Shown here piece by piece: positions 1 through 64,000 of a stretch of DNA of 64,000 bases (its first letter is position 1; the number at the start of each line of letters is the position of its first letter). The stretch lies in contig JASGVX010000143.1 in NCBI GenBank assembly GCA_030054735.1, forward strand, positions 1 to 64,000, given 5' to 3'. The DNA is from Methanobacteriota archaeon (GTDB lineage Archaea; Halobacteriota; Methanosarcinia; Methanosarcinales; Methanosarcinaceae). The translations under genes and the position numbers were made by a program. A model generated the notes under the pieces. That model searched no databases. It was not told the origin of the DNA and saw only the letters and a list, made by a program, of their open reading frames with translations.

Positions 1-110
1 ATTCTGGAAAAAGAAAATGGTTTCAAAGGACTCCAGCTATGGCAGAAGGAATAACTGATCACATATGGACTTTAAAGGAACTATTAACATTTAGAGTTCC
101 TGTTCAATAA
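1..110 (+). pseudogene. transposase C-terminal fragment (runs in from left edge)
   Basis: Reading the frame that ends at the TAA at 108-110 gives a tail containing [20 protein letters not shown]. That ending resembles the C-terminus of integrase-type DDE transposases found in archaeal insertion sequences. The rest of the gene lies left of the window or is lost, so neither its intactness nor its exact IS family can be judged. It directly abuts the IS66 remnant to its right, so it marks one layer of a nested IS accumulation. Seen: the reading frame and motif. Inferred: the family. Confidence 0.55.
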
Positions 111-140
111 TTTAAGGACACTACCAAAATTTGTCCTGCT

Positions 141-941
141 ACCATAATAAGAGCAGAAAAAGAATGTTTCCAGAATTTAAAGGGTTTTGAAAATGTGATA
201 AAGGAGAAGATAATAACTTCTCCTGTAAGCAATTTTGATGAAACTGGGATGAAAGTTAATGGAGTAAGGCATTGGCTTCATGTAGCTTCAAATAATAAAT
301 ACACATGTTATTTTGCTCACTCAAAAAGAGGAACGGAAGCATTTAATGCCATGGGAATTCTTCCGGAGTTTAAGGGAATAGCAGTTCATGATGGATGGAA
401 ATCCTATAACGGTTATGAGTGTGACCATGCTCTTTGCAATGCTCATTTACAGAGAGAACTTACTGGAATCGAAGAAAATTATAAACAGATATGGGCTAAA
501 GAGATGAAGGAACTGTTAACAGAAATAAAAAAGTATACTGATGAATGTAAAGAGTAAGACAAAGAACTGAATTTTGAGCAAGTTAAAGCGCTAGAAAAAA
601 GCTTCGATTCTATCATCATGAAAGGAAATGAAGAAAATCCACCTTCTCTTAACCCTGAAAAACAGAGAATACCTAGCAAAAATCCAAAAACAAAAGCAAG
701 GAATATACTGGATAGGTTTATAGAAGACAAAGAAAAAATTCTGAGATTCCTCAATGATTTGAGAATTCCATTTGATAATAATCAGGCAGAAAGAGATATA
801 AGAATGATGAAACTGCAGCAGAAAATATCAGGAACTTTCAGAAACATACAAGGAGCGCAAGCTTTCTGCAGAATTAGAGCGTATATTTCTACATGTATAA
901 AGAATGGGGGCAATGCTATTGAAGCTATTCTAGCGGCCTAA
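141..941 (+). pseudogene. IS66-family transposase remnant, copy 1
   Basis: The frame encodes the IS66 DDE core (NFDETGMKV, then AVHDGWKSY and CNAHLQREL) followed by the conserved C-terminal block DNNQAERDIRMMK and a helix containing AFCRIRAYIST. An in-frame TAA at 555-557 splits it into two open stretches (195-557 and 618-941), with the same frame continuing across the stop, so this is a nonsense mutation. The N-terminal zinc-finger and coiled-coil part of IS66 is missing. Compared with copy 2 (6353-6751), the 3' end has an indel near 937 that gives an early stop after AILAA. The element is therefore inactive. The GTG at 195 is not a real start, because coding similarity continues upstream. 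Confidence 0.85.
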
Positions 942-984
942 AGGGGCGCCGCTATTATACTGAAAATGGAAAAATTTTGCTCAA

Positions 985-1000
985 CAGGTTGTCTCAAAAC
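985..1000. repeat. isolated family B terminal repeat
   Basis: CAGGTTGTCTCAAAAC here matches the outer end of the family B MITEs at 28551, 30130, 58470 and 62043, but no MITE body follows. It sits between the IS66 remnant and the next transposase fragment and is probably the leftover end of a larger element. Confidence 0.5.
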
Positions 1001-1022
1001 TATTCCCGATTATACATTTGGG

Positions 1023-1316
1023 TCAGAAACCCGTAATCTTTATCTTTTTTAGAAAACTTAATTCTATTGGTTCACCATGCTTAGAAAGTACGATCAAAAG
1101 CAGCAGTTTTTTACTTCCATTAAACCCGGAAGATTTTGTTCCTGAAAAGTCTACCAAGGTAACTGACACTTTACGCCCCTTCTTGATTTTTTTGTCATAT
1201 CTATTCGTAGAGCGATAAACATAATGACAGTCGCCTCGAACTTTGATTTCAAGACATTTTTCTCCAGTTTTACGCTGATCTTTAAGCCAGTCTCTTACCC
1301 AAGTTACCCTTATTCA
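1023..1316 (-). pseudogene. IS1634/IS4-like transposase N-terminal fragment
   Basis: The minus strand encodes WVRDWLKDQRKTGEKCLEI, then VRGDCHYVYRST and RYDKKIKKGRK. This resembles the start of IS1634-type archaeal transposases, where a CLEIRVRG-like segment is followed by a YVY strand. Only about 95 codons remain. Comparison with the second fragment at 54780-54990, whose first codons are ATG AAT ATA AAA, shows one extra base near the start here, so the frame is broken from the beginning. The non-coding IS end beyond the start codon is also shared between the two loci. The family assignment rests on remembered similarity. Confidence 0.55.
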
Positions 1317-1452
1317 CTATAACATAGGGTATATAGTATAAGTAAATTTCTATTTGAAATGGTTCAATTGAAGTTTAAAAAAGAAAAAAAGCAAATTGTA
1401 TGATATAGTCCCTATAATTAATTGGAGTTAAGGTTTAAACTGATTTTCACAT
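1236..1452. repeat. IS end shared with 54780-54990
   Basis: About 215 bp from the AACTTTGATTTCAAGACATT stretch through a GGAGTTAAGG-like end is repeated near 54.8 kb in the same orientation with scattered substitutions and small indels. It covers the transposase 5' end and the outer non-coding end of the insertion sequence. Confidence 0.7.
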
Positions 1453-1507
1453 TTCTCCATAGAGCTCAAAAAATAATTTATTTATATTTTGCGGCATTGT
1501 TACATTC

Positions 1508-1756
1508 ATGTACAGCAGAGACAAAGTGGTAGCCAATGTAGATAAAAGCCGAGAGTTTGGCGTGTTTGGAGATATTTTCAGGGAACTGCAAAGAGAAGAG
1601 ATGAAAGAAATTGAAACGAATCTGGGAGAAATCCGGGAAATCAGCTTAACACAGAATATGCTGGAGATAATGACTGAGATCAGTTCAACATTAAAAGAGA
1701 TAGCAGAGACGCAGAAGAAAATATTAGAAGAGCTTCAAACGAATAAAGTCGAATAA
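1508..1756 (+). CDS. small coiled-coil protein of unknown function
   Basis: An 82-residue protein. After about 25 residues it is almost continuous amphipathic helix rich in Glu, Ile and Leu (for example EIMTEISSTLKEIAETQKKI), which suggests a coiled coil or a helical oligomer. No membrane segment, cysteine or known catalytic motif is visible, and I do not recognise a family. A TATA-like TTTATATTTT at 1481-1490 lies about 22 nt upstream of the ATG, so the transcript would be nearly leaderless; no Shine-Dalgarno sequence is present. It lies between IS fragments and could be a surviving piece of a longer gene, but the TATA spacing supports a real small gene. Confidence 0.5.
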   Translation: MYSRDKVVANVDKSREFGVFGDIFRELQREEMKEIETNLGEIREISLTQNMLEIMTEISSTLKEIAETQKKILEELQTNKVE

Positions 1757-2438
1757 ATTCCTTTTCATACTCTTCTATTAGATAGTCATTTCACTTAAAC
1801 TTCTCACATATTCTTTTATTTACTCATATGCGTGGAGTCACAGAAACTAAGGAATGCTTGAAATATGACTTCAAGTTTTCACTTTTAGTGGCTATATAAT
1901 TGCACTTCACAATATCATTAATGACTAAAGAGGGCATTAACGCTTGAAATTAAATTTACTGTTTTTATATGCTCTTCGGTATCCTGAGTATCGAAGAAGA
2001 TCGGAAAAGCATCTATTCCGGCAAATTCTTTAAAGATTATAGCTTTTCCTTTCATACACTGGCAGGGCCGCATAAGGACCTAAATTCCGAGTACAGCTGA
2101 CCTGTCAGTTACGACAATAACCGTATTTTTCTTGAGAGTGTAAAGGTAAACAAGATTAGGATTTCCGCTAATTTTCCTGCAGGGTTCGGTAACTTCAGGA
2201 ATATAAGCGACACTGAGGTCATGGATTTTGCGCAGGTGGACTTTACCAAGTACACCCCAAAGCTTCCGTGCATTGCAAGTGATTCCTGATAAATTAAGGC
2301 ATGCATGCCATTATCCCTTTCAATATACTTTACTGCACTCATTTCAGAGTCGAGCCTTTGACAATTTGGCTATTAATGCTTTAAAATTAAATTAAACGCA
2401 TTAATTTCTCTTTTTTTTAAAAAATTACTTTTACTTAC
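1757..2438. other. gene-poor stretch with decayed coding fragment and IS right end
   Basis: No intact gene is seen. Around 2110-2290 the plus strand holds an interrupted open stretch (containing FGNFRNISDTEVMDF) that looks like decayed coding sequence but matches nothing I recognise; the minus-strand frame over it looks no better. From about 2340 to 2450 the DNA is the 3' end and outer terminus of the transposase fragment at 2439-2920, repeated at 42630-42735. Confidence 0.4.
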
Positions 2439-2920
2439 TCAGACATTCAACTTTCTAAAAGCTCCTGGTGCTCTTATCAGGTCATGTCTTCCAACTTTAA
2501 AAGCCGTAAGTGCCGTAAGTAATGTAGCAATATTGCTTATCGATACAAATGTTTTAGCCCATTCTCTCCCTCTTGTTGTTGTTTTTGACCTGTTGTATCC
2601 AACTACATCATTTGAGTTTTTTCTTTCAACAGTTGCTCTTATATTGTACAATTTTCCAAGTATTTTATGATAAATTCTTGGAATGTATTGAGCTCTAAAG
2701 TGGCTTCCCTTTTCTGTTTTTAAAATATTTCCAACACTATTTGCTCTTGCAGCTATGATTGGAATAATCCCATTCTCAATTACGGTTTCATTAGAAAGAT
2801 GACTATCCGGTCCTGCATCAGCGATCACAAAAAGCGGTTTTTCTGTTGCTGATTTCATATATTGGTTTATTGTATCCTGAAATATAGTGTTGTCATTTTT
2901 ACTAGTGTTGCGTCAGCGTT
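2439..2920 (-). pseudogene. DDE transposase C-terminal fragment
   Basis: The frame encodes LFVIADAGPDSH, VERKNSNDVVGYNRSKTT and a C-terminal RAPGAFRKLNV. Asp in ADAGPDS and Glu in VERKNS fit the second and third residues of an IS4/IS1182-like DDE triad, while the first Asp and the whole N-terminal half are missing. Coding similarity continues about 20 codons upstream of the first ATG (2858) and then stops, so this is a 5'-truncated remnant. Its 3' flank (2340-2450) matches a second solitary IS end at 42630-42735, which defines the right border of this element. It is not expected to make active transposase. Confidence 0.75.
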
Positions 2921-3138
2921 AAGCTGTCGTATATAGCCGATTACAACGATTTAAGGTCATATAATCCTTATTACTGACACGACAATAGGGTCTACATCAA
3001 AATATTCGCCTATTCCCCCGGCATACTCCGGCAATTATCCTGTTCTTTTTTGATCTGTAGAGTTTCTTCATATGACCAACTCCATTTCAGAATAACATAC
3101 TGAGTTTTGAATCAAGAGAAAGTTTTTCTATTATTCTA

Positions 3139-4227
3139 TCAGATACTTATCCACTCGCTCATAAGTTCTACGGATAAGAGGTTTTCCCCTATAGCTCGCA
3201 CATATACTCTGAAGGTCCTGTCTCCCGGGACCCTGAGCCCCTTTGCAACAAACTGATAAGTTCCTTCAGGCTCAATCATTACAGGATTGCTCTCTATCTG
3301 GTCCCATATTCTTCTCTCATTGTCTGCCTGGAGGGCAACATAAACAATGGCATTTTCTGCGGTCTCGGAACCCACATTTCTCAAAGTAACATTAACATCT
3401 ACCACCCCTTCTTTTTGAGAGTATTCGCATCGGGCACTGAAATCAAGGTTAATCAGGGGTCTTCTATATACAGGGATAACCTTGACTGGCTCATTTTCAT
3501 ACTCTTCAGGCATTTCTCCAATCTGCCAGTTTCTTCCTGTAGTTTCCAGATAGTAATAATGACTATTATTATATTCGAAACTCTTGCCTTCCGTTTCAGG
3601 GTCGCATTTTATTCCAAGAGCCATGTGCTCAGGAAGCTCCAGGAGGACGACATCGTAGCCCATCTCCTGCAGGATTGCTACCGCCAGGATAGAGGTATCT
3701 TCACAGTCTCCGCCATTATCATAAAGAGTTTCATAAGGAAAACGGGGGTACTGGTCATACCCCGAGCTTGTGAGGTCTGAAGTATAGTTCAGGGACTGGA
3801 TAAAAGAAACACAAAGCCCAGGTATCTTGTTTTCTTCAAGCCCGTACTCCTTTGAAAGAGAAAAGAGAGTATCTGCAATATTCTTAATTAACCATTCATC
3901 ATATGGGTCAGATGCAAAAAGGTCGTAGTCCCTTTTGCGTGTCCGTGACTCATATGCATGGTAAAGCTTATCATCGAGCAGTAGAGTAAGATGCCATCGG
4001 TATCCTTCGTAATTCCATGAATAGGATCTGGCAGATTTCCCTGGTTCTATGAGTTTTTCCATGACCAGAGCGTCAGAAAAGTTGGAATTCTCATGCTCGG
4101 CTCCAAGGTTATTCTCTACTCCTCCGCTGCCGGAATTCACGGTTAGCTCAGAAAAAGGCCAGAAAAAAATAACTCCTGCTACATAAACGAGTAAGAAAAT
4201 AAAGCTCAGTTTAATTATAGCTTTCAT
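3139..4227 (-). CDS. membrane-anchored transglutaminase-like protein
   Basis: A 362-residue protein. Residues 5-25 form one hydrophobic segment, either a signal anchor or an uncleaved signal. Residues about 130-230 form a transglutaminase-like fold with Cys175 in GGDCEDTSI, His201 in PEHMALG and a third conserved site in YYYLETTGRNW. The last ~100 residues (SARCEYSQ... to the end) look like a beta-sandwich of the CARDB or FxLYD kind. The active site would face outside, so a role in modifying or cleaving surface protein or polymer is plausible, but the substrate is unknown. Its ATG overlaps the stop of the DUF523-YbgA gene by 4 nt (ATGA), so the two are translationally coupled. Both are bracketed by IS66 remnants. 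Confidence 0.75.
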   Translation of the reverse strand: MKAIIKLSFIFLLVYVAGVIFFWPFSELTVNSGSGGVENNLGAEHENSNFSDALVMEKLIEPGKSARSYSWNYEGYRWHLTLLLDDKLYHAYESRTRKRDYDLFASDPYDEWLIKNIADTLFSLSKEYGLEENKIPGLCVSFIQSLNYTSDLTSSGYDQYPRFPYETLYDNGGDCEDTSILAVAILQEMGYDVVLLELPEHMALGIKCDPETEGKSFEYNNSHYYYLETTGRNWQIGEMPEEYENEPVKVIPVYRRPLINLDFSARCEYSQKEGVVDVNVTLRNVGSETAENAIVYVALQADNERRIWDQIESNPVMIEPEGTYQFVAKGLRVPGDRTFRVYVRAIGENLLSVELMSEWISI

Positions 4228-5237
4228 AATTTACTTCCATCCAGAAATATCTTACAAAATTTATATCCAGGGGTCTTCCTCAAATGAGACTCTACCGAAC
4301 CTATTTCCATCAAATCTTCAGGATACGGTTTGAAAAAGGTCTGATGCATCAGGTAGTCGCTCTCAAACCTTTCCATCCATAACTTGATTCTGTTTATTGC
4401 AGGACAGAGCGAAGCTTTTCCTTCACCGTATTTCTGGACCCAATCAAAAAACAGGGTCTTTTCACAGTTTGAAAGCTGGTCTGAAAAATATCCAGGAGAC
4501 TGCATTAATACATCTATGGGTGAAGTATATGCAGGAGTTCGGGAAAAAGCACTGTACAGGTGTTTTTCATAATTGGAAGTCAGCTCTTTCAAGGGCTTAC
4601 CTTCTCTATTTGCGGCAATTTCTCCTAATTTCCGGAGTTCAGCCTGATTATAAGCCATAAGAAGGAATTTATTCTGTGTATGGGAGCATATCAGGTTCTT
4701 CATACTGCTTTCGGACTTTACTTTCCCAAAGGCTGCAAATTTAAAAAGTTTTGTTAGAAAATGCTCTTTTATCCGGGCATTTCGGATCTTTCCTTCGTCC
4801 TCAACACGAAGGAAAGGATACATTTTCAGAACTGCGCCCCCAAAGTATCCCGAAGTCTTTTCAACTTCATCCTGATCCGCGGCAGACAGGTAAACCTTCA
4901 GGTCCTTGAACCCTGATGACAGAGACCTGAATTTCAGGATGAAGCCGTCAGCACCTTCTAGAGAATCAAGAAATCTGGAGCAGAAAGCTTTCATATTTTC
5001 AGTGACGTCCTTCATACTTGAAGGTTGAACAAGCCTGTGACTTCCTTTATTGAGGATTCTCACAGGGTTTACTGGAACTCCAAGCCCTGCTTCTACTTCT
5101 GGGCATACAGGCAGGAAATCAACGCACTTCTTAAGCTTTACATCCACAGGACTGCTAAGCATCTCACCATTATATTGGCAGTGGGCGAGCTCAAGACATC
5201 TGCTAAAAACATCCTTCGGCCGAGAAAATTCTCTCAT
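4224..5237 (-). CDS. DUF523-YbgA (DUF1722) fusion protein
   Basis: A 337-residue protein in two parts. Residues about 10-70 are DUF523-like, with Cys at CLELAHCQYNG and FLPVCPEVEAGLGVP; four to five cysteines in this part could bind metal or sulfur. Residues about 160-320 are a helical YbgA/DUF1722 domain (HTQNKFLLMAYNQAELRKLG and the C-terminal KLWMERFESDYLMHQTFFKPYP). The DUF523-YbgA combination is common in bacteria and archaea, but its biochemical role is not established. A GGGGGT sequence lies 4 nt upstream of the ATG. It is the first gene of a two-gene operon with the transglutaminase-like gene. Family assignment is firm; function is unknown. Confidence 0.8.
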   Translation of the reverse strand: MREFSRPKDVFSRCLELAHCQYNGEMLSSPVDVKLKKCVDFLPVCPEVEAGLGVPVNPVRILNKGSHRLVQPSSMKDVTENMKAFCSRFLDSLEGADGFILKFRSLSSGFKDLKVYLSAADQDEVEKTSGYFGGAVLKMYPFLRVEDEGKIRNARIKEHFLTKLFKFAAFGKVKSESSMKNLICSHTQNKFLLMAYNQAELRKLGEIAANREGKPLKELTSNYEKHLYSAFSRTPAYTSPIDVLMQSPGYFSDQLSNCEKTLFFDWVQKYGEGKASLCPAINRIKLWMERFESDYLMHQTFFKPYPEDLMEIGSVESHLRKTPGYKFCKIFLDGSKL

Positions 5238-5391
5238 CTAACCCCCATATAAAAAGGAATTACTTACATAAATTGTTTTCCAGAGAAAAAGGAGCATGAG
5301 ACTTAATTAAAATACAAACAAAAATATTATAATAAAGAAGATGAGAGCAGAATTTCGAAAAACAGAGGATTTTTTTCCGTAATCAAAAAGT

Positions 5392-5399
5392 GATATATA
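5392..5399 (+). promoter_or_regulatory. TATA box for peroxiredoxin gene
   Basis: GATATATA at 5392-5399 predicts a start near 5422 and a leader of about 115 nt before the peroxiredoxin ATG. The rest of the 300-bp gap between the divergent genes is A/T-rich with no other structure seen. Confidence 0.4.
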
Positions 5400-5538
5400 G
5401 AAGTGGGAAATAATATTAAGGTAGTTTTTGGGGACGATAAAGGGAACAGGTAGTACTTTTCAGGGTTCGGTACCTATACCTGATATCGTACTTCAGATAA
5501 CTGAAAAACGCTGGAACATAAAATGAGGTGAAAACAAA

Positions 5539-6225
5539 ATGGAAACTGAGTCAGAACAGATACGTATGCCTCTTATTGGAGATGATGCCCCTTCATTTAC
5601 CGCAGTGACCACACAGGGAACTATCAACTTCCCAGAGGACTATGAAGGAAAATGGGTTATCCTGTTCAGCCACCCTGCTGACTTCACACCCGTATGCACT
5701 ACAGAATTCATGACCTTTGCCAGTATGCAGGAAGAATTCAGGGAATTGAACACTGAACTTATAGGTCTTTCCATTGATAGCGTCTTTGCCCATATTGCCT
5801 GGCTTAAGGTGATAGAAGAAAAAATAGAATATAAAGGAATGAAAAACCTCGAGATCAAATTCCCGGTGATAGAAGACCTGAAGATGGATGTTGCTAAAAA
5901 ATACGGTATGATCCAGCCAAAAGCCTCAGACACAAAGGCTGTAAGGGCTGTATTTATTATTGATCCAGAGGGAAAAATCAGAACAATACTCTATTACCCG
6001 CAGTCAACCGGAAGGAATATGAATGAGATTAAAAGAATCGTAATCGCCCTGCAGAAAAATGCCGCCGAGGAAGTTGCAACTCCGGCTAACTGGCACCCAG
6101 GAGACGATGTGATAATTCCAGCTCCGGAAACCATGACAGGAGTTAAAGAAAGGCTTGGAAAGGAAGAAGAAGGAAGATATTGCCTTGATTGGTTCCTCTG
6201 CCTGAAAAAAGATAGCAAAAAATGA
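5539..6225 (+). CDS. peroxiredoxin (Prx6-type, archaeal three-cysteine form)
   Basis: A 228-residue peroxiredoxin that reduces hydrogen peroxide and organic peroxides in the cytoplasm. The peroxidatic site is HPADFTPVCTTEF, with Cys53 preceded by Thr50 and Pro51. The C-terminal arm (residues about 165-228, containing ATPANWHPGDDVI) is typical of the Prx6 subfamily. Near the end it has Cys215 and Cys221 in YCLDWFLC, the C-x5-C arrangement of archaeal thioredoxin peroxidases of the Aeropyrum type, so it probably works as a two-cysteine enzyme with a C-terminal resolving cysteine. A strong GAGGTGA lies 7 nt upstream of the ATG. It is monocistronic, followed by a palindromic hairpin at 6311 that could end transcription. 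It fits the oxygen-defence theme of cydAB at 59-61 kb. Confidence 0.93.
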   Translation: METESEQIRMPLIGDDAPSFTAVTTQGTINFPEDYEGKWVILFSHPADFTPVCTTEFMTFASMQEEFRELNTELIGLSIDSVFAHIAWLKVIEEKIEYKGMKNLEIKFPVIEDLKMDVAKKYGMIQPKASDTKAVRAVFIIDPEGKIRTILYYPQSTGRNMNEIKRIVIALQKNAAEEVATPANWHPGDDVIIPAPETMTGVKERLGKEEEGRYCLDWFLCLKKDSKK

Positions 6226-6286
6226 TTTTAGAGTATGAAAATACCAAATTACTTTTTTTAAAGATCAGAAAAACGTTATTTTACTT

Positions 6287-6307
6287 TAGCATGAAAATGC
6301 TTCCAAA
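6287..6307 (-). repeat. family A fragment
   Basis: TTAGCATGAAAATGCTTCC matches one end of the ~72-bp family A repeat (compare 56217 and 62212); the remainder is missing. It abuts the family E palindrome. Confidence 0.5.
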
Positions 6308-6310
6308 TAC

Positions 6311-6352
6311 GTAACTATTCAGGTAGCTTTAAAAGGCTACCTGAATACTTAC
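6311..6352. repeat. family E palindrome, copy 1
   Basis: A 42-bp near-perfect inverted repeat: GTAACTATTCAGGTAGC on the left and GCTACCTGAATACTTAC on the right, with a short T/A loop. A similar palindrome lies at 63372-63414. The right end of the neighbouring IS66 remnant (6737-6751) is a diverged version of the same arm, which suggests that the palindrome derives from IS66 ends. It follows the peroxiredoxin gene and could also act as a terminator hairpin. Confidence 0.7.
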
Positions 6353-6751
6353 AGGAAATGAAGAAAATCCACCTTCTCTAGCCCCTGAAAAACAGGGAAA
6401 ACATAGCAAAAATCCAAAAACAAAAACAAGGAATCTACTGGATAGGCTTATAGAACACAAAGAAAAAGTTCTGAGATTCCTCTACGATTTGAAAGTCCCA
6501 TTTGAACAAAATCAGGCAGAAAGAGACATAAGAATGATGAAATTGCAGCAGAAAAATCAGGAACTTTCAGAAACATACAAGGATCGCAAGCTTTCTGCAG
6601 AAATAGAACGTATATTTCTACAAGTATAAAGAATGGGTTCAATGTTATAGAAGCTATTCTTGCGGTGCGTAAAGGAGCGCCGCTATTACAACTGAGAAGG
6701 AAAAATTTTGCTCAAAAATTATTTTTTTTATCAATAGGCTGAATAGTTGCC
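6353..6751 (+). pseudogene. IS66-family transposase remnant, copy 2
   Basis: About 365 bp are clearly homologous to 621-985 (copy 1), covering the C-terminal IS66 block (NQAERDIRMMKLQQK). One base has been lost after LQQK (AAAAATCAGG here against AAAATATCAGG in copy 1), which shifts the frame. The 3' end is longer than in copy 1, encoding roughly AVRKGAPLLQLRRKNFAQK before a stop. The remnant starts directly at the family E palindrome and ends with GGCTGAATAGTTGCC, which is complementary to the palindrome arm. It therefore looks like an internally deleted derivative still bounded by terminal repeats. It is inactive. Confidence 0.75.
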
Positions 6752-6817
6752 AAAAAAGATTTGTGTGGAGGAAGAATTAATCCACCTTTAAAGCATCCCT
6801 TTTTTGGAGGGGAGAGT

Positions 6818-7276
6818 TCAGTTAACTCCCCTTACCTGAAGCAGCTGGAAGTCAATATCATCAGGAATTGTAGCAAGGAACACAAAGGTACTGTATCCCA
6901 GTTTCTGGACTTCTTTGATTGCATTGGCCTGGTTCTCATCCAGATCTCTTGAGTTACTTACTATGCAGAAAGACTTCCTGCTTCCAGTATTCACAAGGAA
7001 GTTAAAGGCCGTCCCATGGGTATTGAGGAAGGTGACCAGGTCCTTAAGCTCATCCCAGCTATTGCACATGTGGAGATTCTTGGACCCCATATTTTCCACA
7101 TACCAGTCCCGGCTAACATAGGAGTAGGATGCATACTGTTCGTTCAGTTCATCAAAAGCCTTGATGATTTTGTTAAGGTCTTTTTTGAGGTTTACCCATT
7201 TCCAGTTCTGTGTTGTGAAATAGCGGCTTGCCGCTATCTCAAAAATTGCCTGTTTATCTTCCTTTTCGAGTTTCAT
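6818..7276 (-). CDS. hypothetical protein, 152 aa
   Basis: A soluble, mixed alpha/beta-looking protein with no signal peptide or membrane segment. Blocks that stand out are KQAIFEIAASRYF near the N-terminus, WDELKDLVTFLNTHGTAFNFL in the middle and KLGYSTFVFLATIPDDIDF near the end. I do not recognise a family. It lies 36 nt downstream of the DHPS-like gene on the same strand and is probably cotranscribed with it, but that alone does not justify a role in pterin metabolism. Codon use looks like that of the neighbouring genes, so it appears to be a real gene. Confidence 0.6.
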   Translation of the reverse strand: MKLEKEDKQAIFEIAASRYFTTQNWKWVNLKKDLNKIIKAFDELNEQYASYSYVSRDWYVENMGSKNLHMCNSWDELKDLVTFLNTHGTAFNFLVNTGSRKSFCIVSNSRDLDENQANAIKEVQKLGYSTFVFLATIPDDIDFQLLQVRGVN

Positions 7277-7312
7277 ATTCTCACATCTCTCTTTTTGCCT
7301 GATTTCAGGTAT

Positions 7313-8794
7313 TCAAAATATATCATCCTGGGCATAACTCCGGTTGAAGCGCAGGGCAAGTTCAGCTTTTTCCAGTTCTCTTCCAAGATATGCAGCGTGA
7401 TCCAGGCGCGAGACCAGTTCGAGTTCAAGCAACGTGTCCATAACCTCCCTGGCACTTTCTCCTGCAATCGCAGCTTTCTCGTGTTCGGCTACAATCAGTC
7501 CTCCGTATCCTGCAATTTTATCCGGAACAATCCGGATGCGAATCGGGCCTGCAGGGTCTGCACGCCAGCTTTTCGAAGCTCTGGCAGTAATCAGTTTTTC
7601 GGGGAGAGAGCTATCAGGGCGCCTCCGTTTTTCCTTTATACAAAGGAGGTCGATACCAAGGTCCTTTGGGGAGCTTTCCCTTATCCTGCAGAGCTGCATC
7701 ATCTCAGAGGCTTTTTTCAGTTCTCCTATTGAGCCCTGGGCTTTATCGCTGTATTCGGGTGTAAAAAGGATGCTTGCTCCGGCTTCTGACCCTATTCCAC
7801 AGAGTGTGGCATTTACTCCTATCGTATCCACATCCATGAGTTCCGTTACATTGCCAGCTCCGAAAAATAACGGGATTCCAGGATACATTCTGTGAAACTC
7901 ATAGTAGCGCACGATAGATTCGGTTATATTATGGCCTACAGGGTCAAGGACAGGGTCGGCTATAATTTTTTCAATCCCGAGCTTGCGGGCAGCTTCTATA
8001 TTTCTCACCAGGCTTTCCAGGCTGTTTCCTTCATCTGGAATAATAACTGCTGCAACGTCCGCCTTTGCAACAGCCGGGCCTGCGGTTTCCATGTTCGTGC
8101 TGTTAAGGCTCAGAACAAGGTCTGCTCCTGCTTCTATTCCTTCCTTTATTAGCTCAGGGTCAAGAGTATCTATACTTATCGGAATGTATGTGAGGGATTT
8201 TGCAAGGGATACCGTGCTCCAAAGCTGTCCTGGAAGAGTGTTAAGTGAGGCTCCAAGGTCAATAATATCTGCCCCCCTGGCGATAAAAGCTTCGATTTTT
8301 GTCCTCAGGTCTGCGGGATTTAACTCCGCTGCTCCAACAATCTCTCCCATGACTTTCATACGGGATCTTCCTCCCAGTTTTACTCCTCTGAGAGTCAGGG
8401 GGGAAATGGCTTCTTCTTCGGCTTCCCTGATAAGCTCGAGAGCCATTTCCTTTTGCACATTTGAAAGGAGTTCACAGGCCGGGACCTTCTCGGAAAACTC
8501 AACTTCCTCTGCAAAACGGAGTACAAAGCCAAGGTCATAAGCATGTTTTGAGCCCAGCCGAATTCTAGAGCCCAGCTCATCCGATGCCTTTGAAAAGTCC
8601 CCTGCTACAAGTCCGGGAAGCAGAATAAGGTCATATTTTTTTGAGAACCCCGCTTCCTGAAAGGCTTTTATAAGCTTTTTAGGGGTTATAAAGGCAGCAA
8701 TGTCAATATCTGCCACAAGGACGTCTGCTTTTTCTCCGACTGCTTTCCTCACGGTATTTTCCGCAAGCCGTCCTGTTGCAATCAAAATTTCCAT
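7313..8794 (-). CDS. dihydropteroate synthase-like protein (MJ0301 type)
   Basis: A 493-residue protein. The centre (residues about 145-400) is a pterin-binding TIM barrel: GEIVGAAELNP, ADIIDLGASLNTLPGQ, PISIDTLDPELIKEGIEAGAD and IIADPVLDPVGHNITES correspond to the pterin-binding loops of dihydropteroate synthase. It has an archaeal N-terminal extension of about 145 residues and a C-terminal extension of about 90. Proteins of this type are linked to assembly of the methanogen folate analogue (tetrahydrosarcinapterin), where ribofuranosylaminobenzene rather than p-aminobenzoate is the acceptor; the exact reaction is less well established than the fold. It is probably the first gene of a two-gene operon with the 152-aa gene. 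Confidence 0.8.
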   Translation of the reverse strand: MEILIATGRLAENTVRKAVGEKADVLVADIDIAAFITPKKLIKAFQEAGFSKKYDLILLPGLVAGDFSKASDELGSRIRLGSKHAYDLGFVLRFAEEVEFSEKVPACELLSNVQKEMALELIREAEEEAISPLTLRGVKLGGRSRMKVMGEIVGAAELNPADLRTKIEAFIARGADIIDLGASLNTLPGQLWSTVSLAKSLTYIPISIDTLDPELIKEGIEAGADLVLSLNSTNMETAGPAVAKADVAAVIIPDEGNSLESLVRNIEAARKLGIEKIIADPVLDPVGHNITESIVRYYEFHRMYPGIPLFFGAGNVTELMDVDTIGVNATLCGIGSEAGASILFTPEYSDKAQGSIGELKKASEMMQLCRIRESSPKDLGIDLLCIKEKRRRPDSSLPEKLITARASKSWRADPAGPIRIRIVPDKIAGYGGLIVAEHEKAAIAGESAREVMDTLLELELVSRLDHAAYLGRELEKAELALRFNRSYAQDDIF

Positions 8795-9261
8795 ATTTTT
8801 TAGATAGAAGCGCTAATAAAAAAGAGTATCTATGAAGCTGTCTCATAACTACTTTTAATTCTACAATTGGGCAATGCCCATTTCAGTTTTTAATTCATTT
8901 CAGCAAGAAAAGGTAAATTATTATCAATCAAGATAGCGTATTTGCTATTCTCACCTGGATTCCCCCTTAATTCCAGCCTTTACTTTCTCCCCATAACATT
9001 TTCAGCACATCTTTGAGTTTTTTCCCTCCTCTTTTAATGAAATCTCGTGTTATTGTTTTTCTCTACCAGAAATGACCCTTGATGAAATAAAAGTACTAAT
9101 AAGCCCCTAAATTAGTCCTCTTGAGCGAGCGAAAAGGACACCGTCCTCCCGAGACGGGACCTGGGAGACAAATACATTAATAATGAGTTATGACTATTCA
9201 CCTACGTTTCAGCTTCATTCTTACATTTATGTTTAATTTACCCCTTAATTAAGGTGAATTT
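8795..9261. other. intergenic region with decayed repeats
   Basis: This divergent intergenic region carries a degraded family B end at about 8831-8875 (GCTGTCTCATAACT followed by TTCTACAATTGGGCAATG) and a family C double-hairpin element at 9104-9168. The aspS Shine-Dalgarno (AAGGTGA) is near its right end. No gene or tRNA was seen. Confidence 0.5.
9104..9168 (+). repeat. family C double-hairpin repeat, copy 1
   Basis: CCCCTAAATTAGTCCTCTT, then GAGCGAGCG, then AAAAGGAC can fold as a stem (GTCCTCTT with AAAAGGAC) closed by a GAGCGAGCG loop. A second hairpin-like part follows (CTCCCGAG...). Related copies lie at 25094-25200 (same strand) and 46073-46187 (opposite strand). Confidence 0.7.
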
Positions 9262-10596
9262 ATGTCTTTAATAAATCTCAGAACGCATTATACAGCCGAT
9301 ATCAAATCAGATAAGGTTGATAGCGGTCAAAAAGTTACCCTTGCAGGCTGGGTTCATGAGGTCAGAGACCTCGGAGGGATCTGTTTTGTCGTGCTCAGGG
9401 ACAGGGAAGGAAAGGCTCAGGTTACACTTGTAAAGAAAAAGATCGACAAGGAGCTCTTTGATGCAGCAAGAAAGCTCGTCCGTGAGTCTGTAATTTCAGT
9501 AAGCGGCTCGGTCAAGTTTGAAGAAAAAGCTCCAAATGGCTACGAACTTCTCCCTGACGAAATCAATGTCCTGAACGTTGCAGGCTCCCCCCTTCCTATG
9601 GACACTACCGGAAAAGTGGAAGCCGAATTGGACACAAGGCTTGACTCCCGCTTTATCGACCTGAGGAGAGCCGAGACAACTGCAGTATTCAAGGTAAGAC
9701 ATGAAGTCCTCCAGGCAATCAGAGAGTATTTTATAAAACATAACTTTATTGAGACTGCTACCCCAAAGGTCGTTGCCACGGCAACCGAAGGCGGAACTGC
9801 ACTTTTCCCGATCACTTATTTTGACAGGGAAGCTTTCCTCAACCAGAGCCCACAGCTCTTCAAGCAGATCCTTATGGGAGGCGGTTTTGACAGGGTCTTT
9901 GAAATAGGACCAATCTTCAGGGCAGAAGAGCACGATACTCGCAGACACTTAAACGAGGCAACATCTATTGACATTGAGGTCAGCTTTGCAGACCACTTCG
10001 ATGTAATGGGGATTTTAGAAGACCTTGTGGCTTATGCTTACACGCGCGTAATCGAGAACTGTAAAGCCTCCCTTGAAGTACTTGGGCTTGATTTAAAAGT
10101 CCCGAAGACTCCTTTCCTGAAACTTACTTACGATGAGGTAATTGAGATCATAAACAGCCGTTCGGAAGAGAAGATGGAATGGGGAGATGACATGAGCACA
10201 GTTGGAGAGCATATAGTCGGTGATTATGTCTATGAAACTACAGGTGAGTCCCATTACTTCATTATCGACTGGCCCACGGAAATCAAGCCCTTCTATGCCA
10301 TGCCTTATGAGGACAGGCCTGAGTTCAGCAAGTCTTTTGATATGATGCACCGCACAATGGAGCTCTCTTCAGGAGCCCAGCGTATTCATATTCCGTCTTT
10401 GCTCAAGAAGAGGATAGAGTCCCAGGGCCTGAACCCTGATGGTTTTGAGTTCTATCTCAAGGCTTTCGAATACGGAATGCCTCCTCATGCAGGATGGGGA
10501 ATGGGCTGTGAACGTTTTATCATGACCATGCTCGGAACTGAAAATATAAGGGATACCGTACTCTTCCCGAGGGACAGGAGAAGACTTTCTCCCTGA
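9262..10596 (+). CDS. aspS: aspartyl-tRNA synthetase, archaeal (probably non-discriminating)
   Basis: A 444-residue class II synthetase that charges tRNA-Asp, and probably also tRNA-Asn for later amidation. The N-terminal OB-fold anticodon-binding domain spans about residues 15-105. The catalytic domain has class II motif 2 in [14 protein letters not shown] and motif 3 in [10 protein letters not shown]. The anticodon-domain residues tied to tRNA specificity are His32 (GWVHEV) and Pro91 (EKAPNG). As I recall from Thermococcus-type enzymes, discriminating AspRS has Trp and Lys at these two sites, while non-discriminating forms have His and Pro, so this one should mischarge tRNA-Asn as part of the transamidation route. 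AAGGTGA precedes the ATG. rpiA follows 106 nt downstream with its own TATA. Confidence 0.93.
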
Positions 10597-10702
10597 TCCC
10601 TCCAATTTTTTACTTAATCTTGAAAGGCCTTCCTTTTTTGAAAATATTTATATTTGTTAACTTTTTAGTTAGTTTTTCTAGAGCTGAAAGGCGGAAGATA
10701 AA

Positions 10703-11407
10703 ATGACGGATAGAAATATTTCTACTGATTCTCCAGAAAAACGAGCAGCAGGAATTGCTGCTGCAGGGCTTGTAAGCTCCGGGATGATTGTCGGGCTCGG
10801 TACAGGTTCAACGCTTGCATACACTATTAAAGAACTTGGACGCCGGGTGAGGGAGGAAGGGCTCGATATCCTTGGAGTTGTTACTTCTTATCAATCCGAA
10901 ATGCTTGCAGTAGATGCCGGAATAAGGCTAACCACTCTTTCCCAGAACCCTGAACTGGACCTTGCCATTGACGGGGCTGACCAGATCGACTCCGAACTCC
11001 GTGCCATTAAAGGAGGAGGGGCTGCTCATACAAGGGAAAAGATAGTTTCCGTATCTGCAAAAAGATTTGTTGTCGTAGCCGATGAATCGAAAACCAGCAC
11101 ACAGCTTGATAAACCCGTGCCTGTTGAAGTAATGCCATTTGCAAAAGAACTTGTAATAAATAAGATCCGGGAACTCGGAGGAGAACCTGAACTCAGGTCT
11201 GCTGTGAAAAAGGACGGTCCCGTAATAACGGATAACGGAAATTTTGTCCTTGATGTGAAATTTGGTGTTATTAAAAATCCGGAAACTCTTGCTATTCAGC
11301 TATCTGCAATTCCTGGAGTAGTTGAGCATGGGATTTTTTGTAATGTGGACGAGCTTTACATAGGAAAAAAAGACGGGTCTGTGAAAATTATATCCAGTCA
11401 AAAGTGA
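10703..11407 (+). CDS. rpiA: ribose-5-phosphate isomerase A
   Basis: A 234-residue enzyme, full length for RpiA, that interconverts ribose 5-phosphate and ribulose 5-phosphate. In methanogens this links the ribulose-monophosphate-type pentose route to nucleotide synthesis. Phosphate- and sugar-binding motifs are [15 protein letters not shown] (N-terminal loop), DGADQID, and [12 protein letters not shown] with the catalytic Lys/Glu region nearby. A TATA-like AATATTTATATTT at about 10645-10657 predicts a start near 10680, and GGCGGA lies 9 nt before the ATG, so it has its own promoter although it follows aspS closely. Confidence 0.95.
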
Positions 11408-11904
11408 ACAGCTTAGTGGGCAAATTCATTACGAATTCACTGAAAAACGTCACAAGAACTGGATGTCTCACATTATAATGTCTCGTATAAAGGATAATAT
11501 CAAATAAATATTATTAAAATAGAGAGATAGAAACTTAAAAATACCCTTTTAACCAATAGAAGTTAAAGGCAGCACTTATCTCTGCATCATTCTCTTGCAG
11601 GTCGCTGCAGCAAGAAGGATATATGCTGTCTTATTCATCATCAAAGGAGAACAGGAAGCGGAAACAGTATTCTTTTTGTAAAATAACCCGCCTTACCGGT
11701 ATATTTTTATAGAAGTATTATCAGTTATTTCCCTGATAAATTACTACCTGCAAATCAAACAAATTGCTTAATACAGGGTTCCTGGTTTCGAGACTCTGGA
11801 ATAATCAGCCGGAAACCAGAAAACAATTTCAAATTATCAATTATTTGTCATTCAATTCATAGCATTTCAATTTATAGCATGTATTTTCAGGAGGTTTTGT
11901 TCAT
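11408..11904. other. intergenic region and thermosome leader
   Basis: No gene is seen in this ~500-bp gap. TATTTTTATAG near 11701-11711 is the best TATA candidate and would give a thermosome leader of about 170 nt; a second weaker TTTATAGC lies at about 11871. CTCTTGCAGGTCGCTGCAGCAAG near 11592 contains a small GCTGCAGC palindrome. None of these is strong evidence for a particular regulator. Confidence 0.35.
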
Positions 11905-13542
11905 ATGGATAAAAGTGGCCAGCCAATCTATATAATAGATCCGAGAAAGGAACAAACAAAAGGAAAAGACGCACTCCGCATGAATATTGCAGCTGCAAAG
12001 GCAGTGGCAAGCATAGTTAAGAGTACGCTTGGGCCCAGGGGCATGGACAAGATGCTTGTAAACCCTCTGGGAGATATTACCATCACAAATGATGGTGCCA
12101 CTATCTTACACGACATGTCTATTGAGCACCCAACAGCCAAGATGCTTGTGGAAGTTGCTCAGTCTCTGGAAAGTTCTGCAGGGGACGGAACCACAAGCTC
12201 TGTTGTGTTCACAGGTGCCCTGCTGGAAAAAGCAGAAGATCTTGTTGAAAAAGGAGTTCATCCGACAATAATCGTCAAAGGTTATAGACTTGCAGCAGAG
12301 AAAGCCGTTGAAGCTTTCGAGGACCTGGCAGTTCCTGCAAAAGAAAGAGAACTGCTTATTAAAGCTGCCAGGACGTCCATCACTGGAAGGGCTTCTGAAA
12401 AATACAGCAATTTGATTGCAGAAATCTGTGTGGATGCTGTTCTTGCAATTTATGAGGAGGGAAAAGCCGACCTTAAGCATATTATCCTTTCGAAAGATGT
12501 CGGTGGGCTTGTTGAAGATACCGAATTTGTGGAAGGTGTTGTGATTGACAAAGTTGCCCTCGATAAAAACTTCCCTCTCAGGATTGTAAACCCCAAAATC
12601 GCGCTCATTGATACTCCTATGGAAACTGCAAAAACAGCTAACAAAGCAAAGCTTCAGATAAGCACAGTAAGTGATATCGAAAATTTCTTAAAGCAGGAAG
12701 ATGCAGCCCTCTTTGAGATGGCAGATTACATAATCAGAGCAGGTGCAAACGCTGTTTTCTGTTCCAAGGGCATGGACGACAAGGTCGCAGCTTACCTCCA
12801 GAGCAGAGGCATATACGCAACCCGCAGGGTGAAGAATGATGATATGCAGCACCTTGTAGATGCTACAGGAGGCAGACCTGTCAGGAACATAAAAGAACTT
12901 ACAGAAAAAGAACTCGGGCATGCCGGGCTTCTTGAGCAGTACAGGGAAGACGACCAGGGAAAAACCTACCTGAGGGACTGTAAAGCTGCGAAATCGGTTT
13001 CAATCGTCCTCCATGGCGGAACCGAGCATGCGGTGGACAACCTTGAAAGGGCATTTGATGATGCTCTCTGGGTTGCAAAGTGCGTTGTTGAGGATGGCAA
13101 GGTTGTTGCTGGCGGTGGGGCTTCGGAAATGGAAGTTGCACTCTCAATTCGTTCTTATGCTCCCAGCGTAGGCGGACGTGAACAGATGGCAATTATAGCT
13201 TTTGCTGAGGCTCTTGAAGAGATCCCGAGAACAATTGCAAGAAATGCAGGTCTGGACACTATCGACTCTATCATTAACCTGCGTGCGAAACACGCCGAGA
13301 ACAAAAATGCAGGTCTAAACATCATTACAGGCGCTGCTGAAGATATGCTTGAAAAAGGTGTTCTTGACCCTCTCAGGGTAAAGGTCAACTCCATCAAAGC
13401 AGGTTCTGAAGCCGCGGAAATGGTGCTTCGTGTGGATAGTATGCTCCGCGCACAGCGTGCCGAGATGCAGGATGTCAAACCCGAGCATATGGCAAGTACA
13501 TACGATGGGATGTCAGCACCTGCACTTAACATGCGCAGATAA
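11905..13542 (+). CDS. thermosome subunit (group II chaperonin)
   Basis: A 545-residue group II chaperonin that assembles into the double-ring archaeal thermosome and folds proteins in the cytosol using ATP. The equatorial ATP site is visible as [22 protein letters not shown] and GDGTTSSVV (about residues 39-100), with [11 protein letters not shown] in the second equatorial half. The family-typical helical protrusion lies in the middle third. The C-terminus ends in PALNMRR and lacks the Gly/Met-rich tail of many subunits. Methanosarcina carries several paralogous subunits, and I cannot assign this one to alpha, beta or gamma. AGGAGG lies 9 nt before the ATG. It appears monocistronic. Confidence 0.95.
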
Positions 13543-13690
13543 ACCTGGCCTTCTATTTAAGTCGAACCGTTTTCAGTTTAACAATTGAGAAGGAAGATAC
13601 CTGGTTTATTACAAATAAGCTGCAGATTTTCTCTGCAGCACCTTATTTTGAAAACGTTGAGATAAGAGTTGTAGTTAGTCATTATTTTAA

Positions 13691-13716
13691 ATGGCTGCCA
13701 GACAAGCTGGCAGAGG
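13691..13716 (+). repeat. family D hairpin, copy 1
   Basis: ATGGCTGCCAGACAAGC followed by TGGCAGAGG folds into CTGCCAG-ACAAG-CTGGCAG. The copy at 46528-46553 has the same loop, with one stem pair changed from T-A to C-G on both sides. The rest of the 13543-14020 gap shows nothing else convincing; an open frame at 13731-13967 lacks coding character. Confidence 0.6.
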
Positions 13717-14020
13717 CTTTAATTTTATCTGTGTATTTTAATGAGGTTCTTCAGGTCAAGAAAAGTATTCTTCTTAGAGGGAAGAAAGTTCTAATTCGGA
13801 TTATCCTGGTGAAGTATGAATTTGTCTGCTACTTTTTTGCGTTGCATACGAGACAGGTTCAACCCTGCAAGAGTAGATTCAAAAAACAAAAGATTCCAGT
13901 TTTGGATATCCAAAATATAGGAAGACTAATATCAGAGTGTTCCAATATATATTATCAAATTATTTAACAATTCTTAAAACAGGCATTTTTGAAAGCATTT
14001 AACTGGAAAGGGGATTAAAT

Positions 14021-14785
14021 ATGTTCTCATTAAACGAACAAAAAGCTATTGAACTCGGAGAATCTGGAGAAAAAGCAGTAAGAGAAGAAAACGAATACGA
14101 CGCACTTCAGTATATTGAATACCTCAGGGAATTCGGCGAAGAGCTTATTGGAGCAAACATGGAGAAAGAACTGAAGAGGGTTGTAATCTCACTCCGAAAA
14201 ATAGGCAATAAAGCTGTCCAGAAAAGAATTGATTCCGTTGCAACCAGTGCAGTGCAGGTCCTTGAAAGCCTTGCAGAACCTGTGCTTGAGAATAACCTAT
14301 CAAATGCCATGTGGTCCTTTTCGAAAGCTGTACAGGAAATAGGGAAAGGAGCAACGCAGTTTAAGATGATCGAACCTGCGCAGAATGCGGTGGGTGCCCT
14401 TGAGATCATAGGGTCAGGAGCCGTTGCAAAGAGGATGGAGGTAGTGACACTCTGGACTGCCATGGCACTGGGAGAAGTGAGCTACCTGGCAGACCAGCAG
14501 CAGCTTGAAGACCTCAGCAACATGGCAAAAACTGCAAGAGAAGGGATCATAAAGGCCTCAGAAGAAGGGAAGCTCGCTACAAGAGAACAGATTGAAAAAT
14601 ATCCTCAGCTTATTGCCCAGACAGTAGGTGAATTCGCAGAGCTTCAAAACCTCCAGCCCGCAGGTTACGAAGTCAGGCCCAAAAAAGAACCTAAGGAAGA
14701 TGAGTCCTTTGAAGAAGAGGCCGGAGAAGAAGAAAGCAAAGGAGAAGGAGGACATGAAACTGGAGCTTCTGGAAAGGAAAAATAA
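14021..14785 (+). CDS. helical-repeat protein with acidic tail, unknown function
   Basis: A 254-residue soluble protein. Residues 1-205 are nearly all helix with a recurring pattern of small residues (IGNKAVQKRIDSVATSAVQV, EIGKGATQFKMIEPAQNAV, IIGSGAVAKRMEVVT), spaced about 35-40 residues apart. This suggests a HEAT-like or similar helical repeat. Residues about 215-254 are a charged Glu/Lys-rich, probably disordered tail. No signal peptide is present. GGAAAGGGG lies about 7 nt before the ATG. It follows the thermosome gene on the same strand after ~480 bp, so shared function is only a guess. I do not recognise the family. Confidence 0.65.
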   Translation: MFSLNEQKAIELGESGEKAVREENEYDALQYIEYLREFGEELIGANMEKELKRVVISLRKIGNKAVQKRIDSVATSAVQVLESLAEPVLENNLSNAMWSFSKAVQEIGKGATQFKMIEPAQNAVGALEIIGSGAVAKRMEVVTLWTAMALGEVSYLADQQQLEDLSNMAKTAREGIIKASEEGKLATREQIEKYPQLIAQTVGEFAELQNLQPAGYEVRPKKEPKEDESFEEEAGEEESKGEGGHETGASGKEK

Positions 14786-14851
14786 CCCTGAGGCTAGCAG
14801 AATATAAAGATAAATAGATAAGAGTTAAGTAAACGAATACAGATCAGGCAG

Positions 14852-14882
14852 AAAAAAGCCCCGGCTGTGTTAAACAGCCGTT
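14852..14882 (-). terminator. terminator at end of trp operon
   Basis: On the minus strand CGGCTGTTTAACACAGCCG forms a stem-loop that includes the trpG stop codon and is followed by a run of six T. It is the only strong hairpin-plus-T structure near the 3' end of the seven-gene operon and would end transcription before the convergent 14021-14785 gene. Confidence 0.6.
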
Positions 14883-15472
14883 TTCCTTTTCTTAAAGTTC
14901 CTTGAGATTTCAAGGAATCTTTCAATTATTTTTAACCCATCTGGAGTAAGCACGGACTCAGGGTGGAACTGCAGTCCGTAGATCGGATATTCTTCGTGTT
15001 CTACTGCCATGATGGTTCCGTCTTCTGCAAAGGCTGTAACCTTTATTCCGGGAGCCGGTTCTCCTATCTCAAGAGAATGATAGCGTCCTGCTTCGAACTG
15101 CTCTTCGAGTGTTGTAAAGAGAAGCGATTCAATATGCTGGATCTTTGAAGATTTCCCGTGCACAGGCCCAACTTTGCTTCTCCTGATAGGCCCGCCAAAT
15201 GCTATATTTATAGCCTGGTGCCCAAGACAGACTCCAAGGAGAGGAGTTTCCCTGCCCATTTCTCTGATAATCTCCAGGCAGTTCCCTATATCCTTCGGGT
15301 CAGAAGGATTTCCAGGACCAGGGGAAATTACCAGTGCATCAGGTTTTATTTCTCTTAACTCTTCAAGGGTAACCGTGTTGGGAAGAACCAGAGTATCTTT
15401 TTCGAAATATGAGATATAATCCACGAGATTCCACACAAAAGAATCTTTGTTATTTATGAAAACTATTTTCAC
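14870..15472 (-). CDS. trpG: anthranilate synthase component II (glutamine amidotransferase)
   Basis: A 200-residue class I glutamine amidotransferase that releases ammonia from glutamine and passes it to TrpE to make anthranilate, the first step of the tryptophan branch. The triad is Cys82 in GVCLGHQ with His170 and Glu172 in FHPES; SPGPGNP forms the oxyanion-side loop. Full length for TrpG and not fused to TrpD. It is the last gene of the operon, 22 nt after trpE, and its stop codon is inside the terminator hairpin. The PabA alternative is unlikely given the trp context. Confidence 0.95.
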   Translation of the reverse strand: MKIVFINNKDSFVWNLVDYISYFEKDTLVLPNTVTLEELREIKPDALVISPGPGNPSDPKDIGNCLEIIREMGRETPLLGVCLGHQAINIAFGGPIRRSKVGPVHGKSSKIQHIESLLFTTLEEQFEAGRYHSLEIGEPAPGIKVTAFAEDGTIMAVEHEEYPIYGLQFHPESVLTPDGLKIIERFLEISRNFKKRKTAV

Positions 15473-15494
15473 CTGAATATCCCTCCTGAAACCT

Positions 15495-17222
15495 TTATTT
15501 CATCTCAGTTTCTCCACCTATGGCTGCAAGCACTGCCGCCATTTTTCTTTCTGTTTCTCTAAATTCATAAACTGGATCGGAATCAGCAACAATTCCTGCC
15601 CCTGCCTGTACCGAAGCCTTTTTTCCCTGTATTAGAAGGGTCCTTATTACGATCGCAAAATCAGCGTCCCCGTTCCAGCTGCAGTACCCGACTCCTCCTC
15701 CGTAGATCCCCCTTGGGGCTTTTTCAAGTTCTGATATAATTTCCATTGCCCGGATTTTCGGAGCTCCTGAAAGGGTTCCTGCAGGAAAGATTGCCCTGAA
15801 GGCATCAAACTGGTCGCACTCGGGCCTGAGAATACCCATAACCGTGCTCTCTATGTGCTGGACATGAGAATACTTCAGGACTTTCATAAAGCCTGAAACT
15901 TTTACAGAGCCGCTTTCGCAGACCATGCGGACATCGTTTCGCCCGAGGTCAACAAGCATTAGATGCTCTGCCCTTTCTTTTTCGTCCTTGAGCATAAGAG
16001 ATGCCAGGTCTTCGTCTTCAGCTTCGGACTTTCCTCTCGGACAGGTGCCTGCAATAGGGTTTATAATAACGGTACGTTTGTGTACAGTCAGCAGGGTTTC
16101 AGGACTTGCCCCTACGATTGCAAGGTCTCCAAACTCGAAAATATACATGTAAGGGCTCGGGTTTATTGCTCTGAGCTGCATATAAAGTTCGGATGGAGAC
16201 TGTTCAAGTTTGAATTCGCATTTTCTGGAAAGGACAGCCTGGAAAATATCCCCTGCAAGAATGTGTTCTTTTACCTGGAGTACAGAGGTTTCAAATTCCA
16301 ACCGGTCAGAACTGCAGGCCTTCAAAGTTGACTCCGGTTCTGTTGATTGTGATACTGTTAATTGTTGTCCTGTAGGCTGGCTCGAACTTGCTGCTTTTAA
16401 ATCTTTAACCAAAGAAGCTTCCATAAGAACTGAATGGAGTTTTTCTGCTTCTGAAAGGGCTTCTTCATATATTCTTCCTGCATCTGATCCGGGGCTTACG
16501 AAGGGAGTGAGCACAATATAGATCTCTTCAGTCAGGTGATCGAAAACATAACTTTTCGATACCAGAAGGTACTGAAGTTCGGGGATTTCAGATTCAAATC
16601 CCTTCTCAACCCCGAGCCAGCTGTCATAAATTGCATCATAAGCTGTATAACCTATAGCCCCTCCAAGGAAGGTCTGCCTGTCAAAGCGCTTTTCATTAAG
16701 GAGCTCAAGCCCGTTTGCCGGAGGGAAAGCCAGGCGGAAGGCATCAAAAGAGTCTTTTCCTTTTGGAATTGAAGCTGTGAATCTTCGGGCTTCCTGCACT
16801 GCAGTTTTCTTTTCTCCATTTTCCTTACTTTCCTTCTCTATATCTTCTGTTTTTCCTTCTTCTGTTCCTCCTGTCCCCGGGCCGCAGACTTCCTTTGCTT
16901 TTGAGACTATCTCTTCAAAAAAAGCAGAAGCTTTCGGGTTCAGGAGCTCAAGGGATAACTTCCGCTCATTTATTGTCAGCAGGGCATCGGGGTCGCTTCC
17001 TGCAAAAGAATACCTCGCTTTGCTCGCCTGTTTTTCCACGGATTCAAGCAGGTAGGAGTAGCCTGAGCTTCCTGAAATTTTTAAGGTATTGTAAAGTTCG
17101 AGAGCGGAACAGGAAGGAGGGCACACAGAATTAATTTTTGCAGTGAGCTGGACAAGGCATGGTTTTTCGAGCCCTGATACAAGTTTCTTAAACTCTTCTT
17201 CTCCAATGTCAAAGGAAAGCAT
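15495..17222 (-). CDS. trpE: anthranilate synthase component I
   Basis: A 575-residue chorismate-using enzyme that makes anthranilate with ammonia from TrpG. LLESVEK near residue 58 matches the Leu-Leu-Glu-Ser tryptophan-feedback site, so the enzyme is probably inhibited by tryptophan. The catalytic core is in the C-terminal half: PIAGTCPRG, DLGRNDV, HIESTV, FPAGTLSGAPKIRAMEI and GYCSWNGDADFAI. It is longer than usual because of two low-complexity insertions, a Glu/Lys-rich one at about 115-145 and a Ser/Gln/Thr-rich one at about 280-310 that falls before the catalytic core. Its ATG overlaps the end of trpF by 14 nt, implying coupling. Confidence 0.95.
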   Translation of the reverse strand: MLSFDIGEEEFKKLVSGLEKPCLVQLTAKINSVCPPSCSALELYNTLKISGSSGYSYLLESVEKQASKARYSFAGSDPDALLTINERKLSLELLNPKASAFFEEIVSKAKEVCGPGTGGTEEGKTEDIEKESKENGEKKTAVQEARRFTASIPKGKDSFDAFRLAFPPANGLELLNEKRFDRQTFLGGAIGYTAYDAIYDSWLGVEKGFESEIPELQYLLVSKSYVFDHLTEEIYIVLTPFVSPGSDAGRIYEEALSEAEKLHSVLMEASLVKDLKAASSSQPTGQQLTVSQSTEPESTLKACSSDRLEFETSVLQVKEHILAGDIFQAVLSRKCEFKLEQSPSELYMQLRAINPSPYMYIFEFGDLAIVGASPETLLTVHKRTVIINPIAGTCPRGKSEAEDEDLASLMLKDEKERAEHLMLVDLGRNDVRMVCESGSVKVSGFMKVLKYSHVQHIESTVMGILRPECDQFDAFRAIFPAGTLSGAPKIRAMEIISELEKAPRGIYGGGVGYCSWNGDADFAIVIRTLLIQGKKASVQAGAGIVADSDPVYEFRETERKMAAVLAAIGGETEMK

Positions 17223-17907
17223 TGGCAGACCTCACTTCTTCAATAAAACTTCTGATTTTCACGGCATCTTTTTTCCCGGAGGTCTCTACCCCTGAAGCCG
17301 TATCCACAGCATAAGGGGAAACTAGCCTTATTGCCTCCTGAACGTTTTCTGGCCTGAGCCCGCCTGCAAGGATCAGGGGAAGTTCCGTCTCTTCCGCAAT
17401 TCTCCGGCTCAGGTCCCAGTTGTGTACACAGCCGGAACCGCCAGCTTTTCCGGGAATCCCCGTGTCAAGAAGCACACTGTCCACTGCTCCGCTTTCTTCA
17501 AGCTCGCGGACCTCGCCAAGAACTCGCTTTAAAGTGGTCTGGACCTTACCCGGCCCGACAGGCAGAGTAAGGGTTTTTATTATGGGGATGCCTGCTTTTT
17601 CCCTTATAATTTCAAGTTCGACAGGAGAGAGAGCGGAATGGATCTGCACAATGTCGGGCCTCACTTCCTCAATGAGTTCAAGCGCCCTTGAAGAGTTTTC
17701 AGGCATTATGACCATTACCGAATTAAGACATTTCGGGACTTTTGAGATGAGGGCAGCAGCAGTAGCAAAATCAAGTTTTCTTGGGCTCTCCACAGGGACT
17801 TCGGTTATAAATCCAACTGCATCTGCTCCATAAAGAGCTGCCAGTTCTATGTCCTCAGAGCTGCGGGCCCCACAGATCTTTACCCTGGTTTTTAATCCTG
17901 TTTTCAT
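17209..17907 (-). CDS. trpF: phosphoribosylanthranilate isomerase
   Basis: A 232-residue TIM-barrel enzyme that isomerises phosphoribosylanthranilate to the carboxyphenylaminodeoxyribulose phosphate. The catalytic Cys is in VKICGARSSEDI near the N-terminus and the general-acid Asp is in VDSVLLDTG. The phosphate-binding end is ILAGGLRPENV and VDTASGVET. Its start overlaps the trpD stop by 4 nt (ATGA), and its end overlaps trpE by 14 nt, so the D-F-E block is translationally coupled. It is a separate gene, not fused to trpC. Confidence 0.95.
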   Translation of the reverse strand: MKTGLKTRVKICGARSSEDIELAALYGADAVGFITEVPVESPRKLDFATAAALISKVPKCLNSVMVIMPENSSRALELIEEVRPDIVQIHSALSPVELEIIREKAGIPIIKTLTLPVGPGKVQTTLKRVLGEVRELEESGAVDSVLLDTGIPGKAGGSGCVHNWDLSRRIAEETELPLILAGGLRPENVQEAIRLVSPYAVDTASGVETSGKKDAVKIRSFIEEVRSANAFL

Positions 17908-19016
17908 GCATGTTCTCCGGAAAGCGGGTTTAACATGGAGGCCCGGGAAGTGGATAGAGCTATTTCTCCCGAAACAGAACCCTGTACTTTATCTTTTTCG
18001 TAAAATCCGCCGGTAAAAGTCCTGAACTGGTTAAACTTGACCATAACTTTCCCGCTGTCTATGGCATCTTCTGCAATAGGAATTGCCTGCCTGATAGAGC
18101 CTACAATCCCGCTCACGTAAAGAGCTGCAGCTGCATTAATAATAATGAGGTCTCTTTTCGGCCCTCTCTGGCCCTTAAAAATACAGAGCAGGTCTCTTGC
18201 ATTTTCTTTTGGGCTAGCTCCCTTTATGTCAGCTGGATTTGCACGCAGCATGCCAAGGGACTCCGGGGTCAGTGTATAGGTTGTAACCTTCCCGTTTTTT
18301 AATTCCGCAACATAGGTTTCCCCGGTGTTTGTGATCTCGTCCATCCCTTCCCCATTTACAACAAGGGCATGCTCTGTCCCCAGTTCGGAAAGGGCATACG
18401 CTACAGGTTCGCAGAGGTTTTTATCAAAAACTCCCACGACCTGCCCTTTTGCCCCTGCAGGATTTGTCAGGGGGCCAAGGATATTGAAAACTGTCCTTAC
18501 CCCGAGCTTTTTCCTGACCCCTGCAACCCTCTTCATTGCAGGGTGGAAGACCGGTGCAAACATGAAGCCTATGCCTATCATTTCTATTGTGTTCTTTACC
18601 CGTTCAGGAGAGAGGTCTACCTTAACCCCGAGGGCTTCAAGCACGTCAGAACTCCCTGTCATTGAAGTAGCTGCCCTGTTCCCGTGCTTGGCTACAGGGA
18701 CTCCGGCAGCCGCAACCACAATTGCAGCTGCTGTTGAAACATTGATGGTGTTAAGCCCGTCTCCTCCTGTACCGCAGGTGTCCACTATCCTGAAAGGCAT
18801 ATCAGGTCTGATAGTATTGCCAGCTTTTTTCATTCCCCTGGCAAAACCGACAATTTCCTGCGTTTTTTCCCCTTTTGCTTTCAGGGCGAGAAGAAATTTC
18901 TCTATCTCCTCATCATCTGCACTGCCCAGAATCTCGCTCAGTGCAGTTTCGGCTTCTTCTGAACTCAGATCACAGCCTTTTTCCAGTTTTTTAATATATG
19001 CCCTTATTTCCTGCAT
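17904..19016 (-). CDS. trpD: anthranilate phosphoribosyltransferase
   Basis: A 370-residue enzyme that transfers phosphoribose from PRPP to anthranilate. The PRPP-binding Gly-rich loop is DTCGTGGDGLNTINVSTA, followed by KHGNRAATSMTGSSDVLEALG, the conserved anthranilate and PRPP contact region. The helical N-terminal domain is complete. It lies 26 nt downstream of trpA and overlaps trpF by 4 nt. A pyrimidine nucleoside phosphorylase of the same fold superfamily is excluded by these motifs and the operon setting. Confidence 0.96.
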   Translation of the reverse strand: MQEIRAYIKKLEKGCDLSSEEAETALSEILGSADDEEIEKFLLALKAKGEKTQEIVGFARGMKKAGNTIRPDMPFRIVDTCGTGGDGLNTINVSTAAAIVVAAAGVPVAKHGNRAATSMTGSSDVLEALGVKVDLSPERVKNTIEMIGIGFMFAPVFHPAMKRVAGVRKKLGVRTVFNILGPLTNPAGAKGQVVGVFDKNLCEPVAYALSELGTEHALVVNGEGMDEITNTGETYVAELKNGKVTTYTLTPESLGMLRANPADIKGASPKENARDLLCIFKGQRGPKRDLIIINAAAALYVSGIVGSIRQAIPIAEDAIDSGKVMVKFNQFRTFTGGFYEKDKVQGSVSGEIALSTSRASMLNPLSGEHA

Positions 19017-19042
19017 TTCCCTGTCTCCTCCAGATCCCCTGT

Positions 19043-19858
19043 TTAACTTGCTTTAAGTATGCTGGATTTTAGTTCCCTTGCAAGGGTTTCCAGCCTCTCG
19101 TTTACGTCTTTTCCTTCTTCTATTATCCTGACAAAAGCTGAACCGACAATTACAGCATCGGCTCCTGCTTTTCTGAGCTCTGCGGCCTGTTTTCCGCTTG
19201 AAATTCCAAAACCCACGGCTTTAGGGATATCAGTCTTTACCCTGGCAAGCAGTTCTTTTGTAGAAGCTGCAACATCATCTCTCTCTCCCGTAACCCCCAG
19301 CCTTGAGACAAGGTAGATGAAACCCGAACCTCTCTTGAGGATCTTCTGGATTCTTGCATCGGTTGTGCTGGGCGCTACAAGAAAGATCAGGTCAATCCCA
19401 TGGGTATCACAGTTTGTTTTCAGGTCAGCTGCTTCTTCTACCGGGATATCGGGTATTATCAGTCCGCTGATCCCGGCGTCTGAGGCATTTTCCACAAATT
19501 TTTCCACTCCGTACCTGAACACAGGGTTATAGTAGGTCATGCACACAAGAGGGACGTCAACCTCAAGGTCTCTGACAAGCTCAAAATAGCGTTCAATATC
19601 CATGCCTGCTGCCAGTGCCCTCTGTCCTGCTACCTGAATTGTCGGGCCGTCAGCTACAGGGTCAGAGAAAGGAAAACCGAGTTCGATAATGTCTACGCCC
19701 CCTTTTACCAGGGCTTTTACAATTCCGGAACTGGCCTCAAGAGAGGGGTCTCCAGCCATCACATAACTGATAAGGGCTCCTTCATTTTTCTGTTTCAGTT
19801 CGCCAAATTTTTCGGAGATTTTTTGCCTTTTATTTTGCTTTTTTAGTTCAGTTCTCAT
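19043..19858 (-). CDS. trpA: tryptophan synthase alpha chain
   Basis: A 271-residue TIM-barrel subunit that splits indole-3-glycerol phosphate into indole and glyceraldehyde 3-phosphate. The catalytic Glu is in IELGFPFSDPVADGPTIQ and the catalytic Asp is in the second strand (GLIIPDIPVEEAADL). The phosphate-binding region is VGFGISSGKQAAE and AVIVGSAFV. The ATG begins one nucleotide after the trpB stop, so it is tightly coupled to its beta partner, as expected for the alpha2beta2 complex with a channelled indole intermediate. Confidence 0.96.
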   Translation of the reverse strand: MRTELKKQNKRQKISEKFGELKQKNEGALISYVMAGDPSLEASSGIVKALVKGGVDIIELGFPFSDPVADGPTIQVAGQRALAAGMDIERYFELVRDLEVDVPLVCMTYYNPVFRYGVEKFVENASDAGISGLIIPDIPVEEAADLKTNCDTHGIDLIFLVAPSTTDARIQKILKRGSGFIYLVSRLGVTGERDDVAASTKELLARVKTDIPKAVGFGISSGKQAAELRKAGADAVIVGSAFVRIIEEGKDVNERLETLARELKSSILKAS

Positions 19859-19859
19859 T

Positions 19860-21107
19860 TCAGACCCCCTTCTTCAGGCCCATTACGGTTTCCAGGTCTT
19901 TGTCCCCTCTTCCTGAAAGGTTTAGAACCACAAAATCTCCAAGTTCCCCGCAGTCCGCAGCTTTTTTCAGGTATGCAAGGGCATGAGAGGACTCAAGGGC
20001 AGGAATGATGCCTTCAAGCCGGCTAAGTTCATTAAAAGCTTCAAGCGCTTCTTTGTCTGTTACATATCGGGCTGTAACCCTGCCGCTTTCAACAAGGGAC
20101 GCCAGTTCAGGGCCAACTCCAGAGTAGTCAAGCCCTGCTGATATGGATTTGGATTCCAGGATCTGCCCGTTTCTGTCCTGCAGGACCTTTGTCCGGGCCC
20201 CGTGCAGGATTCCTTCTTCTCCGGTGCAAAGGGAAGCTGAGTGAAGAGCTGCTTTTTCCGTGCAGTTCAGGGCTTTTCCACCGGCTTCTACGGCAATCAG
20301 CCTGACTTTTCTATCTCCTATAAATGAATGGAAAATCCCCATTGCATTGCTCCCACCACCTGCACAGGCAATGATTGTATCAGGGAGCCTGCCTTCTTTT
20401 TCCATTGCCTGCTCCTTTACTTCACGCCCTATAACGCTCTGGAAGTCCCTTACTATCATAGGGTAGGGGTGAGGCCCAACGACTGAGCCTATCAGGTAAT
20501 GCGTATTTCCGATGTTTGTTACCCAGTCCCTGAAAGCCTCGTTGATTGCATCTTTAAGGGTTTTTGATCCGGTATCTACGGCTTTTACTTCGGTTCCCAT
20601 GAGTTCCATCCTGTATGCGTTCATTTGCTGGCGTTTGACGTCTTTTGCCCCCATGTAGACAACAGTTTCAAACCCCAGGTTTGCCCCTGCCATGGCTGTC
20701 GCAGTCCCGTGCTGCCCTGCCCCTGTTTCGGCAATCAGCCTGTTTTTTCCCATATATTTTGCAAGAAGGGCCTGCCCTATGACATTGTTTAACTTGTGTG
20801 CTCCTCCGTGGACAAGGTCTTCCCTTTTGAGGTAAATCTTTGTCCCGTATTTCTTGCTCAGGTTCCTGGCAAAGTAAAGTGGAGTTTCCCTGCCCGCGAA
20901 GTCTTTGAGGTAGTGGCCAAGTTCTGCAAGGAATTCCGGGTCATTTTTGTACTTCTCGTAGCCTTTTTCCAGTTCTTCTAAAGCCGGCATGAGGACTTCT
21001 GGAACATACTGCCCTCCAAATTTCCCATACTTTCCTTTTACCTGTGATTCTGATATTATCTGTAATTCTGAGATTTCCTGTAATTCTGAAATTGTAGTTC
21101 CTGCCAA
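19860..21107 (-). CDS. trpB: tryptophan synthase beta chain
   Basis: A 415-residue PLP enzyme that condenses indole with serine. The PLP lysine is in the [21 protein letters not shown] segment, the phosphate cup is GGGSNAMG, and [15 protein letters not shown] marks the usual family start. Translation appears to begin at a TTG (21105-21107) with AAGGGAG just upstream. The first ~23 residues, before GKYGKFG, are an unusual tandem repeat ([17 protein letters not shown]) absent from typical TrpB. The classical TrpB1 motifs show this is the TrpA-partner form rather than TrpB2. It follows trpC after a 200-bp gap with a hairpin. Confidence 0.95.
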
Positions 21108-21255
21108 TTTGATTACTCCCTTGTCTCTTGACTCTGGTTTTTTAATTGCTGATTATATGATCCCGAATTCTTAGTTTCTTAATTCATGATCCTGTTCGCT
21201 GTGATATTGTGAAAAAAAATTATTCCTTCAGCTTTGAAGTGAAAGCGGATTTTTC

Positions 21256-21276
21256 AACCTGAGTCCCACAGGTTGA
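21256..21276 (-). other. hairpin between trpC and trpB
   Basis: CAACCTGAGTCCCACAGGTTG forms a 7-bp stem with a 7-nt loop. It lies in the only sizeable gap inside the trp operon. It could slow transcription, protect the upstream message or reduce trpBADFEG expression relative to trpC. No terminating U-run or short Trp-rich reading frame was seen, so a classical attenuator is not supported. Confidence 0.4.
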
Positions 21277-21306
21277 ATACTCCTGAAATTAAAAGAAAAG
21301 CAGTTA

Positions 21307-22110
21307 TTAACGCCAGCAAAAACCCTGGACGAATTCTTTAGTTTTTTCAAAAACTGAGTTAGTTTCCATAAGTGCAGACCCTATGAGCACAGCGTCTGCC
21401 CCTGCCTGCATCACTCGCCTGACATCAGCGGGACTGTTCATCCCGCTCTCGCTTACAATGATATGGCCTGTCCCGTGCTCAAGGTCGTATTCCCGGATAA
21501 GTGGTGCAAGCTCTTCTGTAGCGGCCAGGTCGATTTTAAGGGTCTCGAAATTCCGGTTGTTGATCCCTATTACTCTTGTACTGGTTTTCAGGGCAAGCTC
21601 AAGCTCTTCCCTGCTGTGTACCTCAACCAGAGGCTCAAACCCTTTTTCAGCGGCAAGTTCTACAAATGCTCCGAGTTCTTTTCCCAGTATGCCTGCAATC
21701 AGGAGCACGAGATCGCTCCCCTCTTCTTCGAGCTGCACCCTGTCAATAATGAAGTCCTTCCTGAGGACAGGCAAGCATACAGTTTTCCTTACCTCTTTCA
21801 GGTTTTCAAGGGATCCCCGAAACACCCCCGGCTCAGTAAGGACAGAAATTGCAAGGGCTCCTGCGTCCTCCATATCTCGAGCTAGCTCGGCAGCCACTAC
21901 GGGGGAAATTTCCCTGAAACTCTTTTCCGGGGATGCGGGCTTAACTTCTGCAATTACAGGCACCCTGCCTTCTGCCCGTGCAGCTGCCAGAGCAGCAATA
22001 AAGTCCCTCTTCTGGAACTGCGGCTTTGCTCCATCTTTATGGACAGGGTGTGCAAGTGCCTGTACCCGGATTTTTGTTGTGTTCAGTATATGGAGGACTG
22101 ATTGATGCAT
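21307..22110 (-). CDS. trpC: indole-3-glycerol-phosphate synthase
   Basis: A 267-residue TIM-barrel enzyme that closes the indole ring. PVIAEVKPASPEKSFREI holds the first catalytic Lys and the phosphate-side Ser, LPVLRKDFIID the second Lys, VEVHSREEL a conserved Glu, and VIGINNRNFET the Asn-Arg-Asn substrate contact; the end has IIVSESGMNSPADV and AVLIGSALM. It is the first gene of the trp operon and not fused to trpF. No strong Shine-Dalgarno sequence precedes the ATG, and the predicted transcript start lies only about 28 nt upstream. Confidence 0.96.
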   Translation of the reverse strand: MHQSVLHILNTTKIRVQALAHPVHKDGAKPQFQKRDFIAALAAARAEGRVPVIAEVKPASPEKSFREISPVVAAELARDMEDAGALAISVLTEPGVFRGSLENLKEVRKTVCLPVLRKDFIIDRVQLEEEGSDLVLLIAGILGKELGAFVELAAEKGFEPLVEVHSREELELALKTSTRVIGINNRNFETLKIDLAATEELAPLIREYDLEHGTGHIIVSESGMNSPADVRRVMQAGADAVLIGSALMETNSVFEKTKEFVQGFCWR

Positions 22111-22134
22111 TTAAATATCACTGGTGTATGTTTA

Positions 22135-22171
22135 TGTACAATAATGTCTAATAAAGTACTTTATATATAAA
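22135..22171 (-). promoter_or_regulatory. trp operon promoter with TGTACA at start site
   Basis: On the minus strand TTATATATAAA at 22159-22171 is a good TATA box. About 27 bp downstream, where transcription should start, lies the palindrome TGTACA (22135-22140). TGTACA is the core of TRP boxes bound by the repressor TrpY in Methanothermobacter, and a site over the start point would suit repression. Whether this organism has a TrpY-like protein is not visible here. Confidence 0.5.
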
Positions 22172-22172
22172 G

Positions 22173-22810
22173 GTTTCGTATCATGAAAAGTTTAAAAAAT
22201 GAAAAATTAAAAGGCCATTTGAAATTTTCTGGCTGGCTGTAACTCATTCTATAATTCCTGCCCGCCCCCGGGCAAAAAAATCTCTGACAAGTCTTTTTCG
22301 CACAGAACTCGGAAAAAACCAAATTCTGGAAGTTTGACTACCGTTTTCCCAAAGAATCACGCGTTTTCTCAATTTGACAGCCAACTTTTTAGAAAAACAA
22401 GATCGATAAACAGTTTTTTATCATAATCTGGTGATTCTCTTAAAAAAATGCTTTGTTTTTCTGTCATGCAACAAAAACGAAATCGATATTGGAAGACACC
22501 GAACACTTTTAATAATAATTAAAAATGTGGCTGTCCCCCCATACAGTATAAACGATTTTTAAAAAGTGTACAACTATATACAGTATAAAAAATTTAGCTT
22601 CGCTATCGGGTAGCTGAGAATGCAAAAGATTAAATAGTATCCGTCCTTATATACTACTTGGATATTTGTCGATGGCCAAATTTTGTTAACAAAAAAAGAT
22701 ACAGAAAATTTCAAAAATTAGATGATTCAAATAACAAATAGGCCGTTTGATATTGATTCCAAAACTAAAAGTATTTAATCAGTTGCTAAGAAATTAGGGA
22801 AAACGACCCT
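22173..22810 (+). other. AT-rich region including CRISPR leader
   Basis: No gene was found in about 640 bp. The part next to the array (about 22540-22810) is AT-rich and has TATA-like CTTATATACTAC near 22647 and a direct repeat ATACAGTATAAA (about 22540 and 22578). It is the expected leader side, because repeats at this end are identical while the far end is degenerate. TGCCCGCCCCCGGGCA at about 22259-22274 is a G/C-rich hairpin of unknown role. Confidence 0.5.
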
Positions 22811-24688
22811 GTTGAGAAGTAGGTTCCACTAAAACAAGGATTGAAACGGTATACGCCCTTATTGGGGGAAGAAGAGGTTTTGCGTTGAGAAGTAGGTTCC
22901 ACTAAAACAAGGATTGAAACTAAAAGAATTTTTTACTTCTTGCCATACCAACTTGTTGAGAAGTAGGTTCCACTAAAACAAGGATTGAAACGCTATGCAC
23001 ATGTTCTCTCCATTGTATAGAGAAAAGTTGAGAAGTAGGTTCCACTAAAACAAGGATTGAAACTTTTCTTGGTGGGTCCGGGTATTGGAAGATTCGGAGG
23101 GTTGAGAAGTAGGTTCCACTAAAACAAGGATTGAAACGGCATCAGTATTGCGGGGGTTTTCCGCTTCCCGCAAGTTGAGAAGTAGGTTCCACTAAAACAA
23201 GGATTGAAACCCTGGATTTCTCCTGTAAACGTTTTTGAATTTTTAGTTGAGAAGTAGGTTCCACTAAAACAAGGATTGAAACCTCAAATAAAATTAACTC
23301 ATTAAGAAGGGTTTCCCGGTTGAGAAGTAGGTTCCACTAAAACAAGGATTGAAACCTCTAAGCCCTATTTGTTCTAAAATATGCGGATCTGGTTGAGAAG
23401 TAGGTTCCACTAAAACAAGGATTGAAACAATTTCTCTGCTAGGAGAGCTACCGTAAAGGCCTGCTCGTTGAGAAGTAGGTTCCACTAAAACAAGGATTGA
23501 AACCTTTTTAAAAATCAATCCCCAGAGATACAACAATCGTTGAGAAGTAGGTTCCACTAAAACAAGGATTGAAACTTTTTTCCGACAGCAATTTCATGCT
23601 ACCGAGAAGGGGTTGAGAAGTAGGTTCCACTAAAACAAGGATTGAAACGTTTTTCTTCTTCCTCTTGGGCTTTTTGCCACTTTTTGTTGAGAAGTAGTTT
23701 CCACTAAAACAAGGATTGAAACTTCCCATTATTATGAGACCGTGCCTGTATAACTGGAGTTGAGAAGTAGTTTCCACTAAAACTAGGATTGAAACTTTTG
23801 TTTCTTTTTTTAGGGAGACCATCTTCTTAATTGTTGAGAAGTAGTTTCCACTAAAACAAGGATTGAAACATTAATGCCTCTAAAAAGGCATTAGTCTCCC
23901 TCCAAGTTGAGAAGTAGGTTCCACTAAAACAAGGATTGAAACTATCATTACTGTCCTCATTTGCAAATCTGTACAGTAGTTGAGAAGTAGGTTCCACTAA
24001 AACAAGGATTGAAACCTAACCATGCCTGCGCTGGGCGAGGCTCGGAAGCCGTTGAGAAGTAGGTTCCACTAAAACAAGGATTGAAACTTTCTAACCATCC
24101 TAATAAGATGATTAGGGCCCCTGATGTTGAGAAGTAGGTTCCACTAAAACAAGGATTGAAACGACGGACCTAATAGCAATGGAGCCGGACTCTCCGGAGT
24201 TGAGAAGTAGGTTCCACTAAAACAAGGATTGAAACTCTAGAATCCCTGCCCCTAGCAGACCAACTGCTAGGAGTTGAGAAGTAGGTTCCACTAAAACAAG
24301 GATTGAAACTCTAAAAACTTTCTTCCTACGGGGACTTTGTTTTGTTGTTGAGAAGTAGGTTCCACTAAAACAAGGATTGAAACCATCGAAAGAACTTCTT
24401 AAAAGAGAGAGAGAACTCCGTTGAGAAGTAGTTTCCACTAAAACAAGGATTGAAACTTTCTGCTGGTTTTGGCTTACCGCCAAAGAATACTGTTGAGAAG
24501 TAGTTTCCACTAAAACAAGGATTGAAACGCGACAATAACTAACTGAAAAAATGGCTCTATATATCGTTGAGAAGTAGTTTCCACTAAAACAAGGATAGGT
24601 TCATATGACCCTTCATTTCTCTAGTTATTGATTTTCAATATCTTTTTTATTTGTCTAGGGGTCATATGAACCAATAGTGGATTGAAAC
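22811..24688 (+). CRISPR. CRISPR array, 25 repeats of 37 nt, 24 spacers
   Basis: The repeat is 37 nt, begins GTTGAGAAGTAGGTTCC and ends AAGGATTGAAAC; the ATTGAAAC end is typical of archaeal type I and III systems. Repeat starts are 22811, 22884, 22955, 23027, 23101, 23174, 23246, 23319, 23392, 23467, 23539, 23612, 23686, 23759, 23833, 23906, 23979, 24051, 24126, 24199, 24273, 24347, 24420, 24492 and 24566. Spacers are 34-38 nt and all differ. Repeats 1-12 and 16-22 have GTAGGTTCC; repeats 13-15 and 23-25 have GTAGTTTCC; repeat 14 also has AAAACTAGG. The last repeat is split by an 82-bp insertion. No cas gene lies in the window, so subtype cannot be set and interference proteins must be encoded elsewhere. 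Confidence 0.98.
24597..24678. mobile_element. 82-bp inverted-repeat element inserted in last CRISPR repeat
   Basis: The final repeat reads ...ACAAGGAT, is interrupted, and resumes as GGATTGAAAC. The insert carries perfect 14-bp inverted arms, GGTTCATATGACCC (24598-24611) and GGGTCATATGAACC (24659-24672), around a 47-nt A/T-rich centre, plus six extra bases on the right. GGAT occurs on both sides and may be a 4-bp target duplication. It encodes nothing and looks like a miniature inverted-repeat element or a foldback. Confidence 0.7.
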
Positions 24689-25521
24689 CCTCCAACTACA
24701 AAAGAGGCAGTATTTCGTATTGTGCAAGAATTTGCCTGGTAGATCGAAACCAAAAATGTTTAATATCTTGGAAAGCAATTACAATTTGTAATCTTCGTGT
24801 ATTGGTATAAGCGGAGGTTTCATAGATAACACCAGAGGAGGACTATATGTCCTCTTCAAAAAATTTTACGGTTTTTCACGAGAGAAATAGAATTTCAGAC
24901 GAAAATAGAATATATTTTTTTAAAGAGAGCTAAATTTAATGTCTTTTTTGAAGAATAAAACATTTATATTACTTATTATTCCATATGATCTTTTATATCC
25001 TTCAAATCCTTGCTTTCTCAAATTAGTCCTCCCGAAAGAGTTTACTGCTACAAGATAAATTAGTTCTCTTGAGCTCGGCTCACCTGATCTACTAACCCTA
25101 AAATTAGTCCTCTTGAGCGAGCGAAGCGAGCGAAAAGGACCGCGTACTCCCGAGGCGCAATTCGGGAGGCGCAACTCGGGTGGTGCAACTCGGGAAGCGC
25201 AGCATTTACATGTAAGGCGAGCATAGAGTGCATTAAAAGCCGACAAAAAGACAGGCACAGATAATAAATTAAAACCTGAATTTGACAGATTTAGCAGCTT
25301 AGTTCCCAAATATTAAGCGCATATGCAAAGTGCTGAAAGTATCTGAGACCAATGCATCACGATTTTGAAAATCTGCCACTAAAATCATCTGCTTAAACTA
25401 AAGCGCGGATTTCGATATCAATTGAAGTTTATACGCTTAAAAATGCGGAGTTTGGGTCACTAATTTGTATAGTATTTTTCTTCTGTCAATTTAAGATTAA
25501 AAGATTAAAAGAGGGATAGAA
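24689..25521. other. region between CRISPR array and cyclophilin
   Basis: No supported gene. A GATCGAAAC at 24742-24750 may be the trace of one further decayed repeat. From about 25021 to 25200 the region holds one full and at least two partial family C sequences. The remainder is AT-rich. Confidence 0.45.
25094..25200 (+). repeat. family C double-hairpin repeat, copy 2 (expanded)
   Basis: ACCCTAAAATTAGTCCTCTT leads into GAGCGAGCGAAGCGAGCG and AAAAGGAC, then ACTCCCGAGGCGCAATTCGG followed by GCGCAACTCGGG-like units repeated about three times. Two partial versions of the TTAGTCCTC/TTAGTTCTC start precede it at about 25021 and 25058. The loop and the tail both look expanded by tandem duplication compared with copy 1. 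Confidence 0.7.
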
Positions 25522-25989
25522 ATGGCTGTATGGAAGGGAAAGAAAGTAGTCCTGCACACCACAATGGGTGATATCAGCATCGAGCTGTTTGAGGACATGC
25601 CAATTACGGCAGGAAACTTTGCAAAACTTGTAGACAAAGGCTTCTATGACGGCGTGATTTTTCACAGAATAATTGAGAAATTTATGATCCAGGGCGGGGA
25701 CCCAACAGGAACTGGTATGGGCGGCCCTGGTTATGAGATCCCGGACGAGTTTACGAAACACAACCGGAATGACAAAGGCACAATTTCAATGGCAAATGCA
25801 GGCCCGAACACAGGCGGAAGCCAGTTCTTCATTAACCTTGTAAATAACAATTACCTTGACAAAATGCACCCTGTTTTCGGAAAAGTAGTCGAGGGCATGG
25901 ATGTTGTCGAATCCATGGGGAAAGTAAAAACCGACCGGCAGGACCGCCCGAAAACCGAAGTAAAAATTATCAAGGCTGAACTGGTCTGA
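25522..25989 (+). CDS. cyclophilin-type peptidyl-prolyl isomerase
   Basis: A 155-residue single-domain cytosolic cyclophilin that speeds proline cis-trans isomerisation in protein folding. The active-site signature FHRIIEKFMIQGGDPTGTG contains the catalytic Arg in FHR, and MANAGPNTGGSQFFI supplies the substrate-pocket residues. No signal peptide is present and the length is typical of the small prokaryotic form. GAGGGAT lies 6 nt before the ATG. It is monocistronic and followed by a ribonucleotide-reductase fragment. Confidence 0.95.
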   Translation: MAVWKGKKVVLHTTMGDISIELFEDMPITAGNFAKLVDKGFYDGVIFHRIIEKFMIQGGDPTGTGMGGPGYEIPDEFTKHNRNDKGTISMANAGPNTGGSQFFINLVNNNYLDKMHPVFGKVVEGMDVVESMGKVKTDRQDRPKTEVKIIKAELV

Positions 25990-26169
25990 AGAAAACTAAA
26001 GTAAGGAACTATTGAAAGGATTTGGGAAGAGAAAGTCAATTTTCGGTCTCCGAAATAAGATCAGCTATGGAAGATCAAGTTCCGGGCGTTTTCCCAAAAA
26101 TCCCAATCTTTTTTTCATTTTCTTAAAGTTTTTATTTCTTAAATTGCTTCATTTCAGGTTTTCTGCCAC

Positions 26170-26421
26170 GCCGAAATCTCAAAGATTATTAACATGCCTG
26201 CAGATGCCGGAAAGGAATATATTGAGCAAGCTCTGATTTATGCCTGGAAGCAGAGATTAAAAGGGCTTACATTCTACAGGACAGCAGGCAGGCAGACAGA
26301 CAGGAAGCAGACAGACAGCAGGCAGGAAGCAGACAGCAGGCAGCAGACAGGAAGCAGACAGACAGCAGGCAGGCAGACAGGAAGCAGACAGCAGACAGAC
26401 AGCAAGCAGTTCTCAACGTGA
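26170..26421 (+). pseudogene. ribonucleotide reductase (class II) C-terminal remnant
   Basis: The frame reads AEISKIINMPADAGKEYIEQ, then ALIYAWKQRLKGLTFYRTAG. This aligns with the C-terminal SKTINLPxDAT...AYxLGxKGxTVYR block of adenosylcobalamin-dependent ribonucleotide reductase. Only about 35 codons remain. The rest of the open frame is a low-complexity run of Arg, Gln, Thr, Asp and Ser made by the CAG/ACAG-rich repeat. The catalytic barrel is absent upstream, where the cyclophilin gene lies, so it is a decayed fragment and not a functional gene. Confidence 0.65.
26279..26410 (+). repeat. CAGGCAG/ACAGACAG/GAAG microsatellite-like array
   Basis: About 130 bp are built only from short units such as CAGACAG, CAGGCAG and AGGAAG, shuffled in imperfect order, directly after the ribonucleotide-reductase remnant. 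This simple-sequence expansion has a composition very unlike its AT-rich surroundings and probably arose by slippage after the gene was lost. Confidence 0.85.
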
Positions 26422-26612
26422 AAAAGCCTAAAAACTGAACTTAACCTGACAGAGAGATTTTGAGTACCCGCTTTGCCACTAAGTACAAAATTAATAGTTT
26501 TATATAATATAAATATTTTGAGTATGTGTTAATATTATTAATAAGTGCTAAGTAAGTGTTATTATTTTTTTACAAAGTGTTATACTACTGAGATCTCTGT
26601 TATCTTACTAAA

Positions 26613-26622
26613 AATATATATA
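26613..26622 (+). promoter_or_regulatory. TATA box for DMT transporter gene
   Basis: AATATATATA lies about 23-30 bp before the ATG at 26645, so the transcript would start at or within a few bases of the start codon. No Shine-Dalgarno sequence is present, consistent with a leaderless message. Confidence 0.55.
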
Positions 26623-26644
26623 CATTCGTACCACCTGAATATAC

Positions 26645-27610
26645 ATGATTGCTGCCTCTAAACACCACCTTGAATTGCTTACAGCATGTGTTATTTATGG
26701 TACAGTCGGAATTTTCATGGAATCACTTAATGAGATGTCTGTAGGCTCTATTATTTTCTACAGAGTCCTTTTCGGGCTCTCAGCAATACTATGTTATCTT
26801 GCAATTACCGGAAATTTAAGTCAGCTTGCCTTAAAGCGGAAGAAAAGGTATCTGCTTCTTCTGGGAATTCTATATGTTTTGCAGATGTTTTCCTATTATA
26901 CTGCAATCCGCTATCTTGGTGCCTCTTCTGCTGTCCTTCTCCTGTATACTGATCCTATATACCTGACCTTCCTTGCACCTGTTCTTCTAGGAGAAAAAAA
27001 TACCAAAAAAACTATTATTGCCCTTTTCCTGGGTCTTATAGGTGTCTTCTATGTAACAAGACCTGAAGGCGGCTTTGAACAGCTTGAATTTGGGAGCAAT
27101 TATCTAAAAGGTGTGGTTTTTGGGCTTGCAGGTGGCCTTTTCAGCAGCGGTGTCATAATATCTGTCCGTTATCTAAGAAACGAGTACAATGGGCTTACAC
27201 AGCTGGTCTGGCAGAGCGTCATCAGTCTGGTTTTCCTATCCCCTTTCGCAGCCTCCGTGCCAGGGCATGTGCTCAGCGAAAACATTTACACTCTCATGCT
27301 TTTCGGTGTCCTGATCACCGGTGTAGGTGCAGTATTATATATAAGAGGGGTTGCAGGTGTAAGTGCCATTACAGGCAGCATCCTTACCTTGCTTGAGCCT
27401 GTTTCCTGTATCTTTTTCGATTACACGGTCCTGGGAAGCCCGGTGCACAGTGGAATGCTTCTAGGTTCCTTTTTTATCCTTGCAGCAGCAGTCGTAATAA
27501 GCTTTGATAACTCTGTTTTACTGAGAAAACTTATCTTTAGGGAAAAAATAGACTCAAGCAAAAAAACACCCGGCTGGAAAAAAGAACTTTTAAGGCCGCA
27601 GGAAAAATAA
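26645..27610 (+). CDS. DMT-superfamily (EamA) transporter
   Basis: A 321-residue membrane protein with about ten hydrophobic segments in two homologous halves, as in the EamA drug/metabolite transporters. The first half shows YGTVGIFMESLNEMSVGSII, FYRVLFGLSA and YYTAIRYLGASSAVLLLY; the second shows GVGAVLYIRGVAGVSAITGS and LLEPVSCIFFDYTVLG, a conserved EamA end motif. The C-terminal tail is basic and cytoplasmic. The substrate cannot be predicted. Translation is probably leaderless. A broken relative follows at 27760-27948, so the locus once held two EamA genes in tandem. Confidence 0.88.
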   Translation: MIAASKHHLELLTACVIYGTVGIFMESLNEMSVGSIIFYRVLFGLSAILCYLAITGNLSQLALKRKKRYLLLLGILYVLQMFSYYTAIRYLGASSAVLLLYTDPIYLTFLAPVLLGEKNTKKTIIALFLGLIGVFYVTRPEGGFEQLEFGSNYLKGVVFGLAGGLFSSGVIISVRYLRNEYNGLTQLVWQSVISLVFLSPFAASVPGHVLSENIYTLMLFGVLITGVGAVLYIRGVAGVSAITGSILTLLEPVSCIFFDYTVLGSPVHSGMLLGSFFILAAAVVISFDNSVLLRKLIFREKIDSSKKTPGWKKELLRPQEK

Positions 27611-27759
27611 ATTCCCTTTTTTTGAAATATCTTCAGCAATTTATTTCTTAGATCTGCCAGTTCGGGGAAACTCTTTCAAGCCTTATTCAGAGACCATAAA
27701 CAGGCAGCATCATTTACGGTAGCACAGGAGTTTTTCTGGACCGGGGTCAGGACTTGTCC

Positions 27760-27948
27760 GTAGAATCCGTTTTATCCTGCAGGCTTTTTTGGGCTTATGC
27801 ATGATTTCCTTTTACCTGCTGTTGAGAAAAAACCTGGAGCAACTCAGGTCCGGCAGGAAGAAAAAATATCTTTTACTGCAGGGTTTCCTTACTTCGCTAA
27901 CAGGCATGTGCTATTTCTCGGCTTTAACCGGAGTTTCAAAGATATTGA
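27760..27948 (+). pseudogene. truncated second EamA transporter
   Basis: This frame encodes LGLCMISFYLLLRKNLEQL, then SGRKKKYLLLQGFLTSLTGM and CYFSALTGVS. It matches, block by block, residues about 45-90 of the intact EamA gene upstream (FGLSAILCYL..., KRKKRYLLLLGILYVLQMFSYY). The N-terminal part is degraded, and the 3' part is cut off exactly where a family A repeat begins, so the repeat insertion or a deletion at its edge probably destroyed the gene. Confidence 0.7.
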
Positions 27949-28020
27949 AAAACGCATATGAAATTCTTCGAATAACAGGCACAAAAAATGAAAGTACCTG
28001 GAAACACTTTCATGCTAAAT
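27949..28020 (+). repeat. family A repeat, copy 1
   Basis: A ~72-bp interspersed repeat beginning AAAACGCATATGAAATTC, with AACAGGCACAAAAAATG in the middle, a TGAAAGT/ACTTTCA hairpin, and an ATGCTAAAT end. It truncates the EamA pseudogene. Confidence 0.85.
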
Positions 28021-28833
28021 AAAAGTTCTTGGCTACGACAAATCCAGGGCTAATAAAAAATTAATTAAGTTATCGACCTCACCTGATTCAAGTCTTGTTG
28101 TCGCCCAATATTGAATTGCTTTTCTGAGGCCTTGATAATTATTTATGTGATTTGTTATCTTCTTATAGGGGAGGTAAGCGTTTTACTGTGTTTTATTTTA
28201 GTTATTATCCTTTAGACCCTATAATCGCAAAAGTCTGCAATTTTTATTATAAGGACTAAAACTAACGTTGTGGCAATTTAATTTTTATATATTGTTTTTG
28301 GTATTATCCCTTCAAAAGATAAGGATTCAGAGTTTAATAGGTGATCAATAATTAAACCTTCTTACACTAAATCAGTTTAATATATCTCTATTTTGTATTA
28401 ATCTATTTGGAATTGCTTGCCAACAAAATTAATTTTTCATTAAACCCTATATAAAAATACCTCTTGATATCGTTTTATGTATGAAAGTATAAACCAGGTT
28501 TAAGGAGCATCTTAATTAGCAAGAACATCCTTACTATAGAATATATTTTTCAGGCCGTCTCAAAACTCAATCTATTTCTACGATTAGACAATGAGATACG
28601 TTAACTTTAAAAAGAAGCCCACTTAAAATAGAGATATTTAGACATAAATTAACCTTGTAGTGGAAAAAAATTGACACTATTGTAGAATTAACTTTATTTT
28701 GAAACAGCCTGTTTTGTATATTTTTGTTTCACATGTATCATGTTATGTCTTCAGCTGTATCAATAGAACTCACGTTAACAACATTATTTTACTGGCGTGA
28801 AGATACTGTTAATAAAAGCTGAGAGGTTGAGCT
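28021..28833. other. intergenic region with family B MITE
   Basis: About 810 bp of AT-rich DNA between the EamA pseudogene and the MgtC/DUF4010 gene. Apart from the MITE at 28551-28711, no gene, RNA or strong promoter was recognised. Confidence 0.5.
28551..28711 (+). mobile_element. family B MITE, copy 1
   Basis: A 161-bp non-coding element with CAGGCCGTCTCAAAACTC at the left and TTTTGAAACAGCCTG at the right, which are terminal inverted repeats. The body, with TTGTAGTGGAAAAAAATTGAC, is shared with copies at 30130, 58470 and 62043. Confidence 0.85.
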
Positions 28834-30114
28834 ATGGAAGCAATTAAAGAGTTCGGTTTCGATCCCATTTATGTGGATTTCCTGACAAAACTTGCCATTG
28901 CCTTTTTAATAGGGATCATGGTAGGTGTGGAAAGGGAACACAGGGGACTTGAGCATGAGATTTTTGCAGGTGTCAGGAGTTACAGCATAACCTGCATAAC
29001 AGGCATGCTCGTCGCTCTAGTAAGCGAATCTGCAGGGGCCGGTTTCGTTTATGTATCCACGCTTTTCTTTGCAGCTATCTGTTCCATAGTCACCTATTCC
29101 AAGATTTTTCTTTTCAAGCGGATAGGAGTTACAAGTCCGATCTCTCTCTTCTTTATTTACGTGATGGGGGTCCTTGTTGGCTATGACTACGGCCTGTTTG
29201 CCATTATCTCTTCAATAGTTGTATCTTTCCTGCTGGTCCAGAAACAGCTCCTTCATAAGTTTGCAGGAAACCTGACAAAAGAAGAGATTTATAATGCCAT
29301 ACAGTTTCTGGCTGTCGCTTTCATACTTTACCCTGTAATGCCGGAAAAACCGTTCTTCGGGCTTGTCAATCTTAGATATGCAATTCTTATTGTAATTCTT
29401 GTTTCCCTGATCAGCTTTTCAAGTTATGTCCTTCTAAGAAAATTCGGGCCAAAACGAGGCCTTTACTATTCCGGCTTTCTCGGGGGCTTTATTAATAGTG
29501 AAGCTACTACAGGAGCTCTTGCAGTGCTCTCAAAAAGAGCAGAGGAAATGGCTGATCCAGTCCTTACAGGGGTTCTGCTCTGCAATACTTCCATGCTAAT
29601 TCGAAATCTTATACTGGCATTAATAATTGACCCTACAGGCCAGATAACTCTGCTTATGCTTCCCCCCCAGCTCGTACTCATAATAGTCTCCACGCTAATA
29701 GCTTTCAGTCACAGTAAGAAATACTGCCCGATAGACAGGGGAGAACTTAAGATCCAATCTCCTTTCTCACTTGGTCCGGCATTTAAATTCGGCATTGCTT
29801 TTACCCTGATTCTCATAATAGGAAGCTTAGCCTATAGCGCTGCAGGCACTACTGGAATATATTTAACTGCTCTTGGGGCTCTTGTTAGCAGCTCTGGAGT
29901 AATAGCCTCCGTAACCCTCCTTGCTGTAAGTGGAAATATATCCTACGAAATCGCAGCAAATACTGCAATACTTGCAAGCCTCATAAGTACTGTGAATAAA
30001 ATTCTGCTTTCAAAGATTTCAGGTTCTCCAAGCCTTTTTTCCCTTGTAAAAAAAGACTTCGGAATTATTGCAATAACCGGGACCGTTGCTCTGATTTTGT
30101 GGAATATCCTGTGA
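28834..30114 (+). CDS. MgtC/SapB-DUF4010 membrane protein
   Basis: A 426-residue integral membrane protein. Residues about 15-150 are an MgtC/SapB-like domain with the conserved GIMVGVEREHRG and AGVRSYSITCITGML. The remainder is DUF4010, with SGFLGGFINSEATTGALAVLS as its signature and about eight further membrane segments. The combined architecture is widespread in archaea and proteobacteria. MgtC relatives matter for magnesium-limited growth and membrane-potential control, but the role of the DUF4010 fusion is unknown. GAGAGGTTGAG precedes the ATG. It is flanked on both sides by family B MITEs (28551-28711 and 30130-30300), which could allow its deletion. Confidence 0.88.
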   Translation: MEAIKEFGFDPIYVDFLTKLAIAFLIGIMVGVEREHRGLEHEIFAGVRSYSITCITGMLVALVSESAGAGFVYVSTLFFAAICSIVTYSKIFLFKRIGVTSPISLFFIYVMGVLVGYDYGLFAIISSIVVSFLLVQKQLLHKFAGNLTKEEIYNAIQFLAVAFILYPVMPEKPFFGLVNLRYAILIVILVSLISFSSYVLLRKFGPKRGLYYSGFLGGFINSEATTGALAVLSKRAEEMADPVLTGVLLCNTSMLIRNLILALIIDPTGQITLLMLPPQLVLIIVSTLIAFSHSKKYCPIDRGELKIQSPFSLGPAFKFGIAFTLILIIGSLAYSAAGTTGIYLTALGALVSSSGVIASVTLLAVSGNISYEIAANTAILASLISTVNKILLSKISGSPSLFSLVKKDFGIIAITGTVALILWNIL

Positions 30115-30129
30115 GAAAAAACAATATTA

Positions 30130-30300
30130 CAGGTTGTCTCAAAACTCAAAGCATTTCTACAATTGGATAATGAAATACGTTAATTTTAAAAACAAACCCA
30201 CTTAAAATAAAGAAATTTAGACATAAATTAATCTTGTAGTGGAAAAAATTGACAGTATTTGACAGTATTGTAGAATTAACTTTATTTTTGAGACAGCCTG
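30130..30300 (+). mobile_element. family B MITE, copy 2
   Basis: A 171-bp copy with CAGGTTGTCTCAAAACTC at the left and TTTTTGAGACAGCCTG at the right. It is about 10 bp longer than the others because GACAGTATTT is duplicated inside. It lies 15 bp after the stop of the MgtC/DUF4010 gene. Confidence 0.88.
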
Positions 30301-30338
30301 TATTTTGCTGGATTTTTTTTTTCTTTTTCCATTTGCCC

Positions 30339-31646
30339 TTAACCAATAAGCTTCCCCAGGAAATAACCGGGCTTCGCATCCATAATCTCCACCTGAGCAT
30401 ATTGACCGAGCTTGAGATCTGAGCCGCTTATCACAACCGGACGGTAAGAGTCTGTACGCGTGAGGGCGTCACCAATCTCCGTGTATCTAGAGACAAAAAC
30501 CCTGCCCTTCCATCCAATCATTTCCTGCTTGGATTTGAGCTTTATCTGCTCACACAATTTGTGCAGCTCATGTGAACGCTGCGCAGGAATCCGGGAATCG
30601 AGATTCCGAAAAGAAAACGCTTTAGTGTGCGGGCGGGGTGAGTATCTGGAAATATTGACTTTTTCAGGACGGTATTTCTTTACCCACTCCAGGGTTTCTT
30701 CAAAGTCCTCATCGCTTTCATCGCAGAAGCCAACAATTATGTCGGTAAAGAGGGAGAAGTCTTCAAAGCGAGCGCGGAATTTCGTAATAATTTCATCCAC
30801 AGCGTCCATTTTATGCATGCGGTTCATTTTTTTAAGGATATGATGAGAAGCGGACTGAATCGGGAGATGGAGAAGTTTGAAAATTTTATCTGAGTCGAAA
30901 GCATCCACCAGTTCGTCCAGGATAGGGAGGACAGAGAAGGGGTTCATCATGCCGACCCTTACCTTAAAATCGCCAGGAATTTCCGAGATCATGCACAGGA
31001 GATCAGGGAGTTTGATTCCTGTGTCCATACCATACTGGCTGTCGTCCTGGGAAGTAAGCCAGATTTCCCGGCAGCCGTCTGCAACTGCGGAGCGGATATC
31101 TTCTACGATTTCCTGTGGAGGAAAAGAACGGAGCTTACCTCTTGCATGCTTTACGATACAATATGAGCAGGCGAAATTACAGCCCTGGGAGATCTGGCAG
31201 ATATGAATATTGGGGTTTGAGCGCTTGCGTGGGACATTAAGGAAACCCAGGGGTTCGGAAGTCCTCACTTCCAGACGTTCCCCTCCGGTAAGCCCGGCCT
31301 TATTTCTTTCTTCAATTGAGGAAAGAAGGTCATCCAGATGGGAAATCGAATTTATACCAAGGATATGGGCTTCGGGATTTGCATGCAGGATATCTTCAAG
31401 CTGGACTTCAGGCATGCAGCCGGAAACAATCACCTGTACACCTTTCTCACCCATACTGCGAATTTTATAGAGAATTTTTTGTTCTGTTGTATATTTCACA
31501 GTACAGGAGTTGCAGATATAGACCTCTGCCTGCCCTGCAGTTTCAGGGCTCAATAATTCGTGACCGAGCCTCTCAACGCTTGCTTTCATGATCTCGGCTG
31601 ATGCCTGACTTGCAGAACAGCCAAAACTCTCAAGATAAATCTTCAT
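30339..31646 (-). CDS. tRNA t6A37 methylthiotransferase (archaeal e-MtaB)
   Basis: A 435-residue radical-SAM enzyme that adds a methylthio group to N6-threonylcarbamoyladenosine at position 37 of ANN-decoding tRNAs. The N-terminal UPF0004 domain has three cluster cysteines (Cys10, Cys48, Cys77). The radical-SAM cluster motif is CNFACSYC (Cys154, Cys158, Cys161). The last ~65 residues form a TRAM RNA-binding domain (SKQEMIGWKGRVFVSRYTE...). Length and the TSQDDSQYG block match the archaeal/eukaryotic MtaB group rather than bacterial MiaB or RimO. Monocistronic. Confidence 0.92.
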   Translation of the reverse strand: MKIYLESFGCSASQASAEIMKASVERLGHELLSPETAGQAEVYICNSCTVKYTTEQKILYKIRSMGEKGVQVIVSGCMPEVQLEDILHANPEAHILGINSISHLDDLLSSIEERNKAGLTGGERLEVRTSEPLGFLNVPRKRSNPNIHICQISQGCNFACSYCIVKHARGKLRSFPPQEIVEDIRSAVADGCREIWLTSQDDSQYGMDTGIKLPDLLCMISEIPGDFKVRVGMMNPFSVLPILDELVDAFDSDKIFKLLHLPIQSASHHILKKMNRMHKMDAVDEIITKFRARFEDFSLFTDIIVGFCDESDEDFEETLEWVKKYRPEKVNISRYSPRPHTKAFSFRNLDSRIPAQRSHELHKLCEQIKLKSKQEMIGWKGRVFVSRYTEIGDALTRTDSYRPVVISGSDLKLGQYAQVEIMDAKPGYFLGKLIG

Positions 31647-31998
31647 ATTCTGCCTTCACACTTAACCTGACACTTTAACGTGATAACCTGATACTTTAAA
31701 GAAATACTTTATTGTCTCTCAATGATATTTTAAATCGACACTTTACCTGCGGTCCGAATTTGTGCCCTGAGTCGTACAACGACTCGAAATTTTACATTTT
31801 GCCCTGATATTTATCTGATATTTATAATTAACCTGGATTCCGCGGGGCAGTGTGCCTAATTTTCTGTAAAATTCTCTATACCCTTTTCCTCTTGTTTTTT
31901 GATTAAGGTTCCATCATTAAATACTTACCAGTAAAAGATTATGAAATAATGGTTCCTTATAACATGAAATCGAAAAGAAAAAAATCGGAGGAAAAATA
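31647..31998. other. divergent intergenic region
   Basis: No gene in about 350 bp. CCTTATAACA at about 31952 is a TATA candidate for the MTH865 gene, and short repeats (TTTAACGTGATAACCTGATACTTTAA) lie near 31670. Nothing else was seen. Confidence 0.4.
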
Positions 31999-32238
31999 AT
32001 GGGCGTTAGAGAAGAAGTCCATGAACAGATTCTGGAAATTCTCAAAGGTGCAAAATTTCCAATCAACATGCTGGAAGAATTAATTTCTGCTTTACCCGAG
32101 GGAATGGACACTACATGCATGATAGGGGATGTTGAAGTCACCGCTGCAGATGCAAAAAGTTTGATTACTGAAAAGGATTTTCCTTTCAAGGACGCAAAAC
32201 AGCTGGCAGATTTAATGGTTGAAAGAGCAGGGCTGTAA
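31999..32238 (+). CDS. MTH865-family protein
   Basis: A 79-residue small acidic helical protein. VHEQILEILKGAKFPINMLEEL at the start and GDVEVTAADAKSLITEKDFPF with KQLADLMVERAGL at the end match the MTH865 family (PF07747), a small EF-hand-like helical fold known from methanogens. No biochemical role has been established. GGAGGAAAAATA precedes the ATG, giving a strong ribosome site. It stands alone, with a TATA candidate about 45 bp upstream. Confidence 0.88.
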   Translation: MGVREEVHEQILEILKGAKFPINMLEELISALPEGMDTTCMIGDVEVTAADAKSLITEKDFPFKDAKQLADLMVERAGL

Positions 32239-32543
32239 ACCTCCTATCTTTATTCCTCTCAAATTGTCTTTTATCTACCCTTTACCCAAACTTTTTATTT
32301 TGGAAATTATCTTTATACTTAAAATTTAAAACCAGTTAGGGAGGCAGTTCACAGGCAGACGATTGTAATAAATAGTTTAAAGGAAATACTTGACTCCTAT
32401 TTTAGTATCATATTTATAACGCAAAAATATCTGAAAAATAAAACGGTTCGGAAAAGGTAAATTTTTCATGAAGAAAAAATATTAAGTCCTTTAGAACCGA
32501 TCAAGTGTCCAGCGTCAATTTGCAATCACTAGGATGTATGATT

Positions 32544-34280
32544 ATGATCAGGATTTCCAATCTGGTAAAAGATTATGAGCTGGGTTCCGAAAAAAGAAGG
32601 GTTTTGGACCATATCGACCTCACGGTGGAGGACGGAGAGATCCTCGGAATTACAGGTCGAAGCGGAAGCGGGAAATCGACCCTGCTCCGTATTATCCGGG
32701 GAGTTGAGCCCTTCGATGAAGGAACTGTGGAAGTAGATGGAGAAACTGTGACCCCTGAATCAGGGATGGAAGGAGAACTATTCCTGAAAAGTGTAACTGC
32801 AATACACCTCCAGCGGAATTTCGGGCTTTGGAATGGGCCTGCAATAGAAAACATCATAAGGAAACTGAATTACCTTAGAATAGGGCATGAAGCCCTTCCG
32901 AGCAGTGAGACTGGTGATTATAAAGAGCTCTTTGCCAGGGCTATGGAGTATATGAAACTTGTGGGCCTGGAACACAAAGCCCTTCACTCTACCAATCTCC
33001 TTAGCGGAGGGGAAAAGCAAAGGGTCGTAATGGCAAGGCAGCTTGCAGCAAAACCTAAAGTCCTTCTACTGGACGAGCCTGTAACAATGACAGGCCCGGA
33101 TACGAAACAGGAAATCCTTGATGTGATTAAGAGCCTGAAAGAGAAACTTAATATCCCGATTATAGTGGTCTCCCACCTTCCTGAAATCCATACTTATCTC
33201 GCAGACAGGCTTATCTTCCTTGAAAACGGAAAAATAGCAGCCGATGGCGAACCTGCCTGGGTACTTAAAAACTTCCTGAAAGACATGAAAGCAAGGGAAG
33301 AACTTTCAGAACCAGGGAATAAAGAAGTCTGCATTAAAGTAAGAGATGTCTCAAAACGTTATTCTCTTATCCGAATGGGAGAAGTCCTCAATATCAAAAA
33401 CTTCTCTCTGGACGTTTATAAAGGAGAAATTCTGGCGCTAATAGGGCCCTCAGGGGCCGGAAAAACGACAATAATGAAGCTGATGGAAGGGCTGGTCAAA
33501 CCGAAAAGCGGGTCTGTTGAGTATCTCTGCAAGGACGACTGGGTGGATGTCACTGAGTACAGCAAGAAGCGTATGGAGCTCAGGCGGATTATGAGTATTA
33601 TGAACCAGGAATTCTCAATGTCCGTAAACTCAACTGTAAGAGACCAGATCCGCTTCAGGCTGAGCATGAAAAAACAGGGTGCAATCGAATACGCAAGAAA
33701 TAAAGCCAGAGAAATGGGACTTTCGGAGGAGACTCTGGATAATCTTTACCGCCTGCCCGATATGCCTGAAGAGGAAAAGACTGTCGTACTCAGGGAACTG
33801 AACCTCAGTGACACAGTTTACTTCGACCTCTTCCCGGCTATTCCAGTAACCGATGTTGATACCTATGCAGAGCCGGTTTTTGAGGCCCTTGACCTGTCAA
33901 TGGAAGTCCTTGACAAAACTCCCTACCAGATAAGCGGAGGAGAACATGTCAGAGCTTTTATTGCCCTGAGCCTTGCAACCTCTCCTGAATACCTTATGCT
34001 TGACGAGCCTTTTGGAGACCTTGACCCCGTAACACTGAGAGATGTAACAAATTCGTTAAAAAGGATTAACGAACGTTTCGGCACGACCATTGTACTCGTA
34101 AGCCACCATATGGACTTTGTCAGGGAAGTCGCCCATAGGGCTGTATTAATCGAAAACGGAGCTATTGTAATGGACGGAAAGCCTGTTGAAGTATGTCAGG
34201 AACTGATTAACAGGAGCAATGCACCTTACATGGAACACGGCTTAGAAGACCTCTTTGAAGGCAACATGGAAAGCCAGTAA
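32544..34280 (+). CDS. twin-ABC ATPase, methyl-CoM reductase component A2-like
   Basis: A cytosolic protein of about 578 residues with two ABC ATPase domains and no membrane segments. Domain 1 has Walker A GRSGSGKS, signature LLSGGEKQR and Walker B VLLLDEP. Domain 2 has Walker A GPSGAGKT, signature QISGGEHVR and Walker B YLMLDEP. The LGITGRSGSGKSTLLRIIRG start and the VDVTEYSKKRMELRRIMSIM block resemble component A2 (AtwA), which drives ATP-dependent reductive activation of methyl-coenzyme M reductase. I chose the ATG at 32544, 9 nt after AGGA; ATG 32538 and GTG 32505 are in frame upstream. Methanosarcina has more than one such paralogue, so its role in MCR activation is likely but not certain. 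Confidence 0.75.
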   Translation: MIRISNLVKDYELGSEKRRVLDHIDLTVEDGEILGITGRSGSGKSTLLRIIRGVEPFDEGTVEVDGETVTPESGMEGELFLKSVTAIHLQRNFGLWNGPAIENIIRKLNYLRIGHEALPSSETGDYKELFARAMEYMKLVGLEHKALHSTNLLSGGEKQRVVMARQLAAKPKVLLLDEPVTMTGPDTKQEILDVIKSLKEKLNIPIIVVSHLPEIHTYLADRLIFLENGKIAADGEPAWVLKNFLKDMKAREELSEPGNKEVCIKVRDVSKRYSLIRMGEVLNIKNFSLDVYKGEILALIGPSGAGKTTIMKLMEGLVKPKSGSVEYLCKDDWVDVTEYSKKRMELRRIMSIMNQEFSMSVNSTVRDQIRFRLSMKKQGAIEYARNKAREMGLSEETLDNLYRLPDMPEEEKTVVLRELNLSDTVYFDLFPAIPVTDVDTYAEPVFEALDLSMEVLDKTPYQISGGEHVRAFIALSLATSPEYLMLDEPFGDLDPVTLRDVTNSLKRINERFGTTIVLVSHHMDFVREVAHRAVLIENGAIVMDGKPVEVCQELINRSNAPYMEHGLEDLFEGNMESQ

Positions 34281-34357
34281 TTTGAGAGTCTGCTAAAGAC
34301 TCTCTTTCTGATTTTATTTGCGCATTGTCAACGGAGTTTATCTATTATCGACTAAAT

Positions 34358-34430
34358 AAAACGCATATGAAGTTCTTCGAATAACAGGCACAAAAAATGA
34401 AAGTACCTAGAAGCACTTTCATGCTAAAAT
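34358..34430 (+). repeat. family A repeat, copy 2
   Basis: AAAACGCATATGAAGTTC through TTTCATGCTAAAATAA; it differs from copy 1 at a few positions. It lies between the A2-like gene and the flavoprotein pseudogene. Confidence 0.85.
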
Positions 34431-34456
34431 AAGATAATGTAAAAAGCCATCCGATA

Positions 34457-34828
34457 TTACTTTTCTTCATTATAAAATCTATTAATAAGCCTGTCCCATT
34501 CTCCATTTCCGAACTTTATGTACAGGCTTGGAGGCAGGATTGGCTTTTCAAGTTCTGAAACTGTTTTTTCCGACAGCGCCTGATTTTCTACAACCTCTTT
34601 AGCGGCAGATATGAGCATTTTTTTTATATTTTCCATCAGAGGCTTCAGCATGATATTTTTCTGGCTTCTGAAAATTTCCCCCTGCAGTATCAGATATTCT
34701 TCTCAACAAGGATAATATTTTCAGTTTCTGCCCCGGCTTCTTCTGCACCATTCAGGAATTCTTAAACCCATAATAAAGGTCTTTCCTTCCCTGCATTTAT
34801 GGCTCCCGCTGAAAACTGTTACTTTCAT
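34457..34828 (-). pseudogene. NADPH-dependent FMN reductase/flavodoxin-like pseudogene
   Basis: The minus strand starts MKVTVFSGSHK...REGKTFIM, the FMN phosphate-binding start of iron-sulfur flavoprotein and flavodoxin-family reductases. It shifts frame to EFLNGAEEAGAETENIILVE, hits a stop, then resumes in a third stretch ending ILPPSLYIKFGNGEWDRLINRF (the 64-residue open piece at 34457-34651). At least two frameshifts and a probable internal deletion remove the middle of the protein. It is non-functional. Confidence 0.7.
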
Positions 34829-35268
34829 ATAACAACCCCCGTTGCCCCATGAAATCTAAAACAGGTGAGCCGCTTTTCCTTTGTCTCTTCTCTACCTATT
34901 ACTTTTACATCTGTCCTCATTAAAATTCTGACTGAATTTTTTCCAACATGCCAGGCTTTAGCAAGAGGCTCGCCGATTCCCTGCAACTTCCAAACATTAC
35001 AAATTCGCATATTTCTTATATATGCTGATGTAATATAATAGAAAATATAAGCATATGTATTAAATATTGGAAGTTAAAAAGAAATAAATGATTAAAACGA
35101 TATATTGTCCTGTAAATTTTAGAAATATTTACCAAAAACTTTAAGCCAGATTTAGAGCGCGGGAAGTTGTCCTAGATATCCCGCAGCCTCTGTTTAATGC
35201 CCCACTTAAACCTGGATTGTGCGCTGAATATGCACTATTTGTAAATACATGGAGGGGGAAAGATCCTG
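34829..35268. other. intergenic region upstream of MEDS kinase
   Basis: A 61-codon minus-strand frame (34825-35010, containing RILMRTDVKVIGREETKEK) may be a further decayed piece but is not recognisable. The kinase gene has GGAGGGGG before its ATG. Nothing else was seen. Confidence 0.35.
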
Positions 35269-36669
35269 ATGAAAAATACCGACAAATACCCCGAGTTTTT
35301 TTCAAGCATTCCACAGAGCTCCCAGCTCTCTGCTGTATATAGTAATACCGAAGAACTGACAGAACTACTTGTTGCCTATTTTAAACAGGGGATTGAGCAT
35401 GGTGAGTGCTGCCTCTGGACTGTTAAGGATGCACAGGAAGTCGAAAAGGCAAAAAATGAACTTGAGAAAGCAGGTGTGAATGTCGGGGAGTATCTAACTT
35501 CATCCCAATTAGAAATCATTACAATCGGCACACTTTCAAAAAATATCCCGCTGTTTGAATCAGCAGTAAAAGAAATCATGGAAAAAAGGTGTGAAAAGGC
35601 CTTTTCTGAAGGATTACCTGGTTTTAGAATGAATGTTGATATTACTAGAACAGAAAGCTCCCTCATTCCCGATCATGAAAGGCTAGAAGAATGCCTTAGA
35701 GAAATCAATCCGGATAACAGAAGAAAACTTACATATCTCTGTACTTTTCCTCTCGGCGAATTATCAGGCAGTGAACTTTTTGAGCTGGTTGAGGAAAATG
35801 GTATTATCGTTAAAAGAGGAGAAAAATGGAAATATCTGGTGCACACGTGCAATGGAAACGGGCAAAAAGATCTTGATACAACTCTTCTCAAAGCAAAAAA
35901 AGACGCTGAAGCCACAAATAGGGCAAAGAACAGTTTCATAATGAATATGAGCCATGAGCTCCGGACCCCACTCAATTCAGTTATAGGTTTTTCTGACCTG
36001 CTGCTGGAAGGAGCTTTCGGGCCCTTGAATACAAAGCAATCAAAGTATGTTAATAATATACTGTTAAGCGGAAAAAGTCTGCTTGAGATCATTAATAATT
36101 TGCTTGATATCTCAAGACTTGAAGCTGGAGAAAAGACCCTCAAATACCAGGATGTGGATATTGCAAGCCTCATAGGAGAGGTAAGAATAAGCCTCCTTTC
36201 GCCTGCTTCGGTCAAGAAGATTAGTGTCGAACTTAAGATAGATCCCTCTGTAGGAATTGTTCAGGCTGATATTACAAAACTCAGGCAGATCCTGTATAAC
36301 CTGCTCAGCAACGCCATAAAATTTACTCCTGTGAAAGGGAAGGTCGCTATCGGTGCCTGCAAAAAGGAAGGAGTTCTTGAGGTTAAAGTCTCGGACAATG
36401 GGATAGGGCTTTCAAAAGAGATCCACGAGAAGATATTCATGCCTTTTACACAGGGAGATTCTTCTGCATCCCGAGGATATGGCGGAGCCGGTCTTGGGTT
36501 ATTTATTGCCAAAAACTTTGTAGATCTTCATGGTGGGAAGTTATGGGTGGACTCAGAACCAGGAAAAGGAAGTACGTTTACCTTCACTATTCCGGCAAAA
36601 TCGGAGAATGCCCCTGCCCAGGATAACGAAACAAAAAAAGCGAAATCGTCTCCGAAAGGAAAAAATTGA
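35269..36669 (+). CDS. MEDS-domain sensor histidine kinase
   Basis: A 466-residue soluble kinase. Residues about 15-195 are a MEDS (methanogen/methylotroph DcmR sensory) domain, seen in LLVAYFKQGIEHGECCLW and in PGFRMNVDITRTES. A short linker leads to HisKA with phospho-acceptor His229 in MNMSHELRTPLNS. The HATPase domain has N box NLLSNAIKFTP, G1 VSDNGIGLS, F box IFMPFTQGD and G2 GGAGLGLFIAKNF. No membrane segment is present, so it should sense a cytosolic signal, perhaps one-carbon or redox state. No response regulator gene is adjacent (orphan kinase). A strong GGAGGGGG lies upstream of the ATG. The last ~20 residues are a charged disordered tail. Confidence 0.9.
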   Translation: MKNTDKYPEFFSSIPQSSQLSAVYSNTEELTELLVAYFKQGIEHGECCLWTVKDAQEVEKAKNELEKAGVNVGEYLTSSQLEIITIGTLSKNIPLFESAVKEIMEKRCEKAFSEGLPGFRMNVDITRTESSLIPDHERLEECLREINPDNRRKLTYLCTFPLGELSGSELFELVEENGIIVKRGEKWKYLVHTCNGNGQKDLDTTLLKAKKDAEATNRAKNSFIMNMSHELRTPLNSVIGFSDLLLEGAFGPLNTKQSKYVNNILLSGKSLLEIINNLLDISRLEAGEKTLKYQDVDIASLIGEVRISLLSPASVKKISVELKIDPSVGIVQADITKLRQILYNLLSNAIKFTPVKGKVAIGACKKEGVLEVKVSDNGIGLSKEIHEKIFMPFTQGDSSASRGYGGAGLGLFIAKNFVDLHGGKLWVDSEPGKGSTFTFTIPAKSENAPAQDNETKKAKSSPKGKN

Positions 36670-36790
36670 AAAAAACGGATTCATCAACTGAAAATAAAAA
36701 TTGAAAAGAGATAGCAACCTGCTTGAAAAGGAAATTTAAGGATTGGTGCAAATTTAATTTCAAAGACTATTTCAACCATTCCTAATGTTA

Positions 36791-36870
36791 TAAACCATAT
36801 CTAAACCATATCTAAACCATATCAAACCATAACTTAAACTATAATTTAAAACTTCCTGAATATATAAAAT
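36791..36870 (+). promoter_or_regulatory. gap promoter with 11-bp direct repeats
   Basis: Three near-perfect TAAACCATATC units and a partial fourth lie at about 36791-36833, spaced 11 bp apart (one helical turn). A TATA box (ATATATAAAAT, 36860-36870) follows, and the gap ATG is at 36896, so the message is probably leaderless. Regularly phased repeats just upstream of a TATA box are a plausible regulator or TFB-assisting site. Confidence 0.5.
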
Positions 36871-36895
36871 TGAATTAAACAGGACAGAATAATAA

Positions 36896-37903
36896 ATGGT
36901 CAAAGCAAAGATCGCAGTAAATGGTTACGGAACCATAGGAAAAAGAGTTGCAGATGCCGTACAGGCTCAGGATGATATGAAGATCATAGGGGTTTCGAAG
37001 ACAAAACCTAACTATGAGGCTGCAGTAGCTCAGCAGCTTGGGTATGACATATATGCTCCTGCCGCCAATCTTGGGGCCTTTGAAAAAGCAGGAATACCTG
37101 CTGCTGGAAGCATTGAGGAAATGGTGGAGAAATCCGACCTGGTTGTGGACTGCACTCCAGGGGGGATTGGGGAAGAAAACAAATCCCTGTATGAAAAAGC
37201 CGGGGTAAAGGCCATCTGGCAGGGCGGTGAGGATCATGAACTTGCCGGTTACTCTTTTAATACAGTTTCAAATTACGAAGGGGCACTGGGCCTTGATTTC
37301 GTAAGGGTTGTTTCCTGCAATACCACAGGGCTCTGCAGGGTCATCTATCCAATAGACAAAGCCTTTGGGGTAAATAAAGTCAGGGTAACCCTTGCCAGGA
37401 GGGCTGTAGATCCCAATGATATTAAGAAGGGGCCAATTAACGCAATCGTGCCTGACCCTATAAAACTACCCTCTCATCACGGCCCTGATGTGAAGACTGT
37501 TATTCCTCATATAAATATTACCTCAACTGCCATGAAAATTCCTACAACCCTCATGCACCTGCATGCGGTGAACATGGAGCTTAATAAAGAGTGCACTGCC
37601 GAAGATGTAAGGAAAGTGCTCGGTTCACAGTCCAGAGTCCGTTTCATAGGGCAGGGCATATCTTCCACAGCTGAAATAATGGAATTTGCAAGGGACATTA
37701 AGCGCCCAAGAAATGATATGTGGGAGAACTGTATCTGGTCTGACTCTATCACCATAAACGAAGGAGAACTCTACTTCTTCCAGGCAATTCACCAGGAATC
37801 CATTGTGGTTCCGGAAAATGTGGACGCTATCCGCGCAATGATGGAACTTGAGAGTGACGGCGCAAAATCAATCCTGAAAACAGATAAAGCCCTTGGGCTC
37901 TAA
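36896..37903 (+). CDS. gap: type II glyceraldehyde-3-phosphate dehydrogenase
   Basis: A 335-residue archaeal phosphorylating GAPDH that interconverts glyceraldehyde 3-phosphate and 1,3-bisphosphoglycerate, mainly in gluconeogenesis in a methanogen. The Rossmann start is VNGYGTIGKRVADAV. The catalytic Cys141 is in VVSCNTTGLCR, and VTLARRAVDPNDIKKGP and HHGPDVKT are archaeal-type substrate loops. It lacks the bacterial SCTTN motif. No Shine-Dalgarno sequence is seen and the TATA lies ~30 bp upstream, so it is probably leaderless. It is followed by FBPase/IMPase and NAD kinase, making a sugar-phosphate/NADP cluster. Confidence 0.96.
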   Translation: MVKAKIAVNGYGTIGKRVADAVQAQDDMKIIGVSKTKPNYEAAVAQQLGYDIYAPAANLGAFEKAGIPAAGSIEEMVEKSDLVVDCTPGGIGEENKSLYEKAGVKAIWQGGEDHELAGYSFNTVSNYEGALGLDFVRVVSCNTTGLCRVIYPIDKAFGVNKVRVTLARRAVDPNDIKKGPINAIVPDPIKLPSHHGPDVKTVIPHINITSTAMKIPTTLMHLHAVNMELNKECTAEDVRKVLGSQSRVRFIGQGISSTAEIMEFARDIKRPRNDMWENCIWSDSITINEGELYFFQAIHQESIVVPENVDAIRAMMELESDGAKSILKTDKALGL

Positions 37904-38055
37904 ACCCATTCCAGGGCTTATATTTTCAGTGTACTCAAATGAATTTTCTGAGATGAATCTTCAGTGGCTGTCTGAATTCTGATTTCTAAGCCTCGTTTTC
38001 CAAAATCCGGGCTATCTAAAAGGTAACTCTGAGATAAGAAGGACCCGACCCTCAT

Positions 38056-38859
38056 ATGACCTTAGATTCAAACTTATTAAAGTTGTGCCAGATGGCTTTT
38101 AAGGCTGCATACGATGCAACCATTGACCTTGTGGGCACTGATTCGGCAAGCAGCTTCATACGCATGGGAGCTGACGGGACGCCGACTACCAGTATAGACC
38201 AGGCAGCAGAAGATGCTATAGTTGAGGTGCTTAAAGCCGACGGCAGATCCATGAGGATACTCAGCGAAGAGTTTGGAGAACTCTTTATCGGGGATTCACC
38301 TGAATTTACGGTTGTGCTTGACCCTCTCGACGGGTCATACAATGCTTCTGCGGGAATTCCATTCTACAATGTTTCAATTGCTTTTACTTCTCATGACCTC
38401 TCAGACCTGAGGTTCGGGTACGTAAGTAACCTTGCGCTAAAAGAAGAGTTCTATGCAGAAGCTGGAAAAGGAGCGTATCTTAACGGAAATAAAATTAAAC
38501 CCTCTCCTAATTCGGATCTGGATAAGCTCTATATCAGCTTATACGGCTACAGGAATGATACGGAAAGGACACTGAAAATAAGCAGCAATGTCAGGCACGT
38601 CAGGCTCTTAGGGAGCGTGGCGCTTGAGCTCTGTTATGTAGCTTCGGGCAGGCTTGATGCCTTTGTTGACGTCAGAAAAGCCCTGCGTGTAACCGATGTG
38701 GCAGCGGGGCAGCTTATCCTTGAAGAAGCAGGAGGGTGTGTTACTGATGGACATGGAAATATCCTGAGGCTTCCTGATAATGTTGCCGCCAGAGTGGAGA
38801 TGGTCGCATCTAACGGACAGGTGCATAAAAAACTATTAAGTTTACTTTCAAGGGGATAA
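38056..38859 (+). CDS. fructose-1,6-bisphosphatase/inositol monophosphatase family
   Basis: A 267-residue metal-dependent phosphatase of the archaeal IMPase/FBPase type. Metal ligands are in EEFGE, in VLDPLDGSYN (motif A, DPxDGS) and in VTDVAAGQLILEEAGG (motif B). Archaeal members dephosphorylate fructose 1,6-bisphosphate and inositol phosphates. In Methanocaldococcus a related domain is fused to NAD kinase and acts on NADP. Here the NAD kinase gene begins one nucleotide after this stop codon, so an added NADP-phosphatase role is possible. AAGGA lies about 12 nt before the ATG. Confidence 0.9.
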   Translation: MTLDSNLLKLCQMAFKAAYDATIDLVGTDSASSFIRMGADGTPTTSIDQAAEDAIVEVLKADGRSMRILSEEFGELFIGDSPEFTVVLDPLDGSYNASAGIPFYNVSIAFTSHDLSDLRFGYVSNLALKEEFYAEAGKGAYLNGNKIKPSPNSDLDKLYISLYGYRNDTERTLKISSNVRHVRLLGSVALELCYVASGRLDAFVDVRKALRVTDVAAGQLILEEAGGCVTDGHGNILRLPDNVAARVEMVASNGQVHKKLLSLLSRG

Positions 38860-38860
38860 T

Positions 38861-39688
38861 TTGGCAATCAAGAAGATAGGAATCGCATCGCGCTGCGATA
38901 GGCCTGAAGTACTTCAGATGGTAAGGAACATTATCGCAAACTTCCATTCAAAGGTGAAGATCTATGTCTCTACTGCCACAGCTGATGTTTTGGGCATTGA
39001 CGGGACTCCTGTAGAAAAAATGAGGGACGAAGGAGTCGAACTCATTATAACTGTGGGAGGCGATGGGACAGTCCTCAGAAATATTGCCAAAATGAAAGAT
39101 CCTCTCCCTATACTGGGAATTAATATGGGTACTCTCGGCTTTCTCGTAGTTGTGGAGCCTGAAGATGCAATTGAGACTATAGAAGAAGTGCTCTACGGTT
39201 TTTCGTATATAGAAAGGATGCGCATGGATGTCTTTCTCAATAAGGAAATGCTTGAAACAGCTACAAATGAGATTGCTGTAATGTCTGCAAAACCCGCAAA
39301 AATTATCCAGTTAGAAGTCCATGTCAATGAGTGTCTTCTTGATAAGATGCGCGCGGATGGTGTGATTTTTGCAACCCCTACAGGCTCGACCGCATATGCA
39401 ATGAGCGCAGGGGGCCCTATTATAAATCCGAGGATAAATGTAATTGTTGTGGTTCCTGTTGCCCCTTTCAAACTCTCTTCAAGGCCCTGGGTAATTCCTT
39501 CGGACAGCGAAATCACGATAAAACTGTCAAACAATGAAAAAGAGGCTGTAATTGCAATTGACGGACAGAAATCTTACAGGATCAAACCTGGTGATGTTGT
39601 CAAATTAAGGAAATCAAAGTATCCTGCACGTTTTGTCAGAATTTCAGATACCTGCTTTTATGAAAGGGTTCAGCGGAAACTTTCCTGA
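38861..39688 (+). CDS. nadK: NAD kinase
   Basis: A 275-residue enzyme that phosphorylates NAD to NADP. The family signature is TVGGDGTVLRN, and the second conserved region is TPTGSTAYAMSAGGPII. The C-terminal beta-domain includes IDGQKSYRI. The start codon is TTG at 38861, chosen because AGGGG lies just upstream and no nearer ATG fits. It is coupled to the phosphatase upstream with a 1-nt gap. The two adjacent genes correspond to the two halves of the fused Methanocaldococcus enzyme. Confidence 0.93.
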   Translation: MAIKKIGIASRCDRPEVLQMVRNIIANFHSKVKIYVSTATADVLGIDGTPVEKMRDEGVELIITVGGDGTVLRNIAKMKDPLPILGINMGTLGFLVVVEPEDAIETIEEVLYGFSYIERMRMDVFLNKEMLETATNEIAVMSAKPAKIIQLEVHVNECLLDKMRADGVIFATPTGSTAYAMSAGGPIINPRINVIVVVPVAPFKLSSRPWVIPSDSEITIKLSNNEKEAVIAIDGQKSYRIKPGDVVKLRKSKYPARFVRISDTCFYERVQRKLS

Positions 39689-39999
39689 AAAATCCTTATT
39701 TATCTTTATTGTCTTATTTTCTTTTATTTTGAAAAGGCTGGACATCCTTATGGAGTCTCATTCTGAAAATATGTAATTTTACCGCCTCGGAAACTCTTTT
39801 CCTCCGAGGAAAACATTTATACACATGTAGGTAAAGCTAATGCTAATCTTGATAAACATAAGATTTTTTGACATTTAATGGCGTTTTAGCTTCATAGTTC
39901 TTAACCAGACCTTTGAGTTATTTTTCAGGGCTATTAATACAAATCATTAAAAGTAATTATGAACTTCTTCAAATAATAAAATCACGGGAAACATTAACC
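39689..39999 (+). promoter_or_regulatory. promoter region of homocitrate-synthase-type gene
   Basis: CATTTATACAC at about 39809-39819 is the best TATA candidate, giving a leader of about 160 nt. CCTCGGAAACTC...TCCTCCGAGG near 39783-39809 forms an inverted repeat just before it, which could be the nadK terminator or an operator. No gene is seen. Confidence 0.35.
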
Positions 40000-41217
40000 A
40001 TGTCAGAGAGCGAGCAGTACTCCAGAAACACACTTATGGATTTCATTAAATATCGCCCCCTCGATATTGAAATTTGTGACGTAACTCTTCGCGATGGGGA
40101 ACAAACCCCTGGCGTTTTGTTTTCGAAAGAACAGAAACTGGCAATGGCCAGTGAACTTGATTCCATAGGTGTTGAGGTTATAGAAGCCGGCTTTCCGGTA
40201 GTTTCCGCATACGAAAAAGATATTGTAAAGGCAATCGCAAACCAGGGCTTTAATTCGAGGATATGCTGTCTCTCAAGAGCAGTAAAGGGGGATGTGGATT
40301 CTGCCCTTGAATGTGATGTTGATATCGTGAGCATTTTCATTGCAATGTCCGACATGCACCTCAAGTATAAGTACCACAGAAGTCTTGAGGATATGCTCGG
40401 CTGCGCTAAGGAGGCCATAGAATATGCAAGTGATCACGGTTTAAAAGTTCGTTTTGCAGCGGAGGATGCAAGCCGTACCCCGATTGACCGCCTCAAGCAG
40501 GCTTTCAAGGAAGTTGAAACCGAATACAAAGTGCAGTACGTAAGCATTGCAGATACAATTGGCATCCTGAATCCTGCTACAACCTACTATCTTGTAAATG
40601 AGATATTCAGGTCCGTAAACACTTCTATATGTATCCACTGCCACGATGACCTTGGCATGGCTACAGCCAATACCCTTGCGGCCGCAGAAGCTGGAGCAAA
40701 GCAGCTCCATACGACAGTTAATGCTATAGGAGAAAGGGCAGGAAACGCTTCCTTAGAAGAGGTTCTGGTCGCCCTCAGGGTTCAGTACGGTATAGACCGC
40801 TATGATACTACCAGGCTTACCTCTCTTTCCAGAATGGTTTCGGAATATTCGGGAATTACTCCTCCGGTAAACAAAGCCGTTGTTGGACAGAACACTTTCA
40901 CGCACGAGTCCGGAATCCATGTAGCTGCAATTCTGGAAGAGCCGCGTACCTACGAACTTTTCCTCCCCGAGATGGTGGGCGGAAAACGCAACCTTGTTGT
41001 CGGAAAGCACACAGGCACAAAAGCCCTAAAAGGCATCATCAACAGCATAGGCTTCTGCCTTGAACGGGAAGAGCTATGTGCACTGATTGAAAAAGTCAAG
41101 GTCTGCACTGAAGAAAAGCGTAAAAGCATCTCCCAGGACCAGCTTGAAAAGCTGATTGCTCAGGTAAAACAGGAACAGAAAGTTCCAGTGAGCGACAAAG
41201 AGAAGCTTTCTATATAA
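40000..41217 (+). CDS. aksA: homocitrate synthase family (probable AksA)
   Basis: A 405-residue member of the isopropylmalate/homocitrate/citramalate synthase family. The TIM barrel begins with DVTLRDGEQTPGV, and the metal/His motif is HCHDDLGMATANTLAA. NAIGERAGNASLEEV and FTHESGIHVAAIL are family signatures. It lacks the ~120-residue regulatory domain of LeuA and CimA, which favours homocitrate-type enzymes. In methanogens AksA condenses 2-oxoglutarate with acetyl-CoA and extends the chain toward the 7-mercaptoheptanoyl part of coenzyme B; NifV is the alternative. The ATG at 40000 is preferred; an upstream TTG (39913) adds 29 residues unlike the family. Confidence 0.7.
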   Translation: MSESEQYSRNTLMDFIKYRPLDIEICDVTLRDGEQTPGVLFSKEQKLAMASELDSIGVEVIEAGFPVVSAYEKDIVKAIANQGFNSRICCLSRAVKGDVDSALECDVDIVSIFIAMSDMHLKYKYHRSLEDMLGCAKEAIEYASDHGLKVRFAAEDASRTPIDRLKQAFKEVETEYKVQYVSIADTIGILNPATTYYLVNEIFRSVNTSICIHCHDDLGMATANTLAAAEAGAKQLHTTVNAIGERAGNASLEEVLVALRVQYGIDRYDTTRLTSLSRMVSEYSGITPPVNKAVVGQNTFTHESGIHVAAILEEPRTYELFLPEMVGGKRNLVVGKHTGTKALKGIINSIGFCLEREELCALIEKVKVCTEEKRKSISQDQLEKLIAQVKQEQKVPVSDKEKLSI

Positions 41218-41272
41218 AAGCCCTGACTTTTATATAAAAGTCATCTTCTCTTTTTCTCTGATTTAAATTTTT

Positions 41273-42193
41273 TCAGTTATCTTTTCTCCTCTGGATTTTT
41301 ATCTTGCAGGTGCAAGCTCTTTTACTTGTGGTTTTGGCAGAAGGTTTTACGGCAAATAAACATGCAAGTGCAAACAGAGCAATTGTAGAGCCTATGTTCA
41401 GGAAAGGAGTAGATGGAGTACTTTTCGACGCAGGATTGTCTAGAGTCCAGTGCCTGATGTCCTCAACAGTATTCCCCTCTACAGCAAAACACTCCCGAGT
41501 CCCGTTTTGTTCATATGTGAAAACCCAGATTTCTCCATTTATCTCTGAGGAAATTTCTATCGCCTTCAATTCTCCAGGATCTATCCCTGCTTCAAAAGCA
41601 TTTTTTTCGGCCAGTTCAATTGCCCTGTCTTTTGAGCGGACAGGACCTGAGAGGAGAAACTCCGGTTGTTCAAATTTTACGTATTCATATGCCCCTGTGC
41701 TATGTTCAACCCCCCTGCCAAAGCTCCAGCTTTCGTTGCTTAAACTTATTTGCACTTTATAGGGACCGTTTAATTCGTTCTTACGAATTCTGCCTCCTTC
41801 AAAATTAAGGGTTACAGTACTGGTTTTTTCATCCAGGTAGGTAGAATTTGTTGCGTGGTTAAGCATACGAAACTCGTGGGTTCTTGAGCCATTACTCTCA
41901 TTAAAACCCAGGTCTACGCTCAGGTCTCCAGTAAAATAATAATTGGAAGACACGTTACTTTGAGCGTTAAATTTAACCACCAGATAGTCATACAACCCGT
42001 CCCCGTCCATGTCCAGCCCGTAATCTGAAACCGGCCCAAGGATTTGTACAGGCACTTGAGGATTTTTTACCTTATCAGGGTCAAGATCCGCCACAGCAGT
42101 ATTTACCGAGGCAAAAAGCACCACCAGTAAAAGGCCAATATGAAAGAATATCCGCTTTTTGTTCTCAATCGAGAGGTATCTTCTCGAATTCAT
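41273..42193 (-). CDS. secreted or membrane-anchored PepSY-like protein
   Basis: A 306-residue envelope protein. Residues about 14-36 form a signal peptide or anchor (FFHIGLLLVVLFASVNTAVA), and residues about 270-288 a second hydrophobic segment before a basic tail, so both ends may be membrane-bound. LDMDGDGLYDYLVV is an Asp-rich calcium-loop-like motif. The region about 190-255 (KDRAIELAEKNAFEAGI... WVFTYEQNGTRECFAVEG) resembles a PepSY fold. Several N-x-S/T sites suit an extracellular glycoprotein. No enzyme motif is seen. It is convergent with the homocitrate-synthase-type gene. Confidence 0.6.
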   Translation of the reverse strand: MNSRRYLSIENKKRIFFHIGLLLVVLFASVNTAVADLDPDKVKNPQVPVQILGPVSDYGLDMDGDGLYDYLVVKFNAQSNVSSNYYFTGDLSVDLGFNESNGSRTHEFRMLNHATNSTYLDEKTSTVTLNFEGGRIRKNELNGPYKVQISLSNESWSFGRGVEHSTGAYEYVKFEQPEFLLSGPVRSKDRAIELAEKNAFEAGIDPGELKAIEISSEINGEIWVFTYEQNGTRECFAVEGNTVEDIRHWTLDNPASKSTPSTPFLNIGSTIALFALACLFAVKPSAKTTSKRACTCKIKIQRRKDN

Positions 42194-42762
42194 TATTACA
42201 TGCTCCAGTTCTAAGCCATTTCCAGTTCAAATTTTCAACTAAAAATTAAAATGAAAATAAAAAATTTAGGGTTAAAATATAATAAATTGAGGCTTTGCTA
42301 TTTTTCTTTAAATTACTCATTTTTCCTAAATAAGTATCGAAAAATATCTCTTTGCCAAAACATTTAATATTTTTCTTCTAAATATAATTAAAGGATTAAT
42401 AGTAAGGATTATATCTAATTAAATCTATTTTAAGTTGCTAATTTCTAAACAAACCATAAAAAGGTATAATACATGATATAAATTATTTGTAAGGGATATA
42501 AGTATTTTTTGCTACAACTGGGTGATTTTTTAGAGATTAGAAAAATAATAGTTCTAAGCCTGAAAAGTGTTGAAGATAGAAAAAAATATGAAAATATATT
42601 TGGAAAAAAAGCAGAAGACAAAAAGGAGCTTTTAGAAAGTTGAATATCTGAGTAAGTAAAAGTATTTTTTTAAAAAAAAGAGAATTTAATGCGTTTAATT
42701 TAATTTTATAGCATTAATAGCCAAATTGGCAAAGGCTCAATTAAAAAATGTTTTTCAGGGCT
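42194..42762. other. AT-rich intergenic region with solitary IS end
   Basis: No gene was found. From 42630 to 42735 the DNA matches the reverse complement of 2340-2450, the right border of the transposase fragment at 2439-2920. An IS of that type therefore once sat here and only its end remains. Confidence 0.55.
42630..42735 (+). repeat. solitary IS right end (matches 2340-2450 inverted)
   Basis: AGAAAGTTGAATATCTGAG through GCCAAATTGGCAAAGGCTC corresponds base for base, with few changes, to the reverse complement of 2340-2450. The first part encodes the last residues of the transposase, and the last part is the outer terminus. Confidence 0.75.
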
Positions 42763-45081
42763 TTAAGCCCTGTATGTTGAAACCCACTCAGGCCTTTCCG
42801 GCGGTTTTGCCTTCAGCATTTCCCTCCATTTTTCATCTGTCAGGCGTTCAGACATGGATTGCTTGAACTCGTAATGGCTCATAACGGGGCCTGCAGCCAG
42901 GAAAATCCTGCCATCAGGGGTCATGTAAGCCACAATTAGTATGTCTACGTACCCTGTCCCTTCCTCAAGCACCTGTTCGTTATTCGGTTCGGTGTGGACA
43001 TCTGCAACGAGGGTAGTCTTCATTGTTTCTTCATCGGAGCTCATTTTAATGATTTCTCCAAACTTGAAAATATAATATTTGTCCTCTTCTGTCAGTTCCT
43101 CATTTTCAAGTTCCTTTTCGGAAATCTCAATGAGCTTTTCCAGGTTCCTCTCAAAGCTTTCAAAGTTTCTTCCAGTATCTTCATCAAGCGCATCCATTTC
43201 TTCAATCCCGTCTGCAGTCATCCGGGTAAGAGCAAGCAGCCGGTTATAAAATTCAGGGACAGGCTCCACAAACCCAATGGAATTATCTCCAAACACAGGC
43301 ATCGAAACATTCATCCCATAGCTTTGCTTGGCATAGAGAATTGTATCGTGCCTGAGTTCGGTCCAGGAAGCAAGAGAAGTACTCAGTTCTTTATCCTGCC
43401 AGGCTTCAGTCTGCATAAAGGTGGGATAGCCTTTACCATAGTCATTCAGGAGTGGTTTGAGAGAAAATAACCATGACCAGTAGAGGTTTCTGTTCCAGTC
43501 GGCTGTACTGAAATTCGAAAACTCAGAACTCAGTTCGCTATACTGGATACTGTAATTCTTATAACTGGAATCGTTCAGTTCGTCAAGCCAGTAAACAGCC
43601 CTCTCAGATCCCATGAGAGCCATTGCATCAAGCCCACGCGGGAAACCCCTATTGTTCCCGTATTCGGAATATATATATGTAAAAGGCACCTGTTCCTGAC
43701 TTCCGGTGTAATCTTTAGTATAGGGGCCAGTGAGCCTGGAAAAGATGTAAGAGTCTGGGATAAAACGCTGCCCCATAAACCTGAAGCCTTTCGTATCCTC
43801 AAGAAGTTCATCGGCCTGCTCAGCCGTCAGAATTGGCTCATGGGTTCCGCTTCCTGTCCCTCCATAGATCTCCGGGCTCCGGTATCCTGCAAGCTCTATT
43901 TTTAGCTCTTCCATCATTTTTGTGTTAAAATTCTTTGATCCGTTCCCGAATACTGTCCCCATTGCTTCCATATATTCATAAGGCCCAAGATCATCAGAGG
44001 CACCGACATAAAAAGCAGTGATTGCATAAATCCGGCCCCATTTCTTAAAAAGATCTGGATTAGATTCAAGCCAGGAGCTAATCAGGCTTGCCTGGATGGT
44101 CTGGATGCGGGCTTCTTTTTCAGGGTCTTCTGCCTCGATTAATTTTCCTTTAAGAAGCATGCTCATCCTGCCGTGCCACATGAAGGCTTTGAAGTAATTT
44201 TGCAATTTTTCGGAGCTGCTGTAGTGGCCTCTTGGCAGATACTGGGAATAGTCTTCATTGTACAGGAAAATCGGAGAGACAGAAAAGCTTTCGTGTGCTT
44301 CTATTAGAGCAAGTTCGGCTTTAACGTCATTATTTACAAAAGAAGGAATTTCAAACTGATATTTAATCTGCTCTTCTTTAGGCTGGAGCAGGCTCAGTGC
44401 AAGAGCAAAGTAAGCTGCGTTTCTTCTTGCAGCTTCCTTTTCCTCTCCTGATACGCTCCTGTATTTTTCAACTGAAGCATCAAGCAGGGTCTTGTCAAGT
44501 TCCCACAAAAGGTCGTACAGTTCATTTTGCTCTACCTGGCTCATACTGTCGTCAAACTGGACATGGTAGAGGTGGAGAAGGGTATCCGAAGTTATAAAAA
44601 TCTGCTTCCCTCCGTTTCCAAGCCTGCTATACATAGCAGTGATATCTTCTTCTTCCGGATTGTAAGGGTTGGAAATTAGCACAAATCCGTTCTCTTTCAG
44701 CTTTTTAAGAGCTGCCTCATCTGTCAAAAAACTCTGTGAAAACTCTTCGTAGTTTGAGACCTCTGATTCTTTGAGGGGCAGTTCATACTGGGGCGTTTTC
44801 AGTTCTATATCAAGGGCTTCAAGCCTGTAGTTACCTGCAAGAGACGAAATTCCTGTTTCAAAATCAGAAAGGTTTAGTTCTTCGGTTTTCAGATGACCAG
44901 TCGAAGAGCTTTCATTACCCACTTCATCTGTATTTTCATTCCCATTTTCCACACCTAATGTGGGACTTTGCTTAAGGCATCCTCCTGTAAAAAGGAAGGC
45001 CAGTAAAATAAGAAATATTAAAAGAGTTACAAATGCATTAATTCTATTTTTCATTCTTTCATCCCGGCTGCTTTGCATCAA
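42763..45081 (-). CDS. DUF3160 lipoprotein
   Basis: A large extracytoplasmic protein of 772 residues, or 763 if it starts at the ATG at 45054. The N-terminus has a hydrophobic stretch ending in LFTGGCLKQ, a lipobox that would anchor it to the membrane by a lipid on Cys. The rest is the DUF3160 domain, with ITSDTLLHLYHVQFDDSMS near the front and a C-terminal YVDILIVAYMTPDGRIFLAAGPVMS region. DUF3160 proteins occur in many methanogens and bacteria, often as surface proteins; their activity is unknown. Acidic composition and a Glu/Asn/Gly-rich linker after the lipobox support an exported location. Confidence 0.8.
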   Translation of the reverse strand: MMQSSRDERMKNRINAFVTLLIFLILLAFLFTGGCLKQSPTLGVENGNENTDEVGNESSSTGHLKTEELNLSDFETGISSLAGNYRLEALDIELKTPQYELPLKESEVSNYEEFSQSFLTDEAALKKLKENGFVLISNPYNPEEEDITAMYSRLGNGGKQIFITSDTLLHLYHVQFDDSMSQVEQNELYDLLWELDKTLLDASVEKYRSVSGEEKEAARRNAAYFALALSLLQPKEEQIKYQFEIPSFVNNDVKAELALIEAHESFSVSPIFLYNEDYSQYLPRGHYSSSEKLQNYFKAFMWHGRMSMLLKGKLIEAEDPEKEARIQTIQASLISSWLESNPDLFKKWGRIYAITAFYVGASDDLGPYEYMEAMGTVFGNGSKNFNTKMMEELKIELAGYRSPEIYGGTGSGTHEPILTAEQADELLEDTKGFRFMGQRFIPDSYIFSRLTGPYTKDYTGSQEQVPFTYIYSEYGNNRGFPRGLDAMALMGSERAVYWLDELNDSSYKNYSIQYSELSSEFSNFSTADWNRNLYWSWLFSLKPLLNDYGKGYPTFMQTEAWQDKELSTSLASWTELRHDTILYAKQSYGMNVSMPVFGDNSIGFVEPVPEFYNRLLALTRMTADGIEEMDALDEDTGRNFESFERNLEKLIEISEKELENEELTEEDKYYIFKFGEIIKMSSDEETMKTTLVADVHTEPNNEQVLEEGTGYVDILIVAYMTPDGRIFLAAGPVMSHYEFKQSMSERLTDEKWREMLKAKPPERPEWVSTYRA

Positions 45082-45210
45082 TATCGTATTAGAGCGTTGT
45101 TCTCCCAGATAAGTGGGGTTTGCCTTCCAGGTCTACAGGTTCAGTTGTAAGGTTCAAAATCCGATCAAATATTTCAAACTATTCAAAATCCCGTTAAGTA
45201 AAATCCAGAT

Positions 45211-45283
45211 AAAACGCATATGAAATTCTTCGAATAACAGGCACAAAAAATGAAAGTACCTGAAAGCACTTTCATGCTAAAAT
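45211..45283 (+). repeat. family A repeat, copy 3
   Basis: AAAACGCATATGAAATTC through TTTCATGCTAAAATAG, almost identical to the copies at 52064 and 34358. It lies between the DUF3160 gene start and the 161-aa gene end. Confidence 0.87.
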
Positions 45284-45294
45284 AGATGTGCTGG

Positions 45295-45780
45295 TCAGAT
45301 ATCAAAACTAACCTTTAATACTTCACACTGTGGCATATTTGTAATTTCTACACCCTCAGGTGTCCCTATAATTTCCATGCTATCAAATTCATTTGAACCG
45401 CAGAGCACATCCTGGTTCGGGTGCGTGCCTGGTGTTATACTGCAGCTCAGGACAGTCTTTTTACCTGCCGATACCACGATTGGAAGCCTTGGCGATGCAG
45501 GATGGTTTTTTGGAAGAACTATTAATGGTGACCTGATTTCCCGAATCATGAAGAGAACGCATTTAAGCCCCTTCTCAGTTTTTTTATCCACAGAAAGTGC
45601 AGAAGCAACAATCAGGTCATGGGGTTCCAGTCCGAGTACGATCTCTTCGCTTTCAGTTTCCAGAAAAAACTGTCCACTCAGACCTGCTTTCACAATAGCC
45701 ACTATTCCTGCCGTGCCGCGCAGGAGAAGCATTTCACTTTCGTCCAGTAAAATGTCTTTAGATGTTGTCGGTTTTTTCAT
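45295..45780 (-). CDS. hypothetical protein, 161 aa
   Basis: A soluble, beta-rich-looking protein without signal peptide. Recognisable stretches are GTAGIVAIVKAGLSGQFFLE, the middle KCVLFMIREIRSPLIVLPKN and a C-terminal GTPEGVEITNMPQCEVLKVS. Three cysteines are present but not in metal-binding spacing. I do not recognise a family. The small zinc-ribbon gene lies 48 nt upstream on the same strand, so the two may be cotranscribed. Confidence 0.6.
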   Translation of the reverse strand: MKKPTTSKDILLDESEMLLLRGTAGIVAIVKAGLSGQFFLETESEEIVLGLEPHDLIVASALSVDKKTEKGLKCVLFMIREIRSPLIVLPKNHPASPRLPIVVSAGKKTVLSCSITPGTHPNQDVLCGSNEFDSMEIIGTPEGVEITNMPQCEVLKVSFDI

Positions 45781-45827
45781 GTTAAAAATAAGTATCTAAA
45801 AAATCCAGCTGATTATCAGGGTTCTTA

Positions 45828-45980
45828 TCAGGATTCTGCGACATTACCTGACTGGCAGGAAGGGCACTTTACATTCTTGCCAATGCCTTTGAATTTATTC
45901 CCACAGTTCTTGCAAACATAATTTTTAACCGGTAATTTTCCTTCCAGGTCCAGATCAAAAGCATCTCCAACACTACACAT
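45828..45980 (-). CDS. small zinc-ribbon protein, 50 aa
   Basis: A short gene missed by a usual length cut-off. The product has YVCKNCGNKF and VKCPSCQSG, two CxxC knuckles 15 residues apart, which is a typical zinc ribbon. It begins MCSVGDAFDLDLEGKLPVKN. AAGGAGATA precedes it; the ATG at 45980 lies 9 nt from the GGAG, while an ATG at 45986 lies only 3 nt away, so I prefer 45980. Small zinc ribbons often bind nucleic acid or act as rubredoxin-like modules, but function cannot be told here. It is probably cotranscribed with the 161-aa gene. Confidence 0.75.
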   Translation of the reverse strand: MCSVGDAFDLDLEGKLPVKNYVCKNCGNKFKGIGKNVKCPSCQSGNVAES

Positions 45981-46072
45981 TATCATTATCTCCTTAGTTT
46001 TGTCAAGTGGTTTTCTCTAATAATATAAACTACATATTCTTACTCTTACTTCTCCAATTAATAACTTTCCAT

Positions 46073-46187
46073 CCCGAATTGCGTTTCGGCACCCGAATTG
46101 TGTTTCGGCACCCGAATTGCGATTCGGGAGCCCGCCGTCCTTTTCGCTCGCACCGCGTCGCTCAAGAGGACTAATTTAGGGGTTTAG
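46073..46187 (-). repeat. family C double-hairpin repeat, copy 3
   Basis: On the minus strand CCCCTAAATTAGTCCTCTT, then GAGCGACGCGGTGCGAGCG, then AAAAGGAC, followed by CTCCCGAATCGCAATTCGGG and two more GCCGAAAC...AATTCGGG units. The stem is intact while loop length and tail copy number differ from copies 1 and 2. Confidence 0.7.
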
Positions 46188-46527
46188 AGTAGTGAGCTAA
46201 ATTCAAGGGAAAAAAGTGATAAATTATAGATAACTTCGACCAGTACAACCTGATTCGTTTTTTCAGGTCTCTATTGTCACGTTCGATGCAGGAGAGCGGG
46301 CTTTCTCAAAAACAAAAAAGAATAAAGAAGAAAAACAAAGTATAAAATCTGCTTAAATATACTCACATATGTTTATGAGAAATTGAGAGTCCAAAAAAAC
46401 AGAAAAGACTAATAAAGTGAAAACGAAAAAATTATATTTTACCTGAAAACACTTTTTCAACATGCCTTTTACTGCATTTTGCTTTTTACTGTATTTTCAA
46501 ACTTCTTCTTTCTACTTCGTTTTGTGC

Positions 46528-46553
46528 ATGGCCGCCAGACAAGCTGGCGGAGG
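46528..46553 (+). repeat. family D hairpin, copy 2
   Basis: ATGGCCGCCAGACAAGC then TGGCGGAGG folds as CCGCCAG-ACAAG-CTGGCGG. Compared with 13691-13716, both partners of one base pair have changed, keeping the stem. Confidence 0.6.
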
Positions 46554-46739
46554 TGTTAGATATCTACCAGTAAATTTAAAAAGGTTTTTTGGAGGAGAAA
46601 ATTTCTTTATTCCGGTCAGTATTCCTCCATAATTTCTGCATAGCATCCATAATTTTGGCACAGTAATTACATTTTTCAATGCCCATTAGACAAAATGTCC
46701 ATTAGACAAAGACTTGCTTTGAAGAAGTTTAGTCCCGGA

Positions 46740-47336
46740 TTAAGTCTCTACCTCTTTCCCGTCAATCAATAAGCTTTTAATTACGGCATTTCCGAATTTG
46801 TCAACAACAACATTTACATCGATTCCTTCTCTACTGGCCCACTGCTGGCTTTCTATCTCTAGTCCCCTGCCCTCTGGAACGAAATAACTCTCGATACCGT
46901 ACTCAATTCTTCTATACTCAACTACTCTACGTTCTTTAAGGCGGGACTCTTCAGGTATAAGGTTGTCATCATCTTCTTCCCTGTATTCATAGATCGGTTC
47001 TTTTACCGTGCCTTTGATGTAAAGCTCATTATCGGGAGGTTTTTTATAGATTTTTTTGGGCACTCCGTATCCATTTTCAATTTCAAGAGCCAGATATATG
47101 CGGTCGTTATATTCTAAATAAGGGTCTTCAGCCTCAATCTCTTCTAAATTCAGGGTACTTATCTCGTAATTAAGGTTTACATAGTCTCCCCTAAAAAGGT
47201 CTCTTGGGTCTACTGGCTCGGTTTTGAGTATTACTTTGGTCCCGGTCCTGAGGGTATATTCTTTGTACAGGATAAAGCCTGAAAAAATAAGGAGCCAGAA
47301 AACTACAGTGAGATAAAAGACTTTCTTCTGGTTCAT
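46740..47336 (-). CDS. GDYXXLXY-domain membrane protein
   Basis: A 198-residue protein with one N-terminal membrane segment (about residues 7-24) and an outside beta-rich domain. The family motif is LFRGDYVNLNYEIS, and KTEPVDPRDLFRGDY is the conserved approach to it. GDYXXLXY proteins are encoded next to DUF2157 membrane proteins in many genomes, as here, and the pair probably forms an envelope complex of unknown function. It follows the DUF2157 gene by 67 nt on the same strand. Confidence 0.85.
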   Translation of the reverse strand: MNQKKVFYLTVVFWLLIFSGFILYKEYTLRTGTKVILKTEPVDPRDLFRGDYVNLNYEISTLNLEEIEAEDPYLEYNDRIYLALEIENGYGVPKKIYKKPPDNELYIKGTVKEPIYEYREEDDDNLIPEESRLKERRVVEYRRIEYGIESYFVPEGRGLEIESQQWASREGIDVNVVVDKFGNAVIKSLLIDGKEVET

Positions 47337-47403
47337 TTCCGGATTCCTCCTGTTCCCGAAATGGCCGTGAATTTACAGCTCCCAAATCTTAAAATACTGC
47401 CTG

Positions 47404-48555
47404 TCATTCTTCCCCTCCAGAAAACTGGACCTTTAATTCTCTTCTTTTTCTTTCCAGAACAATACTTATGATAAGCAGGACAAGCCCTCCAAACATGAAA
47501 AAGAGGGATCTTGGAAGCAGTTCCCAGAAGAAGTCGAAGTATCTTGCAAAAATAAGGAGGATAAACCAGAACATTGCAGTACTTACTATTCCTATATCTT
47601 CCATATTGTATCCGGCATAAAGGAGAAGGGTCAAAAGCCCCATGAAGACAACATTAAAAAGAATCATATAAACTTTTTCCGAGGCAGGCATATATATAGT
47701 TGTAAGAGTGATCAATGCCATCAACAGCGCAATTGTCGATATACTTATATCTGCATGAAAGCTTCTGGACTTTTCACGAAGCGGTTTTGCTATCAGGAGT
47801 GCCAGAAGGAGGATTCCTGAAATAGCATAAATTACAGGGATTATTTTCTCAACTTTATACTCCCACATTTTGAAAGTGTGTGCAAATAAGGAAATAAGTA
47901 TAGCTTGCAATCCCATGAACTTAAAAGTCTTTCCAGCGTGTTTTGTTTTTTCCGCAAGGCTGTGGAGAATTCCGGTAAAATATATAGCAATGCCTGATAT
48001 GAGATAGATATCTTTCACACTGATCAAATTTTCCAGGCCTGTTCTCTCCATATAAAGAAGGCCGATCCAGAGGTAAAAGAGGAGAGAGCAAAGTCCGGCT
48101 ATCGGCGTTGACATGTAACCGTAAATAAGTGGGAAAACCCCAATAATCCATATAAGGACAAGAGTGCTGTTATTAGCGTTGATATTGTAAATCTGGGCAA
48201 TCAAAAAGAGGCTGGCTCCAAAGAACATGGCTGAAAGCAAAATCAGGGCAGAACCAAGCCTGGGATATTTCTGATTTTCATACTTAAAATGATAACCAGC
48301 GTAATGTATGCTTATTGTGCTTCCTACAAGCAGCAGAACCTTAAAGGTATTCCCGATTTTCTCCCAGTTGGATGCCACAAACAGAATGGCTCCAATTCCA
48401 ATTAAAATCGCCCCGATGCTTGAAAAGGCATTGACCTGCTTTTTTGACCTGTGCTCCTTTTTATACTCGACAAGGTCGGCCCGCATCTTTTCAGCCTGAT
48501 TGTGATTGATTGTGCCTTCATCCAGCCATTTCTGGATCAGGTCTTCATCGAACAT
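47404..48555 (-). CDS. DUF2157 membrane protein
   Basis: A 383-residue protein. A cytoplasmic N-terminal part (residues 1-40, LIQKWLDEGTINHNQAEKMR, a DUF2157 signature) is followed by about eleven membrane segments, with IGAILIGIGAILFVASNWEKI as the first conserved helix. The tail is short and basic. It is the first gene of the pair with the GDYXXLXY protein. The function of this pair is not known; the architecture suggests a membrane sensor or transport-like complex. The ATG at 48555 lies next to TATA-like AT-rich DNA. Confidence 0.85.
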   Translation of the reverse strand: MFDEDLIQKWLDEGTINHNQAEKMRADLVEYKKEHRSKKQVNAFSSIGAILIGIGAILFVASNWEKIGNTFKVLLLVGSTISIHYAGYHFKYENQKYPRLGSALILLSAMFFGASLFLIAQIYNINANNSTLVLIWIIGVFPLIYGYMSTPIAGLCSLLFYLWIGLLYMERTGLENLISVKDIYLISGIAIYFTGILHSLAEKTKHAGKTFKFMGLQAILISLFAHTFKMWEYKVEKIIPVIYAISGILLLALLIAKPLREKSRSFHADISISTIALLMALITLTTIYMPASEKVYMILFNVVFMGLLTLLLYAGYNMEDIGIVSTAMFWFILLIFARYFDFFWELLPRSLFFMFGGLVLLIISIVLERKRRELKVQFSGGEE

Positions 48556-48678
48556 AATTTTACTATATTAGTATGTTGTATTTATTTCTTTTTAATATAT
48601 TTATGGTAGTATTTGTGCTTTATTTAAAAACACGCAGCTCTTACTGATTTTGCTTCCTGTATATTTCTCCCATAAGCA

Positions 48679-48689
48679 TTATATATATC
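48679..48689 (+). promoter_or_regulatory. TATA box of MarR-MATE operon
   Basis: TTATATATATC at 48680-48690 predicts a start near 48711. The open frame could start at 48702, but AGGAGG just before the ATG at 48804 shows that the real message has a leader of about 93 nt. Confidence 0.5.
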
Positions 48690-48803
48690 AAAGCCTTACA
48701 GATGGCGATTAAATTAGTTTCACATGTAACTAAATATAAAATCGTTATTAATCATCAATATCCTGAAACAAGCCTCCCAGTGTATAAAATAGGAGGACAA
48801 ATT

Positions 48804-49271
48804 ATGGAAGACCCAAGAGGGATCTGCGGCCCGATAGCACACATCTACCGGAGCCACCTGGCATACATGACAAAGGAACTTGAAGCTTACAGGATCGGGA
48901 GCGGACAATTTGATTTCCTGATGGTTCTGTACCATAAGGACGGCATCTCTCAGGAAACACTTGCTAAAATACTGGAAGTAAGTAAAGCAACAAGTACCAG
49001 AGCGGTCCAGAACCTGGAAAAAGAAGGCTATGTGTACAGGCAGAGGGATGAAAACGACCTCCGGGCTTACAAGGTTTACCTTACAGAAAAAGGAAAAGAA
49101 ATGAGAGATATAATTCTTGAAAAGCTGATTACTTTTGTTAATGTTCTCCTTTCAGATTTTACACCTGGAGAAAAAGAAATTTTCAGGCTGCTTATCCATA
49201 AGGCTGAGTTTAAACTCTGCAAGTGCGGACTCGAACACAGGGGTCAGGAAAGGCATTGTGACGCCAGATAA
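48804..49271 (+). CDS. MarR-family transcriptional regulator
   Basis: A 155-residue winged-helix regulator. RIGSGQFDFLMVLYHKDGIS and QETLAKILEVSKATSTRAVQN form the helix-turn-helix with its recognition helix, and the wing is GYVYRQRDENDLRAYKVYLTEKG. The Cys-rich end (KLCKCGLE...HCDAR) is unusual and could sense oxidants or metal. I chose the ATG at 48804 because AGGAGG lies 7 nt upstream; the longer frame from 48702 has no support. It is 21 nt before the MATE transporter gene, which it probably controls along with itself. Confidence 0.9.
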   Translation: MEDPRGICGPIAHIYRSHLAYMTKELEAYRIGSGQFDFLMVLYHKDGISQETLAKILEVSKATSTRAVQNLEKEGYVYRQRDENDLRAYKVYLTEKGKEMRDIILEKLITFVNVLLSDFTPGEKEIFRLLIHKAEFKLCKCGLEHRGQERHCDAR

Positions 49272-49292
49272 AAACGATATGGAAGCACAAAT

Positions 49293-50654
49293 ATGGAAGG
49301 AAAAAGTGAATTTCTGGGAAAAGAGAGTATAGGTAAGCTTCTGTTCAAGCTTTCGGCCCCTGTGATTGTCGGAATGGTAGTTCAGGCTCTTTACAACGTT
49401 GTGGACACATTTTTCGTAGGACAGGTATATGGAGCAGAAAGCGTCAAGGCTATAGGCGGGCTTTCGATAGCTTTTCCGATCCAGATGATAGTCACGGCTT
49501 TTGGAGTTGTCCTCGGAACAGGAGGATCATCAATTATCTCACGTGCCCTTGGATCAAAAGAATTGGATAAAGCAGAAAGGACTCTTGGAAATGTTTTCTC
49601 TCTCAGTCTGATACTCAGCATACTCATTGCAATTCCCTTACTCTCTTACCTGGAAGTTATTTTGGGAATATTTGGTGCCACTCCCGGGATCATGCCATAT
49701 GCAGTGGAATATCTAGAATACATAATTTTAGGAACAATTTTCTTTGTCTTTGGAGTAACTGTCCAGAATATTGTCAGAGCCGAAGGAAATGCCCGGCTTG
49801 CGATGAATGCAATGCTAATGGGAGCCGGCCTCAATATTCTTCTTGACCCGCTTTTAATGATTGGCTTCGGGATGGGCGTTCGGGGAGCTGCAATCGCAAC
49901 CGTCCTGTCGCAGGCAGTTAGTTCGGTCTGGCTGCTACAGTACTGTGTTAAAGGAAAAGGAGCTGTGCGTTTTAAATCCAGATACCTGAAACCTGACCTC
50001 AACATTATGAAAGAAATAGGATCCATAGGTGTCGGGTCTTTTGTTATGCAGGCTTCAAACAGTGTCATGATGATCTTTCTATTCAATGCCCTTGCAACCT
50101 ATGGAGGAGATGTCGCAGTCGCTGTTTTTGGCGTTATATTCAAGGTCAACTCTTTCATCTTTCTTCCTCTTCTGGGTATGTCCTTTGGCCTGCAGCCAAT
50201 TGTAGGGTATAACTACGGAGCAAAACAGTTCGGAAGGATAGCAAAAGCCGTAAAACTATCTCTCATGGCAACAATGACATTCGGGACATTTGGCTTAATT
50301 ATCATTTATCTCTTCACAGAACAGATTCTCGGGATTTTCAGTGCTGACCAGCAATACCTGGCTGTTGGGGAACACGCTATAAAGATCATGCTCCTTGGAG
50401 TGCCTTTGATAGGCTTGAATGTAGTTTCTATGACACTTTTCCAGGCCCTGGGGAAAGCCAGACCCGCTTTCCTCCTTTCCCTCAGCAGGCAGATCCTTTT
50501 CCTGATCCCGCTTGTTATTATTCTCCCAGGTTTTTATGGGCTGGACGGAGTCTGGGCAGCCTATCCAGTTTCAGATTTTCTGTCTTTTTTGCTCTCAGGA
50601 TATCTGCTTCTCAGAATATACAGGATTTTTAAAGGACATCCGGGCTCATCATGA
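49293..50654 (+). CDS. MATE-family efflux transporter
   Basis: A 453-residue membrane protein with twelve hydrophobic segments in two similar halves. Conserved MATE features are PVIVGMVVQALYNVVDTFFVG at the start, GTGGSSIISRALGSKELDKA after helix 2, and PLLGMSFGLQPIVGYNYGAK at the equivalent place in the second half. MATE proteins export cationic drugs or dyes with Na+ or H+. It is cotranscribed with the MarR regulator, a common arrangement for induced efflux. The C-terminus is short and cytoplasmic. Confidence 0.93.
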   Translation: MEGKSEFLGKESIGKLLFKLSAPVIVGMVVQALYNVVDTFFVGQVYGAESVKAIGGLSIAFPIQMIVTAFGVVLGTGGSSIISRALGSKELDKAERTLGNVFSLSLILSILIAIPLLSYLEVILGIFGATPGIMPYAVEYLEYIILGTIFFVFGVTVQNIVRAEGNARLAMNAMLMGAGLNILLDPLLMIGFGMGVRGAAIATVLSQAVSSVWLLQYCVKGKGAVRFKSRYLKPDLNIMKEIGSIGVGSFVMQASNSVMMIFLFNALATYGGDVAVAVFGVIFKVNSFIFLPLLGMSFGLQPIVGYNYGAKQFGRIAKAVKLSLMATMTFGTFGLIIIYLFTEQILGIFSADQQYLAVGEHAIKIMLLGVPLIGLNVVSMTLFQALGKARPAFLLSLSRQILFLIPLVIILPGFYGLDGVWAAYPVSDFLSFLLSGYLLLRIYRIFKGHPGSS

Positions 50655-51205
50655 GTTGGCACTGGAACAGGACTCACAGTTTCCAGCGTGTCCGAAAAAA
50701 GACCTGGCACGTTGAAGTGAAGGCAGAAGTTTAACCTGCCCTCTTTTTTTCTCCTTCTTTGGCATGAAAGCGATTTCAAGCACTTTCATTTTTTGTGCCT
50801 GCTATTTGAAAAATTTCATATGCGTTTTTTCTTTATATCCATGTACATGGTGGCCATTCAGTTTTCAGAAGAAAATGTTCAGAATCATTGTTTTAAAAGT
50901 AGTTTGGATCTGAGTTACGTAAATTTTTCTATCAGACAAATTGAGGTATCATGAAATGAACTGCAGCGAATTGAAAGAATGTCAGGTTCTTGTTTGTGAA
51001 GGTGAGTATTTGAACTCAAAGTCGTAAGTGCATGTGGGGCTGTTCAAGTGCTGTACAGGCAGTATAACATGTTGCGGTGAGCCTATGAGAGTAAAGCAAT
51101 AAATGAAGCAATGGGATGTGAACTACTTCTCAGTATAGACTGAAGGGTTTCTCGTTTCAGAACACGAAACTTATATGATATTATCCTAAGATTTTACAGA
51201 TCAGA
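50655..51205. other. intergenic region with family A repeat
   Basis: About 550 bp between the end of the MATE gene and the end of the DUF4013 gene (convergent). It holds a family A repeat in inverse orientation; no other element or gene was recognised. Confidence 0.5.
50762..50830 (-). repeat. family A repeat, copy 4 (inverted)
   Basis: GCATGAAAGCGATTTCAAG, then CACTTTCATTTTTTGTGCC, ending TTTCATATGCGTTTTTT; the most diverged of the near-full copies. Confidence 0.8.
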
Positions 51206-51778
51206 TTATATTCTCTTTTCCACTAATCTTCCGTAGATGTTTGCAATGAATATTGAATTTGTAAAGAACAGTCCGGGTATGCCCACAAGTACGATTGAAA
51301 GAGTTAAATAGATAATACCAAGAGCATACTGTTTCAGTACGGCAATGATATACTCTTCAGGGTTGTCCTTGACAACGTTCAGAATGTTAAACTCAAAGAA
51401 AGACTCAACGGTCTGTTTCCTGAAGAAATTAACGGTAAGCATTGGAATTACAAAGACTCCTAATAACAGGCTGACAAGATTCCCGAAAGTTTTACTGACA
51501 TCCGTTGCAGCATACAATATAATCGTATATATTATGTAGAAAGGAAGAGCTTTCAGGAACATCATTAACCCAAGCTTTAGATCTTCCATAAAATCGAGTT
51601 TTATGAGCCCTTCATACCTGCCTTCGATAAACTCATTAATAAGTCTTACAATGTAACCGAAAAATGCAAGCCATCCTATAATTGGAACAATTAACAATAG
51701 TATATAAAGAAGCCTTGCCGGTGTTTTAAAAGGATATTTGAAAGCTTCTGAAAAACTTATGGTTTCTATAATAATCAC
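51206..51778 (-). CDS. DUF4013 membrane protein
   Basis: A 190-residue membrane protein with four to five hydrophobic segments. The N-terminus SFSEAFKYPFKTPARLLYIL is typical of DUF4013, whose members begin with a short amphipathic stretch before the first membrane helix. IIGWLAFFGYIVRLINEFIEG and FVIPMLTVNFFRKQTVESFF are further conserved blocks. DUF4013 proteins are numerous in methanogens and have no known function. It stands alone, and its start lies next to a TATA-like AAATATAACAT on the minus strand. Confidence 0.8.
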   Translation of the reverse strand: MIIIETISFSEAFKYPFKTPARLLYILLLIVPIIGWLAFFGYIVRLINEFIEGRYEGLIKLDFMEDLKLGLMMFLKALPFYIIYTIILYAATDVSKTFGNLVSLLLGVFVIPMLTVNFFRKQTVESFFEFNILNVVKDNPEEYIIAVLKQYALGIIYLTLSIVLVGIPGLFFTNSIFIANIYGRLVEKRI

Positions 51779-52586
51779 CAGATTTAATGTTATATTTTTA
51801 AGTATATAAAACTTTGTAAATATAATGTTGAGGATTTGTTTACAATAAATATATTTGCAAATAAATTTTAAAATGGAAAAGGCAAGTAAGTGAATTATAG
51901 CCAGTGATTAAAAGGAAGCGAAAATAATGGTTTCTTAAAACAAAAATGTATTCAGTTAGAGTCTGCGTAAACAGATAATGCATCCAGCCAAGCTTTTGCC
52001 CTGGTAAGCAAGAAGAAAATGAAATAGTAAATTTAAACGAGATTTATGTTCTAAAGCCTGTTTGAAACGCATATGAAATTCTTCGAATAACAGGCACAAA
52101 AAATGAAAGTACCTGAAAGCACTTTCATGCTAAATAAGTGTCTATCGCGATAAGGCAAGGCGTATATATTAAGACGTATTTGATTTTAATACAAAAACTT
52201 CAAGATTATATTTTTCCTAACCCATCCAGATCGTCTCATTGTATATTAAAAGGAAAAACTTGAATAAAGGGATAAAAACGCAGAGCTGTTGTGTCCTGAA
52301 ATTATTTCACATATTTATGGATTTTCAACACTTCAATCTTTGATCTAATAACTGATGGCTCAAAGATTAAAATTTAAGGGACTTTCAGTTAAATCTGGTC
52401 CAGGAGGATAAACATAATTCACAAAACCAATACAGGACAAAAATAGGAAGAATAATGAAATTCATCAATTCAGTATAAAAGTTTCTTAATATTACACAGT
52501 AACTGAAAAGAATTTTCCGGGACCGGGGCTTAGAAATTCCCGGACCCTCTCACTAAAGTGAGACAAAAAAGAAAAAGTTCAAAGGT
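51779..52586. other. intergenic region with family A repeat
   Basis: About 800 bp of AT-rich DNA without a supported gene. The family A copy at 52064-52135 is the only recognisable element. GGGACCGGGG...CCCGGACC near 52520-52546 forms a weak inverted repeat downstream of the Lys-rich small gene and may act as its terminator. Confidence 0.45.
52064..52135 (+). repeat. family A repeat, copy 5
   Basis: GAAACGCATATGAAATTC through TTTCATGCTAAATAAG. Its core is identical or nearly identical to the copy at 45211, suggesting recent spread or gene conversion. Confidence 0.87.
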
Positions 52587-52721
52587 TTATTTCTTCTTCA
52601 TTTCCTTTGCAAGCTTCTTCTTTGCGTCCTTACTGCCTGCTGAAGCCAGTTTTTCAAGCTCCTGCATCTTTTCTATCTTAGCGCTCTTTTTTTTCTCCAT
52701 ATCTTTTTTAGACATTGCCAT
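52587..52721 (-). CDS. small Lys-rich protein, 44 aa
   Basis: The product begins MAMSKKDMEKKKSAKIEKM and ends in KKKLAKEMKKK: nearly half Lys and Glu, strongly basic, predicted as one helix. The open frame extends 24 codons upstream, but GAAGGTA lies just before the ATG at 52721, and the upstream part is unlike the rest, so the short start is preferred. An ATG two codons later (52715) is also possible. I do not recognise a family; a nucleic-acid-binding or ribosome-associated peptide would fit the charge, but this is a guess. Confidence 0.55.
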   Translation of the reverse strand: MAMSKKDMEKKKSAKIEKMQELEKLASAGSKDAKKKLAKEMKKK

Positions 52722-53007
52722 GTTACATACCTTCATAGAAATTAATGAAGTAAATGATACCCATACAGGTACAAGATAGACACAGTACCTCAACAGATAT
52801 CACATTAATTCATTATTTTCATTTTTAAAACTATTTATCAGTTTCCCATAATAGGGAAATTCTACATTTCATAATACTGTAATTATACTGAGGTTATTAA
52901 TACAGGACAGAAGCGGCTTTCCAGAAATTTCTTTTAAAGAGTAAAGGCGCGCAGAAAAGAGGAAAGAAGATTAAAAAATTATCTCCAATCACTCCAGATT
53001 ACTGTCC

Positions 53008-54612
53008 TTACAGACTCTCTCTTTCCTTCCTATATTTGCACATTGCCCTGACAAAGCCCTTAAATGGGGGAGATGGCCTGCCAGGTCTTGACCTGAATTC
53101 AGGGTGGAATTGAGAAGCAAAGAAGAAACGCTTGCCAGGAATTTCGGCAATCTCCATTCTATTTTTATTTTTGCCGGAAAAAACCATGCCAAAAGACTCA
53201 AGCCTATCCACAAATTCGGGATTCACTTCATACCTGTGGCGGTGGCGTTCGACAATGTAATTGCTTCCATACAGCTTTGTAGCAAGGGAACCTTCCCTGA
53301 GGATTGCTTCGTAGTCTCCAAGGCGCATAGTGCCACCCATATCCGCAGCTCCTGTCTGCTCTGGAAGGATATCAATTACAGGGTAAGGAGTATCTTCATC
53401 AAACTCCGTACTGTTTGCATTTTTAAGGTTCACAACATTTCTTGCAAACTCGATTACTGCAAGCTGCATACCCAGGCAGATCCCAAGCAGCGGGATGTCA
53501 TTTTCCCTGGCAAATTTGATTGCAAGCATCTTGCCCTCAGTCCCTCGCACTCCAAAACCTCCAGGGATCAGAATGCCGTCAAACTCTTTGAGCTTCTCGA
53601 CCTCCGCATGATTTTCTTCAAGGGTCTCAGCCTCAAGCATATTGACTTCAACTTTGCACCCGTTATCAATCCCGCCGTGCTTGACAGCCTCAAGGATACT
53701 GAGGTAAGAGTCCTCAAGATTTGTATATTTGCCTACAATCGCCAGTTTGACTTCATCGGTTGTGGACTTCATCCTTGCAACCATTTCGCTCCAACTACTG
53801 TCCTCAACACGGGACTCCAGCTTCAGGTGCTCCATAAGCCTTGTAGTCAGACCCTGTTCTTCGATCATAAGAGGCACGTCGTAAATATCATCAGCGTCAT
53901 AGGCGCCTATGACCAGTTCCTGGGGGACATCACAGAAAAGTGCGATTTTTTCTTTGGTACTTTCCTGCAGAGGTGTATTTGATCGTGCAACAATTACTTC
54001 CGGGCTCAAACCAAGAGATCTTAGTTCTTTTACTGAGTGCTGAGAAGGCTTGGTTTTCTGTTCTCCCTGCAGGTCTTCCATTACAAGAGTTACATGAATA
54101 AAAACAATATTCTCGGAAGGTTCTTCCCTGTGCATCTGGCGGACCGCTTCAAGGAAAGGCATGCTCTCAATGTCTCCTACAGTCCCCCCTATCTCAATAA
54201 GGCAGATATCAGCCCCACTCCTCGCTGTAACCTTTCTTATTTTGCTCTTGATCTCATTTGTGATATGAGGGATAATCTGGACGGTTTTTCCAAGATAGTC
54301 TCCTCTCCTTTCCTTGGCGATTACTTCCTGGTAAACCTTTCCTGTGGTGATGTTGTGGTCTCTGGTAAGTTCCGTGTCAAGGAACCTCTCGTAGTTTCCG
54401 AGGTCCAGGTCAACTTCACCTCCGTCCCTGAGCACAAAGACTTCCCCGTGCTGATAGGGGCTCATGGTGCCTGCATCAATATTGATGTAAGGGTCGATCT
54501 TGATAGCCGTAACTCTATAACCTTTGTTTTTCAAGTTTCTGCCGATGGATGCAATGGTGATGCCTTTCCCAAGCCCACTCATCACCCCACCGGTAACTAT
54601 GATATACTTCAT
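53008..54612 (-). CDS. pyrG: CTP synthase
   Basis: A 534-residue enzyme that aminates UTP to CTP using ATP and glutamine. The amidoligase domain starts [20 protein letters not shown] with its ATP loop and has [21 protein letters not shown]. The C-terminal glutaminase domain has the nucleophile in LLGICLGMQ and the His-Glu pair in FHPEFRSRP. Full length. GAGGAAGC precedes the ATG. It is monocistronic. Feedback by CTP is expected from the family. Confidence 0.97.
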
Positions 54613-55560
54613 GGGTAAGCTTCCTCGATATTTTTTCTAATAGGATTATTGACCAGAAGATAGTCCAGTGAATTTCAGACTAAAGAGCATTCAGATGAGT
54701 AATTTATACAAATTATGGATTCATTCTTGCGTACGAACACAATACCAATATCTTCATGGTATAAAAATTACTCTCTGATTTCAAACTTTGATTTCAAGAC
54801 ATTTTTCTCCAGCTTTACGCTGATCTTCAAGCCAGTCTCATGCCCAAGTTTTTATATTCATTATAATATAGAGAATATAAGTATACGTAAAATTCTATTT
54901 TAAATGGTTCGATTGAAGTTTAAAACAAGAAAAAAATAAGCAAATTGCAGGATATACTCCCTATAATTAAGTAGAGTTAAGGCTTAAAATCAGATTTCAG
55001 CCAGTACTTTAGCTGTTGCCAGTCTTTTGGCTGTTATTCGTAAACTACTCCTTCCTTCAGTTTGACAGCTGTCGAAGAAGGAGTCCTCTCGCATTATCGA
55101 GATAGAAGGGCTCTTACTTAGATCTGGCTCCTGTTAGTGATGATTTCCAGATTTCTCAGGACTCCGAATCTTTTGTCGGACTCTTTTTCAGGACTCTCTT
55201 TTTGCCAAAATATCCCTTTTCACTAAACTTCCTTATAAAATATTTCTATCTATGTAATAAAAACCTCGACTGGTATGGGGATTTGTGTGATAAAACCCTT
55301 GTCCTGATTTATTTAGGAACTCCTGGTAATTTTATCAAAAAAATACATAGGATTATATTAAACGTGATTGGAAGCCTTTAATTATTCCTTTTTTATAATG
55401 TTCTTCAAAATCTCAGTCAAATTAATATTTTGCAGTTTATTCGACTTTTTAAGTTCTTTTATTCCTTAGTTTCCTATTCGGCCGCTTATAAACACTGTAA
55501 ATATTATTATATATCATTATGTTCCCATTACTAAAGTTTCTAAGCCTCTATCTTAATTTC
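54613..55560. other. intergenic region with IS fragment
   Basis: About 950 bp without a gene. It contains an insertion-sequence fragment (54780-54990) and otherwise AT-rich DNA leading into the TATA box at 55561. Confidence 0.5.
54780..54990. repeat. IS end fragment, second copy of 1236-1452
   Basis: Shared with 1236-1452 in the same orientation. On the minus strand it encodes the first residues of the transposase (start codon, NIKTWA, a stop, then DWLEDQRKAGEKCLEIKV) and is cut off where copy 1 continues with RGDCHYVY. It is a dead end fragment. Confidence 0.7.
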
Positions 55561-55574
55561 TTATATATATATAA
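55561..55574 (+). promoter_or_regulatory. TATA box upstream of tandem-repeat leader
   Basis: TTATATATATATAA predicts transcription from about 55595, so the tandem array at 55605-55797 would lie inside the 5' leader of the membrane-protein gene. Confidence 0.5.
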
Positions 55575-55604
55575 CCGTGTAAAAGAAAGTCCCATTCAGC
55601 TATA

Positions 55605-55797
55605 AACAAAAGGGTGTTAAAAACAAAAAGGTGTTAAAAACAAAAAGGTGTTAAAAACAAAAAGGTGTTAAAAACAAAAAGGTGTTAAAAACAAAAAGGT
55701 GTTAAAAACAAAAGGTGTTAAAAACAAAAGGTGTTAAAAACAAAAGGTGTTAAAAACAGGTGTTAAAAACAAAAGGTGTTAAAAACAAAAGGGTGTT
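55605..55797 (+). repeat. tandem array, 12 GGTGTT units of ~16-17 bp
   Basis: The unit is GGTGTTAAAAACAAAAA, with versions one or two A shorter and one unit of only 12 bp. GGTGTT occurs 12 times between 55612 and 55797. Each unit holds a GTG and a GGTG that could mimic a start codon or weak ribosome site. The array overlaps the possible GTG start (55776) of the following gene. Confidence 0.92.
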
Positions 55798-56171
55798 TAG
55801 AGGGAGGTTTTTTTCTGGAAGTTAGCTATACTCGGAGTTCGTTCAGGACTTATCTATACGATATTCGTTTTATTATCCTATTCTATGTGATCGGGGATTG
55901 GGCATCTACATTTTATGCTCTGCCGCTTGGTAAAGAGTATAATCCCGTTCCTGCAATGATCCTGGAGAATTATGGAATTTACCATCTTCTCCTGATAAAA
56001 ATTGCTTTTATCTTTCTGCTCTTTTACGTGGCCCCGATAATTAAAACATCAAATGGACGATGGGAGCTTACAAAACATATAATTGAGTCCATAGGTGTTC
56101 TGGTTACTGTAAACAACCTCATGGTGGTCTGGTATGGGATCAGTCTTATAGAGACTCTGGGGCTAGTCTGA
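55776..56171 (+). CDS. small membrane protein (DUF5658-like)
   Basis: Up to 131 residues with three to four membrane segments. FYVIGDWASTFYALPLGKEYNPV, with Asp and Glu-Tyr-Asn-Pro at the membrane face, and LLIKIAFIFLLFYVAP match the small DUF5658-like proteins of archaea. The start is uncertain. The longest frame begins with a GTG inside the last tandem-repeat units. A strong GGGAGG lies at 55802-55807, 7-8 nt before an in-frame CTG (55815), so translation may really begin at that non-standard codon, giving 118 residues. The function is unknown. Confidence 0.65.
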   Translation: MLKTKGCLEGGFFLEVSYTRSSFRTYLYDIRFIILFYVIGDWASTFYALPLGKEYNPVPAMILENYGIYHLLLIKIAFIFLLFYVAPIIKTSNGRWELTKHIIESIGVLVTVNNLMVVWYGISLIETLGLV

Positions 56172-56216
56172 GCCTTTGCTGACCTGTAATCAGACTTTTT
56201 TTTATTTCCATTCTTA

Positions 56217-56288
56217 TTTAGCATGAAAGTGCTTCCATGTACTTTCATTTTTTGTGCCTGTTATTCGAAGAATTTCATGTGCGTTTTT
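56217..56288 (-). repeat. family A repeat, copy 6 (inverted)
   Basis: TTTAGCATGAAAGTGCTTCC through ATTTCATGTGCGTTTTTC. It follows the small membrane-protein gene by about 45 bp, on the strand that would put its hairpin just after the gene. Confidence 0.87.
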
Positions 56289-56366
56289 CCAAAATCTATA
56301 TCTATCCATTTTTCTGCTCACCTTTTACTGCCTATATGATGTTACTCACCTGAGCTGTCATGCTGT

Positions 56367-57083
56367 TTACCTGGTTTTTGCATATACGAAGCAGTCATAG
56401 TATTCTTTCTCTATCCTGTGGATCTTTTTTGCTATCCCTTCTTTTTCGTATCCGCACTTCTGTGCAACCTGCTCACTAGCGATATTTCGAATATCCATCA
56501 TGATAGCAATTCTTTGCAGTTTCAATTCGTCAAAACCAATTTTTTCAAGCTGTTTTACAGCTTCGGTTGCAATACCCTGTCCCTGGTAAGCCTTATCAAC
56601 AAAATAACCAATTTCCCCCACCCACGGCCTGTGCAGGTCGATCCGGATCCCGCAGTCCCCAACCAGTTCTCCGTCATAAATGATTGAATAGTTATGTTCA
56701 AAGTTGTTTTTCCTTATCGCATAGTTTGTCTTCAGGAACCATGTTTCGTCCTCAAGGGTTTTTATAGGGACTTCTATAAACTCATAGTCCAGATGTGTAA
56801 GAATTCCAAAAAACCGGTCAGCATCTGAGACTTCCTGAAGGCGAATGCTTACTTGAGGCATGATGAGAAATTGAGCTTCCTTCATGAAAAACGTTTTTAA
56901 TGCATTTCTGATTTTTCTATTCTGGTCCTGTTTAGATTTTTTATCTGATTTTTTGCTAGGCCATGTCCCTGTTAGGTTCAGCCACAACCTGTTTACATCT
57001 CTTTTTATCTGATTTGAATCTCTTTTTATTTTGTTTGGATCTCTTTTTATTTTGTTTGGATCTCGTTTTTGTATTTTTCCCAT
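56367..57083 (-). CDS. GNAT acetyltransferase with repeat-bearing N-terminus
   Basis: Up to 238 residues. The C-terminal ~160 residues are a GNAT acetyltransferase of the RimJ/RimL type: SIRLQEVSDADRFFGILTHL, GDCGIRIDLHRPWVGEIGY and the acetyl-CoA loop VDKAYQGQGIATEAVKQL, then RIAIMMDIRNIASEQVAQKCG. The N-terminal ~65 residues are basic and contain four degenerate KRDPNKI units coded by 21-bp DNA repeats. Family members normally begin near Met67 or Met75 (56885 or 56861), so the extension may be a real basic arm or untranslated DNA. Substrate unknown, perhaps a protein N-terminus or an antibiotic. Confidence 0.75.
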   Translation of the reverse strand: MGKIQKRDPNKIKRDPNKIKRDSNQIKRDVNRLWLNLTGTWPSKKSDKKSKQDQNRKIRNALKTFFMKEAQFLIMPQVSIRLQEVSDADRFFGILTHLDYEFIEVPIKTLEDETWFLKTNYAIRKNNFEHNYSIIYDGELVGDCGIRIDLHRPWVGEIGYFVDKAYQGQGIATEAVKQLEKIGFDELKLQRIAIMMDIRNIASEQVAQKCGYEKEGIAKKIHRIEKEYYDCFVYAKTR

Positions 57084-57203
57084 CGTCCCAGTGCTTCAAT
57101 AAGGGTCTGCATATTTTTTTTTGCATTTCACAATTTCTCACCTGCCCATTTATCGAGCCTAAAAAATAAGTTATATGTAACACCTTTGATTAATTAGTAA
57201 ACT

Positions 57204-57923
57204 GTGCAAGCCGATATTATATCCAGGATAAGAAAAGATTTGGCCGAAAGCATTGATGAGAAAACAAAAAACAACTTTTCTCGCTTCTTTAAAGAGGAAG
57301 TAAAGTGCTACGGAGTAAAGACTTCTACTGTCGGAAAAATCGCAAAAGACTATTTTAAGGAGATGGAGAAGACAGGGAAGGCAGACAAAAAGAATATATT
57401 TGCTCTTGCTGAAGAGCTTTTGCAGTCGGACTACTGCGAGGAAGCTTACATTGCATTTAAATGGGCATACCAGGTAAGAGACGAATATACAGAAGACGAC
57501 TTCCCGGTTTTTGAGCGCTGGGTCGAAAACTACGTTAACAACTGGGCGAAGTGTGACACCCTCTGCAACCACGCGGTCAGTTTTTTTATTGAAGAATTCC
57601 CAGAATTCGTTGAAAACCTCAAGACCTGGGCGAATTCGGAGAACCGCTGGCTCAGGCGAGGGTCAGCCGTAACCCTTGTCCTGCCCGCAAGAAGAGGCCT
57701 TTTCCTTCCCGAGGTCTTTGCAATCGCAAGCATCCTCCTCACAGATAAAGATGACCTGGTCAGGAAAGGCTATGGCTGGATGCTGAAGGAAGCCAGCAAA
57801 CAACACCAGCAGGAAGTTTTCGAATTTGTCATGAAAAACAAAAAAGAAATGCCCAGGACCTCTTTAAGGTACGCAGTCGAAAAATTCCCTCCGGACCTCC
57901 GGACTGAAGCTATGAAAAAATAA
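57204..57923 (+). CDS. DNA alkylation repair protein (AlkD-like)
   Basis: A 239-residue all-helical HEAT-like repeat protein. VKCYGVKTSTVGKIAKDYF, the KWAYQVRD and YVNNWAKCDTLCNHAVSFFI region, NSENRWLRRGSAVTLVLPAR and DLVRKGYGWMLKEASKQ match the AlkD/AlkC superfamily, which removes N3- or N7-alkylated bases without base flipping. The Trp-Asp-type contacts of AlkD correspond to NWAKCD here. The start is GTG at 57204; ATATGTAAC at about 57172 could be the TATA, giving a leaderless or short-leader transcript. The ATP-grasp and other alternatives are excluded by the motifs. Confidence 0.88.
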   Translation: MQADIISRIRKDLAESIDEKTKNNFSRFFKEEVKCYGVKTSTVGKIAKDYFKEMEKTGKADKKNIFALAEELLQSDYCEEAYIAFKWAYQVRDEYTEDDFPVFERWVENYVNNWAKCDTLCNHAVSFFIEEFPEFVENLKTWANSENRWLRRGSAVTLVLPARRGLFLPEVFAIASILLTDKDDLVRKGYGWMLKEASKQHQQEVFEFVMKNKKEMPRTSLRYAVEKFPPDLRTEAMKK

Positions 57924-58920
57924 AAGAAGGAAACAATAAAACCGTTATAAAGAAACCTGTAATAACGAAAGATTACAGGGATTTTAAGGGAAGAATTGAA
58001 CCTTTTTTGAACTTTTTTGATAGAGGGCAACTAAAACGACCAGGTATGGGTTAAGGGAGCAGGGGTTTTTCGGACGCAGTACCCCCAGACTGCATCTATG
58101 CACCCTTTCTCCCTATATTTCCCTAGTTTGTTCCCTAGTTTTTGTTCCAATATGTTTTGCCGGCAGTCTGGTCTGCAGGCATATTCATTTATGAAAGTTT
58201 TGTCTGCCGCCAATTACATGAATCTCTTCTCAAGTATATTTCTTTATTTATCCAGTCATGGTAAAAATTTGTCACTTTTAAAGTTTTAATGAGAAAGTTA
58301 CGTCTGAATTTGTGTTTTCTATGCTTTCCTCGACAACATAGAGTGTCTGAGGATCTTTATTTTTACTTGTTGTGATAATATACAAAAATGTGAACAATTT
58401 AAAATGTTTGAATGGAAAGTTGAGAAATTTCATTTGGACCGGAAAAACCCGGGCGAAAAAAGCCTATTACAGGCTGTCCCAAAACTCAAACCGTTTCTAC
58501 AATTGGATAATGAGAACCATTGACTTTAAAAACATGACCACCTAAAACAGAGAAATTTAGATATGAATCAACCTTATAGTAGAAAAAATTGACACAATTG
58601 TAGAATTAACTTTAGTTTTGAGACTGCCTGTCTTCAGTGTTTTTGGTCGTGTCCATGAGTTATTGATCAATTCCAAAAAAACGATTACAACTCACGTATT
58701 TGAGATAAATTTAGAGAGTTTCGTATGCTTGCGGTTTTCAATAACTCATGCCCATTACCGTGTTTTTTAATTATATCTTATTTGTAAAAAATGAGTTTCG
58801 AAACTAAGGAGATTCGGAACTACTGAAATTACAGAAACTTGTCTATTGGATATTAGTAAAGATGGCTATTGATGTTGTATTATATAGGCTGAATAATTAC
58901 CTTAGATGAGAAAAAACAGG
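57924..58920. other. intergenic region with family B MITE
   Basis: About 1 kb without a supported gene. A family B MITE lies at 58470-58630. GGCTGAATAATTACC at 58887-58901 resembles one arm of the family E palindrome. TCCCTATATTTCCC and AGTTTGTTCCCTAGTTTTTG near 58110 are small direct repeats. Confidence 0.5.
58470..58630 (+). mobile_element. family B MITE, copy 3
   Basis: CAGGCTGTCCCAAAACTC at the left and GTTTTGAGACTGCCTG at the right, 161 bp. It has more substitutions than copies 1 and 2. Confidence 0.85.
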
Positions 58921-59970
58921 TCAGTAATCGACCTGTTCTCCTTCTTTTATCTTTTCCTTGAAGAGAGTATATGCCCACAGCTGATAGATGATTACTATGG
59001 GCACGAATACCAGTGCTCCTCCCAGCATGACGCTCAATGTCATATGGCTTGATGCTGCCTCAAAGATATCTATTCCGTATTCAGGAGAAACGGAGGACTT
59101 GAGCATATAAGGATAGATACTTGCAAGCCCACTTTGAACAACGAAAAGAAACGCTATGAGGTTGCTGCAAAAAGCCGGGAACCACCTGTCCTTTTTTGCA
59201 AAAAATACTGCAAGGACAGCACCCACTACCGCAATAGCCGGCAATAAGTACAGGGCTGGCGTGGCCGAATAGTTGCTTGTAAAACCTTCTATACCCACAA
59301 AAGAATATGCCAGATACACCAGAGCAAGTAGAAGCACAATAAAAGTACTCTTCTTTGCCAGATTGCCTGCTTTTGCAGCTACGGCACCTTCGGTTTTGAC
59401 ATTGATCCAGAGCGCGCCTGAACTAATATTCATAAGCACGAAGAGGACACCCCCTAACAATGCATATGGGCTGAATAATCCGAGAACTGTACCTTCATAA
59501 ACTCTTCCTGAAACGATCTCAAGCCCCTTGAAGAAGTTTGCAAACGCAACCCCCAGGACCAGAGAGGTCAGCAGGCTTCCAGCAAACCAGCTCCACATAA
59601 GGGCCTTCTGTATCTGAGGGTTATCATCCTTGTGAAGATATTCCACGGAAATACCCCTTGCGATCAGGCCAAATAGCAGTAACATCATAGGAAGATACAG
59701 GAAAGTAAACATTTTCGAGAATACCAGAGGGAATGCAGCAAAAGTCCCGCCTGCGGCCAGGATGAGCCATACCTCATTACCGCCCCAGAAAGGACCCACA
59801 GCTTCCTGGATTTGCATCCTCTGCGCCTTATTTCTGGCAATAAATGGTACCAGAAGACCTGCTCCAAGGGAAAATGAATCTACCATGAAGTAAATTCCCC
59901 ATATTACGCACCACAGGAAAAACCAGATAACAGCAAGCATATCATGAGTAAGGAAATCGAACATCTTCAC
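58921..59970 (-). CDS. cydB: cytochrome bd oxidase subunit II
   Basis: A 349-residue membrane subunit with about eight to nine helices. IWFFLWCVIWGIYFMVDSFSL at the start, WGGNEVWLILAAGGTFAAFPLV and the GVAFANFFKGLEI region match CydB/CioB. It pairs with CydA to reduce oxygen to water with electrons from a membrane quinol-like carrier. It overlaps cydA by 4 nt (ATGA), so the two are coupled. In a methanogen, which has methanophenazine instead of quinones, the natural electron donor is not obvious. Confidence 0.93.
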   Translation of the reverse strand: MKMFDFLTHDMLAVIWFFLWCVIWGIYFMVDSFSLGAGLLVPFIARNKAQRMQIQEAVGPFWGGNEVWLILAAGGTFAAFPLVFSKMFTFLYLPMMLLLFGLIARGISVEYLHKDDNPQIQKALMWSWFAGSLLTSLVLGVAFANFFKGLEIVSGRVYEGTVLGLFSPYALLGGVLFVLMNISSGALWINVKTEGAVAAKAGNLAKKSTFIVLLLALVYLAYSFVGIEGFTSNYSATPALYLLPAIAVVGAVLAVFFAKKDRWFPAFCSNLIAFLFVVQSGLASIYPYMLKSSVSPEYGIDIFEAASSHMTLSVMLGGALVFVPIVIIYQLWAYTLFKEKIKEGEQVDY

Positions 59971-61283
59971 TCAGCTCCTGTAGCATTGACTACGGTTTTC
60001 TTTATGAGGTATAGCTCAAAGACTATCAGAACCAGATAGGTTGTGCAGATAAGGCCAATACTTAACAACACATCTGATATGGAGACCGATGATATACCAT
60101 TAGATGTCTTTAACAGGCCATATACTATCCATGGCTGCCTTCCTACCTCGGCTACAATCCAGCCAGCAGTTATGGCAATATATGGAAGAGGAATCGACAG
60201 CATAAGCAGCTTTAGATACTTATCAGATGTGTATAGCTTGCCTGACTTTTGAAGATATACGCCTAAAAGAGCCTCTATAATGAACAGGGACCCCAGCATT
60301 GTCATCAGCCTGAAACTCCAGAATACCATTTCTACAGGCGGTAATTCATCCTGGGGTAGCTGATTAAGTCCTTTTATCATTCCGCTGAAACTTCCCGTAT
60401 ACAGGAAACTTGCAAGCCCTGGAATTCCCAGCAACTGAACACTGTTAGAGCCGGTGCTTGAATCAGGTACCTGTATCAGATACATGGGCACAGAGGATCC
60501 TGTTTCCCATATTGCATCCATTGCCGCTCCTTTAGCAGGCTGAAGCTCAACAACATATTGTGCATAACTGTGACCAAGAACCGGAAGAATGACTGATGTA
60601 GCAAGTGCTATAACAACAGCTATGCTAAAAGATTTCCTGAACACTTCATTTTTGTTTCTTTTAAGGAAATGGTATGCACAGATCCCCATGATAAGGAACG
60701 CAGTCAGCAGGTAAGCCGCAAGCAGAGTGTGTACAAGCATGTACCACACATAGCTGTTTGCAAGTAGAGCAAAGAAATCTGTCATAATTACCTTGCTCCC
60801 ATCAGCAGCCATTTCATAGCCTACTGGATTCTGCATAAAACCGTTGGCAGTGATAATCCATAATGAAGATATGTTAGTACCCAGAGCTACCATCCACATG
60901 GAAAATGCCTTTAGTTTCTGGCGCTTGCGGTCCAGGAATATCCATGCGCCAAAGAAAGTGCCTTCAAGGAAGAAAGCCAGTAATGCTTCAACCGCTAAAG
61001 GTGGCCCAAAGACATCTCCCATAAATTCCGCATAGGAACCCCAGTTCGTACCAAACTGGAAAGTCATTGCAAAGCCTGTTACCAGACCTATTGCAAAGTT
61101 TATTTTAAATATCCTGCCCCAGAAATCAGCCATCCTTCGCCAGGTTTCATCTTTGTTTCTGTAGTACATTGTTTCCATGCCTGCAACTAACAGTGCGAGT
61201 CCCAGTGTTAGTGGGACGAACAGGAAATGGAATGCAACTGTTATGGCAAACTGAAGCCGGCTTAATAAAATCAATTCAACCAT
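59967..61283 (-). CDS. cydA: cytochrome bd oxidase subunit I
   Basis: A 438-residue membrane subunit carrying hemes b558, b595 and d. Ligands and proton-path residues fall at the canonical positions: His19 (AFHFLFVPLT), Glu99 and Glu107 (AVEALLAFFLEGTFF) and His185 (YMLVHTLLAAY). GRQPWIVYG is the conserved quinol-side motif. The Q-loop is short, as in the CioA-like forms. It would remove oxygen rather than conserve much energy in a strict anaerobe. CGAGGGATA precedes the ATG. It lies 72 nt downstream of a Fur-family regulator and is coupled to cydB. Confidence 0.95.
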   Translation of the reverse strand: MVELILLSRLQFAITVAFHFLFVPLTLGLALLVAGMETMYYRNKDETWRRMADFWGRIFKINFAIGLVTGFAMTFQFGTNWGSYAEFMGDVFGPPLAVEALLAFFLEGTFFGAWIFLDRKRQKLKAFSMWMVALGTNISSLWIITANGFMQNPVGYEMAADGSKVIMTDFFALLANSYVWYMLVHTLLAAYLLTAFLIMGICAYHFLKRNKNEVFRKSFSIAVVIALATSVILPVLGHSYAQYVVELQPAKGAAMDAIWETGSSVPMYLIQVPDSSTGSNSVQLLGIPGLASFLYTGSFSGMIKGLNQLPQDELPPVEMVFWSFRLMTMLGSLFIIEALLGVYLQKSGKLYTSDKYLKLLMLSIPLPYIAITAGWIVAEVGRQPWIVYGLLKTSNGISSVSISDVLLSIGLICTTYLVLIVFELYLIKKTVVNATGAE

Positions 61284-61355
61284 TCATTATCCCTCGTTTA
61301 TTACTTACTGTACGTACATGGATAGTACACTGTTCCATCCAGTGTCCTGCTCGGG
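61284..61355 (-). promoter_or_regulatory. gap between Fur gene and cydA with GTAC repeats
   Basis: The minus strand has GTGTACTATCCATGTACGTAC, in which GTAC occurs three times with partial dyad symmetry around about 61310-61331, followed by the cydA ribosome site. It may be a regulator-binding site, although the short gap also allows simple cotranscription. Confidence 0.3.
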
Positions 61356-61769
61356 TTATGTTTCCTTCTTGCACTCCCTGCACTTCTCACATAACCCATA
61401 AAAGTTGGTGCTCGTTGAAACAATAGTAAACCCTTCTATTTCCTCAGCTATCTTCATCGAGTAATCCAGCAATTGTTCTGAATTGAAATCTTCCATCTTT
61501 CTGCACTCCCGGCAGATGAGATGGTGGTGAGGAATAAAATTAGTTTCAAATCTAGAGACTCCTTTTACATTTACCTCTTCCAATAACCCTTTTTCTGTAA
61601 GGAATTTGAGATTTTTATATACGGTAGCCTTGCTTATGCGCGTCAATTTTTTTCTGACCCCGTCATAGACCTCGTCTACAGTGGGATGGCCATCGTGTTT
61701 GCGCAGGAAAGCGAGTATTTCGATTCTCTGGTTTGTGTATTTTATGTCAGCTTTTTCTGTGAGCTCCAT
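61356..61769 (-). CDS. Fur/PerR-family regulator
   Basis: A 137-residue metal-dependent regulator. The winged helix includes YTNQRIEILAFLRKHDGHPT and ISKATVYKNLKFLTEKGLL. FIPHHHLICREC carries the His-rich metal site, and CREC with CEKCREC provide the structural zinc CxxC pairs. It is encoded directly upstream of cydAB on the same strand, so it probably controls oxygen-oxidase expression in response to peroxide or iron, as PerR does elsewhere. Whether it is PerR or Fur cannot be decided by motif alone. GGTGA lies 8 nt before the ATG. Confidence 0.9.
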   Translation of the reverse strand: MELTEKADIKYTNQRIEILAFLRKHDGHPTVDEVYDGVRKKLTRISKATVYKNLKFLTEKGLLEEVNVKGVSRFETNFIPHHHLICRECRKMEDFNSEQLLDYSMKIAEEIEGFTIVSTSTNFYGLCEKCRECKKET

Positions 61770-61922
61770 TGCCGTTCACCTGAACTACCTGTGAAGTCAG
61801 GTTCATTCAGATCTACATGATATCTATTAGTAAATGATATTTATTATTATTTAATAATTACTATCGTCCCCTTTATTTCTTTACTTAGAGATAGCTTGTA
61901 ACTGCTTTCTTCTATGTCAAGA

Positions 61923-61990
61923 CGGTTTAATTTTCCCCATTTTAGCCGGTTTAATTTTCCCCATTTTAGCCGGTTTAATTTTCCCCACCT
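61923..61990 (+). repeat. 24-bp unit repeated three times
   Basis: CGGTTTAATTTTCCCCATTT plus TAGC is present twice in full (61923-61946 and 61947-61970), and a third time up to TTTCCCCACC. The copies are identical, so the array is recent. Confidence 0.85.
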
Positions 61991-62042
61991 TCAGATATAA
62001 ATTTTACTCAGTTTATCATAAATTCACTCAAAATTACTGATA

Positions 62043-62202
62043 CAGGCTGTCTCAAAAATAAAGTTAATTCTACAATAGTGTCAATTTTTTCCACTACAAG
62101 GTTAATTTATATCTAAAATTCTCTATTTTAAGTGAGTTATTTTTAAATTTAGCGTATCTCATTATTCAATTGTATAAATGATTTGAGTTTTGAGACATCC
62201 TG
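62043..62202 (-). mobile_element. family B MITE, copy 4 (inverted)
   Basis: CAGGCTGTCTCAAAAATAAAG at the left and TTTTGAGACATCCTG at the right, 160 bp, in the opposite orientation to copies 1-3. Its body matches theirs (TCTACAATAGTGTCAATTTT, complement of the common right half). Confidence 0.85.
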
Positions 62203-62211
62203 TTCTATTTA

Positions 62212-62250
62212 TTTAGCATGAAAGTGCTTCCAATTTCATATGCGTTTTAT
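62212..62250 (-). repeat. family A repeat with internal deletion
   Basis: TTTAGCATGAAAGTGCTTCC is joined directly to AATTTCATATGCGTTTTA. Only the two ends of family A are present, which shows that the ends behave as a unit. Confidence 0.75.
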
Positions 62251-62444
62251 TTATTGTTTAGATATTTATTATCTGAACCCGGCCCAAAACACCAATTATT
62301 TCTCAAAATCTTCTGCCGAAAGCATTTAATTTTTAAAATAATCCCAAAAATTTAAATAAAAATTAAGATGGAAACTTTATAACTTATTGGAAAAAGTTAA
62401 TAAATTAGAAGGGTGTAATATACCTTATAAAATTATTAATATTT

Positions 62445-62559
62445 AGGACTTACGCAGTTAAATTGAAAACCACGAGCGGAAGTGACTTAACTGTATAAAC
62501 TCAAATGATGTTAACGAGCCCTCATGCATCTGATTTTGCATTTCAAGTGCGTAAGTCCT
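62445..62559. mobile_element. 115-bp element with 12-bp terminal inverted repeats
   Basis: AGGACTTACGCA (62445-62456) and TGCGTAAGTCCT (62548-62559) are perfect inverted repeats around about 91 non-coding bases. This is the structure of a MITE. No obvious target duplication longer than 2-3 bp was seen and no second copy lies in the window. Confidence 0.65.
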
Positions 62560-62728
62560 GAATATGTACATAGTAGGTCAGTTAACTGGGACTATAAGCA
62601 TCAGCTCCTGAGTAGACACATTACATAAAATAGTAGAATCAAGAATTTTAGAAAGTCTGGCGTTTGGGGATGGAGCCTTTGACTTTTCTACATATCTTCA
62701 TTCAAAAGTATAATGGGGTGAAAACAGA

Positions 62729-63325
62729 ATGAAAGGGATCTTTAATTTCTTTACTAAAGACGGAAAAGCCTTTGCAGGGCTGGAATCCGCTATTGTATTG
62801 ACTACTTTTGTAGTTGTGGCAGCAGTTTTCTTTTATGTATTCCTCGGGACTGGTTTTATAACCTCTGAAGCCAACAAGAAGACCATTGATGAGGGGGCCA
62901 AACAGACTATTTCTTCAGTTGAACTTGCAGGCGGTGTGATTGCAAAAGGTGCTCCGGGAGATGCTCCCAGAGTAGATTACATAATTGTTACACTTAAGCT
63001 GACAGAAGGACAGTCTCCGGTGGATATAGGAACCGACAATACTACAGGAATTATGCTTGTAGCTTACACAGACAACGCTACCTATGTTCCGGATGTAAAG
63101 TGGACAAAGAACTTTATCGGATACAATAATGGAGATAATGTGCTAGAACAATATGAGAAAGTGGAACTCAATATCACTGTGCCCGAGGGTTCAATGTTGA
63201 AAGGATCCAAAACGCAGGTAGTCAACAAGGAGTTCAGGCTTGAAGTTAAACCGAAGATCGGCGCAATTTTGCCTATCACCAGAGTTACACCTCCACAGAT
63301 TGATAAAGTCATGAACCTGAGGTAA
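62729..63325 (+). CDS. archaellin (archaeal flagellin)
   Basis: A 198-residue filament subunit with a class III signal peptide: KDGKAFAGLESAIVLTTFVV, where processing after the Gly before LESAIVL by the prepilin-like peptidase is expected. The hydrophobic helix that packs the filament core follows, then a beta-rich outer domain with N-x-S/T sites (TDNTTGI, NATYV, LNITV) for N-glycans. It ends VTPPQIDKVMNLR. GGGGTGAAAAC gives a strong ribosome site. Only this one archaellin is present; no fla accessory gene lies beside it. Confidence 0.9.
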   Translation: MKGIFNFFTKDGKAFAGLESAIVLTTFVVVAAVFFYVFLGTGFITSEANKKTIDEGAKQTISSVELAGGVIAKGAPGDAPRVDYIIVTLKLTEGQSPVDIGTDNTTGIMLVAYTDNATYVPDVKWTKNFIGYNNGDNVLEQYEKVELNITVPEGSMLKGSKTQVVNKEFRLEVKPKIGAILPITRVTPPQIDKVMNLR

Positions 63326-63371
63326 CCCCTGAAATATAAGGGGATGCTTACCCTTTTATGGGTATAGGAAT

Positions 63372-63414
63372 GTAACTATTCAGGTAGCCTTTTAAAGACA
63401 ACCTGAATAATTAC
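63372..63414. repeat. family E palindrome, copy 2
   Basis: GTAACTATTCAGGTAGCC and AACCTGAATAATTAC are inverted around a short T/A-rich loop. It lies between the convergent archaellin and gyrA genes and could stop transcription from both sides. It matches 6311-6352. Confidence 0.7.
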
Positions 63415-63416
63415 AT

Positions 63417-64000
63417 TCAGTATTCCTCTTCTACTTCTTCTGTCTCTTCTACTACTTCTTCCTCGGATTCATCGAATTCATCGAGATCTTCAACGTCGTC
63501 CTCTTCGGTTTCTGTTTCATATCCAGTTTCTTTTGCTTTTCTGGAGAGGGCGGTTAGTTTTATTTTTTCATCTTCTTTTCCGTTTTTAATCCTGGCCATG
63601 CCGCTGACTTTGTCCCCGGATTTGAGGTTCATAATCCGTACTCCCTGGGTGTTTCTGCCCTGGATTGAGATGTCTTTTGCAGGGATGCGGATTATAATGC
63701 CTTCTGCACTAGTGAACATGAGCTCATCGTCTTCAGCTACGGATTTAACTTTTGAGACAAAACCGTTCCTGAGGTTTGTGACAATTGTGATCACACCTTT
63801 TCCACCGCGGCGGCGAGCAGGGTACTGAGAGTATTCCGTCCTTTTACCAAATCCGTTTTCGGTCACTGTCAGGAGGGTTGCGGTCTCATCGACCAGGTCC
63901 AGGCTGACTACCTCATCATCTGATCCGTCAAGGGTCATACCGCGGACTCCTCTTGCAGTCCTTCCCATAGGGCGGACATCTCCTTCTGAAAAGCGGATAG
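63417..64000 (-). CDS. gyrA: DNA gyrase subunit A, C-terminal part (runs off window)
   Basis: Only the last ~194 residues are visible, and the frame is open to the right edge. They form the end of the beta-pinwheel that wraps DNA: repeated blades with IRFSEGDVRPMGRTARGVRGM and the GyrA-box-like YPARRRGGKGV, which marks gyrase rather than topoisomerase IV. A very acidic Glu/Asp tail of about 35 residues ends the protein. Gyrase introduces negative supercoils; methanosarcinal archaea carry a bacterial-type gyrase. The catalytic Tyr lies outside the window. Confidence 0.93.
   Translation of the reverse strand, partial: IRFSEGDVRPMGRTARGVRGMTLDGSDDEVVSLDLVDETATLLTVTENGFGKRTEYSQYPARRRGGKGVITIVTNLRNGFVSKVKSVAEDDELMFTSAEGIIIRIPAKDISIQGRNTQGVRIMNLKSGDKVSGMARIKNGKEDEKIKLTALSRKAKETGYETETEEDDVEDLDEFDESEEEVVEETEEVEEEY

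Follow-up and report, generated by a model that had tools for sequence, protein, structure and literature searches.

What does a run of twelve near-identical short repeats do directly in front of a conserved archaeal gene: does it tune the expression of that gene, or has it merely grown within the leader, and where does the protein begin? The array lies on the forward strand at 55604–55797 of the window (the whole 64,000-nucleotide stretch of DNA that was analysed, from a genome of the methanogenic archaeon Methanosarcina), between a TATA box and a GGGAGG motif, and is a minisatellite of 12 units of about AAACAAAAAGGTGTTAA. TRF reports a period of 17, 11.9 copies and a score of 304 – the top score in the window, CRISPR arrays counted too. 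Twelve GGTG motifs (starting at 55613, 55630, 55647, 55664, 55681, 55698, 55714, 55730, 55746, 55759, 55775 and 55792) mark the units, matching the twelve ~17-bp units of the first-pass annotation; in this genome, assembled in 149 contigs, the exact unit count is uncertain. Successive motifs are 13, 16 or 17 nt apart (in order: 17, 17, 17, 17, 17, 16, 16, 16, 13, 16, 17) and, as that annotation had pointed out, no spacing is a multiple of 3.

The internal units are alike except for the length of the A-run and one short unit, and the ends of the array also diverge; since the units are otherwise identical, the expansion appears to be recent. Chance is not its source, because Markov-shuffled sequence of a relative yields no array with a score of at least 50. 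The array sequence was found nowhere else in its own genome or in 30 other Methanosarcina genomes, and the unit is lineage-specific: none of those 30 genomes holds an array of it, and the sister lineage holds one copy. We considered a dispersed repeat family and rejected it, the unit being no commoner outside the array than a reversed control pattern. Two other repetitive regions occur in the window: at 22884–24461 arrays that combine the repeat GTTGAGAAGTAGGTTCCACTAAAACAAGGATTGAAAC with unique spacers, evidently CRISPR arrays, and at 26276–26409 an intergenic GACA-rich array of about 15-nt units.

The gene downstream of the array (55815–56171, forward strand) encodes a predicted membrane protein of 118 aa, with orthologs in most Methanosarcina genomes searched, mostly at 71–93% identity. 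It is under purifying selection: dN/dS is 0.19 to the sister and 0.04–0.13 to others. The window gene has a branch length of 0.062 (0.014 for the sister), and relaxed selection or a pseudogene was considered; branch counts of 9 synonymous and 5 nonsynonymous changes lend this no support. The Pfam profile DUF5658 (PF18902) matches residues 39–113 of a 131-aa frame (E 1.2e-4) with 23.2 bits, slightly short of the 25.2 bits that form the curated cut-off, and the protein is called DUF5658-like. The structure model is helical and of modest confidence (pLDDT 69), and a literature search returned no paper on DUF5658. Gene order is conserved and includes a DNA-alkylation-repair gene as well as a GNAT gene downstream. 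The GNAT frame has a 21-bp array of its own (56990–57070, KRDPNKI repeats) in an N-terminal part that is missing from most orthologs; translation of GNAT probably begins further in, and this array may lie in the GNAT leader. In a related genome (G007) a different array stands directly before the same GNAT gene (L065:8410–8490).

A comparison of the leaders of 27 Methanosarcina orthologs defines the setting into which the array has been placed. Close orthologs are laid out alike, with a promoter block that resembles CTCTATCTTAGTTTCTTACGTTTATATAATC and a leader that is short, then a G-rich ribosome site, a T-run and the start; promoter and G-rich site are conserved across about 25 Methanosarcina species. 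The window's TATA box (an TATATATATATAA run at 55562–55574, forward strand) aligns with the ortholog TATA at a fixed place. The distance from TATA to start is 62–71 nt in 21 of the 27 orthologs, these being the ones in which the motif script located the box; it missed four others, whose box can be recognised on inspection. In the window the distance is about 250 nt, and in one further ortholog, L005, it is 253 nt. The spacing of 19–22 nt between TATA and transcription start in a related methanogen (PMC5378194) would put the start of the transcript near 55593–55597. Because the box keeps its place in orthologs, the comparison supports the first-pass view that the twelve units belong to the predicted transcribed leader. 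Long leaders are normal in related methanogens (PMC5378194). The leader RNA is A-rich; it has no match in Rfam up to an E of 0.1 and folds no better than shuffled sequences (z −0.43), and on these two grounds a structured RNA leader or riboswitch was discarded.

The ribosome site and the start codon are equally well placed by the orthologs. GGGAGG (55802–55807, forward strand) is followed by seven T and then by an in-frame CTG at 55815, 17 nt from the end of the array. The spacing of 7 nt, together with a run rich in G that orthologs have at this position, agrees with the strong site that had been proposed from the sequence alone. The duplex that it would form with the 3′ end of the 16S rRNA has an energy of −11.2 kcal/mol, against −6.5 for the repeat unit. 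The anti-Shine-Dalgarno sequence used, GGATCACCTCCT, was read in two related genomes, a search for 16S in the window's own assembly having found none. Ortholog starts in Methanosarcina are nearly always TTG, aligned with CTG 55815, one codon upstream of it, or both; the exceptions are L044 (the second copy in Methanosarcina sp. Ant1), which has ATG, L027 (a broken copy) with ATG-TTG, and L023/L042, also of Ant1, where CTG alone occupies the start position, independently of the window. A weak TTG start is kept genus-wide beside a very strong G-rich ribosome site (orthologs L002–L027), a pairing which suggests that a controlled rate of initiation may be selected. The sister (L002/L031) reads GGGAGGTTTTTTTG-CTG, with a usable TTG directly before the CTG; its TTTTTTTGCTGG corresponds to TTTTTTTCTGG in the window, the two differing by one base next to the T-run, and since the window is without that one G the upstream TTG is gone and the CTG is left. 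In M. mazei, Ribo-seq is reported to show a CTG start for 5% of the small ORFs that were unannotated (PMC11456600). CTG 55815 is most likely the inherited initiation site, with CTG in place of the usual TTG.

Two other accounts of the start have to be set against this. The protein could begin within the array, at the in-frame GTG of the penultimate unit (55776–55778, forward strand), which is, as the first-pass annotation stated, the only in-frame ATG, GTG or TTG upstream, and which an automatic gene caller would pick. The product would carry a 13-residue, repeat-derived N-terminal extension, but a corresponding coding extension is absent from every ortholog, the conserved ribosome site would come to lie within coding sequence, and both L005 and L007 have a frame that closes 4 codons ahead of the conserved start. 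We regard this start as very unlikely; the conserved ortholog start and the Shine-Dalgarno site coincide at the CTG, which is why we place initiation there, at one of the two candidate starts named at the outset. Downstream the next standard in-frame start is a GTG at codon 25 (55887), within a predicted helix. A somewhat less improbable, though still doubtful, suggestion is that the lone CTG reflects an assembly error, the true TTG preceding it by one codon as it does in the sister, or else a stage in the decay of the gene. That TTTTTTTGCTGG and TTTTTTTCTGG differ by a single base adjoining a T homopolymer, in a genome of 149 contigs, is compatible with an error, and the long branch of the window gene with loss of the start. 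Against both stand the open frame, purifying selection (dN/dS 0.19), the same branch counts of 9 synonymous and 5 nonsynonymous changes, and the independent origin of a CTG-only start in Ant1. Either way, only the start codon would be altered and not the reading of the array.

The origin of the array can be followed in the sister lineage. At the array site L002/L031 has a single unit, AAACAGAAAGGTATTAA, and the flanks are the same in both: L002 reads CTATAAACAGAAAGGTATTAAGAGGGAGG, with one unit, and the window CTATAAACAAAAGGGTGTTAA...GTTTAGAGGGAGG, with twelve. Because the sister has one unit copy, the array is a lineage-specific expansion inside an inherited leader, and most simply it would have grown from a segment of that leader after the two lineages split. 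A leader array is present in 2 of the 27 orthologs: the window gene and L005 (genome G011), where the same place is taken by an array that is more degenerate and has units of about 11 nt. Further orthologs have arrays farther upstream, outside the leader. The extents of the two leader arrays are nearly equal (−211 to −18 in the window, −211 to −13 in L005), a match that might point to selection acting on the length of the leader. An ancestral array common to both was rejected: the units differ, and L002, L007 and L008, single-copy at this site, fall between them in a gene tree that is weakly supported in this separation. Independent origin is preferred.

How unusual such an array is can be judged from the genus. 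Methanosarcina is exceptionally rich in short-unit satellites, with up to 89 per Mb according to a published survey (PMC6749651). In 400 kb of G007 we found 153 arrays of period 7–30, and none in shuffled controls; 54 score at least 100, 12 at least 200 and 2 at least 300, so that the window array stands at the strong end of this range but not alone. An array falls within the last 100 nt upstream of 17 of the 143 ORFs with free upstream DNA (about 12%, an estimate, since ORF starts were assigned mechanically). The 2 of 27 leader arrays among the orthologs are in line with this background. Leader arrays being rare in the orthologs and common upstream of genes in a relative, the array need have no particular link with this gene, and it is not special.

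This bears on the claim of the first-pass annotation that we do not uphold, namely that unit number is a possible device for varying expression. Stated in full, the array would be a contingency element: changes in unit number would alter the length of the leader, the short GTG frames upstream or the AGGTG decoys that resemble a Shine-Dalgarno site, and translation would be tuned from cell to cell as a result. Several observations are congenial to the idea. The near-identical units imply recent change in copy number, every unit has AGGTG or GGGTG (AGGTG pairing with the anti-Shine-Dalgarno sequence at −6.5 kcal/mol), upstream GTG frames of 7–21 codons are present, and an array of similar extent, with AGGT in it, lies in the leader of another ortholog; in Helicobacter pylori a variable leader repeat tunes expression of tlpB (PMC8295292). 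Yet the array lies upstream of the start codon, so that copy number can never shift the frame of the gene, given the CTG start; the in-array GTGs have an SD-like motif only 10–14 nt upstream, a longer spacing than the 7 nt at GGGAGG; the leader is without such an array in 25 of the 27 orthologs; and similar arrays, everyday features of Methanosarcina intergenic DNA, precede about 12% of the ORFs that were sampled in one relative. Together with a fold no better than that of shuffles, these points make tuning by unit number improbable. One specific version – that the evenly spaced AGGTG motifs of an unstructured leader are weak ribosome-docking sites which feed or divert small ribosomal subunits near a weak CTG start, slippage in unit number thereby tuning the output of a membrane protein – we consider highly improbable. 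The AGGTG of the unit pairs weakly with the anti-Shine-Dalgarno sequence, and nothing observed requires a regulatory role, though the units might conceivably bind ribosomes as decoys or standby sites.

The reading we prefer, at a probability of roughly three in four, is that of a minisatellite born of slippage or recombination in a conserved leader, with translation starting at the CTG and an effect on expression, if any, that is probably small. Replication slippage or unequal recombination would have amplified one segment of ~17 nt, AAACAGAAAGGTATTAA in the sister, that belongs to the ~40-nt leader inherited by this conserved DUF5658-like membrane-protein gene. Transcription would still begin about 20 nt past the conserved TATA box, so that the array is transcribed and the leader measures about 220 nt; the ribosome would bind the conserved GGGAGG and initiate at CTG 55815, the place of the usual TTG, a one-base deletion beside the T-run having presumably removed the alternative TTG directly upstream. 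As the whole array is placed downstream of the predicted transcription start and upstream of the ribosome site, slippage would alter the length of the leader only, the reading frame being unaffected, and any effect of copy number on expression would probably be small and incidental. The locus is an ordinary minisatellite next to a slightly unusual start codon. It shows that a minisatellite can grow until a conserved archaeal leader is about five times as long and yet leave the promoter, the ribosome site and the gene intact, and it offers a clear comparison for CTG at a start which most of the genus has as TTG. With arrays in some 12% of sampled upstream regions in a relative, their effect on expression is a fair question for the genus as a whole.

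Among the matches of our literature search there was no paper on phase variation by leader repeats in archaea. Two published systems come nearest. The tlpB leader repeat of H. pylori, target of the small RNA RepG (PMC8295292), is likewise a repeat in a 5′ leader that leaves the frame unchanged; it is a G-run with a regulatory partner, whereas the present unit is an A-rich 17-mer with no known partner. The short-unit satellites of Methanosarcina surveyed by Subirana and Messeguer in 2019 (PMC6749651) come from the same genus, have units of <30 nt and are arranged head-to-tail. In the part of the survey open to us those arrays are not placed relative to promoter, Shine-Dalgarno site or start; the window array, in contrast, has been assigned to a predicted leader, and the sister species shows the same site with one copy.
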